From: Sneathiellales bacterium
GTDB taxonomy: Bacteria; Pseudomonadota; Alphaproteobacteria; JANQFL01
Direction of reading: 5' to 3'
NCBI GenBank assembly: GCA_028277845.1
Contig: JANQFL010000045.1
Location: forward strand, 1 to 51,426
Length of the DNA: 51,426 nt
Shown here one piece after another: positions 1-51,426 of the stretch (within the stretch, counting starts at the first letter, position 1; every line of letters begins with the position of its first letter). The position numbers were made by a program, and so were the translations under genes. The notes under the pieces were generated by a model. That model did not search any database. It worked only from the letters and a program-made list of their open reading frames with translations, and was not told the DNA's origin.

Positions 1-159
1 CGGCAGATCGAGGCCGGCCTGGTCTGGGTCAACAGCTGGTTCCTGCGCGACCTGCGCACCGCCTTCGGCGGCGCCAACCAGTCGGGCATCGGCCGCGAAG
101 GTGGTGTACATTCGCTGGAGTTCTATACCGAGCTCAAGAACATCTGCGTCAAACTGTGA
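1..159 (+). CDS. dmpC: 2-hydroxymuconic semialdehyde dehydrogenase, C-terminal end (partial)
   Basis: The frame is open from the first base and ends with TGA at 157-159, giving the last 52 residues of an NAD-dependent aldehyde dehydrogenase. The tail contains GLVWVNSWF, the glycine-rich [14 protein letters not shown] segment and ends [13 protein letters not shown], which is how the DmpC/XylG type of 2-hydroxymuconic semialdehyde dehydrogenase ends. That enzyme oxidises 2-hydroxymuconate semialdehyde to 4-oxalocrotonate (enol form) in the meta-cleavage pathway of catechols. The catalytic Cys and Glu lie outside the window. The next gene starts 13 bases downstream and belongs to the same pathway, so they are probably co-transcribed. 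Family assignment is firm; the precise substrate rests on context. Confidence 0.88.
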
Positions 160-172
160 TCGAACCGAAACC

Positions 173-958
173 ATGACAGAGAACATCCAGAAAGCCGCCG
201 ACCTGTTGTTCGAGGCCCACGCCAGCGGTGTGCCGTGCGACCCGGTCCGCGAACTGCTGCCCGAGGGTGACGTGGACGCCGCCTACGCGGTGCAGGACAT
301 CAACACACGGCGCTGGCTCGACGCCGGCCGCCGCCTGGTCGGGCGCAAGATCGGCCTGACGTCCAAATCCGTGCAGGCCCAGCTGGGCGTCGACCAGCCC
401 GACTACGGCATGCTGTACGCCGACATGGACGTGGCCGAAGGCGAGGAGATCGACGTCTCCCGCGTGATGCAGCCCAAGGTGGAGGCGGAGATCGCCTTCA
501 TCATCGGCGACGACCTGAATTCCGAGCAGTTGACCAGCGCCGACGTGATGGGCGCCATCGACTACGCCGTGGCGGCCATCGAAGTGGTCGGCAGCCGGGT
601 GGCCAACTGGGACATCCGCATCCTCGACACCGTCGCCGACAACGCGTCGTCGGGCCTGTACGTCCTGGGCCACGAGCCCAAGCGCATGGGCGAATTCGAT
701 CCCCGCCTGTGCGGCATGGTGATGGAAAAGTCCGGCGAACCGGTCTCGGTCGGCGCCGGGGCGGCGTGCCTGGGCAGCCCGGTGAGCGCCACCCTGTGGC
801 TGGCCAAGGTCATGGCCAAGGCCGGCCGGCCGCTCGGCAAGGGCGACGTTGTGCTGTCGGGCGCGCTGGGCCCCATGGCCCCGGTGGCGCCGGGCGACGT
901 GGTCGAGGCGCGCATCCACGGCCTGGGCTCGGTGCGGGCGGCGTTCGCCGCCGAATAA
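173..958 (+). CDS. dmpE: 2-oxopent-4-enoate (2-hydroxypenta-2,4-dienoate) hydratase
   Basis: A 261-residue member of the fumarylacetoacetate hydrolase-like hydratase/decarboxylase family. It adds water to 2-hydroxypenta-2,4-dienoate to give 4-hydroxy-2-oxovalerate, the substrate of the downstream aldolase, using a divalent metal. Typical segments are [17 protein letters not shown] near residue 60, [10 protein letters not shown] near 104 and [11 protein letters not shown] near 155, with the hydratase-type motif [12 protein letters not shown]. The ATG at 173 is preferred over a GTG at 101, because the longer frame would overlap the dehydrogenase end and its extra residues do not look like the family. 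A paralogue at 2996-3763 has the decarboxylase-type motif, so this copy is called the hydratase. The hydratase/decarboxylase split between the two is inference from motif and order. Confidence 0.85.
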
Positions 959-1024
959 GGCAAAATCGCAGGAACAGATGACGGCACGGCCGGCGCACCG
1001 GCGTGTCACAGATGGAGAACCAAC

Positions 1025-1963
1025 ATGAAGCCCAAGGCGGCGATTATCGGGTCCGGCAATATCGGTACCGATTTGATGATCAAGATCATGCGCACGTCCG
1101 ACGTGATCGAGATGGCGGCGATGGTCGGCATCGATCCGTCCTCGGACGGCCTGGCCCGCGCCGAACGGCTGGGCGTGGCGACGACCCACGAAGGCATCGA
1201 CGGGCTGACCCAGCTCGACTGCTATGACGACATCAGGGTGGTGTTCGACGCCACCTCGGCCAAGGCGCACGAACGGCACGACAAGGTGCTGCGCGCCGAC
1301 GGCAAGCAGGTCATCGACCTGACGCCGGCCGCCATCGGCCCCTATGTGGTGCCGCCGGTCAACATGGACGCCCATCTCGATCAGGCCAACATGAACATGG
1401 TGACCTGCGGCGGGCAGGCGACCATCCCCATGGTCTATGCGGTCAAGCGCGCCACCGACCGGCTGCTGTACGGCGAGATCGTGGCGTCGATTTCATCGAA
1501 ATCCGCCGGTCCCGGCACCCGCGCCAATATCGACGAGTTCACCGAGACCACCCGCGCCGCCATCGAATCCGTCGGCGGCGCCGAGCGGGGCAAGGCGATC
1601 ATCGTCCTCAACCCGGCCGAGCCGCCGATGATCATGCGCGACACCGTGTTCACCCTGAGCCAGGGCGGCGACCAGGACGCCATCCGTCAATCCGTCGCCG
1701 AGATGGTCGAAACGGTGCAGGGCTACGTGCCCGGCTACCGGCTCAAGCAGGACGTGCAGTTCGAGGTGATCGGCGACAACAACCCGGTCAACCTGCCCGA
1801 CATCGGCCCGGCGTCGGGCCTCAAGACGACGGTGTTCCTGGAGGTCGAAGGCGCGGCCCATTACCTGCCGGCCTACGCGGGCAATCTGGACATTATGACG
1901 TCGGCGGCGCTGAAGACGGCGGAACGCTGGGCGGAAACCACACTGCAGACGAGGGCGGCCTGA
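1025..1963 (+). CDS. dmpF: acetaldehyde dehydrogenase (acylating)
   Basis: 312 residues, the normal length for DmpF/MhpF. It converts acetaldehyde, NAD+ and CoA to acetyl-CoA, receiving acetaldehyde by channelling from the aldolase encoded next. The N-terminal Rossmann motif GSGNIGTD is at residues 9-16, and the catalytic cysteine sits in [11 protein letters not shown] (Cys128). The C-terminal half holds the dimerisation and aldolase-contact domain. A GGAG ribosome site lies about 9 bases before the ATG. It follows the hydratase after 66 bases and its stop is 1 base from the aldolase start, so the two partner proteins are translationally linked. The call is very secure. Confidence 0.95.
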
Positions 1964-1964
1964 C

Positions 1965-2999
1965 ATGACCAACCCCCATCCCAAGGAAGTCTACGTCCAG
2001 GACGTGACATTACGCGACGGCATGCACGCCGTGCGCCATCAGTTCGGCATCGACACGGTGCAGACCGTCGCCAAGGCGCTGGACGAAGCCAAGGTCGACG
2101 CCATCGAGATCAGCCACGGCGACGGCCTGACCGGCACCTCGTTCAACTACGGCTTCGGCGCCCACTCCGACGCCGAATGGATCGCCGCGGTCAACGAGGT
2201 CACCAGCCACGCCCGGGTCGCCATCCTGCTGCTGCCCGGCATCGGCACCATCCACGACCTCAAGGAGGCCTTCGATGCCGGCGCCCGCTCGGTGCGCATC
2301 GCGACCCACTGCACCGAGGCCGATGTCTCCAAACAGCACATCGAGAACGCCCGCGCGCTCGGCATGGATACCGTCGGCTTCCTGATGATGGCGCACATGG
2401 CGCCGACCGAGACGCTGGTCGAACAGGCGCTGCTGATGGAAAGCTACGGCGCCGAATGCGTCTATGTCACCGATTCGGCCGGCGCGCTGCTGCCCCACGA
2501 GGTGACCGAGCGGGTCGTCGCCTTCCGCCGGGCGCTCAAGCCGGAGACCGAGATCGGCATCCACTGCCATCACAATCTCAGCCTGGGCGTCGCCAATTCC
2601 ATCGCCGCCATCGAACACGGCGCGACCCGCGTCGATGCCTCCCTGGCCGGCAACGGCGCCGGGGCCGGCAACGCGCCGCTCGAGGTGCTGGTGGCGGTGA
2701 TGAACCGTATGGGCATTCAGAACGAATGCGACCTGTTCAAACTGATGGATGCGGCCGACGACCTGGTGCGGCCCTTGCAGGACCGGCCGGTGCAGGTCGA
2801 CCGGGAATCCCTGTCGCTCGGTTACGCCGGGGTCTATTCCAGCTTCCTGCGCCACGCCGAAAACGCCTCCAAGCAGTACGGCATCGACACCCGCGACATC
2901 CTGGTCGAACTGGGCAGCCGCAAGATGGTCGGCGGCCAGGAGGACATGATCGTTGACGTCGCCCTCGACCTGCTCAAGCAAAAGGAGAACGCGGCATGA
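1965..2999 (+). CDS. dmpG: 4-hydroxy-2-oxovalerate aldolase
   Basis: 344 residues, an HMGL-like TIM-barrel class II pyruvate aldolase. It splits 4-hydroxy-2-oxovalerate into pyruvate and acetaldehyde and passes the aldehyde to the adjacent acylating dehydrogenase. The metal-binding and active-site signature [13 protein letters not shown] is at residues 12-24 and the metal-ligand motif [11 protein letters not shown] is near residue 197. The C-terminal helical domain that contacts DmpF is present in full ([13 protein letters not shown] and onward). The start follows the dmpF stop by one base and the end overlaps the next ATG by 4 bases (ATGA), marking a tightly coupled operon. Confidence 0.95.
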
Positions 3000-3763
3000 A
3001 GAACCTTGCCGAAGCCGCGGTGACCGTCGACGAGGCCGCCCGTACCGCCACCGCCATTCCCCAGTTCGAGGGCGAGAACAGCTTCTCCGTCGACGAGGCC
3101 TACGCCGTGCAGGCCATGTCCATCGCCCGCCGCCTGGACCGCGGCGAGAAGCGGGTCGGCGTCAAGATGGGGTTGACCAGCAGGGCCAAGATGATCCAGG
3201 TCGGGGTCGACGAGGTGATCTGGGGCCGCCTGACCGACGACATGCGGGTCGAGGAGGGCGGCAGCATCTCCATGGCCGATTACGTGCATCCCCGGGTCGA
3301 GCCCGAAGTGGCCTTCCTGATGGGCGCGCCCTTGTCGGGCGACGTCTCGAACCTGGAGGCCATGGCCGCCGTCGAGGCGGTGGCGCCGGCGCTCGAGATC
3401 ATCGACAGCCGCTACAAGGACTTCAAGTTCGCTCTCGGCGATGTGGTGGCCGACAATTCGTCGTCGTCGGGTTTCGTGGTCGGCGACTGGCGGGCGCCGG
3501 ATATCGATTTCTCCAATCTGGGCATCGTGCTCTCGGCCGACGGCCGGCCGGTGCAGATCGGCTCCAGCGCCGCCATTCTCGGCAACCCGGTCCGTTCCCT
3601 GGTGGCCGCGGCGCGCATGGTGGCGCGCTGGGGCGAAACCCTGGAGCCGGGCTGGATCGTCCTGGCCGGCGGCGCCACGGCGGCCCATCCGCTGGCGGCG
3701 GGCATGACCGTGCGCTCGGAAACCCAGGACCTGGGCACGGTCGGGTTCAGCGTCGCCGACTGA
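2996..3763 (+). CDS. dmpH: 4-oxalocrotonate decarboxylase
   Basis: 255 residues, paralogous to the hydratase at 173-958. The decarboxylase (DmpH/XylI) type is indicated by [19 protein letters not shown] and by IWGRLTDDM in place of the hydratase's DYGMLYADM. It decarboxylates 4-oxalocrotonate to 2-hydroxypenta-2,4-dienoate and in known pathways forms a complex with the hydratase, so that the unstable dienol is not released. Metal-site and substrate segments [10 protein letters not shown] and [11 protein letters not shown] are present. The ATG overlaps the aldolase stop. No 4-oxalocrotonate tautomerase (about 62 residues) was found in the sequenced part of the operon; it may lie to the left. 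Confidence 0.87.
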
Positions 3764-3799
3764 CGCGGCCCGGCACGACGGACGGAAAGGCAGGCTCCC

Positions 3800-4393
3800 A
3801 TGACCGCGGCGGTCGACATCCAATTCTATTACAACTTCCGCAGCCCGTACTGCTACCTGGTGTCCAAGTCGGTGTGGGACATCTTCGACGACTACCGCGC
3901 CAACCTGGTGTGGCGGCCGCTGGGCGGCTGGTCGGGCCGCTCCGATCCGGACCGGGCCAAGGTGAAAATCCCGCTGGTGCGCCAGGACGTCAAACGCTGG
4001 TGTCGCAAGCTGGGCATTCCGTTCGTGCCGCCGCCGATCACCACCGAATCCACCCTGGCCGGCGCCGGTTCGCTGCTGGCGGAACGGGAAGGGCTGCTGC
4101 GGCCCTATATCGTCGAGGTCATGCGCGCCGAATGGGCCGAGGGGCGGGACATCGGTCAAGTTGACGTGCTGCGCGACGTGGCCGCAACGGTCGGCCTGGA
4201 CTCGGACGCCCTGATCGCCGCGACGGAAGACCCGGAAAACCTGGCCACCCTGGACCGTTACGCCGCGGAAGCCCAGGAGAAGGGCGTTTTCGGCGTGCCG
4301 TCCTTCGTCATCGGCGACGAGGTGTTCTGGGGCAACGACCGGCTCGACTTCATCCGCGACCATCTGCGCGAGCTGGGTCTGAGAAACGTGTGA
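3800..4393 (+). CDS. DsbA-fold isomerase, 2-hydroxychromene-2-carboxylate isomerase family
   Basis: 197 residues of the kappa-class GST-like/DsbA family. Members include NahD, the glutathione-dependent isomerase of naphthalene degradation. The N-terminal strand and catalytic loop QFYYNFRSPYCYLV places the glutathione-activating Ser at residue 15. The all-alpha insert covers roughly residues 60-150, and the conserved GVFGVPSFVIGDEVFWG with the cis-proline closes the thioredoxin fold. It starts 37 bases after dmpH, so it is probably the next operon gene and suggests that the pathway takes a ring-cleavage product from a polycyclic or substituted aromatic. The substrate cannot be read from sequence; many members are annotated only as 2-hydroxychromene-2-carboxylate isomerase-like. 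Confidence 0.85.
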   Translation: MTAAVDIQFYYNFRSPYCYLVSKSVWDIFDDYRANLVWRPLGGWSGRSDPDRAKVKIPLVRQDVKRWCRKLGIPFVPPPITTESTLAGAGSLLAEREGLLRPYIVEVMRAEWAEGRDIGQVDVLRDVAATVGLDSDALIAATEDPENLATLDRYAAEAQEKGVFGVPSFVIGDEVFWGNDRLDFIRDHLRELGLRNV

Positions 4394-4536
4394 TGTCTGC
4401 CGCGCGGCCGTGCTTCGCCCTGGCCGAACGCTACGGCGTCGGCGTCGACGGCCGTCATCCCGGCCTGCTGAACTGGTATACGGTGCCGCGTACCCGCCCG
4501 GGCTGCGCCACCACGCCGCCGGCCGGCTGGGGGTAG
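4393..4536 (+). CDS. short reading frame of unknown origin, possible gene remnant
   Basis: A 47-residue frame whose ATG overlaps the TGA of the isomerase gene (TGATG) and which ends TAG at 4534-4536. It begins MSAARPCFALAERYGV and then runs into a Pro/Thr/Arg-rich tail. I do not recognise a domain. The first 30 residues look protein-like, while the last 15 look like out-of-frame GC-rich sequence, so it could be the stump of a longer protein. It sits next to another mosaic fragment (4542-4838), which supports decay. Translation is possible by coupling to the upstream gene, but no function can be claimed. Confidence 0.3.
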   Translation: MSAARPCFALAERYGVGVDGRHPGLLNWYTVPRTRPGCATTPPAGWG

Positions 4537-4541
4537 AACCG

Positions 4542-4838
4542 ATGAGCCAAACCGACAGCGGCGACCCGGTCACGGTCAGCATCTCGCGCAAGGTGCTGCC
4601 GGGCCGCGAGGCCGATTACGAGGCCTGGATCGGCGACGTCTCCGCCGCCGCGGCGCTGGAAGCCGTGTTCATGGGCCCGGAACTGGAGTTCACCGCCGAC
4701 GCCGTCGTCGCGGTCACCGGCGCCGAACTGCCGCCCCATACGCCGTCCCGGTTCGTCGAGGTGGGCATGGATGCGGCCCTGCAAGCCCGGCATGATCGGC
4801 AGGATCTCCTCAACCAAATCAGGTCCTCCCTCGCGTAA
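4542..4838 (+). pseudogene. chimeric fragment: monooxygenase N-terminus joined to a carboxyltransferase-like piece
   Basis: A 98-residue frame from the ATG at 4542. Residues 9-30 (VTVSISRKVLPGREADYEAW) look like the first strand and helix of antibiotic-biosynthesis-monooxygenase (ABM) domains. From about residue 35, ALEAVFMGPELEFTADAVVAVTGAEL matches the pattern of biotin-dependent carboxyltransferase/KipA proteins (GP.L.F.AD.VVA.TGA). The tail ALQARHDRQDLLNQI fits neither. Real ABM domains need about 90 residues and KipA about 300, so neither can be complete. The simplest reading is a deletion scar joining three genes. It remains an open frame and could be expressed, but no activity is expected. 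Confidence 0.45.
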
Positions 4839-5027
4839 ATCCGATTGCCGCAGTTATGAACGCAACGCTCGCCTCCGCCCTCCGGTCGCCGTCCCGCAAC
4901 CGGCTGCTGTACAACGCCGTTCTGCCGCTGGCCTGGCGGGCGTGAACGAGCAGAGAACATCTTCCCCACACTTTCCCCACACTTTTGTCGCGTGTTCTCG
5001 CAAAGTTCCGCAAAAACTCGCAAAATC

Positions 5028-5045
5028 CCAAATTGACCAATTTGG
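5028..5045 (-). terminator. weak hairpin downstream of tRNA-Thr
   Basis: CCAAATT and AATTTGG (7-base arms) flank a 4-base loop, about 27 bases beyond the CCA end of the minus-strand tRNA. A short T run also follows the tRNA directly. There is no clear U tract after the hairpin, so termination here is only suggested. Confidence 0.25.
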
Positions 5046-5071
5046 TTAAGTATTGATTTTATTAGGAAAAA

Positions 5072-5146
5072 TGGTGCCGCCGGTGTGAATTGAACACACG
5101 ACCCCACCCTTACCAAGGGTGTGCTCTACCCCTGAGCTACGGCGGC
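5072..5146 (-). tRNA. tRNA-Thr (anticodon GGT)
   Basis: Read on the minus strand, the 7-base acceptor stem GCCGCCG pairs with CGGCGGC, followed by discriminator A and an encoded CCA. The D arm is GCTC...GAGC, the anticodon stem CACCC/GGGTG holds loop TTGGTAA (anticodon GGT, reading ACC and ACT Thr codons), and the T arm contains GTTCAATTC. All four stems pair. The tRNA stands alone between the catabolic operon and the murA chain. No duplicated 3' end of it was noticed, so there is no sign that it serves as an attachment site within this window. Confidence 0.96.
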
Positions 5147-5331
5147 TGAGACCATTTTCGGACCCGTATGCCGGGCAAACATGAACAAACGGCAAACGGG
5201 CAGCGCGGGGGCTGTAAGGTGGCGGAAACTGCCACAGGCGGGCGCGGGGCGCAAGGGGCTATGCGCTTGGGCGCACGGGCGGCGGATCGGGGCTTGACCG
5301 CCGTCCGGGGCCGGGCCACCATCGCCGCCCC

Positions 5332-5541
5332 GTGATTCCAATAAAACGGCTGTTTTCCTTGACCTCTTCAGACTCCGCCGACGGCAACGCGGCCGGGCCG
5401 CGCAAGTCCCGCAAGGACGCCGAACGGGCCGACAGGAAGGCCCGCCTGAACGCCGCCCTGCGCGAAAACCTGCGCCGCCGCAAGGCGCAGGACCAGGCGC
5501 GCCGCGAACAGGCCGCGCCCGGCAAGCCGGAATCCGAGTGA
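5332..5541 (+). CDS. small basic conserved-type protein of unknown function
   Basis: Frame of up to 69 residues from a GTG at 5332; a TTG at 5359 is an alternative start. The C-terminal half is strongly charged and helical (KSRKDAERADRKARLNAALRENLRRRKAQ), resembling the small Arg/Lys-rich proteins often found ahead of murA in alphaproteobacteria. No enzymatic motif is visible; it may bind nucleic acid or a protein partner. No clear ribosome site helps to choose the start. A G+C-rich hairpin (GCCCC/GGGGC at 5586-5600) follows about 45 bases downstream and could end the transcript. Codon usage fits the neighbouring core genes, which is the main support for it being real. Confidence 0.55.
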   Translation: MIPIKRLFSLTSSDSADGNAAGPRKSRKDAERADRKARLNAALRENLRRRKAQDQARREQAAPGKPESE

Positions 5542-5636
5542 AACGGTCGGGAGATCGCGGCAAAAATAAGGCATAGACAGCGTTTGCCCCTCGCCGGGGC
5601 ATGGGATAAAAGGGGCTCGCCGTGGCGCGGCGGTAG

Positions 5637-5658
5637 GGCCGGACACGCGTGTCCGGCC
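5637..5658. repeat. perfect 22-base palindrome upstream of murA
   Basis: GGCCGGACACG is followed directly by its own reverse complement, giving a perfect two-fold palindrome with no spacer that ends 75 bases before the murA ATG. It could be a dimeric regulator site or form a cruciform or hairpin in the murA leader. It lacks a T run, so it is not a standard terminator. Confidence 0.5.
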
Positions 5659-5733
5659 GGAGTTTCGAGGGGCGCGCCCAGGAGCGGTCATCGGCGGGAC
5701 CGGGACGCTCCCGGCCTGTTCGCAGGAGTATTC

Positions 5734-7029
<1,296 letters not shown>

Positions 7030-7060
7030 CGAAGGGCGGTATGACGGACGCGGGGGCGGC

Positions 7061-7528
7061 ATGAACGAAGACCGGAACAAGCCCGAGGCGCGCAAGCTGC
7101 GCGCTGAGGATGAAGACGACCTGACCGTGCTGGCGGCCTATCTGCAGGACGCCACCGTGAAGGCCGACGACATGGCCTATCTGCCGCGCCAGCACCGGTT
7201 CGCCGCCGTCGCCAACCGCTACCGCTGGGAGCTGCAGGAGACCAAGTTCTTCAAGCCGTCAAGGCGCGAACGGGTGCGCTGCGGCTTTCATTTCGACGGC
7301 GTGCTGAGCGCCCAGTTCGCCGGTTTCCAGCCCGGCGACGACCAACGGGTTCTCGAATTGTTGACCATTTCGTGCAATGCAAAGGAAGACGGCGCCGCCG
7401 CCATCACCCTGGTTTTCGCCGGCGGTGCCGCGGTGCGGCTGGAGGTGGAGTGCATCGACGCCCATTTCGCCGACATCAGCGCGCCCTGGCCGGCCCGGCG
7501 CCGGCCCGATCACAAGTTCACCGAGTAA
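7061..7528 (+). CDS. DUF2948 family protein
   Basis: 155 residues. Family features are the N-terminal EDEDDLTVLAAYLQDATVKADDMAYLPRQHRFAAVANRYRW region, split here by the segment KLRA before it, and the later CGFHFDGV and LLTISC segments. DUF2948 proteins lie next to murA or hisD in many alphaproteobacteria and have no established biochemical role. There are no membrane segments or signal peptide, so it is predicted to be cytosolic. It starts 31 bases after murA and ends 24 bases before hisG, consistent with one transcript. A link with histidine or cell-wall synthesis is only inferred from position. Confidence 0.85.
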   Translation: MNEDRNKPEARKLRAEDEDDLTVLAAYLQDATVKADDMAYLPRQHRFAAVANRYRWELQETKFFKPSRRERVRCGFHFDGVLSAQFAGFQPGDDQRVLELLTISCNAKEDGAAAITLVFAGGAAVRLEVECIDAHFADISAPWPARRRPDHKFTE

Positions 7529-7552
7529 CCTACAAACGCGTAAACCGACACG

Positions 7553-8248
7553 ATGACCGACGTCATGAACGACACACCGACCGATGGGGGCAGCAACGAG
7601 CCCCTCGTCCTGGCCCTGCCCAAGGGACGCATCCTCAAGGAGGTCATGCCCCTGGTGCGCCGGGCCGGCATCGAACCCGAACCGGCGTTCGACGACCCCG
7701 GTACACGGCTGCTGCAGTTCAGGACCAATCATCCCCATATCAGCATCATCCGGGTGCGCTCGTTCGACGTGGCCACCTTCGTCGCCTTCGGCGCGGCGCA
7801 GATCGGCGTCGCCGGCAACGACGTGCTGATGGAATTCGACTATCCCGAGCTGTATGCCCCGGTGGATCTGGATATCGGCCATTGCCGCATCTCGGTGGCC
7901 GAACCGGCGGAAATGGAGGCCCACGACGATCCGTCGCGCTGGAGCCACGTGCGCGTCGCCACCAAATACCCGGCCATCACCCGGGCCCACTTCGCCCAGC
8001 GCGGCGTGCAGGCGGAATGCATCAAGCTGAACGGCGCCATGGAGCTGGCGCCGGGGCTCGGCCTGTGCCGCCGTATCGTCGACCTGGTCAGCACCGGCAG
8101 CACGCTCAAGGCCAACGGCCTGGTGGAGATCGAGGTGATCGCCGAAGTGACGTCGCGCCTGGTGGTCAACCGGGCCGCCATGAAAACCCGGCCCAGGGAA
8201 ATCGGCGGCTGGATCGACCGCTTCCGGGAGGTCTGCGATGCCGCTTAG
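7553..8248 (+). CDS. hisG: ATP phosphoribosyltransferase, short form
   Basis: 231 residues, the short HisG that lacks the C-terminal ACT-like regulatory domain and normally needs HisZ for activity and feedback control. It condenses ATP with PRPP in the first step of histidine synthesis. Conserved segments are [15 protein letters not shown] near residue 20, [15 protein letters not shown] near 82 and the PRPP loop region [13 protein letters not shown] near 181. A second in-frame ATG at 7565 is possible. The end overlaps hisD by 11 bases. No hisZ is present in the window, so it must be encoded elsewhere if the enzyme is regulated in the usual way. Confidence 0.95.
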
Positions 8249-9530
8249 GCTGAACAGCACCGATGCCGGCTTCGCGCAGGCCTTCCAGGACCTGCTCGGC
8301 GCCAAGCGCGAGACGGACGTGGACGTCAACGACACGGTGGCCGCCATCATCGCCGACGTGCGCGGCCGCGGCGACGCCGCCGTCATCGACTACACCGCCC
8401 GCTTCGACCGCCAGCAGCTGACGGCGGACAGCCTGGCCTTCTCGGCCGACGAGATCGCGGCGGCGGTGGCGCAATGCGACGCGGCGACGCTGGACGCCCT
8501 GAAGACCGCGGCGGCGCGCATCGAGGATTACCACGCGCGCCAGAAGCCCGCGGACATGCGCTACACCGACGCTGCCGGCGTCGAGCTGGGGGCGCGCTGG
8601 ACCGCCCTGTCGGCGGTCGGCCTCTACGTGCCCGGCGGCACGGCGGCCTATCCGTCGTCGGTGTTGATGAACGCCCTGCCGGCCCGCATCGCCGGCGTCG
8701 GCCGCGTCGCCATGGTGGTGCCGGCGCCCGACGGGGCCATCAACCCGCTGGTGCTGGCGGCGGCCGAGATCTGCGGGGTTCGCGAGATCTACCGCATCGG
8801 CGGGGCCCAGGCCGTGGCCGCGCTGGCCTACGGCACCGCGACCATCGCGCCGGTGGACAAGATCGTCGGCCCGGGCAACGCCTATGTGGCGGCGGCCAAG
8901 CGCCAGGTGTTCGGCCAGGTGGGCATCGACATGATCGCCGGGCCGTCGGAAATCCTGGTGGTCGCCGACGGCAACAACGACCCGGCCTGGATCGCCGCCG
9001 ATCTTTTGTCGCAGGCCGAACACGACGAAGCGGCCCAGAGCATCCTCATCACCGACGACGCGGCTTTTGCCGATTCCGTCGTCGAAGCGGTCGAGACCCA
9101 TCTGGCGACGCTGGACCGGGCCGCCACGGCGCGGCAAAGCTGGCAGGACCACGGCGTCGTCATCGTCGTGCCGTCCCTCGACGACGCGCCGGCGCTGGTC
9201 GACCGCATCGCGCCCGAGCACCTGGAACTGGCGGTCGACGACCCGGATGCATTAGCCAATCGCATCACCCACGCCGGCGCCATCTTCCTCGGCCGCTATA
9301 CGCCCGAGGCGGTGGGCGATTACGTCGCCGGGCCCAACCACGTGCTGCCGACGGCGCGCAGCGCCCGCTTCTCGTCGGGCCTGGGCGTGCTCGATTTCGT
9401 CAAGCGCACCTCGCTGATCCGCTGCAGCGCCGACGGCCTGGCCGCCATCGGGCCGGCGGCGGTCGAACTGGCGCGGGCCGAGGGCCTGGGCGCCCACGCC
9501 CTGTCGGTCACCATCCGGCAGAACCGCTGA
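8238..9530 (+). CDS. hisD: histidinol dehydrogenase
   Basis: 430 residues. It oxidises L-histidinol to L-histidine in two NAD+-dependent steps at a zinc site. The zinc ligands Gln259 and His262 are in [11 protein letters not shown], and the catalytic pair Glu327-His328 is in IAPEHLEL, positions that agree closely with the E. coli numbering. The GPGNAYV and [10 protein letters not shown] motifs of the nucleotide and substrate pocket are intact. The ATG lies inside the end of hisG, so expression is probably translationally coupled. A GGGAGG site about 5 bases upstream supports this start. Confidence 0.96.
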
Positions 9531-9542
9531 TCGGACCGGGCC

Positions 9543-10016
9543 ATGCCGGACGCCAACCGCATCGTCAACATCACGCTGGATGAGCGCACGGTGGTGCGCC
9601 GCAATCCGGACGTGGAGCACGAGCGCAAGGTCGCCATCTTCGACCTGCTGGAGCAGAACGAGTTCGCCCTGGCCGAGGGGCAGGGCGGGCCCTATTCCCT
9701 GCGCCTGGGGGTGGAGGAAAACCGCCTGATCCTCGACGTGCAGCAGGAAGACGAGACGCCGATCGAGAAGGTGACCCTGCCGCTGTCGCCGTTCCGCCGC
9801 ATCATCAAGGAATACTTCCTGGTCTGCGAAAGCTATTTCGAGGCCATCAAGACCGCCAGCCCGTCGCGCATCGAGGCCATCGACATGGGCCGGCGCGGCC
9901 TGCACAACGAAGGCTCGCAGCTGCTGCAGGAACGGCTCGACGGCAAGGCGACCATGGACTTCGACACGGCGCGGCGCCTGTTCACCCTCATCTGCGTTCT
10001 TCATATAAGGGGCTGA
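9543..10016 (+). CDS. UPF0262 family protein
   Basis: 157 residues of the alphaproteobacterial UPF0262 family. Recognisable segments are RIVNITLDE at the N-terminus, EHERKVAIFDLLEQNEF near residue 25, LPLSPFRRIIKEYFLVCESY near residue 79 and RIEAIDMGRRGLHNEGS near residue 112. No catalytic motif or membrane segment is visible and the function is unknown. It starts 12 bases after hisD and ends 8 bases before the phosphatase-like gene, so all three are probably in one operon. The conserved hisD - UPF0262 - LMW phosphatase - infA neighbourhood supports the assignment. Confidence 0.88.
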   Translation: MPDANRIVNITLDERTVVRRNPDVEHERKVAIFDLLEQNEFALAEGQGGPYSLRLGVEENRLILDVQQEDETPIEKVTLPLSPFRRIIKEYFLVCESYFEAIKTASPSRIEAIDMGRRGLHNEGSQLLQERLDGKATMDFDTARRLFTLICVLHIRG

Positions 10017-10024
10017 GCGGGCGG

Positions 10025-10468
10025 ATGGACAGGCGCCCCGGCAGCGTACTCTTCGCGTGCAGCCAGAACGCCATCCGCTCACCCATGGCCGAGGCCATCG
10101 CCAAGCAATTGTTCGGCCACAGCATCTATGTCGACTCCGTCGGCGTGCGCACCAGCGACGTCAACGGCTTCGCCATCGCCGCCATGGACGAGATCGGCCT
10201 GGATATCTCGGATCACCAGCCCAAGTCGTTCGAGGATCTGGAGGACACGTCCTTCGACCTGGTCGTCACCCTGTCGCCCGAGGCCCAGCACCGGGCGGTG
10301 GAAATGACCCGCACCATGGCCTGCGACGTGGAGTACTGGAACACCCTGGACCCGTCCATCATCGAAGGCTCGCGGGAAACCATGATGGATGCCTACCGCC
10401 AGGTGCGCGATTCCCTGCGCCAGCGCATCAAACAGCGCTTCGACGCCGGCCCGGCCCCCCAGGTATAG
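10025..10468 (+). CDS. low-molecular-weight protein-tyrosine-phosphatase-like protein
   Basis: 147 residues with the LMW phosphatase/ArsC fold. The P-loop CSQNAIRS (residues 12-19) satisfies C-X5-R and is followed by SPMAEA as usual. The general-acid motif NTLDPSII lies near residue 110. The P-loop differs from CxGNxCRS of classical tyrosine phosphatases and from CTHNSARS of arsenate reductases, so the substrate is uncertain. Members in this neighbourhood are generally annotated only as low molecular weight phosphatases. The gene would normally be followed by infA, but about 1.6 kb of AT-richer DNA with a Fic gene intervenes here. Confidence 0.85.
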   Translation: MDRRPGSVLFACSQNAIRSPMAEAIAKQLFGHSIYVDSVGVRTSDVNGFAIAAMDEIGLDISDHQPKSFEDLEDTSFDLVVTLSPEAQHRAVEMTRTMACDVEYWNTLDPSIIEGSRETMMDAYRQVRDSLRQRIKQRFDAGPAPQV

Positions 10469-10567
10469 GGCGTCGGGCCTTCACGACGCCGGCTGAAGCC
10501 CGTCTCGCCTGGACGGCGTGTGTAGGATGTGACCGCGCTGTTCGGGAGGTTATGTTAGATATATAGA

Positions 10568-10619
10568 TTGATTTCCGCATTATGCACGATAATAATCTGC
10601 ATTATGCGGATTATTATCG
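10568..10619 (+). promoter_or_regulatory. promoter and inverted-repeat operator of the first Fic gene
   Basis: A -35 box TTGATT (10568-10573) and a -10 box TAATAA (10590-10595) are 16 bases apart. The -10 lies in an 11-base perfect inverted repeat, CGATAATAATC (10587-10597) and GATTATTATCG (10609-10619), whose spacer repeats GCATTATGC, also found at 10577-10585. The site is placed so that a bound dimer would block transcription. The likeliest ligand is the Fic protein's own C-terminal winged-helix region; that is inference. Confidence 0.55.
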
Positions 10620-10629
10620 GTATTTTAGC

Positions 10630-11808
10630 ATGATCTATCAAGAGCCTGAACTCTCGGATTTAGACCAGGCGGTACTGGGCCTGATCAACAAACAACGAGA
10701 AAAACTAAAAATTCATACCCAGAACAATCCACGTCGATGGTTCGGCTCGCTACGACGGTCCACATTCGCGCGAGCTATACAAGGATCAAATAGTATAGAG
10801 GGGTACAACGCCACTCTTGACGAGGCAATTGCCGTAATCGAAGACGAGCCGTCTTTGGATGAGCGAACGGAGACGTGGTACGCAATCAACGGATATCGGG
10901 CAGCGATGACTTATGTCATTCAAGCAGCCGAAGACCCTACATTTGAATTCAGCAAACAGTTTCTGAAAAGCTTGCACTTCATGATGATCGGATTCGATCT
11001 CAACAATCGCCCGGGACAGTGGAGAATTGGGCCAATCTACGTTGTTAGGAAAAAGGACGGCGAACCAGTTTATGAGGGACCAAACGCAGATATCGTCGAT
11101 GAACTCATATGTGAACTGGTTGATTACCTGCAGAGACATGACAATGCGCCGCTGCTTGTGCGTGCGGCAATGGCGCATCTTAATCTAACAATGATTCACC
11201 CGTTTCGCGATGGAAACGGAAGAATGGCAAGGGCGCTGCAAACCTTGGTGTTGGCGAGAGAAGGTTTGTTGAATCCCGTATTTTCGAGCATTGAAGAATG
11301 GCTTGGGAGGAATACCGAGGAATACTATTCCGTTCTGGCCGGTATGAGCGATGGCGCCTGGAGTCCCGCCCACGATACTCGGCCATGGATTCAGTTTTGC
11401 CTAAAGGCCCACTATCAACAGGCGTTTACCCTCATTCGCCGGAACGAAGTCTATGGCAGACTATTTGACGAAATAGACAATATTGTCCAACGTCGGAAAC
11501 TGAACGATCGCGCTGCATTGTCCCTGCTTGATGCGGCTTTGGGACTGCGAATAACGAATGGCCGTTATCAAAAGGACGCAGAAGTCACACAGTATGTTGC
11601 GGGTCGCGATTTAAAGCTACTGTCTGACTTAGAGTTACTGGAACCGATTGGTGAAAAGCGGGGGCGCTATTATGTCGCCGGAACAGAGCTAATAAGGGCT
11701 CGAGAAAAGGCCGCAATAAGAAGAAAGATGCCGGATCCATATGAACTGGCGGAGGAGTCGTTAGCTAGATCGGCAGATTCCGCATCGCCGCGACTACCAG
11801 GTTTTTGA
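10630..11808 (+). CDS. Fic family protein (class II, self-inhibited AMP-transferase type)
   Basis: 392 residues from the ATG at 10630. This start is chosen because the ATG at 10582 lies inside the promoter and operator, and MIYQEPELSDLDQAVL matches the usual N-terminus. The Fic active-site motif HPFRDGNGRMAR is at residues 190-201, with catalytic His190. The inhibitory motif S-NSI-EG (residues 53-58), before the catalytic domain, marks class II Fic proteins whose Glu blocks the ATP pocket. The C-terminal 90 residues look like a winged helix (LKLLSDLELLEPIGEKRGRYYVAG). Such enzymes usually AMPylate Thr/Ser/Tyr of target proteins; the target is unknown. It is AT-richer than its neighbours and breaks the phosphatase-infA linkage, which suggests acquisition. 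Confidence 0.9.
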   Translation: MIYQEPELSDLDQAVLGLINKQREKLKIHTQNNPRRWFGSLRRSTFARAIQGSNSIEGYNATLDEAIAVIEDEPSLDERTETWYAINGYRAAMTYVIQAAEDPTFEFSKQFLKSLHFMMIGFDLNNRPGQWRIGPIYVVRKKDGEPVYEGPNADIVDELICELVDYLQRHDNAPLLVRAAMAHLNLTMIHPFRDGNGRMARALQTLVLAREGLLNPVFSSIEEWLGRNTEEYYSVLAGMSDGAWSPAHDTRPWIQFCLKAHYQQAFTLIRRNEVYGRLFDEIDNIVQRRKLNDRAALSLLDAALGLRITNGRYQKDAEVTQYVAGRDLKLLSDLELLEPIGEKRGRYYVAGTELIRAREKAAIRRKMPDPYELAEESLARSADSASPRLPGF

Positions 11809-12092
11809 CAACAGGATTTTGGCGCAGCTTTAGTTTCCTCGTGAACCGTCGATTCCAAATTAACCGCTTGATATGAAAACTCGTTTGTTTTGCGCCGGCT
11901 GACGGACTCATTGAGTCGGCTGTTCCAAAACGTCCATCGGGCCGCTGACGGACCGTCGCCAGGGCGTACAGTTGGAATGTCCGAAATTCAGCGAAACCGG
12001 CCGCGCATCCACACATATTTCCGGGAAAAACCTTGACCTTGCGGGCCGGTACGCTCATCTTTCTGCCGGTCTCGAAATGAAATGGAGAAATG
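11809..12092 (+). other. intergenic region with small palindrome and direct repeat before infA
   Basis: No convincing gene. GACTCA-T-TGAGTC (11905-11917) is a 13-base palindrome, and GCTGACGGAC occurs twice (11899 and 11943). A TTGACC at about 12032 could be the -35 of the infA promoter, but no good -10 follows. A GGAG site at 12084-12087 serves infA. The repeat could mark the right edge of the inserted Fic segment, but no matching copy was found at its left edge. Confidence 0.35.
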
Positions 12093-12311
12093 ATGGCCAA
12101 AGAAGAACTTCTCGAGTTTTCCGGCGTGGTGACGGAACTGCTGCCCAATGCCATGTTCCGGGTCAAGTTGGACAACGATCACGAAGTCCTGGCGCACACC
12201 GCCGGGAAAATGCGCAAGCACCGCATCCGCGTGCTGGCCGGTGACAAGGTCACCGTTGAAATGTCGCCCTACGATCTGACCAAGGGGCGGATTACGTTCC
12301 GCTACAAATAA
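12093..12311 (+). CDS. infA: translation initiation factor IF-1
   Basis: 72 residues, a single S1/OB-fold domain that binds the ribosomal A site during initiation. The sequence [13 protein letters not shown], then [12 protein letters not shown] and the ending [11 protein letters not shown] are typical of IF-1. Two adjacent ATGs (12090 and 12093) are possible; the second gives the universal MAKE start and a better distance from GGAG. It is followed 19 bases later by maf, the usual order in this group. The call is secure. Confidence 0.97.
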
Positions 12312-12330
12312 CCGGCGCGAGGTCGACCCC

Positions 12331-12978
12331 GTGGCGCGCGCGCCTCAGCAGCCACCGTCCAAGCAGCCACTGCCCGAGCGATCCGAGCGCGAACAACCGA
12401 CGTTCGTCCTGGCTTCCGCCTCGCCCCGCCGGCTGGACCTGCTCAGGCAGGCCGGGCTGGAACCCGACCAAACCGACCCGGCCGACATCGACGAAACCCG
12501 ACTGCCCGACGAAACGCCCTGCCAGATGGCGGAGCGCCTTGCCTGCGCCAAGGCCCAGGCCGTGGCGGCGCGGCATGCCGGCGCCGTCGTGCTGGCCGCC
12601 GATACGGTGGTGGCCTGCGGCCGCCGCACCCTGCCCAAGCCGGCCGACGAGGCGGATGCGCGGCGCTGCCTCGATCTGCTGTCGGGGCGGCGTCACCAGG
12701 TGCTCACCGGCCTGGCCGTCATCGACCCCGCCGGCCACCGCCGGTCACGGGTGGTGGCCACGGCGGTCGTGTTCAAGCGGCTGAGCGACGATGAAATCGC
12801 CGCCTACCTGGCGAGCGGCGAATGGCGGGGCAAGGCCGGCGGCTACGCCATCCAGGGCCGGGCCGAGGCGCTGATCCGCGGCATCAACGGCTCCTGGTCC
12901 AACGTGGTGGGATTGCCGCTCCGCGAAACCGTGGCCATGCTGCAGACCGCCGGCCTGACGGTGTGGGCGCCATGCTAG
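12331..12978 (+). CDS. maf: Maf-family nucleoside triphosphate pyrophosphatase
   Basis: 215 residues from a GTG start. Maf proteins hydrolyse nucleoside triphosphates, often non-canonical or dTTP/UTP, to the monophosphate and pyrophosphate. The signature FVLASASPRRLDLLRQAGL is near residue 26, ETP near 52, the metal-binding VVLAADTVV near 88 and the substrate loop GGYAIQGRAEALIRGINGSWSNVVGLPL, broken by no gap, closes the protein. The first 22 residues are Pro/Gln-rich and not conserved, so a later start is possible, but no other start codon fits well. The stop lies 7 bases inside the next gene. Confidence 0.9.
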   Translation: MARAPQQPPSKQPLPERSEREQPTFVLASASPRRLDLLRQAGLEPDQTDPADIDETRLPDETPCQMAERLACAKAQAVAARHAGAVVLAADTVVACGRRTLPKPADEADARRCLDLLSGRRHQVLTGLAVIDPAGHRRSRVVATAVVFKRLSDDEIAAYLASGEWRGKAGGYAIQGRAEALIRGINGSWSNVVGLPLRETVAMLQTAGLTVWAPC

Positions 12979-14468
12979 ATCCCGCCAAGCCGGTCGACGA
13001 AATCCTCATCAACCTGGGTCTGGTCGAGACCCGGGTCGCGTTGCTGGCGGACGGCTTGCTGAAGGAACTGCTGGTCAGCCGCCGGGGCGATACGCGGCGC
13101 TCGCTGGTCGGCGACATCTTCCTCGGCCGGGTCATCCGCGTGGTGCCCGGCATGCAGGCGGCCTTCGTCGACATCGGCCAGGAGCGGGCCGGGTTCCTCG
13201 GCGCCCGCGAGGCCCAGGAGCTGGCCGCGGCCGACGGTTCAAACGACGCCGGCGACCGGCCGCGTATCGAACGCTGCGTGCGCGAGGGCGAGCACATCCT
13301 GGTGCAGGCCATCAAGGACCCGGTCGGCGACAAGGGCGTGCGGCTGTCGGCCAACGTCACCATGCCGGGCCGTTACCTGGTCTACGCCCCGCTGCAACAG
13401 GGTGTCACCGTGTCGCGCCGCATCGCCGGCGAGGACGAACGCGCGCGCCTGACCGCGGCCGGCGAGGCCCTGCTGCCGGAGCTGGGCGGCGGCGGGTTGA
13501 TCATGCGCACGGTGACCGAGGGCGTCGGCGCCGACGATCTGGCCGGCGAGATCCCCGGCCTGACGGCGGCGTGGCAGGCGGTGCAGGACAAACGCAAAGC
13601 CGCCAAGGGCCCCGGCGCGCTGCACGGCGAGGCCCATCCGGTCGAGCGCGCCCTGCGCGACCATGCCGGCCCGTTCGTGCGCCGGGTGGTGATCGACCAG
13701 GCCGACGGTCTGAAACGGGCCAGGGACTACTGCGCCGCCCACGCGCCCGACTTCGCCCAGCGCCTCGAACTGCACAAGGGGCCGGGGCCGCTGTTCGACA
13801 GCCACGACCTGGAGGCGGTGATCGAGGAGGCCATGGAGCGCCGCGTGCCGTTGCCGTCGGGCGGCTCCATCACCCTCGAAACCACCGAGGCGCTGACCGC
13901 CATCGACGTCAACTCCGGCAGCTACGCCGACCCGGGCGGGCTCGAGCGCACCAGCCTGCAGACCAACCTGGAGGCCGCCCGCGCCATCGCCTGGCAGTTG
14001 CGGCTGCGCGGCATCGGCGGCATCGTCGTCGCCGATTTCATCCACCTGGAGGACAAGGCCAACATCCGCGCGGTGCTGGAGGTGCTGGAGAACGCCTTCG
14101 CCGACGACCGGGTGCCGGTGCGGGTCGTGGGCATCAGCGAACTGGGCCTGGTGCAGCTCACCCGCAAGCGCACCGGCGAGCCGCTGGCGCATTATTTCAG
14201 CGAACCGTGTTCGCACTGCGGCGGCGGCGCCACGGTGCCCACCCGCGCCACCATGGCCGCCCGCATCGAACGCCGTGCCATGGCCGAATCGGGTCACCAC
14301 GCCGGCGGGACGCTGACCATCCGCACCGCCGCCGACGTGGCCGACTGGCTCGCCGACCCGGCCCATCTCGGGGTGGAGGCGTTGGCCAGGCGGCTCGGCC
14401 GGGTGGTCGAACTCGACCCGCAGGCGGGCTACGCGCGCCACGAGTTTTCCGTCTCCATAGCAGGGTAG
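12972..14468 (+). CDS. ribonuclease E/G family endoribonuclease (RNase G-like)
   Basis: 498 residues, close to RNase G length and lacking the long RNase E degradosome scaffold. An N-terminal S1 RNA-binding domain (DIFLGRVIRVVPGMQAAFVDIG near residue 50) precedes the 5'-sensor and DNase I-like catalytic domain. The catalytic aspartates are in TAIDVNSG (about residue 311) and VADFIHLEDKA (about 355). The Zn-link CSHC (Cys413 and Cys416) needed for oligomerisation is intact. It processes rRNA and degrades mRNA in the cytoplasm. The ATG overlaps the maf stop by 7 bases. The genome's full RNase E would be a separate gene. Confidence 0.92.
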   Translation: MLDPAKPVDEILINLGLVETRVALLADGLLKELLVSRRGDTRRSLVGDIFLGRVIRVVPGMQAAFVDIGQERAGFLGAREAQELAAADGSNDAGDRPRIERCVREGEHILVQAIKDPVGDKGVRLSANVTMPGRYLVYAPLQQGVTVSRRIAGEDERARLTAAGEALLPELGGGGLIMRTVTEGVGADDLAGEIPGLTAAWQAVQDKRKAAKGPGALHGEAHPVERALRDHAGPFVRRVVIDQADGLKRARDYCAAHAPDFAQRLELHKGPGPLFDSHDLEAVIEEAMERRVPLPSGGSITLETTEALTAIDVNSGSYADPGGLERTSLQTNLEAARAIAWQLRLRGIGGIVVADFIHLEDKANIRAVLEVLENAFADDRVPVRVVGISELGLVQLTRKRTGEPLAHYFSEPCSHCGGGATVPTRATMAARIERRAMAESGHHAGGTLTIRTAADVADWLADPAHLGVEALARRLGRVVELDPQAGYARHEFSVSIAG

Positions 14469-14474
14469 GACGCC

Positions 14475-14717
14475 ATGCCGGACGACACTTCAGGCGATTC
14501 CGCAAGCAAATCCCCGGACGATTCAGCGGACGACTCCAAGGTCACGCCGTTCCGCCGGCCGCGCAAATGCCCGATCTGCCGCAAGCCCGTGGCGGCCGAG
14601 CACAAGCCCTTCTGTTCGGCCCGTTGCGCCGACGTCGACCTCAACCGCTGGCTCGGCGAGGCCTATGCCGTGCCCGGCGATCCGGTGCATATCCCCGACG
14701 ACGACCCGGAGGCCTGA
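14475..14717 (+). CDS. yacG: DNA gyrase inhibitor YacG-type zinc protein
   Basis: 80 residues. The zinc finger has four cysteines as C32-x2-C35-x11-C47-x3-C51 (RKCPICRKP and [15 protein letters not shown]), the YacG pattern. E. coli YacG binds GyrB and blocks DNA binding; here that role is by homology. The first 25 residues are Asp/Ser-rich and probably disordered, longer than in E. coli. It starts 6 bases after the RNase gene, and the tRNA-Phe gene follows after 106 bases. Confidence 0.92.
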
Positions 14718-14823
14718 AACCCCCGGAAAAATTCACCCTTTTCGCCCAAAGGTCCCCTGGACAGCGGGGGGGATTTTCTCTATAACGCGGCGTCTCGCGG
14801 CCCCCGAAATCGGCGGGCCGGAT

Positions 14824-14899
<76 letters not shown>

Positions 14900-14954
14900 T
14901 TTTTTTCCTTCATATGATGATGTCGAACGGTGCCGGACGTGGCCGCCGCCCCGT

Positions 14955-15416
14955 TCAGCCGAACGCCCAGCGGGCGGCTTTGCCGAGCAGAACGGCGGCG
15001 GCGAGGCCGAGCAGGAGGCCCAGCAGGAGGAGCTGAAGCGTGCTCATCAGATAGACGACGGTCCGCTCGACGCGGGGGCGGGGGATGCGTCGGCTGCCGT
15101 GCCAGCGGCCGCTGTCCACCGCGCGGACCACGTCGGCCACCGTGCAGGGCTGGGTCTCGAACATTGCGCAATGGTCCTTGAGCCGCCACGGCAACGGCAG
15201 GCCCCAGCCTTCGCCGCCGAAATGCACACCGAGGTCGAGGCCCGTCCAGTCGACCGTGAAGGCATCGTCGAGCGCCTCGAAGAGTTCGACGCCGTCATCC
15301 CCGTCGACGCCCAGGTCCCCGGCCAGATCCGCGTCCATCGTGATGCGGTCGCGCTTTACGCCCATCTGGTCGGCGATGATGGCGCGGACCCGTTCGAAGG
15401 TGGGGTTGCCGTTCAC
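14955..15416 (-). CDS. DUF1493 acyl-carrier-like protein with a C-terminal membrane helix
   Basis: 153 residues from a GTG at 15416, preferred because GAGG lies about 10 bases upstream; the frame is open to an ATG at 15479. Residues 3-70 (FERVRAIIADQMGV, then DADLAGDLGVDGDDGVELFEAL) resemble acyl carrier proteins, but the position of the phosphopantetheine Ser in DSL is occupied by Asp in DGDD, as in the DUF1493 family. So it should not carry an acyl arm. The last 30 residues form a hydrophobic helix rich in Leu (MSTLQLLLLGLLLG). It is a lone gene on the opposite strand to the tRNA. Its function is unknown. Confidence 0.65.
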   Translation of the reverse strand: MNGNPTFERVRAIIADQMGVKRDRITMDADLAGDLGVDGDDGVELFEALDDAFTVDWTGLDLGVHFGGEGWGLPLPWRLKDHCAMFETQPCTVADVVRAVDSGRWHGSRRIPRPRVERTVVYLMSTLQLLLLGLLLGLAAAVLLGKAARWAFG

Positions 15417-15674
15417 GGTCAAGTCCTCACGGGGGGTGCCGGGCGTTCCGCGCCTCAATGGTTTTTTCCCAAACGGCAACCGAAAGACGATGACGGCTTG
15501 TACAAATTCTCAATCACGGGCGACGGACACTCAGGGCTGCTATCGAAGGTAATGTTCATCGCGGTCATATTTGTCGACTTTCAGCCGCTATTGCGTTCCG
15601 CATATCATTTGGGCCGAAAGATAAAATAATATACCTTTACAGGTTGTGTCCGGAGCAAGCTCCTAAGGCTCGGC

Positions 15675-17291
15675 ATGTATATAGACGCGCGTGAACTCGC
15701 AAGCGATACGGAACTCGAAGCGGACATCTGCATAATCGGCGGCGGTGCGGCGGGTATTGCGGTCGCGACGCAATTTGCCGGACTGCCGCTTCGCGTGGCA
15801 TTGCTCGAAAGCGGGGGGCAGGAGTTCGATTACGAAACGCAGCTGCTCTACGACGGCGACGTTGTCGACGACACGCATTTCGATTTGACCATCTGCCGCC
15901 TGCGTCAGTACGGCGGAACGACCAACCACTGGTCGGGAACCAGCAGGCCGTTCGGCGACCTCACGTTCCGGCCGCGGCCCGGCCTGCCCGACAGTGGTTG
16001 GACATTGCCGCTGTCGGAGCTGGAGCCCTATTTCAAGAGAGCCCATTCCCTGTGCCGGATGGAAGGACCTTATCGATACGATATGGAGTATTGGGGAAGA
16101 TTCGACGGCAGCCGGATGTTCGAACGACTGGATTGCCAATTGTACCAGCGGGCGGACTCGATGAAGTTCAACCAGGCGTACGACCCATTGCTGAAAGGCG
16201 CCAAAAACGTAACGGTCTACTTTTTTGCCAACGGACTCGAGTTCGAATCGAACGAAGCCGCATCGCAGGTCAAATCATTGACGTTCGGCTGCCTCAACGG
16301 CAAGCGGCACGGGATCAAATCCAGATACTTCGTTCTGTCGTCGGGAGGCATCGAGAACGCGCGCCTTCTCCTGCTGTCCGACGAGCCGCGGAAAAATGGA
16401 TTGGGGAACGACCACGATGTCGTTGGCCGGTACTACAGCGAGCACCCCGCCATGGGCATTGCGGGAGAGTTCGTTCCGTCGATCAAATTCCTCCGGCCAG
16501 AGTTTTTCTTCGACCTCAACCCGGAGAGAAACGCGGCCGCGAAGAACGCCAATTTAAGGCCGCGTCTCACGCTCAAGCCGGAGACCGTTCTCGCCGAGCA
16601 GCTCAACCAATGCCTGTTCGATTTGGTTCACGTGTTCTTGCCGTCGGCGGGCGTCGAGTCGACGAAGGCGCTGATGGATCATACCTCCAACTGGAGCATT
16701 CCGGACGGGCTTGGGTCCCATATCGCGAACATCGCCCGCGATTGGGATCATGTCATCGACGCCGTCTACAAAACCGCGATGGAGGAGCAATCGGGTCTGA
16801 TCAACACATTGCGCGAAACCGCCGGGATCCTTGTTGCGTTGGAGATGGAGCAATCGCCGAATCCGGAGAGCCGGGTGTCGCTTTCCGACAGCACCGACTT
16901 TTTCGGGCAGCGGAAGGTAACGGTCGATTGGCGGATGAATTCCGCCGACAAGGACCGGGCCCGCAGGGCGATGGAGATCTTTGCCGCCGAGGTGGGCGCC
17001 GCCGGCCTGGGGCGCGTCAGGTCGTTGTTGGACGATTCCCCGGCGTGGCCGGACGCGCCTTATCCGGATGGGCTGTACGCCGGATGGCACCAGATGGGAA
17101 CGACGAGACTGCACGACGATCCCAAAAAGGGTGTCGTCAACCGGGATTGCCGGGTGCATGGCGTCGAGAATCTTTTCGTGGCGGGCAGTTCCGTCTTCCC
17201 GACTGTCGGTATCGAACGCCCGACCATGAATATCGTCGCACTCGGGATCCGATTGTCGGATCATTTGAAGTCTTTGATGGAGATCGGCTGA
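15675..17291 (+). CDS. GMC-family FAD-dependent oxidoreductase
   Basis: 538 residues. The dinucleotide-binding motif IGGGAAGIAVA is at residues 21-31, an RQYGGTTNHWSG segment follows near residue 77, and a C-terminal GMC domain ends the protein, with WHQMGTTR (His472) and PTMNIVALGIRLSDH. GMC enzymes oxidise alcohols or sugars, passing electrons through FAD. The sequence has no signal peptide of its own. The gene is directly coupled (TGATG) to a small gene with a twin-arginine-like N-terminus, an arrangement known for periplasmic sugar or alcohol dehydrogenases in which the small subunit carries the export signal. The substrate cannot be named. Confidence 0.85.
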   Translation: MYIDARELASDTELEADICIIGGGAAGIAVATQFAGLPLRVALLESGGQEFDYETQLLYDGDVVDDTHFDLTICRLRQYGGTTNHWSGTSRPFGDLTFRPRPGLPDSGWTLPLSELEPYFKRAHSLCRMEGPYRYDMEYWGRFDGSRMFERLDCQLYQRADSMKFNQAYDPLLKGAKNVTVYFFANGLEFESNEAASQVKSLTFGCLNGKRHGIKSRYFVLSSGGIENARLLLLSDEPRKNGLGNDHDVVGRYYSEHPAMGIAGEFVPSIKFLRPEFFFDLNPERNAAAKNANLRPRLTLKPETVLAEQLNQCLFDLVHVFLPSAGVESTKALMDHTSNWSIPDGLGSHIANIARDWDHVIDAVYKTAMEEQSGLINTLRETAGILVALEMEQSPNPESRVSLSDSTDFFGQRKVTVDWRMNSADKDRARRAMEIFAAEVGAAGLGRVRSLLDDSPAWPDAPYPDGLYAGWHQMGTTRLHDDPKKGVVNRDCRVHGVENLFVAGSSVFPTVGIERPTMNIVALGIRLSDHLKSLMEIG

Positions 17292-17710
17292 TGTCGACGG
17301 CAATAACGAGACGTTTGGCCATAGGTCTGCTGGTCGGGTTTTCGGTCCTGCAGAGCCGCATCGGATCATTCGGCGTGGATCCGGATGACGGCGGCTTTCC
17401 GCGGTCATTGACGAACCGGCTTCTCGGGACCGTCTCCAACCTCGATAGCGCGGCGGAAATCGGCCGGCAATATCTCGACATGGAACCGGAGCCGGGTTCC
17501 GAGCTTCATCTCGTTCACCGGTTTGCGTTGGATCTCGGCCTTTCCGTACGGGACATTCGAACCATCGGCAGCGATGCGCTCGGCAGCCTGATCAAGGACA
17601 CCGTCCGGGAAGACTTCCGGAACGACCGGGTAGGTTCCGTCGACGGCTGGATCCTTTCCCATACCGAGTTACGTCTGTACTCCCTGGCCGCCATTGTGCG
17701 CGCGGCCTGA
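17291..17710 (+). CDS. small exported partner of the GMC oxidoreductase
   Basis: 139 residues; the ATG overlaps the GMC stop codon. The N-terminus MSTAITRRLAIGLLVGFSVL has a twin arginine followed by a hydrophobic stretch, suggesting Tat export, which would allow the folded FAD partner to be carried along. The C-terminal motif DFRNDRVGSVDGWILSHTE plus LRLYSLAAI is shared by small proteins that accompany GMC oxidoreductases. No haem-binding CxxCH is present, so electrons would have to leave by another route. Assignment as a subunit is inference from coupling and the Tat-like signal. Confidence 0.65.
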   Translation: MSTAITRRLAIGLLVGFSVLQSRIGSFGVDPDDGGFPRSLTNRLLGTVSNLDSAAEIGRQYLDMEPEPGSELHLVHRFALDLGLSVRDIRTIGSDALGSLIKDTVREDFRNDRVGSVDGWILSHTELRLYSLAAIVRAA

Positions 17711-18005
17711 CCGACAGGACCTGCCGATCATGTCCGGCACCGGTCCCGGATAGGCGCATCCGTTCTTCCTCGTTGTCTCGGCATCGGAGGCGGCGATCGT
17801 GATTGGGTGTCGGACGTTCCGTGCCGCGGTCATTGCCGTCAACGGAGGTCGTGGTCCGAAAAATCGCGATAGTCATGAATTCTGCGAATAGGGAAAATCG
17901 CAAGATGCCGCCGTCCTGTCGCCATTCTGTTGCGCTCACGCCAAAACCCGGATAAGGATGGTGCGGCGGCCGAATTGGCTTTTAGGCTTGGGAGGGCTTG
18001 GGCAT

Positions 18006-18677
18006 ATGAGGACCTTGAACCGGCAATGGTTTGTCGACCGGCTGCGGGACGCCGGCCAGTCGCAACGGGCGCTCGCCCGGTTTCTCGAACTGGACGCGTC
18101 GGCCATCACCCACATTCTCAACGGCAAGCGCCGGCTGCAGCTCGACGAGGTGGAGCGGGTCGCCCGCTTCCTGTCGCGGCCGGTGGAGGAGGTGCTGACC
18201 CAGGCCGGCCTCGACCTGGGCGGCGAGGTGCGGGCGCCGTCGGTGCCGCTGATCGGCCATCTCGACCGAAACGCGGTGGTGCGGGTGCGGGACAAACAGC
18301 CCGAGATCGAGGCGCCCTTCTACATCGGCATGGGCGTGCAGGCGGTGCGGGCCAAGACCGCCGGCGGCGCCTTCGAGATCTTCGACGGCGCCTATCTCTA
18401 TTTCGGCCCGTTCTATTCGCCGGGCGCCGCCGCGCCCGAGACCTTCATGCAGCGCCTGTGCGCCGTGATGGTGAACGACAAGGCCGTGCATTTCGGCACG
18501 CTCAGGCAGGGCTACGCGCCGGGCACCTACAACGTGGTGTCCGAGGCCGGCGTGGTCGAGGACATCAGCGACGCCGTCATCGCGCCGATGCTCTACGTCA
18601 GCTACGAGCCCATGCACATCACCCCCGCCGCGCGCACGGCCCCCCGGGCAGCCGGCAGCGCACGGCGGTCGGCGTAG
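18006..18677 (+). CDS. XRE-family transcriptional regulator with a LexA/CI-like C-terminal domain
   Basis: 223 residues from the ATG at 18006; the frame is open further upstream but the XRE domain begins here. An XRE helix-turn-helix spans about residues 5-60 (RALARFLELDASAITHILNG then RRLQLDEVERVARFL). The C-terminal 120 residues (VPLIGHLD, GMGVQAVRAKTAGGAFEIFDGAYLYF) look like the S24 beta fold used for dimerisation, but I see no clear Ser/Lys self-cleavage pair. It may be a host regulator or a domesticated phage repressor. Its last 24 codons recur as a diverged copy at 23237-23307. Confidence 0.75.
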   Translation: MRTLNRQWFVDRLRDAGQSQRALARFLELDASAITHILNGKRRLQLDEVERVARFLSRPVEEVLTQAGLDLGGEVRAPSVPLIGHLDRNAVVRVRDKQPEIEAPFYIGMGVQAVRAKTAGGAFEIFDGAYLYFGPFYSPGAAAPETFMQRLCAVMVNDKAVHFGTLRQGYAPGTYNVVSEAGVVEDISDAVIAPMLYVSYEPMHITPAARTAPRAAGSARRSA

Positions 18678-18704
18678 GGGAAGGCCGGGGCCGGACGGCG
18701 GGCG

Positions 18705-19832
18705 TCAGCGCGTGAACAGGCGCAGATAGGCGGCAAACACATACCGCTTTCCGCGCCTGGCCCCGGTGTATTCGGCCAATATGCCCAGGCGCTCGAAATC
18801 CGCGATCAGTTTGTAGGCGGATGATGGCGACACTTGCGCCGCCGCCGCCACACCGGCGGCGTCGATGATGGGCTGTTGATAGAGGTGGTTCAGAACCGCT
18901 TGTGCCTTCGCCGCTCTGCTGCCCAGGGTCTGGATCTTACCCTCCACGTCCTTTTGCAGTTGCAGGATATCGTCGAAGGTGGCGATGCTGCTCTTGGCCG
19001 TTTCGACGATACCCACCAGGAAGAATTTGAACCATTGGAGCAGATCGTTGCTCTCCCTGACGCGCATCAGATTGTCGTAGTAGTGCGTGCGGTTCCGTTC
19101 GAAGAAATCGGACAGATACAGCACGGGTCTTTTCAAGATGCCTTTGGCCACGAGGTAAAGGGTGATGAGCAGCCGGCCGACGCGGCCATTGCCGTCGAGA
19201 AACGGATGGATGGTCTCGAACTGGTAGTGAACCAAGGCAACCTTGAGCAGTTCGGGAAAGTATTTGGTCTCGTCGTGGACGAACCGTTCCAGGTCGTTCA
19301 TCAAGTCGTCGATGGACGTATGCACCGGGGGCACGAAAATGGCATCTGACACCGAGGCGCCGCCGATCCAATTCTGGCTACGCCTGAATTCCCCCGGTTG
19401 CTTGTGGGCGCCGCGCCCCCCCTGAAGCAATGTCCCGTGTGTTTCGCGGGCGAGGCGTGCCGAGAAAGGAAGGTTTGCCAGCTTGTCGATGGCTTCGTTC
19501 ATGGCGGCTACGTAGTTCTGCACTTCCTCCCAATCGTCCCTTTTGTCGGCATCGATGTCTTCCCGGTCCAACAGGGCGTCCGCCATGTTGGTTTGCGTGC
19601 CTTCGATCTTGCTGGACTGGGTCGCCTCCTTGAGCACATGCATGCGGATGAACAGATCGATATTTGGAATGTAGTCTGAATACATGTCCAGCCGGCCGAG
19701 TTCCCTGTCGGCCTGTCCGAGCAATTGCAACAGCGCCATGTCATCGACGACCCAATCCCGGTGAATGGAATTGGGTTGAAAGCTTTTGTAGTGGTTCTGC
19801 TGAACGAATTGTCCGGCGACGAACGTCTTCAT
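18705..19832 (-). CDS. Fic family protein with N-terminal Fic_N region and winged-helix tail (SoFic-like)
   Basis: 375 residues. The inhibitory motif S73-SKI-E77-G78 precedes the Fic core (class II), and the catalytic motif HPFLDGNGRVGR is at residues 209-220. The tail from about residue 300 (AVLNHLYQQPIIDAAGVAAAAQVSPSSAYKLIADF, read in two helices) is a winged helix, so the protein probably also binds DNA. It is a different subfamily from the Fic gene at 10630, with different length, N-terminus and operator. AMPylation of a host protein is expected from the motif; the target is unknown. It is convergent with the XRE gene and divergent from the membrane-protein gene. Confidence 0.9.
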   Translation of the reverse strand: MKTFVAGQFVQQNHYKSFQPNSIHRDWVVDDMALLQLLGQADRELGRLDMYSDYIPNIDLFIRMHVLKEATQSSKIEGTQTNMADALLDREDIDADKRDDWEEVQNYVAAMNEAIDKLANLPFSARLARETHGTLLQGGRGAHKQPGEFRRSQNWIGGASVSDAIFVPPVHTSIDDLMNDLERFVHDETKYFPELLKVALVHYQFETIHPFLDGNGRVGRLLITLYLVAKGILKRPVLYLSDFFERNRTHYYDNLMRVRESNDLLQWFKFFLVGIVETAKSSIATFDDILQLQKDVEGKIQTLGSRAAKAQAVLNHLYQQPIIDAAGVAAAAQVSPSSAYKLIADFERLGILAEYTGARRGKRYVFAAYLRLFTR

Positions 19833-19892
19833 TTTCGGTCCATGCCTCGTGCGAGAATAGCCTGAAAGGTTATTTTCGATTTTCCCCGTTAT

Positions 19893-19942
19893 CTAAAAAA
19901 TAGCAATTCACTATTTTAGTTTTCAAGTAATTTCTAAAATAG
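19893..19942 (-). promoter_or_regulatory. repeated operator half-sites upstream of the second Fic gene
   Basis: CTATTTTAG (19911-19919) and CTAAAATAG (19934-19942) are a perfect 9-base inverted repeat with a 14-base spacer; a third, longer version CTAAAAAATAG lies at 19893-19903. On the minus strand TTGAAA followed 18 bases later by TATTTT could be the promoter, placing the sites over the RNA polymerase footprint. The likely binder is the winged helix at the end of the Fic protein (autoregulation). Confidence 0.55.
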
Positions 19943-20086
19943 CGGTTGCGGAAATTATCGATTTTGGCAAAATTCAAAAACAGTGAGGGCCGGAAATCGC
20001 GAAATCGCCGCAATTCCCCTCCACAAGTTTTGCTACTTATGATAGCGTCACTATCGATATTGGCACGTAATGATATAGGGCGCGGC

Positions 20087-21358
20087 ATGCTGGAACATTG
20101 GGTGGTCATTCATGCCTTTCTCGTCGGCGGGGACGTGACGGTGCCGGTCACGGGTGTCGCGCTGGTAGGCTTCGCCGCCGCCTTCTTCGTCCGCGCCAAC
20201 GCCCGGTCGCGGCTGGCCCGGGCGCCGTATTTCGCCCTGTCCATGCTGCTCTATCTGTGCGCGTCGGTGATGTCCTGCCTGTGGCTGTTCAGTTACAGGG
20301 CGGCGCTGACGGGCACGCTGTGGACGATCTATGCGGCGGCGTTCGTGTTCGCCCTCGGGGCGGGTTACGTGCTCGGCGTCCTGGCCATCGCGCGTTCGCG
20401 GGATGCTTTCGGCAGCCAAGGCTACGGGATCTTAAGCTTCATTCCGGTGTTGAACCTGATCCTGTTTTTCAAGGGGCCGAACACCCAGGCCGCGCCGGCG
20501 GCGGTGGAAATCCCCGTGCTGCGGGTCTTCCGCGGCGGCATCGGCATCGCGCTGGGCGTGCTGCTGCTGTGTGCCAGCTCCGTCCTGTCGGGCCTTCAGA
20601 AGATCGTCTTGCAGAGCATCATGGCGACCGTTCCGCTTGAGGACGTCCTGCGGCCGGCCGTCCGCGCGATCGGCATTGAAGACACGCTGCAGCGTATGGC
20701 CGCCGCCGTGCACGGTGACCTGCCGGTGGCGGTCGACGGAACGACCTTGCTGACCGCCGTCTCGGCGGATGGCAAACGTTTGCGGCGCACGTACACCGCC
20801 ATCAACGACAGTATCGTCGACGATGGGGCCGACAATGACGGCGTTCTCATCAACGCGACCATGCGGCGCAACATCAACGCCAAGGTTTGCGGCGGCCCGA
20901 GGAACGCCATGCTGATCGGCGAAGGCGCGGAAATCGAGGAACACTACGAATCGCTGGCCGGGAAATCCCTCGGCCGGCACGTGGTGGACGAGGCCGCCTG
21001 CTTGCCACACTGGTATGCGGCCGACCGAGCCGCCTATGTGCGCACTCATGGTGTGGAAAAGGCTATACGTGCCCAGGCGGCCATGACGCGTCTGTGGCTG
21101 CCATACAAAGTCGACCACCGCACCAGCGCGATCTCGGTTGAAACGCAGGGCCGGCGGTTGCAGCGGACGTTCATGGTAACAGATGATTCCGTCACATTCG
21201 GACCCGACGCCCGCGCCGCACGGACGCGCAAAGTCTGCGACTTTATTTCCTTTGCACCCTTGCTCCACGCCGGTGCGGAAATTATCGACATCTTTGTCAA
21301 ACAGGACGGAACATTCATTGCGCGCATAGCCGTCAACAAGAAACAGTGCGGGTTTTGA
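20087..21358 (+). CDS. membrane protein of unknown function with a duplicated C-terminal module
   Basis: 423 residues from the ATG at 20087 (an AGGG site lies upstream; ATG 20039 and TTG 19946 are alternatives). About four or five hydrophobic segments occupy residues 5-130 and one more lies near 160-180 (GIALGVLLLCASSVLSG). The remaining 240 residues contain two copies of one module, from about 210 and about 330: LPVAVDGTTLLTAVSADGKRLRRT and LPYKVDHRTSAISVETQGRRL, each followed by a DDS/DS stretch, a KVC motif and GAEI. I recognise no family. The architecture suggests a membrane anchor with a paired extracytoplasmic domain whose lone Cys residues may bond. Confidence 0.7.
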   Translation: MLEHWVVIHAFLVGGDVTVPVTGVALVGFAAAFFVRANARSRLARAPYFALSMLLYLCASVMSCLWLFSYRAALTGTLWTIYAAAFVFALGAGYVLGVLAIARSRDAFGSQGYGILSFIPVLNLILFFKGPNTQAAPAAVEIPVLRVFRGGIGIALGVLLLCASSVLSGLQKIVLQSIMATVPLEDVLRPAVRAIGIEDTLQRMAAAVHGDLPVAVDGTTLLTAVSADGKRLRRTYTAINDSIVDDGADNDGVLINATMRRNINAKVCGGPRNAMLIGEGAEIEEHYESLAGKSLGRHVVDEAACLPHWYAADRAAYVRTHGVEKAIRAQAAMTRLWLPYKVDHRTSAISVETQGRRLQRTFMVTDDSVTFGPDARAARTRKVCDFISFAPLLHAGAEIIDIFVKQDGTFIARIAVNKKQCGF

Positions 21359-21418
21359 CGAATGAGAATTGGTGGCAGTTATGCGCAGACGCCGCCGTTT
21401 TCTCGCACGAGTTAATGC

Positions 21419-23080
21419 CTAATCGGCTTCGCCGAATTCCTCGATGGCAATGGCAAAATTCAGGGCCTGGGAGCCGCGCAGCCTGAAGGTGGTAATGCCG
21501 ATCAGACGTGCTTTTGCATCGAACAATCCGCCACCCGACGAGCCAGGGGAGATTTGCGCCGTTGTCTGGACGAGACGCTGCGTACCTATCTTGCGGAGGC
21601 CGGAAACAATGCCCTGGCCGAGCGTGTTCTCCAATCCGCTCGGTGAGCCGACCGTGTAGACGGGCTCGCCAACCTTGAGACTGTCATATGTCCGAATGGC
21701 CGTGACGAATTCGAGATCCCTGCCGACGGCTTCCAGAACACACCGGTCTCCTTTAACGTCACCCGAAACGACGCGCCCGATCGCGTACGTTTCGTCTTGT
21801 ACGATCACAATGAATTGCCGTCCCTTGACGACATGGCAGTTCGTGATCACGTGCCGCTTGGTGATGGCTACACCCGATCCTTGCGAGAGCTTCTTGCCGG
21901 ATATGAACGCTGCCCGGGAACGCGCGCTGTAGATGGTCCAAACGTAACGGTTGACCTCGGCAAAAATCTCTTCGGGCTGCTTGTCGGTCTTTGACGCCTT
22001 TGTCCCAGGTCCGGGAAGATGGACACGCGACCATTTGTAGTTTGCGGCGCGAGAGGCTGACGCAGCGGGTAAGTTCCGCTTTTTCTGTTTCGGCCTAATC
22101 GTTATCCCCGGTTTTCCTTTCGGTCGCGGAGCAACATTCTTTGCCTTGGGGATGGACGCGATCTTTGGCTTCTGCCGGGGAGGGGCCTCGAGCTTGGGCT
22201 CGTCCGTTCCAACAGGCCACACCCTGGCGGTTAGCTCGGCCAAGGTCCTGTATTTTTGGGATATGTTTAGTCCCGCGTCCGGGTGTTGAAGGTTCGTACA
22301 GGATTGTCTGTAACCTTGAAAACCCCATTGACGGTCCTTTTCGAAATCTCCTGTGTAGTTCGATCTGGCAACAAGACCCCAAAAGTAGGCCATGGTCGGG
22401 TTCTGGTTCTTTTCTATGGCCTCCTGATCTGTTTTCCGCGAAGAGTTGCCGGCAATGGCCAAGTACCCGAACCTGTAGTACCGGTGGAGTTCATATTGCG
22501 CGTGGCAGTTTCCTGAGATCGCGAATTTCTTCAGCGCGTCAAGCGTATCGTCATCCCCTTGTTCGGACTGGTGATATAGGACGGCTATTCCTGCCCAACC
22601 GCATCCCTTCCCCAAGGCCTCAAGGACGTATTGTCGCGATAGTCGGGGGCTCTTAGTCGTACTCTTTCCCAGCGAGTACATATTGCTCAACGCAGCGCCC
22701 GACTCACAGTGTCCCCGCTCGAATGCTTCCTTGAACCAGCGCACTGCTTGCTGACCGTCAACGTACGTCACACATTCCAGAGGCCTGCGGCGAAACAAGA
22801 CTTTCAGCGATTCGTGGGAATAGATAAAGCCAAGCGCCGCCATCGCCTGGACGTTGCCCAACGCCGCACCCTCCTTGTAAGGCCTAATGTCTTCCGCACG
22901 GCAGAACAGACTGTCTAGTCTTAGGGATCTACGGGTGCTTTTTATGTTGCGGTAAGACGGTGAGGAGACCGTGGACGGCGAAGTAATATCCGACGTGGCT
23001 CGGCGGTTCTTCGGTGTTTCGCATGCGCTCAAAGCGAGACCGGCGAGCAAGACATAGCCGTAACGGGATACTCTATGCAT
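21419..23080 (-). CDS. lipoprotein with Sel1-like repeats and a trypsin-like serine protease domain
   Basis: 553 residues. The N-terminus MHRVSRYGYVLLAGLALSAC is a lipoprotein signal with the lipid-modified Cys20. Residues 60-270 are helical with Sel1-type units (GAALGNVQAMAALGFIYS, AVRWFKEAFERGHCESGAALSNMY in pieces). After a basic, Pro/Lys-rich linker (about 290-350), a chymotrypsin-fold protease follows, with His416 in TNCHVV, Asp445 in VKGDRCVL and Ser515 in SPGSSGGGLF, so the catalytic triad is complete. It should sit in the periplasm attached to a membrane and degrade or sense damaged proteins, possibly scaffolded by the Sel1 repeats. The substrate is unknown. Confidence 0.82.
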   Translation of the reverse strand: MHRVSRYGYVLLAGLALSACETPKNRRATSDITSPSTVSSPSYRNIKSTRRSLRLDSLFCRAEDIRPYKEGAALGNVQAMAALGFIYSHESLKVLFRRRPLECVTYVDGQQAVRWFKEAFERGHCESGAALSNMYSLGKSTTKSPRLSRQYVLEALGKGCGWAGIAVLYHQSEQGDDDTLDALKKFAISGNCHAQYELHRYYRFGYLAIAGNSSRKTDQEAIEKNQNPTMAYFWGLVARSNYTGDFEKDRQWGFQGYRQSCTNLQHPDAGLNISQKYRTLAELTARVWPVGTDEPKLEAPPRQKPKIASIPKAKNVAPRPKGKPGITIRPKQKKRNLPAASASRAANYKWSRVHLPGPGTKASKTDKQPEEIFAEVNRYVWTIYSARSRAAFISGKKLSQGSGVAITKRHVITNCHVVKGRQFIVIVQDETYAIGRVVSGDVKGDRCVLEAVGRDLEFVTAIRTYDSLKVGEPVYTVGSPSGLENTLGQGIVSGLRKIGTQRLVQTTAQISPGSSGGGLFDAKARLIGITTFRLRGSQALNFAIAIEEFGEAD

Positions 23081-23236
23081 CGCAATGAACTTCGTTCGTC
23101 CAATCCAAGGGTGGTAGAGTGGGGTGGGTGTTCCTGCAAGTTTAACCTGAATCGGGTGTCCGGAACATCGGTAAACGTGCGTACGCCTCGCACGGCGTCC
23201 GGGCCGTGCTCGATGGCCGCTTATGGCGTGAACCGA

Positions 23237-23307
23237 ACGCCGTCATCGCGCCCATGCGCTACTTCAGCTACGAACTCATGCACATCACCCCCGCCGCCCG
23301 CACGGCC
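23237..23307 (+). pseudogene. duplicated 3' end of the XRE regulator gene
   Basis: These 71 bases match 18571-18641, the end of the XRE regulator gene, at about 64 positions by eye. The encoded stretch NAVIAPMRYFSYELMHITPAARTA corresponds to DAVIAPMLYVSYEPMHITPAARTA. No start, helix-turn-helix or complete S24 domain precedes it, so it is a remnant of a paralogue. It lies just beyond the segment carrying the Fic, membrane-protein and protease genes, which these two copies therefore bracket. Confidence 0.6.
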
Positions 23308-23358
23308 ACGCGAAACATGGCGGCGCGCGCGACGGCCGGTGTGGGAGGCGGAGTTCGT

Positions 23359-23949
23359 TCAATACTTCGTCGTCAGCGGTTGGAACGTCGACACAATGCG
23401 CAGATAGTCGTCGCGCTTTTCAGCGTACCTGGAGATCGTCGCTCGTATCGCTATCGAACGGATGGAATTGCCGTATGACACGAGGCTGATATTTTCGACA
23501 ATGGTGTGTCCGGCCTTCGAAGGCCAGGAGTACACCCATCGAAGCGCCTCGTTGCCCTGTATCGTCAGGCGCTCGGGGTCCTGCAGGAGTTCCTGCACCG
23601 GGTGTTTGTGCCGCATCCCCAGCATGGCATAGTATGCGGCGGTTTCCAGCGAGACGATCTCCATTGGAATTGTGCCGATCTCGATGGATTCGTAGTCTTC
23701 GGTGAACTTCGCGGTATTCATCCCGTCAGGATAGATAATGACGACGGTGAACGGCGGTTTGCCCGATATGCCCACGGTCCACGAGGACGGCATGTCGATG
23801 GAAAAACCGAGGATGTTGTGTTCGAGCCGCTTGAAATGGCTGCTGGCCGACGAGGGGTAAAAGCCGTAATACGGACTCTCGCCCCATCCGGCGGATGCAG
23901 ACAGCAGAAGCACCGACAGGCCGAAAAACGCCGATCTCGCGAATGTCAT
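23359..23949 (-). CDS. exported protein of unknown function
   Basis: 196 residues from the ATG at 23949, chosen because GGGAG lies about 8 bases upstream and because MTFARSAFFGLSVLLLSASAGWG is a proper signal peptide; the open frame begins at 24024. The mature part has the pattern LGFSIDMPSSWTVGI, then MEIVSLETAAYYAM and EALRWVYSWP, and ends LRIVSTFQPL. That resembles the periplasmic PsbP/PhoU-unrelated 'F.i..P..W' proteins, in which a fatty-acid or peptide-binding fold is suspected, but I cannot assign a family. It is a single gene facing away from the GNAT gene. Confidence 0.65.
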   Translation of the reverse strand: MTFARSAFFGLSVLLLSASAGWGESPYYGFYPSSASSHFKRLEHNILGFSIDMPSSWTVGISGKPPFTVVIIYPDGMNTAKFTEDYESIEIGTIPMEIVSLETAAYYAMLGMRHKHPVQELLQDPERLTIQGNEALRWVYSWPSKAGHTIVENISLVSYGNSIRSIAIRATISRYAEKRDDYLRIVSTFQPLTTKY

Positions 23950-24228
23950 GCAATCGACTCCCATTCCTCGCGTCCCGTTCTCAGCTCCACGGTCTCCGTG
24001 CGCGTGCAGTTCGTTGCAATGCATCGAGTCGCCGCTTTGTTGCGCAGGCGTGAATAACTCCGTTGCCGGGTGGTTCCCAACTTGAGGCGTGCAGGAACAT
24101 AGTCGCGGTAACCTCGGTAGATTTACAATCTATGGTAGGTGAAATCATCTGCTGCGTCTATGCGTGGCTCGGCCGTTGCCTACCCTTTCCCACATGCACC
24201 CGCACCCGCCGGATGCTATGCAGTCCCC

Positions 24229-24747
24229 ATGATACCGACACTCGAAACGGAGCGGCTCGTGTTGCGCGGGCCGGAGGGGGCGGATTTTCCGGTGTACCGG
24301 GGTTTCTTCGCCGACGGCGAGGCCTCGGCGTTTTACGGCGGGCCGCTGGCGCCGGACCGGGCCTGGCGCGTGCTGGCGGCGGACATCGGCCACTGGGCCC
24401 TGCGCGGATACGGCTGCTGGTCGGTCGTGGTGCGCGAGAGCGGCGCCATGATCGGCCATTGCGGCCTGTGGTGGCCGGAAAGCTATCCCCGGTCGGAACT
24501 GACCTGGTGGATCGTGCCGGTGGCGCGCCGGCGGGGCTACGCCAAGGAGGCCTCCCGGGCCGCGATCCGCTTCGGCTACGAGCAACTCGGCTGGTCCCTG
24601 GTCGAGACCCACATGAACGACGCCAACACCGCCGCCCGCCGCCTGGCAGAATCCCTGGGCGGTACGGTCATCGCCCGCGAGCGTTTTCCCGACGGCTTGG
24701 AGCGTAACGTGTACGGGCTGCCGCGCACCGATGTGCCCGCCGGCTAG
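24229..24747 (+). CDS. GNAT family N-acetyltransferase (RimJ/RimL type)
   Basis: 172 residues from the ATG at 24229; MIPTLETERLVLRGP is the standard N-terminus of RimJ/RimL-like enzymes. The acetyl-CoA-binding motif is WWIVPVARRRGYAKEASRAA (about residues 86-105), followed by TAARRLAESLGG in the C-terminal part. It should transfer an acetyl group from acetyl-CoA to an amine; targets in this group include ribosomal protein N-termini and small molecules. A 6-base hairpin TAGATT-tac-AATCTA lies at 24118-24132, about 97 bases upstream. It converges with the AT-rich cassette that starts 75 bases away. Confidence 0.87.
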   Translation: MIPTLETERLVLRGPEGADFPVYRGFFADGEASAFYGGPLAPDRAWRVLAADIGHWALRGYGCWSVVVRESGAMIGHCGLWWPESYPRSELTWWIVPVARRRGYAKEASRAAIRFGYEQLGWSLVETHMNDANTAARRLAESLGGTVIARERFPDGLERNVYGLPRTDVPAG

Positions 24748-24821
24748 GGCCGTTTCCACTTGTCATATCGAGTCTAATCGAAAAGGACCAAATTGCATCT
24801 GGTCGAGAAGGCTCAAATTTT

Positions 24822-25487
24822 TTAAGCCGCTAGAAATTTTACTTTCTTATAGAGGGCGCCGTAGGCTCTACGGACTACTTTTTGCTGTAGTGGCCTTCCT
24901 TTTACCTTAGATGAAGCGATGACGATGTCAGGTGGCCGATACCTGGCGCAACCAATCGCTGCACTCATCTTGTCAAAATGAGATTTGTTTGGCGATCCCT
25001 GCCTCATGCTATTGATAATTTGTATATGCCACAGTTTATCATCAGCCTCGATAGTCCAATTGTCAGTACGAAGCAGTGGAATTCCCAATGTCTCGAAAAT
25101 TGCCATAATGAACGTCGCACAGGTGAGGCCATCTCCTAGGCCAGTAGCAACATAGTTTCCTTCTTCATCGAAATACTGGCGATTATCATCATAAAATATT
25201 GAGAAAGGTACCGAGTCTTCGGTGTTGTGCGTGGATATCATCGCGCACTGACCCGCTAGCAAACGTTTTTGTCTCTCAGTCAATCCAAGCCTAATCCAGA
25301 ATCCATCATCGATAACTTCAGTCCTCATAGCATGGTGACGAGCTAAATGAAGGAACATTGCGTCTTGCATAGGATCTTCCAAATAAAGAAGTCCTACGTG
25401 AAAAATCTCAGAGCCATTAAAATAGAAGCCGACAGCGGAAAGATCCGATTTTGATAATTTAGATTTATCAATCGAAAATATATCCAT
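24822..25487 (-). CDS. cassette protein 3: unknown, possible permuted papain-like enzyme
   Basis: 221 residues, last gene of a leftward AT-rich trio, starting 9 bases after the preceding stop. FHVGLLYLED (His30) and, later, GLTCATFIMAIFETLGIPLL (Cys123) follow the His-then-Cys order of permuted NlpC/P60 or LRAT-like papain folds, in which the Cys begins a helix as here. WHIQIINSM follows 30 residues later. If that reading is right, it could be an amidase, peptidase or acyltransferase. The last 40 residues are Lys/Arg-rich. There is no signal peptide, so it should act in the cytosol. The fold assignment is inference from short motifs; I recognise no named family. Confidence 0.6.
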   Translation of the reverse strand: MDIFSIDKSKLSKSDLSAVGFYFNGSEIFHVGLLYLEDPMQDAMFLHLARHHAMRTEVIDDGFWIRLGLTERQKRLLAGQCAMISTHNTEDSVPFSIFYDDNRQYFDEEGNYVATGLGDGLTCATFIMAIFETLGIPLLRTDNWTIEADDKLWHIQIINSMRQGSPNKSHFDKMSAAIGCARYRPPDIVIASSKVKGRPLQQKVVRRAYGALYKKVKFLAA

Positions 25488-25496
25488 AATTCTTGA

Positions 25497-26144
25497 TTAC
25501 TTAAGCCCTACTAGTTCGGCTTCGGCATCTTCTCCTGCCCTAACAAGCAACATCTCTGTTTCACGAAGCCAGGACTTCCAAGACGGCAAACTTGAACGGT
25601 ACTTATATGTCGCTCGTAAAAGGCCTATCGTAAAATCTAGATTGTATTTTTGGATGTCAGCTAAGCGGAAAATCCGATCAACTTGTTCAAAATTCTTGTT
25701 TTCTAGCAGTTTGGAAAGTTCAACAAACATACGTTTAAGGCTAGTCACCGACGATTTTGAACCGTACTCAATGTTGAACTCTTGAATCCAAGGACATTCG
25801 GATTCCAGAGATTGGCCCCAAGTTATATGTTCGGCATGGTGACCTATCTCATGCCGATCCGCGAAAAACAGGTATTGAGAAGCAGGTCCGGAAGTCGGCT
25901 CACTCAGCACAACGATCATCCATTTGGATTCGTCAGGCTTGGTCTCACTTTTGACATCGTCCCGAAGAGATTTCGCGATACTTCTCAAATCATCCGTCTC
26001 TATCAGAATAGGACGGTGAGCTGTCCCGGCATCTTCATGATATGTCTTCCGGTCCCAATGACTGGTGTAGCTGGTCTTCGATTGAGTGCCGGAATAGGCT
26101 TCCGGCACCTCGATTAAATTGTGCCAAGGATTGGGTGATGTCAT
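25497..26144 (-). CDS. cassette protein 2: unknown, with an HEIGHH motif
   Basis: 215 residues; its ATG lies 110 bases inside the preceding gene, so the two are translationally linked. The conspicuous feature is FADRHEIGHHAEHITWG (His98, Glu99, His102), which satisfies HExxH of zinc metalloproteases and is followed by further acidic residues that might give the third ligand. The motif lacks the hydrophobic helix normally found just before it, so catalysis is uncertain. The C-terminal 90 residues are helical (SLKRMFVELSKLLENKNFEQV, then a SWKSWL helix). No membrane segment or signal is visible. I do not recognise a family. Confidence 0.6.
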   Translation of the reverse strand: MTSPNPWHNLIEVPEAYSGTQSKTSYTSHWDRKTYHEDAGTAHRPILIETDDLRSIAKSLRDDVKSETKPDESKWMIVVLSEPTSGPASQYLFFADRHEIGHHAEHITWGQSLESECPWIQEFNIEYGSKSSVTSLKRMFVELSKLLENKNFEQVDRIFRLADIQKYNLDFTIGLLRATYKYRSSLPSWKSWLRETEMLLVRAGEDAEAELVGLK

Positions 26145-26838
26145 TGCTATTTGCCTCCAGTTTTCCTGCTACCCAAAAATCAGCGTCGATTTTGAAGCCA
26201 AGGCGATTGTCTTTAGGGTGTTTCACTAGGCCGTAATTGACTCTCATGGAATGCCCAGCATCACTCAGTGCAACAGAATAGGTGCCGCTAAACTCGCGAG
26301 TGTTTTCGTTTCCAAGAAAACTCTTGTATTGCTCACCAACCAAATTTGCCGAGATCAACTTTGAGAAATCAGATTCATTGAGATCTAGCAGCAGCGGATC
26401 AATAACATTGATGTATCTCAAGCCACATCTGCTGATATATGCGGGTTGATAAATTTCTACGAAAACATTGTATACGCTTTGTAAATGTTTTTTGAAATCT
26501 TCCCATCTTTTATACTTCGTACATGACAAAGAAATTGAAGAGCCAGATAGTCCAACTTTCCATATCCTGTCGTCAGATAAAAAATCATACGAGTTGACAG
26601 GTGTCTTTTTAGCGATCGGCGAACCAATTTCTTCTTCGCCGATTTCCATAGCAATTTCGTATCCAGAATTTTCTTTTAAAATTGGAAAGTCGAATTTGAT
26701 ATTGTCTTGGAAATCCGCAGGTAGCTCGGCTTCTACACGTAACAGCTTCGGAAACTGAAATTGGCAGATGACCTCAACCAGAGGGTTTGTTCGGTATCTT
26801 ACGCGTGGTTGCGTATCGAATGGAAATTGCAGTTTCAA
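26035..26838 (-). CDS. cassette protein 1: TIGR04255-like sporadically distributed protein
   Basis: 267 residues from a TTG start with GGAG 7 bases upstream. RYRTNPLVEVICQFQFP near the N-terminus and CGLRYINVIDP near residue 140 are the family-type segments of TIGR04255, a set of proteins of unknown function known for patchy distribution. A minus-strand TATAAA (26865-26870) upstream could be its own -10 box. The gene overlaps the next by 110 bases. It is clearly AT-richer than the prophage primase upstream or the GNAT gene beyond the cassette, and uses rarer codons, pointing to recent transfer. In the cassette it may act as sensor or regulator, but that is speculation. Confidence 0.72.
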   Translation of the reverse strand: MKLQFPFDTQPRVRYRTNPLVEVICQFQFPKLLRVEAELPADFQDNIKFDFPILKENSGYEIAMEIGEEEIGSPIAKKTPVNSYDFLSDDRIWKVGLSGSSISLSCTKYKRWEDFKKHLQSVYNVFVEIYQPAYISRCGLRYINVIDPLLLDLNESDFSKLISANLVGEQYKSFLGNENTREFSGTYSVALSDAGHSMRVNYGLVKHPKDNRLGFKIDADFWVAGKLEANSNDITQSLAQFNRGAGSLFRHSIEDQLHQSLGPEDIS

Positions 26839-26941
26839 GTAGAATCTCCAATATGATCATTGAATTTATACAGCACCAAAAACGGAATGAGAATCCCTCA
26901 CAGGCAATTGATTTGAGAGCATAGATGAAGGCTGTTCCCCC

Positions 26942-29281
26942 CTAATCCGCCACCGCGACCCACGCCTCCCGCGGGCGGCCGCGGTGGCCGGAGCGGACGA
27001 CGGTCTTGGCGGCGAGTTCGGCGTCGACCAGGGCGGTGAGGATGTCGGAGAGGTCGCGGCGCTTGTGTTTGGAAAAGGGCGGCGTCTTCTGGGCCTCCTT
27101 CCAGGTGATGCCGTCCGCGCCGCGGTCGCGCAGGGCGGCGAGGATTTCCTTCTTCTGGGTCTCGTACTCCGAGCCCGACACGGCCATCTTCATCATGCCC
27201 ACGGTCTGTTCCATGGCGAAGCGCACATAGTCGATGGCCCACTGCGCCGCCGCCGCGCCGACGATTTGGGCGTGCGGGTCGGCGGCCAGGGCGGCGATCA
27301 GCGCGAGCCGCATGGCGAACTCCTTCGACCGGCCGGGCAGGGCGTCGAGGCCGATCGCCTCGAGGCTGTCGCAGAGCCGCACCCGCTCGTGGTCGAAGGC
27401 GCGCACCGCCGCCATGGCCCGGGGGTCGAAGCGCAGCACCCTGGCCGCCGGTGCGGTGCCGGCGAATTCCGGGTCCCGGTCGGCCCGCGCCCGCACGGTG
27501 GCGATCCAGTCGGCGACGGTGCCCGGCACGCCGATCACGTCGCGGTCGTCGTGCACGGCGCGGGGCATGTGGCTCCGGTGGATGATGAAGCGGCCGAGAA
27601 AGCCGTCGGCCACGTGGCTGGCGTTGAGGTTCTTGTAAAGGCTCGCCGGCGTGGTCATGGCCAGCATGGTGATGGCCGGGCGGCGGATCACCCGGTCGGC
27701 GATCTCGGCGGCCTTTTCCTTCGACAGCGTCATGGTGGAATAGGCCAGCGGCCGCATGGCGCCGTGGCAGCGGCCGATGGCCTCCATGAGCTGGGTATTG
27801 GCCTCCTGGTAGTTGGAATTGCCGTTGGCCGCCGCCGCCTCCATATAGCGGCCGAACTCGTCGATGACAGTGATGTGCCGGGGCTTGCGCAGCAGGGTGG
27901 AGAACACCGCGCCCGACGACGTATAGCCGCCGCCGTTGATCAGCCCGTCCTCGCCCGTGTCCTCGAGGATGCGCTCGATCACCGTCTTGGCGTGCTCCTT
28001 GCCGGTGCCCGACTTGGCCACGTTGAGGAAATAGAGGCTGGTGTAGTTCTCCTTCGACGTCTTGAAGCGCCGGCCCAGCACCACGGACGCGAGCGCCAGC
28101 GCCGTCTGCACGGCGAAGCCCGGCTGTGGCGCCCGGGCCGTGCGGTTGTAGTAGCGGGCGATGTCGCCGAGCACGCCGGGCGGGTCCAGCAGGTGCGCCG
28201 GCATGGCCTGGTATTCGGCGCGCCTGGACGTGTCGTAGACCCTGGGTCCGCCGGTCAGGCGGGCGCGCACGGCGCCGGGCCCGTCGATGGCGGCCATGTC
28301 GTTGAAGTCGGTCGGCCGTTCGCCGGTATCGGAGAAGACGGGAAAGACGGCGCGGGTATCCAGTGCCTCGGCGGCGGCGCTGGCGGCGGCGCGCCCGGCG
28401 TTGCCCGTATCCGGCCGCCAGACGTCGTCATCGCCGCAGACGACCATCGCCAGGTCCGGATAGCGGTCGCGCACGGCCGCGCCCACGGGCAGCAGGTTGC
28501 CGGCGTCGAAGGCGACGATGACCGGCGCGCCGGTGGCCGCGTGAATGCTGGCGCCGGTGGCGAAGCCCTCGCACAGATAGGCGGTCTCGGTGTTTGCCTG
28601 GCCGTTCGCTTTCCCGGCCACGTCTGCAAGTCGGGGGCCGATGACGTGGAAGCAGCCCTTCTTGCGTCCGCCCGACAGGAAGCGCTTTTCGCCGCCGGGG
28701 CCGATGGTCTGCAGGTTGACGATCGTGCCGCCGATGTCATAGAGCGGAATCAGCAGGCGCTCTCCCTGCATCCGGGCGCCGTGGGGGGCGATGTCCTTGG
28801 CGATCAGGTAGGGGTGGTCAACGGTGGCCGGCGGGGCGGCCTGCCACAGCCGGCGGGCCCGTGCCGCCGTTTCGGCCTGCGCCGCCTCCGCCGCCTGTCG
28901 CTGCTGGGCCCGGGCGGCGCGGACGCGGCGGTCGACGGCGGCCCTCTCGGCGGCGCTCAGCCGCTGGGCGCTTTTCGACGACCAGGTGCGGCGGTCGGCG
29001 CCCTGGCCCGGCAACCCCTTCCACGAACCGTAGACACCGACGCTGACATCCGGGTCGTGGAAGAACACATACCAGCCCGACCTGCGGCCCGGCTTGTCGT
29101 CCCGCACCGGGCAGCGCACCAGGGCGCCGGAACCGTCCACGGCGCCGTCCGGCACCAGCCCGTCGCGCTCCATCTCGGCCAGGAAGTCGGCCATGGCGTC
29201 GCCTGCCGCCAAGGGTGGTGGCCTTGATGGCGCGCGCGACGGCGTGACGCCGGACGGGCGCCGGCCAGTCAAATCTGCCAT
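26942..29281 (-). CDS. phage primase-helicase (Toprim plus DUF3987-type ATPase)
   Basis: 779 residues. A linker with an Ala/Arg-rich coiled region (about 105-150) is followed by a Toprim domain: AYLCEGFATGASI (Glu238), then VIVAFDAGNLLPVG and VVCGDDDVW (Asp284-286). The C-terminal ATPase has a Walker A-like NVAKSGTGKEHAKT (421-433; Glu replaces the usual Ser/Thr after Lys) and Walker B TVIDEFGRY near 471. A winged-helix-like tail ends it (ITWKEAQKTPPFSKHKRRDL). Such proteins prime and unwind DNA at phage or plasmid origins. It is transcribed leftward, away from the structural operon, leaving a 558-base control region at its 5' side. Confidence 0.88.
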   Translation of the reverse strand: MADLTGRRPSGVTPSRAPSRPPPLAAGDAMADFLAEMERDGLVPDGAVDGSGALVRCPVRDDKPGRRSGWYVFFHDPDVSVGVYGSWKGLPGQGADRRTWSSKSAQRLSAAERAAVDRRVRAARAQQRQAAEAAQAETAARARRLWQAAPPATVDHPYLIAKDIAPHGARMQGERLLIPLYDIGGTIVNLQTIGPGGEKRFLSGGRKKGCFHVIGPRLADVAGKANGQANTETAYLCEGFATGASIHAATGAPVIVAFDAGNLLPVGAAVRDRYPDLAMVVCGDDDVWRPDTGNAGRAAASAAAEALDTRAVFPVFSDTGERPTDFNDMAAIDGPGAVRARLTGGPRVYDTSRRAEYQAMPAHLLDPPGVLGDIARYYNRTARAPQPGFAVQTALALASVVLGRRFKTSKENYTSLYFLNVAKSGTGKEHAKTVIERILEDTGEDGLINGGGYTSSGAVFSTLLRKPRHITVIDEFGRYMEAAAANGNSNYQEANTQLMEAIGRCHGAMRPLAYSTMTLSKEKAAEIADRVIRRPAITMLAMTTPASLYKNLNASHVADGFLGRFIIHRSHMPRAVHDDRDVIGVPGTVADWIATVRARADRDPEFAGTAPAARVLRFDPRAMAAVRAFDHERVRLCDSLEAIGLDALPGRSKEFAMRLALIAALAADPHAQIVGAAAAQWAIDYVRFAMEQTVGMMKMAVSGSEYETQKKEILAALRDRGADGITWKEAQKTPPFSKHKRRDLSDILTALVDAELAAKTVVRSGHRGRPREAWVAVAD

Positions 29282-29778
29282 GCGGGACGACCCCCTGACG
29301 GCTGCCTTACAACAAGCGAAGCAGATGGAACGAACGGCAAGCGCCAGGGGGTAAACTCGGAGAGGGACGAAACCGGGTCATTGTTGCTCCATCGCAGGCG
29401 GCTTGCTGTCCAGCCAAGCTATGGGTGTGTTGTGATTATGTCAATGAATGGCGGCCTGTTGGATCATGCGCAAGATGTTTTGACTCTGTCACGCTCCAAA
29501 CGTGCCAAATTCAAGATGCTGGAATGAAAGGGAAATATTGAATTGAATCCTTTTCGTTATTTCCATCAATCACCCGCTATCCATCCTACGACGTACGCCG
29601 CGCACCGGCCCCAAACCCCGAAACCCCACTCTCTCGCCAAATTCACTTTATTCGCCGGTGACCCGGAAAGACGTTTCGCGGCAAGGGGTTAGGGGCAGGA
29701 AATTTGGAACGGAATTACGGGTGTGCTTGGCAGGTGTAACCAAGTGAAGCGGAACCTCGCCAAAATCCGGCCGCGCAC
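29282..29778. other. noncoding control region between primase and AbiE genes
   Basis: About 500 bases without a convincing gene. It must hold the leftward promoter of the primase. GGAAATA (29531-29537) and TATTTCC (29558-29564) form an inverted repeat with a 20-base spacer within an AT-rich patch, a possible operator or origin element. The rest is unremarkable mixed sequence. A replication origin could lie here next to the primase gene, but no iteron series or DnaA boxes were seen. Confidence 0.4.
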
Positions 29779-29817
29779 TTGATTTTGTAAGAAAATTACA
29801 TTATATTTCTGACAGAA
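29779..29817 (+). promoter_or_regulatory. abiE promoter with internal inverted repeats
   Basis: TTGATT (29779-29784) and TATATT (29802-29807) are 17 bases apart, close to sigma-70 consensus. TGTAA/TTACA (29786-29800) lies between the boxes and TTCTG-a-CAGAA (29807-29817) starts at the end of the -10. AbiEi antitoxins are known to repress their own promoters by binding inverted repeats, so these are candidate AbiEi sites. Confidence 0.65.
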
Positions 29818-29839
29818 TTCTGGATTTGGGAATATATAA

Positions 29840-30460
29840 ATGGCTGGTATTGCAGATAAAATCATGCGCCGTATCCGTTCTCGCGGTCGCGGGAGGTGGG
29901 TTTGCACACCGAGGGATTTTCTGGATCTTGGCAGCCGTGTCGCCGTGGATCAGGCGTTGCACCGGCTTGTCCTAGCCGGGACGCTGCGCCGTGTGAGCCG
30001 AGGGCTGTACGATCTGCCACGCATGAGTGCCATCTTGAAGCGGCCGGCGCCGGTGGATATCGATGCGGTGGTTCAAGCATTGGCGCGCCGTGACGGTGTG
30101 ACGGTGATGCCCGACAACGTGGTTGCCGCCAATCGGCTGGGGCTGACGACCGCCGTGCCGGCGAAGGCGCGTTATGTCACGGATGGGGCAAGCAGGAGGA
30201 TCGAGGTTGATGGGCGCACGATTCACCTTCGCCATGCACCTCCCGGCGTGATGCGTTGGGCGGGGCGTCCGGCTGCGCCGGTCGTTCAGGCGCTGCAGTG
30301 GCTGGGGGCCGATGCCGCCGGCAGCCCCGATGTGTTTGCCGCTCTGCAACGGAACCTTTCCGACCAGGTGAAACGGAACCTCGCCGCCAATCTGCGCGAT
30401 CTTCCCGGTTGGGCGGTGCCGGTGGCGCGGCGTCTGGTGGGCGACACAGCAACGGCATGA
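29840..30460 (+). CDS. abiEi: AbiEi-family antitoxin (type IV TA)
   Basis: 206 residues. The N-terminal winged helix (KIMRRIRSRGRGRWVCTPRDFLDLGSR in two parts, then LVLAGTLRRVSRGLYDLPR) is typical of AbiEi/DUF6088 antitoxins. The C-terminal domain contains VTVMPDNVVAANRLGLTTAVP and the short strand IEVDGRTIHLRHA. AbiEi neutralises the nucleotidyltransferase AbiEii without stable binding (type IV) and represses the operon. The stop overlaps the toxin ATG by 4 bases. A strong promoter and palindromes lie just upstream. The location inside a prophage suggests superinfection exclusion or element maintenance. Confidence 0.9.
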   Translation: MAGIADKIMRRIRSRGRGRWVCTPRDFLDLGSRVAVDQALHRLVLAGTLRRVSRGLYDLPRMSAILKRPAPVDIDAVVQALARRDGVTVMPDNVVAANRLGLTTAVPAKARYVTDGASRRIEVDGRTIHLRHAPPGVMRWAGRPAAPVVQALQWLGADAAGSPDVFAALQRNLSDQVKRNLAANLRDLPGWAVPVARRLVGDTATA

Positions 30461-31509
30461 TCGACGCCTTCCGGCAGTTCCAGGCATTCCCCGGTCGAGA
30501 CAGGCAGGATATTTTCGAGGCGACGGCGGCCCGACTCGATACGGTGGCGCCTTACGTGGAGAAGGATGCCTGGGTTTGCCTGTTATTGGACGTGCTGTTC
30601 AATCACCTGCAAGGCGACCGGCCCAGCCCTTTGTTCAAAGGCGGTACGTCGCTTTCCAAGGCATTCGGGCTGATAGACCGGTTCTCCGAGGATATCGATA
30701 TCGTCCTTGACCGGGAGGGGCTGGGTTTCGGGGATGGCCGGGATCCGACCGTGCCGGGTGGCGAACTGTCCAACAAGGCTCGCAAGCGTCTGTTTGCCGA
30801 TCTCAAGACGGCCTGCGCCGACTATGTGCAGGGCCGCCTTTGCGATGATTTGACGGCCAAGCTTGACGACATTGCACCGGGATGCGTCATCACGCCCGAC
30901 GAATTCGACGGAGACCGCGCTACACTTCTCGTTGCGTACCCCACGCTCTTCCCCGGCAACGAGGCCGACTACGTGGCGCCCCGCGTCAAAATCGAGTGCG
31001 GCGCGCGATCCGCCATGACGCCCGCCCGAGATAGCGGGGTGACGCCTTACATGGCCGACGAACTGTCGGGGACTGTCGATGGTTTCGCGGTGGCGGGCGT
31101 CGTCGCCATAGCCCCGGAGCGGACATTTTGGGAAAAGCTGTTGATTCTGCACGGCGCATATTGCGGCTATCGGGACCAACGGAGGATGCCCCAAGACCGG
31201 AACCGGATTTCGCGGCATTACTACGACGCGGCCTTGCTGACCGATAGCGGTGCCGGTCGCACCGCGTTGGCCGACCATGATCTTTTGGCGGCAGTGCGGG
31301 AGCATAACCTCATAGCTTTCCCGGCTTCCTGGAAGCGTTTTGAAGAGGCCGTACCCGGAGGTATCCGCCTGGTTCCCGAAGGGGCTCTCGCGAATGCCAT
31401 AAGGCGCGACTACGCCGCCATGCAGGATATGATCTATCGCAACGCACCGGACTTCGAGTGGGTCATCGAACGTCTCAGGGAAGCCGAAGAGACCGTCAAT
31501 AGCAAATAG
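30457..31509 (+). CDS. abiEii: AbiEii-family nucleotidyltransferase toxin
   Basis: 350 residues. The DNA polymerase-beta-type nucleotidyltransferase signature is complete: FKGGTSLSKAFGLIDRFSEDIDI gives the GG-T/S loop (residues 62-68) and the metal-binding Asp79 and Asp81 (motif written here within 20-residue limits as KGGTSLSK and SEDIDI). A conserved ERTFWEKLLIL (motif IV) lies near residue 223 and VKIECGARS near 175. AbiEii/MenT-type enzymes block translation by adding nucleotides, for example to tRNA ends. Translation is coupled to the antitoxin through ATGA. The toxin is expected to be active when phage infection disturbs the antitoxin; the tRNA target here is not known. Confidence 0.9.
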   Translation: MIDAFRQFQAFPGRDRQDIFEATAARLDTVAPYVEKDAWVCLLLDVLFNHLQGDRPSPLFKGGTSLSKAFGLIDRFSEDIDIVLDREGLGFGDGRDPTVPGGELSNKARKRLFADLKTACADYVQGRLCDDLTAKLDDIAPGCVITPDEFDGDRATLLVAYPTLFPGNEADYVAPRVKIECGARSAMTPARDSGVTPYMADELSGTVDGFAVAGVVAIAPERTFWEKLLILHGAYCGYRDQRRMPQDRNRISRHYYDAALLTDSGAGRTALADHDLLAAVREHNLIAFPASWKRFEEAVPGGIRLVPEGALANAIRRDYAAMQDMIYRNAPDFEWVIERLREAEETVNSK

Positions 31510-31592
31510 ATCCGCCACAGGACAGCGATGCCGGTAATATGGCAGCGTGATCAAGGCCGTGGCGACGGAATACACTGTCACCGCAGGCGATC

Positions 31593-31697
31593 ATGATTGC
31601 CATCTTCATCGCCATAGGCAGTATCAGCACCATGGTCATGGTCGCCGCCATGGATGCCTTCGCCGACCACATCCCGGTGACTTATCCCGGTCAGTGA
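31593..31697 (+). CDS. possible 34-residue hydrophobic peptide
   Basis: A short frame starting MIAIFIAIGSISTMVMVAAM, which is long enough for one membrane helix, followed by a short polar tail ending TYPGQ. A weak CAGG site lies about 6 bases upstream. It sits in the 365-base gap between the AbiE toxin gene and the next phage gene, on the same strand. The rest of that gap holds a promoter (31752-31790) and nothing else recognised. Small membrane peptides of phages can be holins, superinfection-exclusion proteins or type I toxins, but nothing in the sequence distinguishes these. Confidence 0.3.
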   Translation: MIAIFIAIGSISTMVMVAAMDAFADHIPVTYPGQ

Positions 31698-31751
31698 GCG
31701 TGAGTTTCCGACGTGGGTCTTGCCGGCTGCGGGTTGGTGCACGTCATGCGC

Positions 31752-31790
31752 GTGCTTGACAATGGGTCGTGCAATTCCTAATTCAAGCAC
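31752..31790 (+). promoter_or_regulatory. phage promoter framed by an 8-base inverted repeat
   Basis: TTGACA (31756-31761) and TAATTC (31779-31784) are 17 bases apart. GTGCTTGA (31752-31759) and TCAAGCAC (31783-31790) are perfect inverted arms covering the outer parts of both boxes, as expected for a repressor that excludes RNA polymerase. It drives the gene at 31875 after a leader of about 85 bases. Confidence 0.65.
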
Positions 31791-31874
31791 CATGTCTTAG
31801 CGACGTCAGATCTCATAGCCAACCAACCACGCGACCGGTGCCGCCGGTGCGCGCTCTTGACTATGAGGTAAGAC

Positions 31875-32264
31875 ATGACGTCACATCACGCATCCATCGC
31901 CGAAGATCTGGCCCACCGCATCGAAGCCAGGCTGGATCACACCGATTCCTTCGCGGAAGCCGTGTGCGCGTTTCTCGCCGGCCGGGTCCATTGCAACGAC
32001 GAAACGTATGACCTGGGCTGGCCGTCGTCTATCAGGTGGGGCTTGTTCAACAACATCCAGACCATCGTCGTCATTCTCGACGAACTCGGCCCCGGCTGGT
32101 CGTGGCGGGTCGGCGGCGACGGCCACGCGCGGGTGTGGAATGACGCGGCGGGACGGAGCGCGAGCGGACAGTCGCGCGAACCGGGCCGGGCCCTGTTGGC
32201 CGCGGTAATCCGCGCGGTTGGGAGTGACACCGGCGCGGATGGACGCGCCGGCGGCGGCCGGTAA
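31875..32264 (+). CDS. phage protein of unknown function
   Basis: 129 residues, with a GAGG site 8 bases before the ATG. The N-terminal half is acidic and helical (IAEDLAHRIEARLDHTDSFAEAV); the middle contains GWPSSIRWGLFNNIQTIVVIL and GPGWSWRV; the C-terminus is Gly/Ala/Arg-rich. I recognise no domain. It has its own operator-framed promoter and is followed by a hairpin, so it is probably expressed alone and under separate control from the structural operon. An early or regulatory role is plausible from position only. Confidence 0.6.
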   Translation: MTSHHASIAEDLAHRIEARLDHTDSFAEAVCAFLAGRVHCNDETYDLGWPSSIRWGLFNNIQTIVVILDELGPGWSWRVGGDGHARVWNDAAGRSASGQSREPGRALLAAVIRAVGSDTGADGRAGGGR

Positions 32265-32266
32265 CC

Positions 32267-32294
32267 AAAAAAACGCCCGCCAGGGCGGCGGGCG
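32267..32294 (-). terminator. strong GC hairpin with a U tract on the minus strand
   Basis: CGCCCGCC (32274-32281) and GGCGGGCG (32287-32294) enclose a 5-base loop. Seven A's directly before the left arm (32267-32273) would be a U run for leftward transcripts, so it is best read as a minus-strand terminator shielding AbiE and the gene at 31875 from antisense reading. It may also stall rightward RNA polymerase before the terminase promoter. Confidence 0.6.
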
Positions 32295-32372
32295 AGTTGG
32301 GAGGGAGGCGTCAGTCAGGAGTTGACGGCGTCGTGTGACGCGTGGGCATGGTGATGGAATGTTGCGATAAAC

Positions 32373-32410
32373 ACAACATAAATTGACACATGGATCTTAT
32401 GTTGTAATTT
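32373..32410 (+). promoter_or_regulatory. late-operon promoter embedded in a 9-base inverted repeat
   Basis: TTGACA (32383-32388) and TAATTT (32405-32410) are 16 bases apart. ACAACATAA (32373-32381) and TTATGTTGT (32397-32405) are perfect inverted arms with a 15-base spacer that contains the whole -35 box. A dimeric repressor bound here would silence the packaging and capsid genes. A CACAACAT half-site recurs at 51173-51180. Confidence 0.75.
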
Positions 32411-32437
32411 TACCAATGAACCCGGGAGCGACGTTTT

Positions 32438-32968
32438 ATGGCGCGAGCCTCACTCACACCGAAACAGCGGCAGTTCGTCGAGGAGTATCTGATTGACCGT
32501 AACGCGACCCAGGCCGCGGTGCGGGCCGGGTATTCGGCCAAGACGGCGCACGCCATCGGTTTCGAGAACCTGCGCAAGCCGGCCATTGCCGAAGCTGTGT
32601 CGGCGTCGCTCGACGCCCGTGCCGAGCGCACCCGCGTCGACGCCGACTGGCTGCTGGCGCGTTTGGCCGCCGAGGCCGAGGCCGACATCGCCGATCTTTA
32701 CGACGATGCCGGCGACCTCAAGCCGGTGAAGGCGTGGCCCATGATCTGGCGCCAGGGCCTGGTCGCCGACGTGGCCGTGGAAGTGACCGAAAAGACCGGC
32801 GAGAAGACCGCCCAGGTGAAGAAGATCAAGATCGTCGACCGCATCAAGCGGCTCGAACTGATCGGCAAGCACATCGACGTCAGCGCCATCCGCGACGACG
32901 TGGCCCTGAGCGGCGACGTGACGGTGGTCAATGTGGGTACCGGCATCGACCGGGCGCCCGATGAATGA
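32438..32968 (+). CDS. terS: terminase small subunit
   Basis: 176 residues of the Terminase_2 type. The N-terminal helix-turn-helix (LTPKQRQFVEEYLIDRNATQ, then AAVRAGYSAKTA) recognises the packaging site on phage DNA. A helical oligomerisation region (residues 55-90) and a C-terminal part that contacts the large subunit follow. It is the first gene of the late operon, and its ATG lies about 27 bases after the -10 box. It overlaps the large subunit gene by 8 bases. Confidence 0.92.
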   Translation: MARASLTPKQRQFVEEYLIDRNATQAAVRAGYSAKTAHAIGFENLRKPAIAEAVSASLDARAERTRVDADWLLARLAAEAEADIADLYDDAGDLKPVKAWPMIWRQGLVADVAVEVTEKTGEKTAQVKKIKIVDRIKRLELIGKHIDVSAIRDDVALSGDVTVVNVGTGIDRAPDE

Positions 32969-34325
32969 AGCCCCGGTTGACCCCATGAACGACACCACGA
33001 CCGACACCATGAAGGGGCCGCAACGCGTTTCCACGGGCTATGTGCCGCACGTCCACCAGCGCGCCATCCACGCCCGGCTGGCCCGGTTTTCCGTGCTGGT
33101 GTGCCACCGCCGTTTCGGCAAGACGGTGCTGGCGGTCAACACCCTGATCGACGCGGCGCTACGCTGCGCCAGGCCCAACGGCCGCTTCGCCTACTGCGCG
33201 CCGTACCTCAAACAGGCCAAGCAGATCGCCTGGCTCTACCTGCAGCAATACGCCCTGCACATTCCGGGCACCAGGAAGAACGAATCCGAGCTGTGGATCC
33301 AGTTCCCGTCGGGCACGCGCATCACCTTATACGGCGCCGACAACGCCGACGCCATGCGCGGGCTCTACTTCGACGGCCTGGTGATGGACGAGGTGGCCGA
33401 TTTCAAGCCGCTGGTGTGGGAGGAGATCCTGCGCCCGGCGCTGGCCGACCGCAAGGGCTGGGCCCTGTTCATCGGTACGCCCAAGGGCATGAACCAGTTC
33501 CATGAGCTCTATCAGCACGCCCTCGCCGATCCCGGCTGGTACGCCGGCCTGTACCGGGCCGACGAGACGGACCTGCCGTGGCTCGACGACGCGGAACTGG
33601 CCCTGGCCCGGGACACCATGTCGGACAATTCCTACCGCCAGGAGTTCCTCTGCGACTTCGCCGCGTCCATGGACAACGTGCTGATCACCATCGACATGGT
33701 CAGCGCCGCCGCCAAGCGCCGGTACCACGCCCAGGACTATGAAAAGGCGCCCAAGGTCATCGGCGTCGACGTGGCGCGCTTCGGCGACGACCGGTCGGTG
33801 ATCCAGAAGCGCCAGGGCCTGGTCGCTTTCGAACCCGTCGTGCTGCAGGACATCGACAATATGGAACTGGCCGGCCGGGTCGCCTACGAGATCAACCGCT
33901 GGCATCCGGACGCGGTGTTCGTCGACGCCGGCCGCGGCGAAGGCGTCATCGACCGGCTGCGCCAGCTCAATCACACGGTGGTCGAGGTGAATTTCGGCGG
34001 CAGGCCGTCATCGCCGCGCTACGCCGACAAGCGGTCCGAGATGTGGGACCACGCCGCCGCCTGGTTCCGGGCCGGCGGCGCCATCCCCAACAACCCGGAA
34101 CTGAAGAGCGACCTGTGCGGACCGACCTATTCCATGAAGGCCGGCGACAGGATGGCGCTGGAACCCAAGGACGCGATCAAGGCGCGCGGCCTGCGCTCGC
34201 CCGACCTCGGCGATGCGTTCGCCCTGACGTTCGCGTTTCCGGTGGCGCCGCGCTCGCGCCGGGGCGCGGCGGACCATGCCGGTTCCGTCACCCATGACTA
34301 CGACCCACACGAAGAGGCGGCCTAA
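32961..34325 (+). CDS. terL: terminase large subunit
   Basis: 454 residues from the ATG at 32961, inside the end of terS. The ATPase has a variant Walker A loop VCHRRFGKT (about residue 50) and Walker B GLVMDEVADF (about 145), with IGTPKGMNQF as the coupling motif. The RNase H-like nuclease begins at IGVDVARFGDDRS (about 270), continues at FVDAGRGEGVID and ends at DLGDAFALTFAF, giving the acidic triad. It drives DNA into the prohead and cuts it. All motifs look intact, so the packaging motor is probably functional. Confidence 0.93.
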   Translation: MNEAPVDPMNDTTTDTMKGPQRVSTGYVPHVHQRAIHARLARFSVLVCHRRFGKTVLAVNTLIDAALRCARPNGRFAYCAPYLKQAKQIAWLYLQQYALHIPGTRKNESELWIQFPSGTRITLYGADNADAMRGLYFDGLVMDEVADFKPLVWEEILRPALADRKGWALFIGTPKGMNQFHELYQHALADPGWYAGLYRADETDLPWLDDAELALARDTMSDNSYRQEFLCDFAASMDNVLITIDMVSAAAKRRYHAQDYEKAPKVIGVDVARFGDDRSVIQKRQGLVAFEPVVLQDIDNMELAGRVAYEINRWHPDAVFVDAGRGEGVIDRLRQLNHTVVEVNFGGRPSSPRYADKRSEMWDHAAAWFRAGGAIPNNPELKSDLCGPTYSMKAGDRMALEPKDAIKARGLRSPDLGDAFALTFAFPVAPRSRRGAADHAGSVTHDYDPHEEAA

Positions 34326-34600
34326 TGGCAATCAACGGTGTTGAAGGTGAATTCACGGCCGACGGCGACAGCGCCGCGGTCCCGGTGTTCGGGCATTTCA
34401 ACGTGTCGCTGTCCGGTTTCGGCGCGGCGACCGTCGCGGTGCGGCGCTCGTTCGACAGGGGCCAGACCTGGAAGGACGTGGACGTGTTCACCGAAAACGT
34501 GGAGCGGCGCGGCTTCGAGCCCGAACCGGCCATGCTCTACAAGCTCACATGCTCCGGCTACGGCTCGGGCCCCATCCAATACAGGTTATCGGCGAGGTAG
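34325..34600 (+). CDS. small phage structural-type protein
   Basis: 91 residues; its ATG overlaps the terminase stop (TAATG). The sequence is mainly beta-strand: FTADGDSAAVPVFGHFNVSLSG, split by a turn, then TVAVRRSFDRGQTWKDVDVFT and MLYKLTCSGYGSGPIQYRLS. Similar short proteins follow TerL in podovirus genomes and are often annotated as hypothetical. A single immunoglobulin-like or head-decoration fold is plausible. No catalytic motif is present. Confidence 0.7.
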   Translation: MAINGVEGEFTADGDSAAVPVFGHFNVSLSGFGAATVAVRRSFDRGQTWKDVDVFTENVERRGFEPEPAMLYKLTCSGYGSGPIQYRLSAR

Positions 34601-34604
34601 ACCC

Positions 34605-34865
34605 ATGTTCAATTTCGGACGGAAGAAGAAGGGCGGCAAGACCGCCATCGAGACGACGGGCTACGAAGTCCGGCTGGAGGCCGGAGCGGCGGCCAACGAA
34701 CCATTGCTGGCCCGGGCGCAAGGCCGCATCGACCGGTTGCAGGCCAAGAAGAAACGCTGGTCGGCGCGCGGCCTGGACACGGCCGGCATCGACGCGGCGC
34801 TGGCCCGCTGGCGGCGCCAGCGCGACTGGTCGCACGGCGAACTGCACGGCCACGGGAAAGGATAA
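34605..34865 (+). CDS. small basic phage protein
   Basis: 86 residues from the ATG at 34605. It begins with a Lys-rich patch (FGRKKKGGKTAIETTGYEVR) and continues as a charged helix (ARAQGRIDRLQAKKKRWSARGLD) ending in a His/Gly-rich tail. Its net positive charge is high. It lies 4 bases after the preceding gene and 5 before the next. A role in binding DNA or in virion assembly is possible, but no family is recognised. Confidence 0.6.
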   Translation: MFNFGRKKKGGKTAIETTGYEVRLEAGAAANEPLLARAQGRIDRLQAKKKRWSARGLDTAGIDAALARWRRQRDWSHGELHGHGKG

Positions 34866-34870
34866 TCGAC

Positions 34871-35302
34871 ATGGCATGGGTTCCTCACAGCACATGGCTG
34901 GAACGCCACTTCGACGGCACGCAGGCGGTCGACCTGGACGGCGCCGGCGCGGTCACGCTCAAACTGGGCATCGTCACCAACGCGACCATCAACGCCGACA
35001 CCGACAATCTCTATACCGGCCTGACCGCGGTCGGCACCGCCACGGGATGGACCGGACCGGTGACCCTGGCCAACCCGACCTGCGGCCTGGACGGTTCCAA
35101 CGACCTGGTGTTCGACGCCGACGATCCGGCGCAGATCGCCCAGGACGCGGGCGGGTTCAGCAACGGCCGGTCCCTGGTGATCTACGAGGACACCAACAAG
35201 TACATCCTCGCCCACCACACCGAAGGCACGGCGTTCGGCAATGTCTCCGGCCCGCTGACCGTCTCGTTCGACAATGCCGGCATCCTGAAATGGACGATCT
35301 GA
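34871..35302 (+). CDS. phage structural protein, beta-rich
   Basis: 143 residues. Strands alternate with turns (AVTLKLGIVTNATINADTDN, GWTGPVTLANPTCGLDG, SLVIYEDTNKYILAHHTEG, GPLTVSFDNAGILKWTI), as in short head-fibre or minor structural proteins of phages. It starts 5 bases after the previous gene in the late operon. I do not recognise a specific family; the position between terminase and connector suits a capsid-associated or adsorption protein. Confidence 0.65.
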   Translation: MAWVPHSTWLERHFDGTQAVDLDGAGAVTLKLGIVTNATINADTDNLYTGLTAVGTATGWTGPVTLANPTCGLDGSNDLVFDADDPAQIAQDAGGFSNGRSLVIYEDTNKYILAHHTEGTAFGNVSGPLTVSFDNAGILKWTI

Positions 35303-35303
35303 C

Positions 35304-35741
35304 ATGGACCACGTCAAACTGAAATCGGTCATCGCCGCCGATTCCGACAATCTCGACGCGCAGAAACGCAGCGCGCAAGGTGTCGTCGACTGGGGTTTGC
35401 AAGGCTCGGGCGAGTTTCATGCGACGCACATCATCGTCCCCGACATTCTGTCGGAACTGGGCGCCGCCGCAGGATATGCCTTCATTCAGAAACTGAAAGG
35501 CCTGGGCGACGCCATGCTCGATTACATGCTGCCGTGGATGGAAGCGGCCGGCGGCGGGCGCGGATTGGACATCGCGGACCCTGCGTTGCGCGGGCATCTC
35601 GAATCCAAGATCGGCATCGCGAACATCACCGAAAGCGAAGTCTCGGCGGTTCTTGGCCTGGCCAGGGAAAAGACACGCTTCGAGGCGGGCGGCGTGCCGG
35701 TGCCGAATATCGGTGACATCGAAGCGGCGAGGTCTCTGTAA
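35304..35741 (+). CDS. phage protein of unknown function
   Basis: 145 residues, starting 1 base after the preceding stop. A central helix (AAAGYAFIQKLKGLGDAMLD) is flanked by mixed sequence, and an AREKTRFEAGGVPVPNIG segment follows. No signal or membrane helix. It overlaps the next gene (TAATG). Placement in the late operon suggests a virion or assembly role; nothing more specific can be seen. Confidence 0.6.
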   Translation: MDHVKLKSVIAADSDNLDAQKRSAQGVVDWGLQGSGEFHATHIIVPDILSELGAAAGYAFIQKLKGLGDAMLDYMLPWMEAAGGGRGLDIADPALRGHLESKIGIANITESEVSAVLGLAREKTRFEAGGVPVPNIGDIEAARSL

Positions 35742-36196
35742 TGGCTATCGCAATCGCCGAACGGCAAGTGACGTGGCCAACGGCGGTGAATACCGCGAAC
35801 GTCACCGCCGAAGGCAACGCCACATCCGAGGAAATCGATCTGCCAGATAACTGCATCGATGCGGAGATTCAGCTTAAGGCGGAATACACGACCGCTGCAC
35901 CGGCTTCCGATGACATCATCTATTTCTGGCTCTTGCGGAGCCATGGTGACCCGGATGGTTCCGGCAGCGATGAATTCGACACGCCCCCCCAAGCCGCCGG
36001 CGAAACGGGTGGTGCGGCCTTGCTGGCTGTTGCCGATCTCAACAAGGGTGAAACGTCAGGCTCCGGCAAGAAAATCCTGATCAGCAAAAAGCTGCCGGTG
36101 ACCAACAAGACGATGAAGCTTTACGCCGAGGGTTTGACGGGCAGCACGACAAATACCATCACGGTATCCGCGACGATCACGGAAAAAACGGCGTAG
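35741..36196 (+). CDS. phage structural protein, beta-sandwich type
   Basis: 151 residues, almost entirely beta: NVTAEGNATSEEIDLPDNC, IDAEIQLKAEYTTAAPASDD, IIYFWLLRSHGDPDGSG and a last strand TNTITVSATITEKTA. The pattern of solvent-exposed Thr/Ser strands is common in tail-fibre accessory and head decoration proteins. Its ATG overlaps the preceding stop, and the long fibre-like gene follows 9 bases later. A role with that fibre is an inference. Confidence 0.62.
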   Translation: MAIAIAERQVTWPTAVNTANVTAEGNATSEEIDLPDNCIDAEIQLKAEYTTAAPASDDIIYFWLLRSHGDPDGSGSDEFDTPPQAAGETGGAALLAVADLNKGETSGSGKKILISKKLPVTNKTMKLYAEGLTGSTTNTITVSATITEKTA

Positions 36197-36205
36197 GGGC
36201 ATTCG

Positions 36206-37519
36206 ATGCCGTTCGTTCACTTGAACCGTGATCCGCGTTTGACGCCGGGGACGCCCTTCGAAATCGATTGGGATCATCCGTTGGCGAAGGGACTGTCGGG
36301 GGGCATGCTGTTCAATCTGGACGGCGGTCCGCGGGCGTTCGACTGCGCCGGAAACATGCCGGTTTCGGAATTCACCCAGAACGATCCGGCCAGCGGATAC
36401 ACGGTCCACAATGGTCGACGGTGCTATCGTCAGGCGTATTACGGCCGGTCCCACCTCGACTACATCACCATTACGACCGGCAAACTGCCCGATAATGCGC
36501 CTGCCTCGATGTCCGTCGGCGCGGCACATGAGCGGTCGGTTGATGCGGCGACGTTTCAGCTCCTGAGCTATTCCGGCGCCTATACGGGAGGCTGGTACAT
36601 TGTAGGCACCAACACGCCCAAGCTTTCCTGCCAAATGAATAGCGGCAACGGCTTCGGAATCTTTAACACCGAATTCCCGGAATTCGATTCCAAGTATCAC
36701 ACGACGGGAGAATGGTTCAATTTGTCCCTGGCGTACCGCCAGGAAGCCACTTGGCGGCTACGGGGAACATTCAATCAAGGTGTGGAACGGGAGGACAATC
36801 AGTCGGGAAACGCCCCGAGCGGCGCCTTTCACAAGGAGTATCTCCAGCTCTTCCGCCGTGACTGGAACAGTCACTATTACTGGACCGGCTGGTGCAGTCA
36901 CATCTACTTCTGGAACGGCCGGTATCTCGATCAGGACGAACGATCCTGGATCAACGCCGAGCCGTTTGACTTCGTCCGCACACCGCAGGAGCGAATTTAC
37001 TTTGACCTGACGGCAGGCGGCGGCGCGTCCGTCACGCCGGCGCTCGGGTCCCGTGCCATATCCGGCCAGGCGGTCACCGTTGCCGGGGTGACCGACCTCA
37101 CGCCGGGGCAGGGCGCGATCGTGGCGGCGGGACAGGCGGCCATTGTGCAGCGTTCGACCCAATTGACCGCCGGCACCGGAACCAGTGTCGCGTCCGGATA
37201 TAATGTTGATATTATACCAACAATAAGTTTGTATATCGGTAACGGAACAACAAGCGTCAGTGGACACAGCGTCGATGTCACCCCTGAGACGGTTCTTGAT
37301 GCGATCGGCGCCGGAGCGATCGTCCTTTCCGGCCAGCCGGACCCATCGGTCGGCAAGACGACGGAAATCAATCCGCCGGCCGGCGCCGTTTTCGTGGCCG
37401 GCATGAGCATGCGGATGGGCGAGGCCGGGTATCAGTACGACACCAAAACGGTCTTGCACCCGGTCCTGGTCGAGACGCTGCGTCCGATCCTCGCCGAAAC
37501 CGACCGGATCTTTCATTGA
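36206..37519 (+). CDS. fibre-like protein: concanavalin-type N-terminal domain plus short Gly-rich repeats
   Basis: 437 residues. Residues 1-270 look like a LamG/concanavalin-type jelly-roll (FNLSLAYRQEATWRLRGTFN, HIYFWNGRYLDQDERSWI), suited to binding glycans. From about 272 to 410 there are about five repeats of roughly 25 residues on the plan L-x-x-G-x-G-x-x-V-x-x-G: LTPGQGAIVAAGQ, LTAGTGTSVASGY, LYIGNGTTSVSGH, AIGAGAIVLSGQ and PPAGAVFVAGM. Related 'GAG..A.AGQAP' repeats are common in alphaproteobacterial phage proteins. DNA near 37200-37235 is AT-rich, hinting at recombination of the tip. Probable receptor-contact protein. Confidence 0.65.
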   Translation: MPFVHLNRDPRLTPGTPFEIDWDHPLAKGLSGGMLFNLDGGPRAFDCAGNMPVSEFTQNDPASGYTVHNGRRCYRQAYYGRSHLDYITITTGKLPDNAPASMSVGAAHERSVDAATFQLLSYSGAYTGGWYIVGTNTPKLSCQMNSGNGFGIFNTEFPEFDSKYHTTGEWFNLSLAYRQEATWRLRGTFNQGVEREDNQSGNAPSGAFHKEYLQLFRRDWNSHYYWTGWCSHIYFWNGRYLDQDERSWINAEPFDFVRTPQERIYFDLTAGGGASVTPALGSRAISGQAVTVAGVTDLTPGQGAIVAAGQAAIVQRSTQLTAGTGTSVASGYNVDIIPTISLYIGNGTTSVSGHSVDVTPETVLDAIGAGAIVLSGQPDPSVGKTTEINPPAGAVFVAGMSMRMGEAGYQYDTKTVLHPVLVETLRPILAETDRIFH

Positions 37520-37544
37520 ACGACGCCAGGAGGAAGACATTCTG

Positions 37545-37757
37545 ATGTGCATTGGATCTTCGAGTACACCCGCCCCGCCGCCACCGCCGCCGCCGCCGCC
37601 GGAACTGCCCAAGCAGATCGACGAATCGGTCCGCCGGGCGCGCAACGACGAGAAACGCCGCGCGGCCCTGGCGACCGGCCGTAACGCCACCATCCTGACG
37701 CCGCTGGGCGGCCTGTCGGCGGCGCGCACGGCGCAAAAGACCCTGTTGGGCCAGTAG
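37545..37757 (+). CDS. small podovirus-type protein with a polyproline stretch
   Basis: 70 residues, with an AGGAGG site 6-8 bases upstream. The N-terminus carries an unbroken run of nine prolines, then a helix (DESVRRARNDEKRRAALATG) and the conserved-looking end NATILTPLGG...KTLLG seen in small proteins just before the connector gene of many podoviruses. The role is unknown; it may be a virion accessory or adaptor. Confidence 0.72.
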   Translation: MCIGSSSTPAPPPPPPPPPELPKQIDESVRRARNDEKRRAALATGRNATILTPLGGLSAARTAQKTLLGQ

Positions 37758-37773
37758 GACGGGGCGCACGCGC

Positions 37774-39441
37774 ATGGCACGCACCCTGAAGGCGCAATTG
37801 GACAAGCGGCGCAGCGCCCTGAAAATGGAGCGGGCGTCGTTCATCCCCCATTGGCAGGACCTGTCGGACTGGATCGCCCCGCGCCGCGGCCGTTTCGTCA
37901 CGTCCGACCGCAACAAGGGGGACAAGCGCAACCGCAAGATCATCAACAGCGCCGGCACCATTGCCCAGCGCACCCTGGCGTCGGGCATGATGGCCGGCAT
38001 CACCTCGCCGGCCCGGCCCTGGTTCCGCCTGGCCACGCCCGACCCGGCCATGCGCGACCTCGCCCCGGTCAAGGTGTGGCTGGCGACGGTCGAGGGCCTG
38101 ATGCGCGACATCTTCGCGGCCTCGAACCTCTATAACGTGCTGCCCACGCTGTACAAGGAACTGGGCACCATGGGCACCGGCTGCATGTCGGTGGTGGAGG
38201 ATTTCGAGGACGTCATCCGCTGCACGCCGTTCACCGTCGGCTCGTACATGATCGCCAACAACGAGCGCCTGACCGTCAATACCATGTACCGCGAATTCCA
38301 GATGACCGTCAGCCAGCTGATGGCCAAGAAGGAACGCGAGGGCTGGCGGCTCAGCAACGCCGTGCAGAACCTGTGGGACCGGGGCGATGCCGAGGAATGG
38401 ATCGACGTGGTTCACGTGGTCGAACGCAACGACGACCGCGATATCCGGCGCCACGACTTCCGCGGCAAGCCGTTCCGTTCGGTCTACTACGAACCCAACG
38501 GGGACGGCGACGTGCTCGCTTCGCTCAAGGGCTTCGACGAGTTTCCCATCCTGGCGCCGCGCTGGGAGGTGACCGGCGAGGATGTCTACGGCACCGACTG
38601 CCCGGGCATGATCGCGCTGGGCGACATCAAGCAGCTGCAGCTCGAGGAAAAGCGCAAGGCGCAGGCCATCGACAAGAACGTCAACCCGCCCCTGCACGGC
38701 CCGGCCTCGCTCATGCACAAGGAAATCTCGTCGCTGCCGGGCGGCATCACCATCTACGATTCCGGCGCCGACGGCCGCCATACCCTGCGCCCGGTCTACG
38801 AGGTCCAGCCCCGCATCAACGAACTGATGCTCGACATCCAGTCGGTGGAACACCGTATCGACCGGGCCTATTTCGCCGACCTGTTCCTGATGCTGGCGCA
38901 AAGCGACCGGCGCCAGATCACGGCCCGCGAGATCGAGGAACGCCACGAAGAGAAGCTCCTGATGCTGGGGCCGGTGCTCGAACGGCTGCACGACGAGCTG
39001 CTCGACCCGCTGATCGACCGCACCTTCGCCATCATGCTGCGGGCCGGCATCCTGCCGGAACCGCCGGCCGAACTGCAGGGCGTCGAGCTGAAGGTGGAGT
39101 ACATCTCCCTGCTGGCCCAGGCCCAGAAGGCGGTCGGCGTCTCCGGCATCGACGACATGACCAGCTATGTGGCCCAGGTCTCGGCTCTCGAGCCCAGCGC
39201 GCGCCACAAGTGGGATTTTCTCGGCGCCATCGACGCCCGGGCGGAAATGCTCGGCGTGCCGCCGCAACTGGTGCGGCCCGACGACACGGTCAGGCAGATC
39301 GCCGATGCCGAGGCCCAGCAGATGGCCGCGCAGCAGGCCCTGGCCGCGGCCGGACCCATGGCCGACGCCGTCAAGACGGCATCCGAAACCGACACGGACG
39401 GCAAGAACATGCTGACCGACCTGATCGCGGGCTCGGCATGA
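37774..39441 (+). CDS. head-tail connector (portal) protein, T7 gp8 type
   Basis: 555 residues, similar in length to T7 gp8 (536). It forms the dodecameric ring at the capsid vertex through which DNA is packed and ejected. Typical segments are FIPHWQDLSDWIAPRRGRF near residue 23, LASGMMAGITSPARPWF near 68, YGTDCPGMIALGDIKQLQ near 270 and FLMLAQSDRRQITAREIEER near 370. The C-terminal 60 residues are Ala/Gln-rich, as in podoviral connectors. It overlaps the next gene by 4 bases. Confidence 0.92.
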   Translation: MARTLKAQLDKRRSALKMERASFIPHWQDLSDWIAPRRGRFVTSDRNKGDKRNRKIINSAGTIAQRTLASGMMAGITSPARPWFRLATPDPAMRDLAPVKVWLATVEGLMRDIFAASNLYNVLPTLYKELGTMGTGCMSVVEDFEDVIRCTPFTVGSYMIANNERLTVNTMYREFQMTVSQLMAKKEREGWRLSNAVQNLWDRGDAEEWIDVVHVVERNDDRDIRRHDFRGKPFRSVYYEPNGDGDVLASLKGFDEFPILAPRWEVTGEDVYGTDCPGMIALGDIKQLQLEEKRKAQAIDKNVNPPLHGPASLMHKEISSLPGGITIYDSGADGRHTLRPVYEVQPRINELMLDIQSVEHRIDRAYFADLFLMLAQSDRRQITAREIEERHEEKLLMLGPVLERLHDELLDPLIDRTFAIMLRAGILPEPPAELQGVELKVEYISLLAQAQKAVGVSGIDDMTSYVAQVSALEPSARHKWDFLGAIDARAEMLGVPPQLVRPDDTVRQIADAEAQQMAAQQALAAAGPMADAVKTASETDTDGKNMLTDLIAGSA

Positions 39442-39767
39442 GCGACGCGCCGAAAAAAGGCGAACCCTATGACGCCGGCGACGAGGGCAAGGTCAAGGCG
39501 CGCAAGCGCAAGCTCGGCCGCAACCGGCGGGAGCAGCTGGGCGACGTGCGCTTCCTGCTCACCCATGAACAGGGCCGCCGCTTTCTGTGGCGGCTCATGG
39601 ACCACGCCGGCGTGTACTCGACGTGCTTCACCGGGAACAGCCAGACGTTCTTCAACGAAGGAAAGCGGGACACTGGCCTGTTCGTACTGAACGAGATCAT
39701 GCAGGCGGACCCGGACGCCTACATCGCCATGATCAAGGAAAACAGGACCAACGATGACGCCCGATGA
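39438..39767 (+). CDS. Bbp19-family phage protein
   Basis: 109 residues from the ATG that overlaps the connector stop. VRFLLTHEQGRRFLWRLMDH and the following FTGNSQTFFNEGKRDTGLF (residues 37-82) are the hallmark of Bbp19-like proteins of Bordetella BPP-1-type podoviruses. The N-terminal 35 residues are basic and flexible. The role is unknown, but the gene always sits between connector and scaffold. It overlaps the scaffold gene by 14 bases. Confidence 0.87.
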   Translation: MSDAPKKGEPYDAGDEGKVKARKRKLGRNRREQLGDVRFLLTHEQGRRFLWRLMDHAGVYSTCFTGNSQTFFNEGKRDTGLFVLNEIMQADPDAYIAMIKENRTNDDAR

Positions 39768-40422
39768 ACTTCAATCGTCCGACACAGATCACACCGACGC
39801 GGACGGTTCCTCCCATGCGGACGTGTTGTACGGCCGTGACGGCACCGGCGCCGAACATGCGGCCCGAAACGACGGCGCGAACGACGGCGCAGACGGCGGC
39901 CCCAAGGCTTCGGACACCCCCGGCACGGCGGGTGACGCGGCCGGCGACGGCGCGCCCGAAGCCTATGGCGATTTCGTTCTGCCGGACGGCATGGACGCCA
40001 ACCAGGCCGCCTTCGACAAGGCTCTTCCCGTGTTCCGGGATCTGGGGTTGTCGCAGGAACAGGCGCAGGGGTTGGTCGATCTGCAGGGTGATCTGCAGAA
40101 AATGGCCGATGAAAACGCCCAGCAGGTCTGGGCCGATCAGCGGCGGCAGTGGGTCGAAGACGCGAAGGCGGACCGGGAGATCGGCGGCGACAGGTTCGAG
40201 GAGAACGTCGCCGGTGCTCTCAGGGTCATCAACCGTTTCGGCACACCCGAACTCAAGACCGCGCTGGCCGTCACGGGCGCGGGCGATCATCCCGAGATGA
40301 TCCGCTTCTGCGCCAAGATCAGCAAGGTCATCGGCGAGGACGACTTCACCACCGGCGGCCACGGCCACCGGCGCAAAATGTCCGCGGCCGAGATTCTTTA
40401 TCCCCAACACGAGGACCAATGA
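39754..40422 (+). CDS. scaffold/assembly protein
   Basis: 222 residues, very acidic at the N-terminus (SSDTDHTDADGSSHADV) with a low-complexity Asp/Gly/Ala region to about residue 70. A helical domain follows (LPVFRDLGLSQEQAQGLVDL through DREIGGDRFEENVAG). Position directly before the capsid gene, acidity and helical make-up fit a podoviral scaffold protein. No protease motif is apparent. It ends 3 bases before the capsid ATG. Confidence 0.82.
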   Translation: MTPDELQSSDTDHTDADGSSHADVLYGRDGTGAEHAARNDGANDGADGGPKASDTPGTAGDAAGDGAPEAYGDFVLPDGMDANQAAFDKALPVFRDLGLSQEQAQGLVDLQGDLQKMADENAQQVWADQRRQWVEDAKADREIGGDRFEENVAGALRVINRFGTPELKTALAVTGAGDHPEMIRFCAKISKVIGEDDFTTGGHGHRRKMSAAEILYPQHEDQ

Positions 40423-40425
40423 CCC

Positions 40426-41424
40426 ATGGCCACTGTAGGCAACACCTATCTGACGATCGGCGATCTGTACAAGCGCAAGGATCCCGACGACCAAATCGCC
40501 GCCATCATCGAGCTCTTGTCGGAAACCAATCCGATCCTCGAGGACGCTGTGGCGCTGGAATGCAACGACGGCACCAAGCACCTGACCACGGTGCGCACCG
40601 GCCTGCCGACGGCGACCTGGCGCATGCTGTATCAGGGCGTGCAGCCCAGCAAATCCACCACCAAGCAGGTGGTCGACACCACCGGCATGCTGGAATCCTG
40701 GTCGGAAGTGGATGCCGACCTGGTGGAGAAGTCGGGTAATCCCGGCGCCTTCCGCCTGTCGGAAGCGACGGCGTTCCTGGAAGGCATGAACCAGGAAATG
40801 GCTACCGCCATCTTCTATCACAATTCGGCCACCGACCCGGAAAAGCCCATGGGCCTGGCGCCGCGCTTCGACAGTCTGTCGGCGGAAACCGGCGCCCAGA
40901 TCGTCAACGCCGAAGGCGCCGGCGCCGACAACACGTCGATCTGGTTCGTGGCCTGGAGCGACCGCACCTGCCACCTGCTGTATCCCAAGGGCTCCAAGGC
41001 CGGCCTGCAGCGCGACGACAAGGGCAAGGAGACCAAGACCAACGCCGACGGCTCGCTCTACGACGTCTACCGCGAGAAGTTCAAATGGGACCTGGGCTTC
41101 TCCGTGCGCGACTGGCGCTACGTGGTGCGCATCGCCAACATCGACGTGTCCAACATGCAGGCCGGGTCGCTCGATTTGTACAAGTTCATGCGCCAGGCCT
41201 ACTACAAGCTGCACCAGCGCAAGATCACCGGCGGCCGCATGGCGATCTACTGCAACACCGATGTCAAGGAAGCCCTCGACGCCGCCGGCACCAATGCCGG
41301 TGCCTCCGACAATTTCGTCCGGCTGAAGCCGATGGAAATCGGCGGCAAGGAGGTCGACACCTACCGCGGCATCCCGGTGCGAGAATGCGACGCCATCCAC
41401 AACGTGGAACCGCTTGTGTCCTGA
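40426..41424 (+). CDS. major capsid protein
   Basis: 332 residues, the usual size for the BPP-1-like (Bbp17-type) podoviral capsid protein. It starts ATVGNTYLTIGDLYKRKD; LLSETNPILEDAV and HLTTVRTGLPTATWRMLYQG follow near residues 29-70, and the beta-rich P domain has WDLGFSVRDWRYVVRIANID. The HK97 fold is expected by family. There is no obvious cleavable delta domain, in line with a separate scaffold gene. Together with the Bbp16-like cement gene 46 bases downstream, this makes up the shell. Confidence 0.92.
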   Translation: MATVGNTYLTIGDLYKRKDPDDQIAAIIELLSETNPILEDAVALECNDGTKHLTTVRTGLPTATWRMLYQGVQPSKSTTKQVVDTTGMLESWSEVDADLVEKSGNPGAFRLSEATAFLEGMNQEMATAIFYHNSATDPEKPMGLAPRFDSLSAETGAQIVNAEGAGADNTSIWFVAWSDRTCHLLYPKGSKAGLQRDDKGKETKTNADGSLYDVYREKFKWDLGFSVRDWRYVVRIANIDVSNMQAGSLDLYKFMRQAYYKLHQRKITGGRMAIYCNTDVKEALDAAGTNAGASDNFVRLKPMEIGGKEVDTYRGIPVRECDAIHNVEPLVS

Positions 41425-41470
41425 GTGTTGCTTTAATCGCAATTCAAACGAATCGAGTAAGGAAACTCCC

Positions 41471-41869
41471 ATGATCCTCGACAAAGAAGCCCTGTTCTCG
41501 GATGACCAGGCGGTCACCGCCGATGCGGCATCCACGAACGTCATCGACCTGGGCGTGGCCCGGGATATCGGCAAGGGCATGCCTGTGCCCCTGCTGATCC
41601 AGGTCACCGAAGATTTCGACAATCTGACCAGCCTGAAGGTGCTGGTCCAGGTCGACGACAATGAAGGTTTTTCGTCGGCCACGGTGGCCGCCGAAACCGG
41701 CGCGATCCTGCTGGCCGATCTGAAGGAAGGCTACCAGTTCCCGCTGGCCTACGTGCCCAACGGCGTCGACGAGCGCTATGTGCGGCTCAACTACGACGTC
41801 ACCGGCACGGCGCCGACGAGCGGCAAGGTCACCGCCGGCCTGACGCTCGGCAACCAGGCCAGCTTCTAG
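41471..41869 (+). CDS. Bbp16-family capsid cement protein
   Basis: 132 residues from the ATG at 41471 (AAGGAAA site upstream). MILDKEALFSDDQAVTADA is the characteristic N-terminus of Bbp16-like capsid decoration proteins; the rest is beta-rich (LKVLVQVDDNEGFSSATVA, YVPNGVDERYVRLNYDVTG). It is expected to trimerise on the capsid surface and stabilise it. A hairpin follows at 41893-41931. Confidence 0.88.
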   Translation: MILDKEALFSDDQAVTADAASTNVIDLGVARDIGKGMPVPLLIQVTEDFDNLTSLKVLVQVDDNEGFSSATVAAETGAILLADLKEGYQFPLAYVPNGVDERYVRLNYDVTGTAPTSGKVTAGLTLGNQASF

Positions 41870-41892
41870 CCGGCCGCAGGGCGCCGTCACCG

Positions 41893-41931
41893 CCCCGCCG
41901 CGGTCATGGCGACACCAAGCACGCGGCGGGG
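41893..41931 (+). terminator. GC-rich hairpin between capsid and tail genes
   Basis: CCCCGCCGCG (41893-41902) and CGCGGCGGGG (41922-41931) are perfect 10-base arms around a 19-base loop. No U tract follows, so this is more likely an attenuator or an mRNA-stabilising 3' structure that lets capsid genes be expressed above tail genes than a full terminator. Confidence 0.45.
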
Positions 41932-41983
41932 CGGGGGCTCCGGCTCCCGCCCGCCGCACTCCATCACAGGGTGAGAGACGGTC

Positions 41984-42577
41984 ATGGCGATCAGTGAAGT
42001 CCTTATCTGCAATCTGGCCTTGGGCCATGTCAGCGCCGGTGCGAGCATCGAATCGCTCGACGAGGACAGCCCCGAGGCGGTGTCGTGCAAGCAGTTCTTC
42101 GAGACGGCGCGCAACCACACCCTGCGCGATTTCGACTGGAAATTCGCCTCGACCCGCAAGGCCCTGGCGGCGCTGTCCAACCCGCCGTCGGGCTGGCTGT
42201 TCAAGTACGAATATCCGTCCAACTGCGAGGCGGCGCGGGAAATCCTGCGGCCGTCGGCGAGCGCCGATCCGGTGCCCTTCGACGTGGCGCTGGACGACGA
42301 CCTGTCGCGCCGGGTGATTTTGAGCAACCAGGACCAGGCGTGGCTGCGCTACACCGCGCGGGTCGCCAACCCGAACCTGTTCGATTCCCAGTTCGTCATC
42401 GCCTTTTCCTGGCGCCTGGCCATGGACCTGGTCGAACCCATCAACGCCAGCGAAAAGGTGCGCGAGCGGGTCGCCCGGGGCTATCTGGTGGCCAAGGCCC
42501 AGGCGGAAAGCGCCAACGCCAACGAGGCCATGGCCGGGGCGCCGCGCGACGCAGACTGGATCAGGGCGCGCGGCTGA
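41984..42577 (+). CDS. tail tubular protein A-like (adaptor)
   Basis: 197 residues. ISEVLICNLALGHVSAGASI and LRDFDWKFASTRKALA match the helical core of T7 gp11-type adaptors that dock below the connector. The C-terminus is helical and Ala-rich (LVAKAQAESANANEAMAG). Its stop overlaps the nozzle gene start (TGATG), consistent with equal production of the two tail proteins. Confidence 0.87.
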   Translation: MAISEVLICNLALGHVSAGASIESLDEDSPEAVSCKQFFETARNHTLRDFDWKFASTRKALAALSNPPSGWLFKYEYPSNCEAAREILRPSASADPVPFDVALDDDLSRRVILSNQDQAWLRYTARVANPNLFDSQFVIAFSWRLAMDLVEPINASEKVRERVARGYLVAKAQAESANANEAMAGAPRDADWIRARG

Positions 42578-45318
42578 TGGCGCAGTTCGTCAAACCCTCC
42601 TTCACCGGCGGCGAGCTGACGCCGGACATGCACGGCCGGGTCGATCTGCCGAAATACCATCTCGGCCTGGCGACCTGCCGCAATTTCTTCATCCAGGCCC
42701 ACGGCGGCGCGTCCAACCGGCCGGGCACGCTGCATGTCGGCCCCATCGCCGACCAGAGCAAGCGCGGCCGGCTGCTGCCGTTCAAGTTCAACACCTCCGA
42801 TACCTACGCCCTGGAATTCGGCGACCAAAGCATGCGCGTGATCCGCAATGGCGGGCACGTGCTGGAACCCGCGAAGGCCATCGGCGGCGCGGCGGGCAAC
42901 CCGGTGCAGCTCACGGTCACCGCCCACGGCTGGAGCACCGGCGACGAGATCCACGTCGGCGGCGTGGCCGGCATGACCGAACTGAACGGGCGGCGCTTCA
43001 AGATCACCGTCACCGGAACCGACACCGTCACCTTGGACGGCATCGACGGCTCCGGCTACGGCACCTATTCGGGCAGCGGCACGGCGGCCAGGGTCTACAC
43101 ACTGGCGACACCGTACCTGGAGGCCGACCTGCCGCTGCTCAAATTCACCCAGAGCGCCGACGTCATGACGCTGACCCATCCGGCCTACCAGACCCGCGAG
43201 CTGAGCCGCACGGACCACGACGCCTGGTCCCTCGACGTCATCGTCTGGACGCCCGAGGTCGACTATCCCACCGGCATCGCCTGCGCCGAGAAATCCGGCG
43301 GCAGCGAGGTGTACCGATACCGGGTCACGGCAGTGAAACAGGAGACCCTGGAGGAAAGCCTGCCCGGCCTGGGCACCAGCAAGGCCATCAGCGGGGCATT
43401 GCCGCAAAACCCTGTCCGCATCACCGCTACGGCGCACGGCTTCGCCGACAACGATGAGGTTTACATCTCCGGCATTGTTGGCATGACCGAACTGAACGGC
43501 CGGCGTTTCACCATCAATTACGTGGACGCCAATACCTTCGACCTGGTCGATGAGGACGGCACCGGTCATACCGCCTACGCCTCCGGCGGCACGGCGGAGC
43601 AGACCTTCGGAACCACCACGTCGCTGACGCTGTCGAGTGCCAGCTACATTGACATCGCGTGGACGGCGCCGGGGGGCGACATCGAGAAATACAATGTCTA
43701 CCGCGAGAAGAACGGGCTGTACGGCTTCATCGGCTCGGTCGACGCCACGGCGGACCTGACCTTCCGCGACGACAACATCGCGCCCGACCTGGACGACACG
43801 CCGCCCAAGGCGCGCGATCCGTTCGACGGGGCGAACAAATATCCCGGCTGCACCGGCTATTACGACCAGCGCCGCACCTTCGGCCGCTCCTACGAGAAGC
43901 CCGACACCTTTTGGCTGACCCAGACCGGCAAGCAGAAGAACATGAACGTGTCGACCCCGTCCAAGGACGACGACGCCATCACCGCGACGCTGAATTCCGA
44001 CCAGGTCAACGCCATCCGGCACATGGTGGCGCTCAAGGACCTGCTGATCTTCACCGCCGGTTCGGAATGGAAGGTCAACAGCGGCGCCGACGCCGGCCTG
44101 TCGCCCTCGTCCATCGAGGCCCGGCCGCAAAGCTATATCGGCTCGTCCGACGTGCCGCCCATCAAGGTCAAGAACTCGGTGCTGTTCCTGGAAGGCGGCG
44201 AGGAGGACGGCGCCGGTTTCTCCGGCGGCATCCGCGTGCACGACGTGGCCTATGCGCTGGAATCGGACGGCTATGCCGGGCGCGACCTGTCGGTGCTGTC
44301 GGAACATCTGTTCGAGGGCCGCGCCGTCACCGAATGGGGCTATGCCAAGAAGCCCTACGGCATCGCCTGGTGCATCCGCGATGACGGCGTACTGCTGGGC
44401 CTGACCTATCTGCGCGAGCACGAAGTGTGGGCCTGGCACCGGCACGACACGGCCGGCGCGTTCGAAAGCGTGTGCGTCATCGCCGAGGGCAACGAGGACG
44501 CGGTCTACGTGATCGTCAAGCGCACCATCGCCGGGCAGACCGTGCGCAATGTGGAACGCTTCCACACCCGCCTGTTCGACGACGTACGGGACTGCTTCTT
44601 CGTCGACAACGGCCTCTCTTACGACGCGCCGGTGGCCATCACCGGCGCAACCAAAGCCGACCCGGTCGTGATCACCGCCGCCGCCCACGGGTTCGCCAAC
44701 GGTGACGAGGTCGACATCTTCGACGCCGCGGGCATGACCGATCTGAACGCCAACCGCTATACCGTCGCCAACGTTACGACCGACACGTTCGAACTGAGCG
44801 GCGTCGACGGCACCGGCTTCGGCGCCTACGTCTCCGGCGGCACCGCGCGCAAGGCGGTGCAGTCGGTCGGCGGCGCCTGGCATCTGGAGGGCATGACCGT
44901 GACCGCCCTGTGCGACGGCGACGTGGTCGATACCGTCACCATCGCCAACGGCACGGCCGGCTTCGACCGCAAGTACAGCCGCATTCACCTGGGCCAGCCC
45001 TACACCGCCGAGCTGGAAACCCTGGACATCGACGACAACGAGGGCCGGACCCAGGGCAAGAAGAAGCGGGTCGCCCAGGTGGCCTGCAAATACCGCCGCA
45101 CCCGCGGGCTCAAGATCGGGCCCAACGGGGACAAGCTGACCGAGATGAAGCAGCGGCAGTTCGAAAACTACGGCGAGCCGACCCGGCTGCTCACGGGCAT
45201 GCACCGCATGAACCTGAAGCCGGACTGGAACTCCAACGGCCGCATCCTGCTGCGCCAGGACCATCCGCTGCCGGCCACCGTGCTGTCCATTTCGCCGGAG
45301 TTCGAAATTGGCAGTTGA
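42577..45318 (+). CDS. tail nozzle protein (tail tubular B-like) with three FCCH-type repeats
   Basis: 913 residues. The N-terminus KPSFTGGELTPDMHGRVDL and YHLGLATCRNFFIQAHGGASN, then RPG, is typical of podoviral nozzle proteins (T7 gp12 type), as is FPGCTGYYDQRRTF-like YPGCTGYYDQRRTFG near residue 424. Three copies of a roughly 65-residue beta module, like the FCCH domain named from ubiquitin-activating enzymes, lie near residues 108-172, 279-344 and 695-760, each with NP/DPV...AHG...G(D/N)E(V/I)...GMT.LN. Two other loops surround them. The insertions would decorate the outer tail and may contact the receptor or fibres. Confidence 0.88.
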   Translation: MAQFVKPSFTGGELTPDMHGRVDLPKYHLGLATCRNFFIQAHGGASNRPGTLHVGPIADQSKRGRLLPFKFNTSDTYALEFGDQSMRVIRNGGHVLEPAKAIGGAAGNPVQLTVTAHGWSTGDEIHVGGVAGMTELNGRRFKITVTGTDTVTLDGIDGSGYGTYSGSGTAARVYTLATPYLEADLPLLKFTQSADVMTLTHPAYQTRELSRTDHDAWSLDVIVWTPEVDYPTGIACAEKSGGSEVYRYRVTAVKQETLEESLPGLGTSKAISGALPQNPVRITATAHGFADNDEVYISGIVGMTELNGRRFTINYVDANTFDLVDEDGTGHTAYASGGTAEQTFGTTTSLTLSSASYIDIAWTAPGGDIEKYNVYREKNGLYGFIGSVDATADLTFRDDNIAPDLDDTPPKARDPFDGANKYPGCTGYYDQRRTFGRSYEKPDTFWLTQTGKQKNMNVSTPSKDDDAITATLNSDQVNAIRHMVALKDLLIFTAGSEWKVNSGADAGLSPSSIEARPQSYIGSSDVPPIKVKNSVLFLEGGEEDGAGFSGGIRVHDVAYALESDGYAGRDLSVLSEHLFEGRAVTEWGYAKKPYGIAWCIRDDGVLLGLTYLREHEVWAWHRHDTAGAFESVCVIAEGNEDAVYVIVKRTIAGQTVRNVERFHTRLFDDVRDCFFVDNGLSYDAPVAITGATKADPVVITAAAHGFANGDEVDIFDAAGMTDLNANRYTVANVTTDTFELSGVDGTGFGAYVSGGTARKAVQSVGGAWHLEGMTVTALCDGDVVDTVTIANGTAGFDRKYSRIHLGQPYTAELETLDIDDNEGRTQGKKKRVAQVACKYRRTRGLKIGPNGDKLTEMKQRQFENYGEPTRLLTGMHRMNLKPDWNSNGRILLRQDHPLPATVLSISPEFEIGS

Positions 45319-45769
45319 GGTGCGCCATACCCGTCCGGCGGACATCGATGCCCTGGCCCCGGTCATGCGCCGGGCGGACACCGACGAGGTGTGGGCCAGC
45401 CACGGCATGACGCCCGGCCAGGCCATCGCCCATTCGGTCGAACAATCGGACCGGGCGTGGACGGCGTTCATCGGCGGCGACATCGCCTGCATGTTCGGCG
45501 TGGCCGGACCGGCCTGCGTACTGGACGACACCGGCCGGCCCTGGCTTCTGGGCGCCCGCACCCTGCCGCGCCACGCCGTCACCTTCTTCCGCCACAGCCG
45601 GGTCTGGTTCGAGCGCATGAAGCCCGGCTATGGCGGCTTCGAGGGCTGGGTCGACAGCCGCAACGTGATGTCGAAACGCTGGCTCGGCTGGCTCGGCTTC
45701 GAGATCAAGGACCCCGTGCCGGTCGGGCATATGGGTCTGGTGTTTCACCCGTTCGAGATGAGGTTCTGA
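45308..45769 (+). CDS. internal virion protein, T7 gp13-like (DUF2833)
   Basis: 153 residues from a TTG start that overlaps the nozzle stop. The fold is GNAT-like: VRHTRPADIDALAPVMRRAD at the start, TAFIGGDIACMFGVAG, and MSKRWLGWLGFEI near residue 122, matching gp13-type internal virion protein A. The acetyl-CoA loop is not preserved well enough to predict acetyltransferase activity. T7 gp13 is needed for assembly of the ejection apparatus. Confidence 0.78.
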   Translation: MAVEVRHTRPADIDALAPVMRRADTDEVWASHGMTPGQAIAHSVEQSDRAWTAFIGGDIACMFGVAGPACVLDDTGRPWLLGARTLPRHAVTFFRHSRVWFERMKPGYGGFEGWVDSRNVMSKRWLGWLGFEIKDPVPVGHMGLVFHPFEMRF

Positions 45770-45770
45770 A

Positions 45771-46310
45771 ATGGAATCGATGACGCTTGCCATCGTCATG
45801 TCGGCCGCCAGTGCCGTGACCGGTGCGATCGGCCGCTTCCAGCAAGGCCGGCAGCAACGCGACCTGGCGCGCTATCAGGCGGCGCTGGCGCGCAACAATC
45901 AAACCGTCGCCGGGTACCACGCCGACGACGCCCTCAAGCGCGGCGAGACCGAGGAAAAGCAGCACCGCCTGCGGGTCGAGCAGTTGAAGGGCCGGCAGCG
46001 GTCTGTGCAGGGCGGCCGCGGGCTGCTGACCGACACCGGCTCGAACCTTCACATCGTGCTGGACACCGCCGAGCAGGGCGAGTTCGACGCCCTGACCATC
46101 CGCTCCAACGCCGCGCGGCAGGCGTGGGCGCACCGCAACGAGGCGGCCAATTTCGGCGCCGAGGCCGGCCTGCTGGATGCCCAGGCACGCAACGCCTACG
46201 CCGACGGACTGTTCGGCGGCGTCACCAGCCTGCTGTCGGGCGCCGGAACGGTGGCCGAGAAGTGGTACCAGGCCAAAAAGGCGGATCCAGATTGGCAGTT
46301 CGGAGTGTGA
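45771..46310 (+). CDS. internal virion protein, T7 gp14-like
   Basis: 179 residues. The N-terminus has a moderately hydrophobic helix (MTLAIVMSAASAVTGAIG), followed by long alpha-helices rich in Gln, Arg and Ala (RFQQGRQQRDLARYQAALA) and the motif GLLTDTGSNLHIVLDTAEQG that recurs in gp14-like ejection proteins. It is presumably ejected to form the outer-membrane channel. Its stop overlaps the next start (TGATG). Confidence 0.78.
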   Translation: MESMTLAIVMSAASAVTGAIGRFQQGRQQRDLARYQAALARNNQTVAGYHADDALKRGETEEKQHRLRVEQLKGRQRSVQGGRGLLTDTGSNLHIVLDTAEQGEFDALTIRSNAARQAWAHRNEAANFGAEAGLLDAQARNAYADGLFGGVTSLLSGAGTVAEKWYQAKKADPDWQFGV

Positions 46311-48412
46311 TGATGGTGACGGTTCCCAAATACCAGCCCGGCCAGGCCGGCGCGGCGCCGCTACAGGGCGGTTTTCAGAACTTCCGCGTACCGGCGGGCG
46401 CCTTCGGCTCCGACGGGTCCGCCATGCGCGGGCTATCGGACGCCCTGCGGGGCCACGCCGATACGCTCGGCGACATGGCGCTGCAGGAGGCCAGGGAAAA
46501 AGCCGAACGCGCCCGGCGCGAGGCGCTGGAGGACATCGACCGCGAGGCCAAGAAGGCCGATGCCTCGTTCTCGAAGCAGATGCGGGCCGTAACCTACGGC
46601 GATGGCCAGACACAGGGTTTCTATGACCTTATCGGCGAAGACGCGCTCCGGGACTACGAGCCGATGCAGAGAACCCTGCACGACCTGATGGCCCGGTCTG
46701 CGGGGCAGATCACGGACGGCCGGGCCCGCGCGATCTTCGAGCGCACGGCGGCGCGCCGGCTCGATTACGAATTGAACGCCATGACGCGGCACGTGCTGAT
46801 CCAGCGCCTGTCCGCCAACGACAGCGCGTCGCGCGAGCGCATCGGCGAAGCCAGGAAGGACGCGGCGGTGTCCTACAACGATCCGCAACGCATCCTGAGC
46901 TCGCTCGGCGTGGTCCTCGACGAGACCGCCCAGATCGCCGAACGCAACACCTGGACACCCGAGGCCACCCAATCCGCGCTGCACAAGGCCGAATCCGACG
47001 TGCACCGCTCGGTCGTCTCCGCCATGCTGACCCACGATGCCGCCGGCGCCGTGGACTATTTCGGCCGCAACCGGGACCGCATCGAAACGGCCGCCCACGA
47101 GGCGCTGCTTCCGGTCCTGCGCGGCGAGACCGTGCGCCAGGCCGCCCGGACCATCGCCGACGACATCCTGTCGCGCGGCCTGAGCGAATCCGAATCATTG
47201 CAACTGGCCAGCGACACGTTGATGGGCGGCGCGGCCGACGGCGCCCTCGGCCGCGAAACCGCGCGCCTCGACACGGCCCAGGCCGTCATCGGCCAGGCCG
47301 GCGGGGCTGCGGACGGCGCGCGCGCCCATTGGGACCGGGCCCGGTCCGACCGCGACGCCGCGGCCACCATGGTCGAAAGCGCCGAGGCGGACCTGGCCCA
47401 TGCCGAAGCCGCCCAAGCCCGCGGCGGTCCCGACAGCGGCGCGCTGGACCGCGCTGTGGCCCGCGCCCTTGACAACCTCGACCGAGCCAGGGCCGCCCGC
47501 GACCAGGCGGAGCAAGCTCTGGATGAGGCCGACCGCGCTTTGGAGCGCGCACCAACCGGCGGGCCGCCCGATGCCGAGCGGCGCGGCGCCAAGGACGCGC
47601 TGCATACGGACGTCAACCGCCGTATCCGGACACACCATGCCGACAAGCGCACCGCCGACGCGGACCGCCGCCGCCGGTTGAAGCTGGCAGCCTGGGAGGA
47701 AGTCGAGACGTCCCACGCGACCGACGGCCTGACGCCGGAGGTTCGGGCCGAACTCGATGGCGAAATGTTGGCGCAGATGGACCGGCGCGCACGGATGCTC
47801 AAGGCGCGCCGCGAACCTTCAACGGATTGGGATCTCTATCACACACTGATGAGCAAAACGCCACGCGAACTGGCCGCAACGGATCTGGAGGATCACCGCA
47901 ACAGCCTGTCGGACATGGATTACGCGGCGCTGCACCGCCGGAAAGCCCGCGACCGCGACATGCTTGCCACAGGCGACACCGATACGGAGATGTCCGAGAT
48001 CGTATTCGGCCGGCAAATCTCGGCAGCGATGGAGGAGATAGGGCTAATCAGGGACCGCAACGCCAAAAAGCGTGGCCTCTTTCAACGAATCGTCCGTCAG
48101 GTTGCGGACGAGGAAAGCAGGGCCAAAGGCCGGTCCCTCACCTACAGCGAACGCCAGACGATCATTGACCAGCTGATGGTCGAAGTCGCCGTCGGCGCGT
48201 TGCCGCGGAACGATGAGCGCCACCCTTACGACGCATTCGGCACGACCGAGGGGGACAGGCTCCCAATCGACGACATCGAAGACGTGCCGTGGAAAGACCG
48301 GTTGGCCATCGCGGTGGCCTTGCAAGAGGAAAACAGGGAACCGACCGATGAAGCGATCAGGCAGGTCTATGCCGGACGCCTGATCCGGCAAGGCGGGCAG
48401 GGCATGTCATGA
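46310..48412 (+). CDS. large internal virion/ejection protein with coiled-coil
   Basis: 700 residues (a second ATG at 46313 is possible). Residues 30-200 are helical with AMRGLSDALRGHADTLGDMA; residues 320-430 are a long Ala/Asp/Arg-rich coiled coil (ESAEADLAHAEAAQARGG, DNLDRARAARDQAEQALDEA), and a helical C-terminal domain ends it. Size, position after gp13/gp14-like genes and composition fit gp15-type ejection proteins. No lysozyme or transglycosylase motif was found, so it should not cut peptidoglycan itself. Confidence 0.75.
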   Translation: MMVTVPKYQPGQAGAAPLQGGFQNFRVPAGAFGSDGSAMRGLSDALRGHADTLGDMALQEAREKAERARREALEDIDREAKKADASFSKQMRAVTYGDGQTQGFYDLIGEDALRDYEPMQRTLHDLMARSAGQITDGRARAIFERTAARRLDYELNAMTRHVLIQRLSANDSASRERIGEARKDAAVSYNDPQRILSSLGVVLDETAQIAERNTWTPEATQSALHKAESDVHRSVVSAMLTHDAAGAVDYFGRNRDRIETAAHEALLPVLRGETVRQAARTIADDILSRGLSESESLQLASDTLMGGAADGALGRETARLDTAQAVIGQAGGAADGARAHWDRARSDRDAAATMVESAEADLAHAEAAQARGGPDSGALDRAVARALDNLDRARAARDQAEQALDEADRALERAPTGGPPDAERRGAKDALHTDVNRRIRTHHADKRTADADRRRRLKLAAWEEVETSHATDGLTPEVRAELDGEMLAQMDRRARMLKARREPSTDWDLYHTLMSKTPRELAATDLEDHRNSLSDMDYAALHRRKARDRDMLATGDTDTEMSEIVFGRQISAAMEEIGLIRDRNAKKRGLFQRIVRQVADEESRAKGRSLTYSERQTIIDQLMVEVAVGALPRNDERHPYDAFGTTEGDRLPIDDIEDVPWKDRLAIAVALQEENREPTDEAIRQVYAGRLIRQGGQGMS

Positions 48413-49062
48413 GTGATAACGGAAACAATCATCCAGGCCCATCGCGCGAACGGAACCAAAGCAGCCCGCCGCGGCGCGGCCCATCGACGCCAGGCGCCGC
48501 TTCGCCGTCATTGGAACGGCAGCCGGAGATCCAGGGGCTGGCCGAACGGACAAACATGCCGGTCAGGGCGGTTGCGGAGGAACTCAATTCGCCCGAACAC
48601 AAGGATCGTGTGGAGAAGTATAAAAACGAGATGCGCGACCAATACGATTCCGGCGAAGGCTGGGGCGGCATCCTGCCGCGAAATACGGCCCCGGATTGGC
48701 ATACCCGTCGCAACGACAATCAGTCATGTCCGGCAACATGCGGTGGTATATCGGCGAAAGACTGGTGGGAGGAGGGAAAATCAAAATTACATGGCGGTGA
48801 CCGGGGGATGTATACATATAGAGGAATACAGCCCAAGAACGAGGGGTATCAGTGCACGTATCATGACCGGTGTACCGGAAGCGCAGGCGACGCCAATGTT
48901 AAACGGGTGGACGACAGGTCGTTCGCCGGTACGTACGACTATGTCTCACCGATCGAGAAAACAGTGGATCCCTCCGGGAACGTAGACGTCGAACACGACT
49001 GGCTGAAAGTGATTGGTCACGTTGGTGCAGATGTCGTTCCCTACGCGATTTGGGGGAACTGA
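48409..49062 (+). CDS. unknown protein with a disordered N-terminus and a toxin-like C-terminal domain
   Basis: 217 residues, ATG overlapping the ejection gene stop. Residues 1-40 are Pro/Ser/Arg-rich; a helix with ERTNMPVRAVAEELNSPEHK follows. The C-terminal 90 residues hold several aromatic residues and three Cys, with GYQCTYHDRCTGSAGDANVK, GTYDYVSPIEKT and a final HVGADVVPYAIWGN. The pattern QC-x-Y...G...D-x-VSP...H...D-V-x-P recalls C-terminal domains of secreted or polymorphic-toxin proteins, though I cannot name the family. It could be a tail-linked cargo or moron. The next gene encodes a membrane-anchored protein that might be its partner. Confidence 0.55.
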   Translation: MSDNGNNHPGPSRERNQSSPPRRGPSTPGAASPSLERQPEIQGLAERTNMPVRAVAEELNSPEHKDRVEKYKNEMRDQYDSGEGWGGILPRNTAPDWHTRRNDNQSCPATCGGISAKDWWEEGKSKLHGGDRGMYTYRGIQPKNEGYQCTYHDRCTGSAGDANVKRVDDRSFAGTYDYVSPIEKTVDPSGNVDVEHDWLKVIGHVGADVVPYAIWGN

Positions 49063-49068
49063 GGCTGT

Positions 49069-49755
49069 ATGAAACGGCGCTTACTGGTGATCTCTATCCT
49101 GGGTCTTACGCTGTTGGCCGCGGTTGCGGGAATCGTCAACTATTTCGAATGGTCGGAAGAGCGGTTCGTTGTTGAGAGCCGCCAGGCCAAACATCACGTT
49201 GCCGAGGTAACCGACTGGTTTATCGCTCACGGTTTGGAAATGTATTCCGGCGGGCAAGGTGTCGGCGCCTTAAACCGCAAGCTGGAAACGTTCGGAGTCA
49301 GCAAAGGATCGGACTTCACGTTCGACACGGGATCGTTGCCGATATACGCCAGTCTCTTTGTCCGCGGAGGAAAAGGATATACGGCGAAACTGAACTGTAT
49401 GGCGAGAACGTTCGATGCTGACGGCCGGGTGTATGAGTACTGGTTCCGGCGGTATGGCAATAGAGGCGACTGGACGACCGAGTTCATTTTCACCGAAGCG
49501 GACAGTGTCTCGTCTTCGCGCACCGTCGTTCATCGAACCCGGAAATTCATTCCAAGCCACACGTTCGCCGGCGGTATCGAAATTCACTATCCCATGGACC
49601 TCAATGCGATAGCACCCTTGTTTCCGTCTTTGTACCCGGAAGCGTTTTCGGGAACCGTTCTGGAGAACAAGATTGTGATCACCGATGAGGACGGAGAGCG
49701 CGTGATCATGGATTACGATGAATTTCGAAGAATGAGAAAGGCGGACAAGAAGTGA
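49069..49755 (+). CDS. membrane-anchored protein of unknown function
   Basis: 228 residues. An N-terminal helix, MKRRLLVISILGLTLLAAVAG, anchors it or acts as an uncleaved signal; the rest would be periplasmic. TDWFIAHGLEMYSGGQGVG and the strand-rich ADSVSSSRTVVHRTRKFIP are the clearest segments; a lone Cys lies near residue 110. The coding DNA is AT-richer than the structural genes. It starts 6 bases after the previous gene. A pairing of the two as toxin and immunity or as substrate and chaperone is possible but unproven. Confidence 0.6.
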   Translation: MKRRLLVISILGLTLLAAVAGIVNYFEWSEERFVVESRQAKHHVAEVTDWFIAHGLEMYSGGQGVGALNRKLETFGVSKGSDFTFDTGSLPIYASLFVRGGKGYTAKLNCMARTFDADGRVYEYWFRRYGNRGDWTTEFIFTEADSVSSSRTVVHRTRKFIPSHTFAGGIEIHYPMDLNAIAPLFPSLYPEAFSGTVLENKIVITDEDGERVIMDYDEFRRMRKADKK

Positions 49756-49861
49756 AAGCCGATTTCAACGCGGTCTTTACCCTGCCCGCAAGACCACGGA
49801 ATGACACGGGTCTGACGGCCTCGTCCCAGTGTGCGAGGTGCACGTGTTTTTGGAGAATGAC

Positions 49862-50497
49862 ATGAGCGACACCGGCCAGGATCATCGCGACAGCACAGGC
49901 GGGATGGCCGCTGAGAGCCAGCGTAGCCAGGTATCACCATCGGCGCCGGATCAGCCGAACATGGCCGAGCGGTCGCTGTCGCTGGTGCAGAGCTACGACA
50001 TCGACAAGCGACATCCGGTGCGTCAGGCGCCATTCAAAGAAGAAACCGAGCCGGAACGGATGAAGGGCGTCATTTACATCACCGGTCATCGAACTCTCAA
50101 GGTCGGGCCCTATCACACGGCCATCGAGTTCACGCCCCACGGCAGCGATGATACTGCTTGGATCAGTGCCGGTCCGGAAGACGGGCGACTGGTTGGCGGC
50201 ATCGGTACGCGAACGAATCGTGTTCGAGAGAGCGACACGCCGAAAAAGAATCGAGTCTTCGGCATCATCATCCCGCCGCCGGGGGTGACCGCTCATGCGC
50301 ATTTCGAACGGCTCAAGGCGTCTTCCCGTTCGTACTGTCAGTGCATCGACTATGACACGGTTCCAGAGATTGCCGACAGCTTCAATTCGAACAGTTTCAC
50401 GACCGGTCTCGCCCATTCGAACGGCGGGCGGCCGAGCATTGACATGTCGCAATTCGTCGGTGGGGCCAGGCCGGTGCCAGCCGAGTATTTCGAGTGA
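49862..50497 (+). CDS. unknown protein with a His...NSNS pattern, possible papain-like fold
   Basis: 211 residues from the ATG at 49862, after a 106-base gap. The first 60 residues are polar. YHTAIEFTP (His near residue 92) is followed, about 85 residues later, by ADSFNSNSFTTGLAHSNGG. His before an N-x-N-S motif at a helix start resembles LRAT/NlpC-type permuted papain folds, but here the usual Cys is Ser, so it may be inactive or use Ser. I know of similar NSNS motifs in phage and toxin-related proteins but can name no family. The C-terminus ends with a Gly/Pro-rich tail. Confidence 0.55.
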   Translation: MSDTGQDHRDSTGGMAAESQRSQVSPSAPDQPNMAERSLSLVQSYDIDKRHPVRQAPFKEETEPERMKGVIYITGHRTLKVGPYHTAIEFTPHGSDDTAWISAGPEDGRLVGGIGTRTNRVRESDTPKKNRVFGIIIPPPGVTAHAHFERLKASSRSYCQCIDYDTVPEIADSFNSNSFTTGLAHSNGGRPSIDMSQFVGGARPVPAEYFE

Positions 50498-50537
50498 TTT
50501 GAACACCCGTTAAGAAGGACGAAGGTAAAGCACCCGC

Positions 50538-51068
50538 ATGAAAGCGCTTGTCAGGCTGGCATTGATACTCGGGCTCGGAACCATGCTCGCATCCTGCGCG
50601 CCGGTGGTCGAAGCCCACTATGTCCTGTCCTTCGAAGGCGTGGCCGGGATTCAGGTCACGGAACGGCGGAGACTGCCGCAAGACAACTATATCCTGAATT
50701 GGGCCGTTCCGGTCCGCTATGTTCTGAAGCGGGACGGGTATGCGCTGCACTTTTCCATGTCCGATATCGCCTCGGCCTCCCATATCATCGTGACCGCCAA
50801 ATCGCGGGACGGTAAACCCCTTCGCATCGTGCCGCGCCCGGACAGGAAAAGTTACACGCCAACCGGCGCGATTTGCGCGAGCCATATATTTGAGAAACCG
50901 GGCCGGGACGTCATGTTCTTTTCCTGGCCCGAAGAATGTTCACACCACAAGGACAGGATGCAGTTGGCCTTCGCGCTGAAGGACGCTGACGGCAATACCG
51001 TTGGCGACGAGATCCTGCCCTTCGAAATGAAATGGGACGGCTTCATCTACTACATCGATTCCCTCTAG
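50538..51068 (+). CDS. lipoprotein of unknown function
   Basis: 176 residues. The signal MKALVRLALILGLGTMLASC has a lipobox LASC with Cys20 as the lipid attachment site; the mature chain is beta-rich (HYVLSFEGVAGIQVTERRRL, YALHFSMSDIASASHIIVTA) with two more Cys that could pair. A GAAGGTAAAG site lies upstream. Prophage-encoded lipoproteins next to tail genes can block superinfection by masking the receptor, or complete lysis as spanin-like parts, but its 176-residue length and lack of a coiled coil do not match spanins. Confidence 0.65.
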   Translation: MKALVRLALILGLGTMLASCAPVVEAHYVLSFEGVAGIQVTERRRLPQDNYILNWAVPVRYVLKRDGYALHFSMSDIASASHIIVTAKSRDGKPLRIVPRPDRKSYTPTGAICASHIFEKPGRDVMFFSWPEECSHHKDRMQLAFALKDADGNTVGDEILPFEMKWDGFIYYIDSL

Positions 51069-51160
51069 ACGCGGGCGGCACGCAGGTGGTTGCCGGCACG
51101 GGACCGATGGCCAATCGAGCGTTATGGTCTGAGTAGCGATTTTCTTAAAAACTCAGACAG

Positions 51161-51190
51161 TGTTGATATAGTCACAACATCACATATGAC
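51161..51190 (+). promoter_or_regulatory. possible phage promoter with TGTTG/CAACA repeat
   Basis: TTGATA (51163-51168) and TATGAC (51185-51190) are 16 bases apart. TGTTG (51161-51165) and CAACA (51175-51179) are short inverted arms, and CACAACAT equals the half-site of the late promoter at 32373. It precedes the frame at the right edge. Confidence 0.4.
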
Positions 51191-51276
51191 GGCAAACCCC
51201 GACAATTCTCTCTCACTAGAAGTTGCCGATTGCCAAATTGTTGAAGTTTCCTGATTTTACGATACCATGAATATAT

Positions 51277-51426
51277 ATGAAATATAATATGATCAACCTA
51301 GAGTCGCGAATAGAAGTCGTGAAAGAACTGTTGAAGGCAGATATTTCGATGCCGGGCAGCGCCTGTTCCATTGCCAGCGAAATACTCAGTCTGGAACGGG
51401 CATCAGAGCAGCCCAACGACCCTCGA
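51277..51426 (+). CDS. start of an unknown gene, cut by the window edge
   Basis: An open frame of 50 codons with starts at 51277 and 51289 that continues off the window. MINLESRIEVVKELLKADISM looks like a genuine helical N-terminus. No strong ribosome site is present. It is AT-rich at the start and becomes GC-rich, like other genes of the element. It is the only sign of gene content beyond the lipoprotein gene, and no family can be assigned to 50 residues. Confidence 0.35.
   Translation, partial: MKYNMINLESRIEVVKELLKADISMPGSACSIASEILSLERASEQPNDPR

Follow-up and report, generated by a model that had tools for sequence, protein, structure and literature searches.

A recurrent three-gene cassette of mobile elements joins exchangeable front proteins, including TIGR04255, to a predicted permuted papain-like enzyme

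Three leftward genes, here called P1, P2 and P3, form a compact cassette in the window, by which we mean the whole stretch of 51,426 nucleotides of a Sneathiellales bacterium that was analysed (Table 1). The P1 and P2 genes share 110 bp and a gap of 9 bp separates P2 from P3, so that the overlapping or tightly spaced arrangement given in a preliminary description of this DNA is borne out by the coordinates. A Shine-Dalgarno-like GGAG lies 8 nt 5' of the TTG start of P1, and a GGAGG lies 9 nt 5' of the ATG of P2. The deviant base composition of the trio, also pointed out in that description, was confirmed: its G+C content is 0.43, the window averaging 0.633 (sd 0.054 among 2-kb stretches), which makes it the lowest-G+C 2-kb stretch of the whole window. 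The TATAAA box that had been proposed upstream of P1 is present in the sequence, and this position gave no sigma-70-like site in the promoter scan. Promoter-like sites in the trio region numbered 7, against 3.8 +/- 1.9 in shuffles, and terminator-like stem-loops were about equal in number to those of shuffles (2 versus 1.8).

Table 1. Coordinates of the cassette, of its neighbours in the window and of related features at other loci (positions without a locus name refer to the window)
Feature	Position	Strand	Remarks
P1, member of the TIGR04255 family, exchangeable first gene of the cassette	26035-26838	-	267 aa, TTG start
P2, middle protein of the cassette	25497-26144	-	215 aa, ATG start
P3, predicted effector and predicted cysteine enzyme of the permuted NlpC/P60 (papain-like) type	24822-25487	-	221 aa, ATG start
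HEIGH pentapeptide in P2 (residues 98-102), site not conserved	25839-25853	-
TATAAA-containing stretch 5' of P1, candidate promoter element without statistical support	26855-26875	-
Terminator-like stem-loop just 3' of P3	24786-24804	-	promoter/terminator scan
AbiEi/AbiEii pair	29840-30460; 30460-31509	+; +	PADLOC E 1e-54 and 1e-91
Fic-domain protein	18705-19832	-	PADLOC SoFic, E 6e-120
Trypsin-like protease gene	21419-23080
76-bp direct repeat	18571-18646; 23237-23312		copies 89% identical
PADLOC candidate family PDC-S31, locus L011	3546-4589	-	E 2e-26
Multiubiquitin-ThiF-DUF6527 operon, locus L005	1588-3885
ORF in the P1 place 5' of P2-P3, locus L066	~3690-4310	+	~200 aa
Second type of TIGR04255 cassette, phage contig L070	4001-5746
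Second type of TIGR04255 cassette, phage contig L072	3998-5754

The trio is bordered on the left by a GNAT gene with 70% G+C and on the right by a phage primase gene, followed by the AbiEi/AbiEii pair, the small and large terminase genes and a gene for a GP7-type capsid protein. The GNAT gene on one side and the phage genes on the other make the trio the outermost cargo at one prophage end, in agreement with the placement at a prophage edge in the preliminary description. Since a search of the window contig found no integrase, and the two ends of the prophage share no 15-bp repeats, its ends are not defined. The AbiE pair, a phage-defence or toxin-antitoxin system, lies about 3 kb from the trio in the same prophage; its proteins are unrelated to those of the trio, and it is a neighbour only. 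Elsewhere in the window, a gene for a Fic-domain protein occupies a lower-G+C stretch, and the two copies of a 76-bp direct repeat flank about 4.7 kb containing this gene and a trypsin-like protease gene, a segment that was possibly inserted or duplicated.

We found that the trio recurs as a unit. A tblastn search of plasmids with P3 revealed the same three-gene order on a Rhizobium megaplasmid and on two small plasmids of Acinetobacter and Psychrobacter, and profile searches added chromosomal copies from the class and phylum samples and from Thalassospira, Rhodopseudomonas and Stenotrophomonas, as well as 18 P3 loci on viral contigs. The trio is thus found on plasmids, in prophages and in chromosomal insertions, and is carried by distantly related bacteria. 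The set holds 26 P3 loci, the last of which begins at P3 and therefore stands outside all counts of upstream genes. In the profile scan, every one of the 25 non-redundant loci with upstream sequence had the three genes in the same order and on the same strand. An integrase directly adjoins the trio in at least six loci (L011 and, in their contigs, L053, L054, L059, L060 and L063). Many of these loci were drawn from a virus collection, which biases the sample to prophages. The cassette is sporadic, being present in 3 of 385 genomes of the class and in 4 of 398 of the phylum, with the genome of the window counted in both. When four P3 proteins were used as queries against 50,697 sequenced phage records, no match was obtained, which fits genes that benefit the lysogen or the plasmid-bearing cell and have no lytic role; low sampling of the carrier hosts may be another cause.

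The preliminary description took P1 for a TIGR04255-like member of a sporadically distributed family, and this assignment holds: P1 matches the NCBIfam model over its full length (positions 1-252 of 252) with an E-value of 1.4e-44 and 152.8 bits, the curated cut-off being 30. The front gene of the cassette is nevertheless not always of this family. TIGR04255 occupies this place in 7 of the 25 loci, and in 17 it is taken by another protein, P1B. At the one remaining locus, L066, an unrelated ORF that neither P1 profile matches stands in the place of P1. Profile comparisons of the TIGR04255 P1 (P1A) with P1B gave E-values of 0.4, 0.99 and 0.085 and a match at the C-termini that is in register but weak, and P1B is apparently unrelated to the TIGR04255 P1. 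P3 and P1 trees were built, and the P1 types cluster on the P3 tree; because of weakly supported deep branches and a long window row, the trees do not fix the number of P1 swaps.

TIGR04255 is commoner than the trio, being found in 17 of 289 genomes of the class, and it heads other cassettes with different partners. For example, in L032, L033 and L047 it is followed by an HTH protein and then by one that carries the motif ISQTCD or TQTCD. In a second arrangement, the middle protein is about 160-230 aa long and often contains a WDG motif, and the third is about 140-170 aa long; it was found at L034, L037, L040, L041, L043, L045, L048, L049 and L050 and at the viral loci L070 and L072, and in L024 a WDG-type middle gene also lies downstream of TIGR04255. 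Given these other partnerships, P1 is best described as an exchangeable front end. The AlphaFold2 model of P1 (pLDDT 86.8, pTM 0.84) has guanidino kinases as its best fold matches (Z 8.7, 3.7 A over 183 residues), and unrelated models reach 7-8, so that this match, only just above background, was not taken as evidence that TIGR04255 is a guanidino kinase. A PDB sequence search with P1, the P2 C-terminus and P3 returned nothing meaningful.

P2 and P3 have no match above cut-off in Pfam or NCBIfam. P2 lies directly 5' of P3 in all 25 loci with upstream sequence and has a variable N-terminal part, its conservation being confined to a C-terminal domain of about 65 aa (LLRxT...W...LxGL), in which R177, W189, L211, G213 and L214 are invariant in an alignment of 13 sequences. 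A search for this domain outside the cassette in 240 genomes of the class recovered only the gene of the window itself and one marginal hit containing a stop. Separate occurrence of the three genes had been named as an observation that would speak against a functional unit, and here the outcome is divided: P2 and P3 were never found apart, while the TIGR04255 family of P1 often occurs without them. The HEIGH pentapeptide, which the preliminary description read as a possible metallopeptidase site, occurs in no other P2 homologue, and an HExxH motif of any kind is present in only 1 of 25.

Among the 26 P3 sequences compared, H30 and C123 are invariant (26/26 each), as are W153, R182 and P185, and H47 is conserved in 23, with Asp in the other three. 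Position 95 is Tyr in 25 of the 26 and Phe in the window copy. Judged from the alignment, this tyrosine possibly corresponds to the one conserved in NlpC/P60 enzymes (Tyr127 of BcPPNE), and with Phe at this position the window copy could differ in activity. The AlphaFold2 model, built from 20 sequences, is confident (pLDDT 90, pTM 0.90); in it, H30 and H47 fall on adjacent strands and a helix starts at C123. The invariance of H30 and C123 and the papain-like fold of the model support the His30/Cys123 dyad, with its Cys before a helix, that had been proposed from a single sequence. Foldseek alone gave no PDB match below an E-value of 0.1 with the P3 model. With a second-look aligner, the best PDB match was 3kw0, BcPPNE of B. 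cereus (Z 8.9, 132 residues, 3.3 A, 13% identity), followed by Aichivirus 2A, HRASLS3 and H-REV107 (Z 6.0-5.0), with the next match at 3.4; we take these top four matches to be permuted NlpC/P60-type proteins. The best viral-model match of P3 is a protein annotated as YaeF/YiiX C92, and a search of PHROG gave a weak match to one family of unknown function. For 10 P3 members, no Pfam family scored above cut-off, the LRAT and C92 families included; below it, only NLPC_P60 appeared, at an E-value of 0.099 in the window copy. P3 is accordingly modelled as a permuted NlpC/P60 enzyme of the YiiX/LRAT/HRASLS kind, a prediction in which the fold is well supported.

Comparison with known systems places P3 near several characterized groups. 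The LRAT/HRASLS proteins (H-REV107, PLA2G16), which comprise acyltransferases and phospholipases A1/2, match P3 with Z 5.0-5.2 (4dot, 7c3z), and the order and spacing of their His-His-Cys residues presumably resemble those of H30, H47 and C123. They show no sequence-level match to P3, which in addition has an extra helical C-terminal half and sits in a bacterial mobile cassette. With the YaeF/YiiX-like enzymes (BcPPNE, 3kw0; MEROPS C92), P3 shares the His-polar-Cys order and the papain-like core. The third residue of the triad is Glu in BcPPNE but His or Asp in P3, and P3, unlike these enzymes, is always found in the three-gene cassette. Members of the permuted NlpC/P60 group have a triad of Cys, His and a polar residue together with a conserved tyrosine, and their hydrophobic pocket is suited to lipids (Xu et al., PMC3142127); a later classification describes 3kw0 as a lipid amidase (PMC10318531). 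Tox-Act1, a type VI secretion effector, is a permuted NlpC/P60 phospholipase acting in a conflict setting, as we propose for P3 (PMC12994826); it is likened to P3 by description only, and differs in being secreted and accompanied by an immunity protein, whereas P3 stands in an operon with P1 and P2. The papain-like permuted fold and the TIGR04255 family are already known, the NCBIfam model (sporadTIGR04255) naming the family without a function; the libraries and open-access papers searched contain neither P2 nor this branch of P3, nor the three genes in their fixed combination. In this open-access literature, outside which most subscription papers lie, we found no paper on TIGR04255 or on a permuted NlpC/P60 effector in phage defence.

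Known or candidate defence genes were found near three trio loci, a figure that comes from few scanned loci and has no background rate beside it. Besides the AbiE pair of the window, a gene of candidate family PDC-S31 lies directly 3' of P3 and near the integrase in L011, and on the Rhizobium plasmid (L005) a multiubiquitin-ThiF-DUF6527 operon directly adjoins the trio. UmuDC adjoins another copy (G733) and was counted as prophage context, not as defence. P1, P2 and P3 themselves matched no model of PADLOC-DB 2.0.0 at E-values up to 1. With its fixed order next to prophages, integrases and some defence genes, the trio recurs in the manner expected from the preliminary description, and the antiviral or toxin role suggested there is plausible from context.

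We propose, at about even confidence, that the trio is one mobile conflict cassette in which P1 is a sensor, P2 an adaptor and P3 a latent effector acting on membrane lipids or on acyl or amide bonds, leading to anti-phage arrest or death. Sequences and models show that the three genes form a conserved and well-supported unit carried by mobile elements, in which P1 is exchanged and P3 has a papain-like fold with the residues of a catalytic site; the activity of P3, its lipid-like substrate, sensing by P1, coupling by P2 and the anti-phage outcome are what we infer. P3, as a cysteine acyl- or amide-hydrolase or an acyltransferase, would most likely be the effector. P2, which is found only with P3, would probably hold or couple it, and P1, the variable front end, would probably sense an invader or a disturbed state. 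Once P1 is triggered, P3 could be released to attack membrane lipids, acylated molecules or targets held by amide links, and the infected cell would stop growing or die before a competing phage finishes. More tentatively, since the wider claim is somewhat doubtful, the trio may represent an undescribed class of modular immune cassettes in which interchangeable sensors (TIGR04255, P1B or others) act through the adaptor P2 on a latent LRAT/YiiX-like effector directed at membrane lipids or acyl groups, with TIGR04255 as a general front end that also leads cassettes whose second and third proteins differ.

The trio could instead be a toxin-antitoxin addiction module, in which P3 is a lipid- or acyl-directed toxin neutralized by P1 and P2 and the cassette mainly stabilizes prophages and plasmids. 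Its compact overlapping operon, its presence on plasmids of 6.6-6.9 kb and beside integrases, and the precedent of one permuted NlpC/P60 enzyme already known as a bacterial toxin (PMC12994826) are consistent with such a module, but simple modules of this kind seldom have three genes, an exchangeable first gene and so large a conserved middle domain, and neither Pfam nor NCBIfam recognizes a DNA-binding domain in P1 or P2. We regard this explanation as rather unlikely, though a serious one, and it is compatible with a role in defence. A prophage moron that alters the host envelope or acylated surface molecules without killing, as in superinfection exclusion or lysogenic conversion, would suit the integrase-proximal position of the trio and a superfamily that acts on lipid or acyl substrates (PMC3142127). 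It is improbable, given that the trio also occurs on plasmids and at non-prophage chromosomal sites (Thalassospira, Stenotrophomonas) and that the swapping of P1 is left unexplained.

The remaining alternatives assign other chemistries to the proteins. PPPDE enzymes are likewise permuted papain-like proteins (PMC3142127, PMC10318531), and the Rhizobium copy adjoins a multiubiquitin-ThiF operon, so that P3 might be thought an isopeptidase or deubiquitinase-like enzyme acting on ubiquitin-like conjugates. Such a neighbourhood was seen in 1 of about 25 loci, however, and the cassette itself contains no ubiquitin-like gene; PPPDE is also missing among the P3 fold matches listed, an absence that excludes nothing. 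We consider this activity quite improbable. That P2 is a zinc metallopeptidase partnering a papain-like peptidase has the HEIGH of the window's P2 in its favour, but with the motif so poorly conserved among homologues and the conservation of P2 lying in its C-terminal domain instead, we reject a zincin site there and find the idea scarcely credible.

In the preferred reading of the trio as a mobile conflict cassette, the modular build, with a swappable P1 and a fixed P2-P3 pair, yields clear and cheap predictions. If it is true, a permuted papain-like and probably lipid-acting effector would join the enzymes used in conflicts of mobile elements, and the TIGR04255 family, whose name reflects its sporadic occurrence, would gain its first functional frame.
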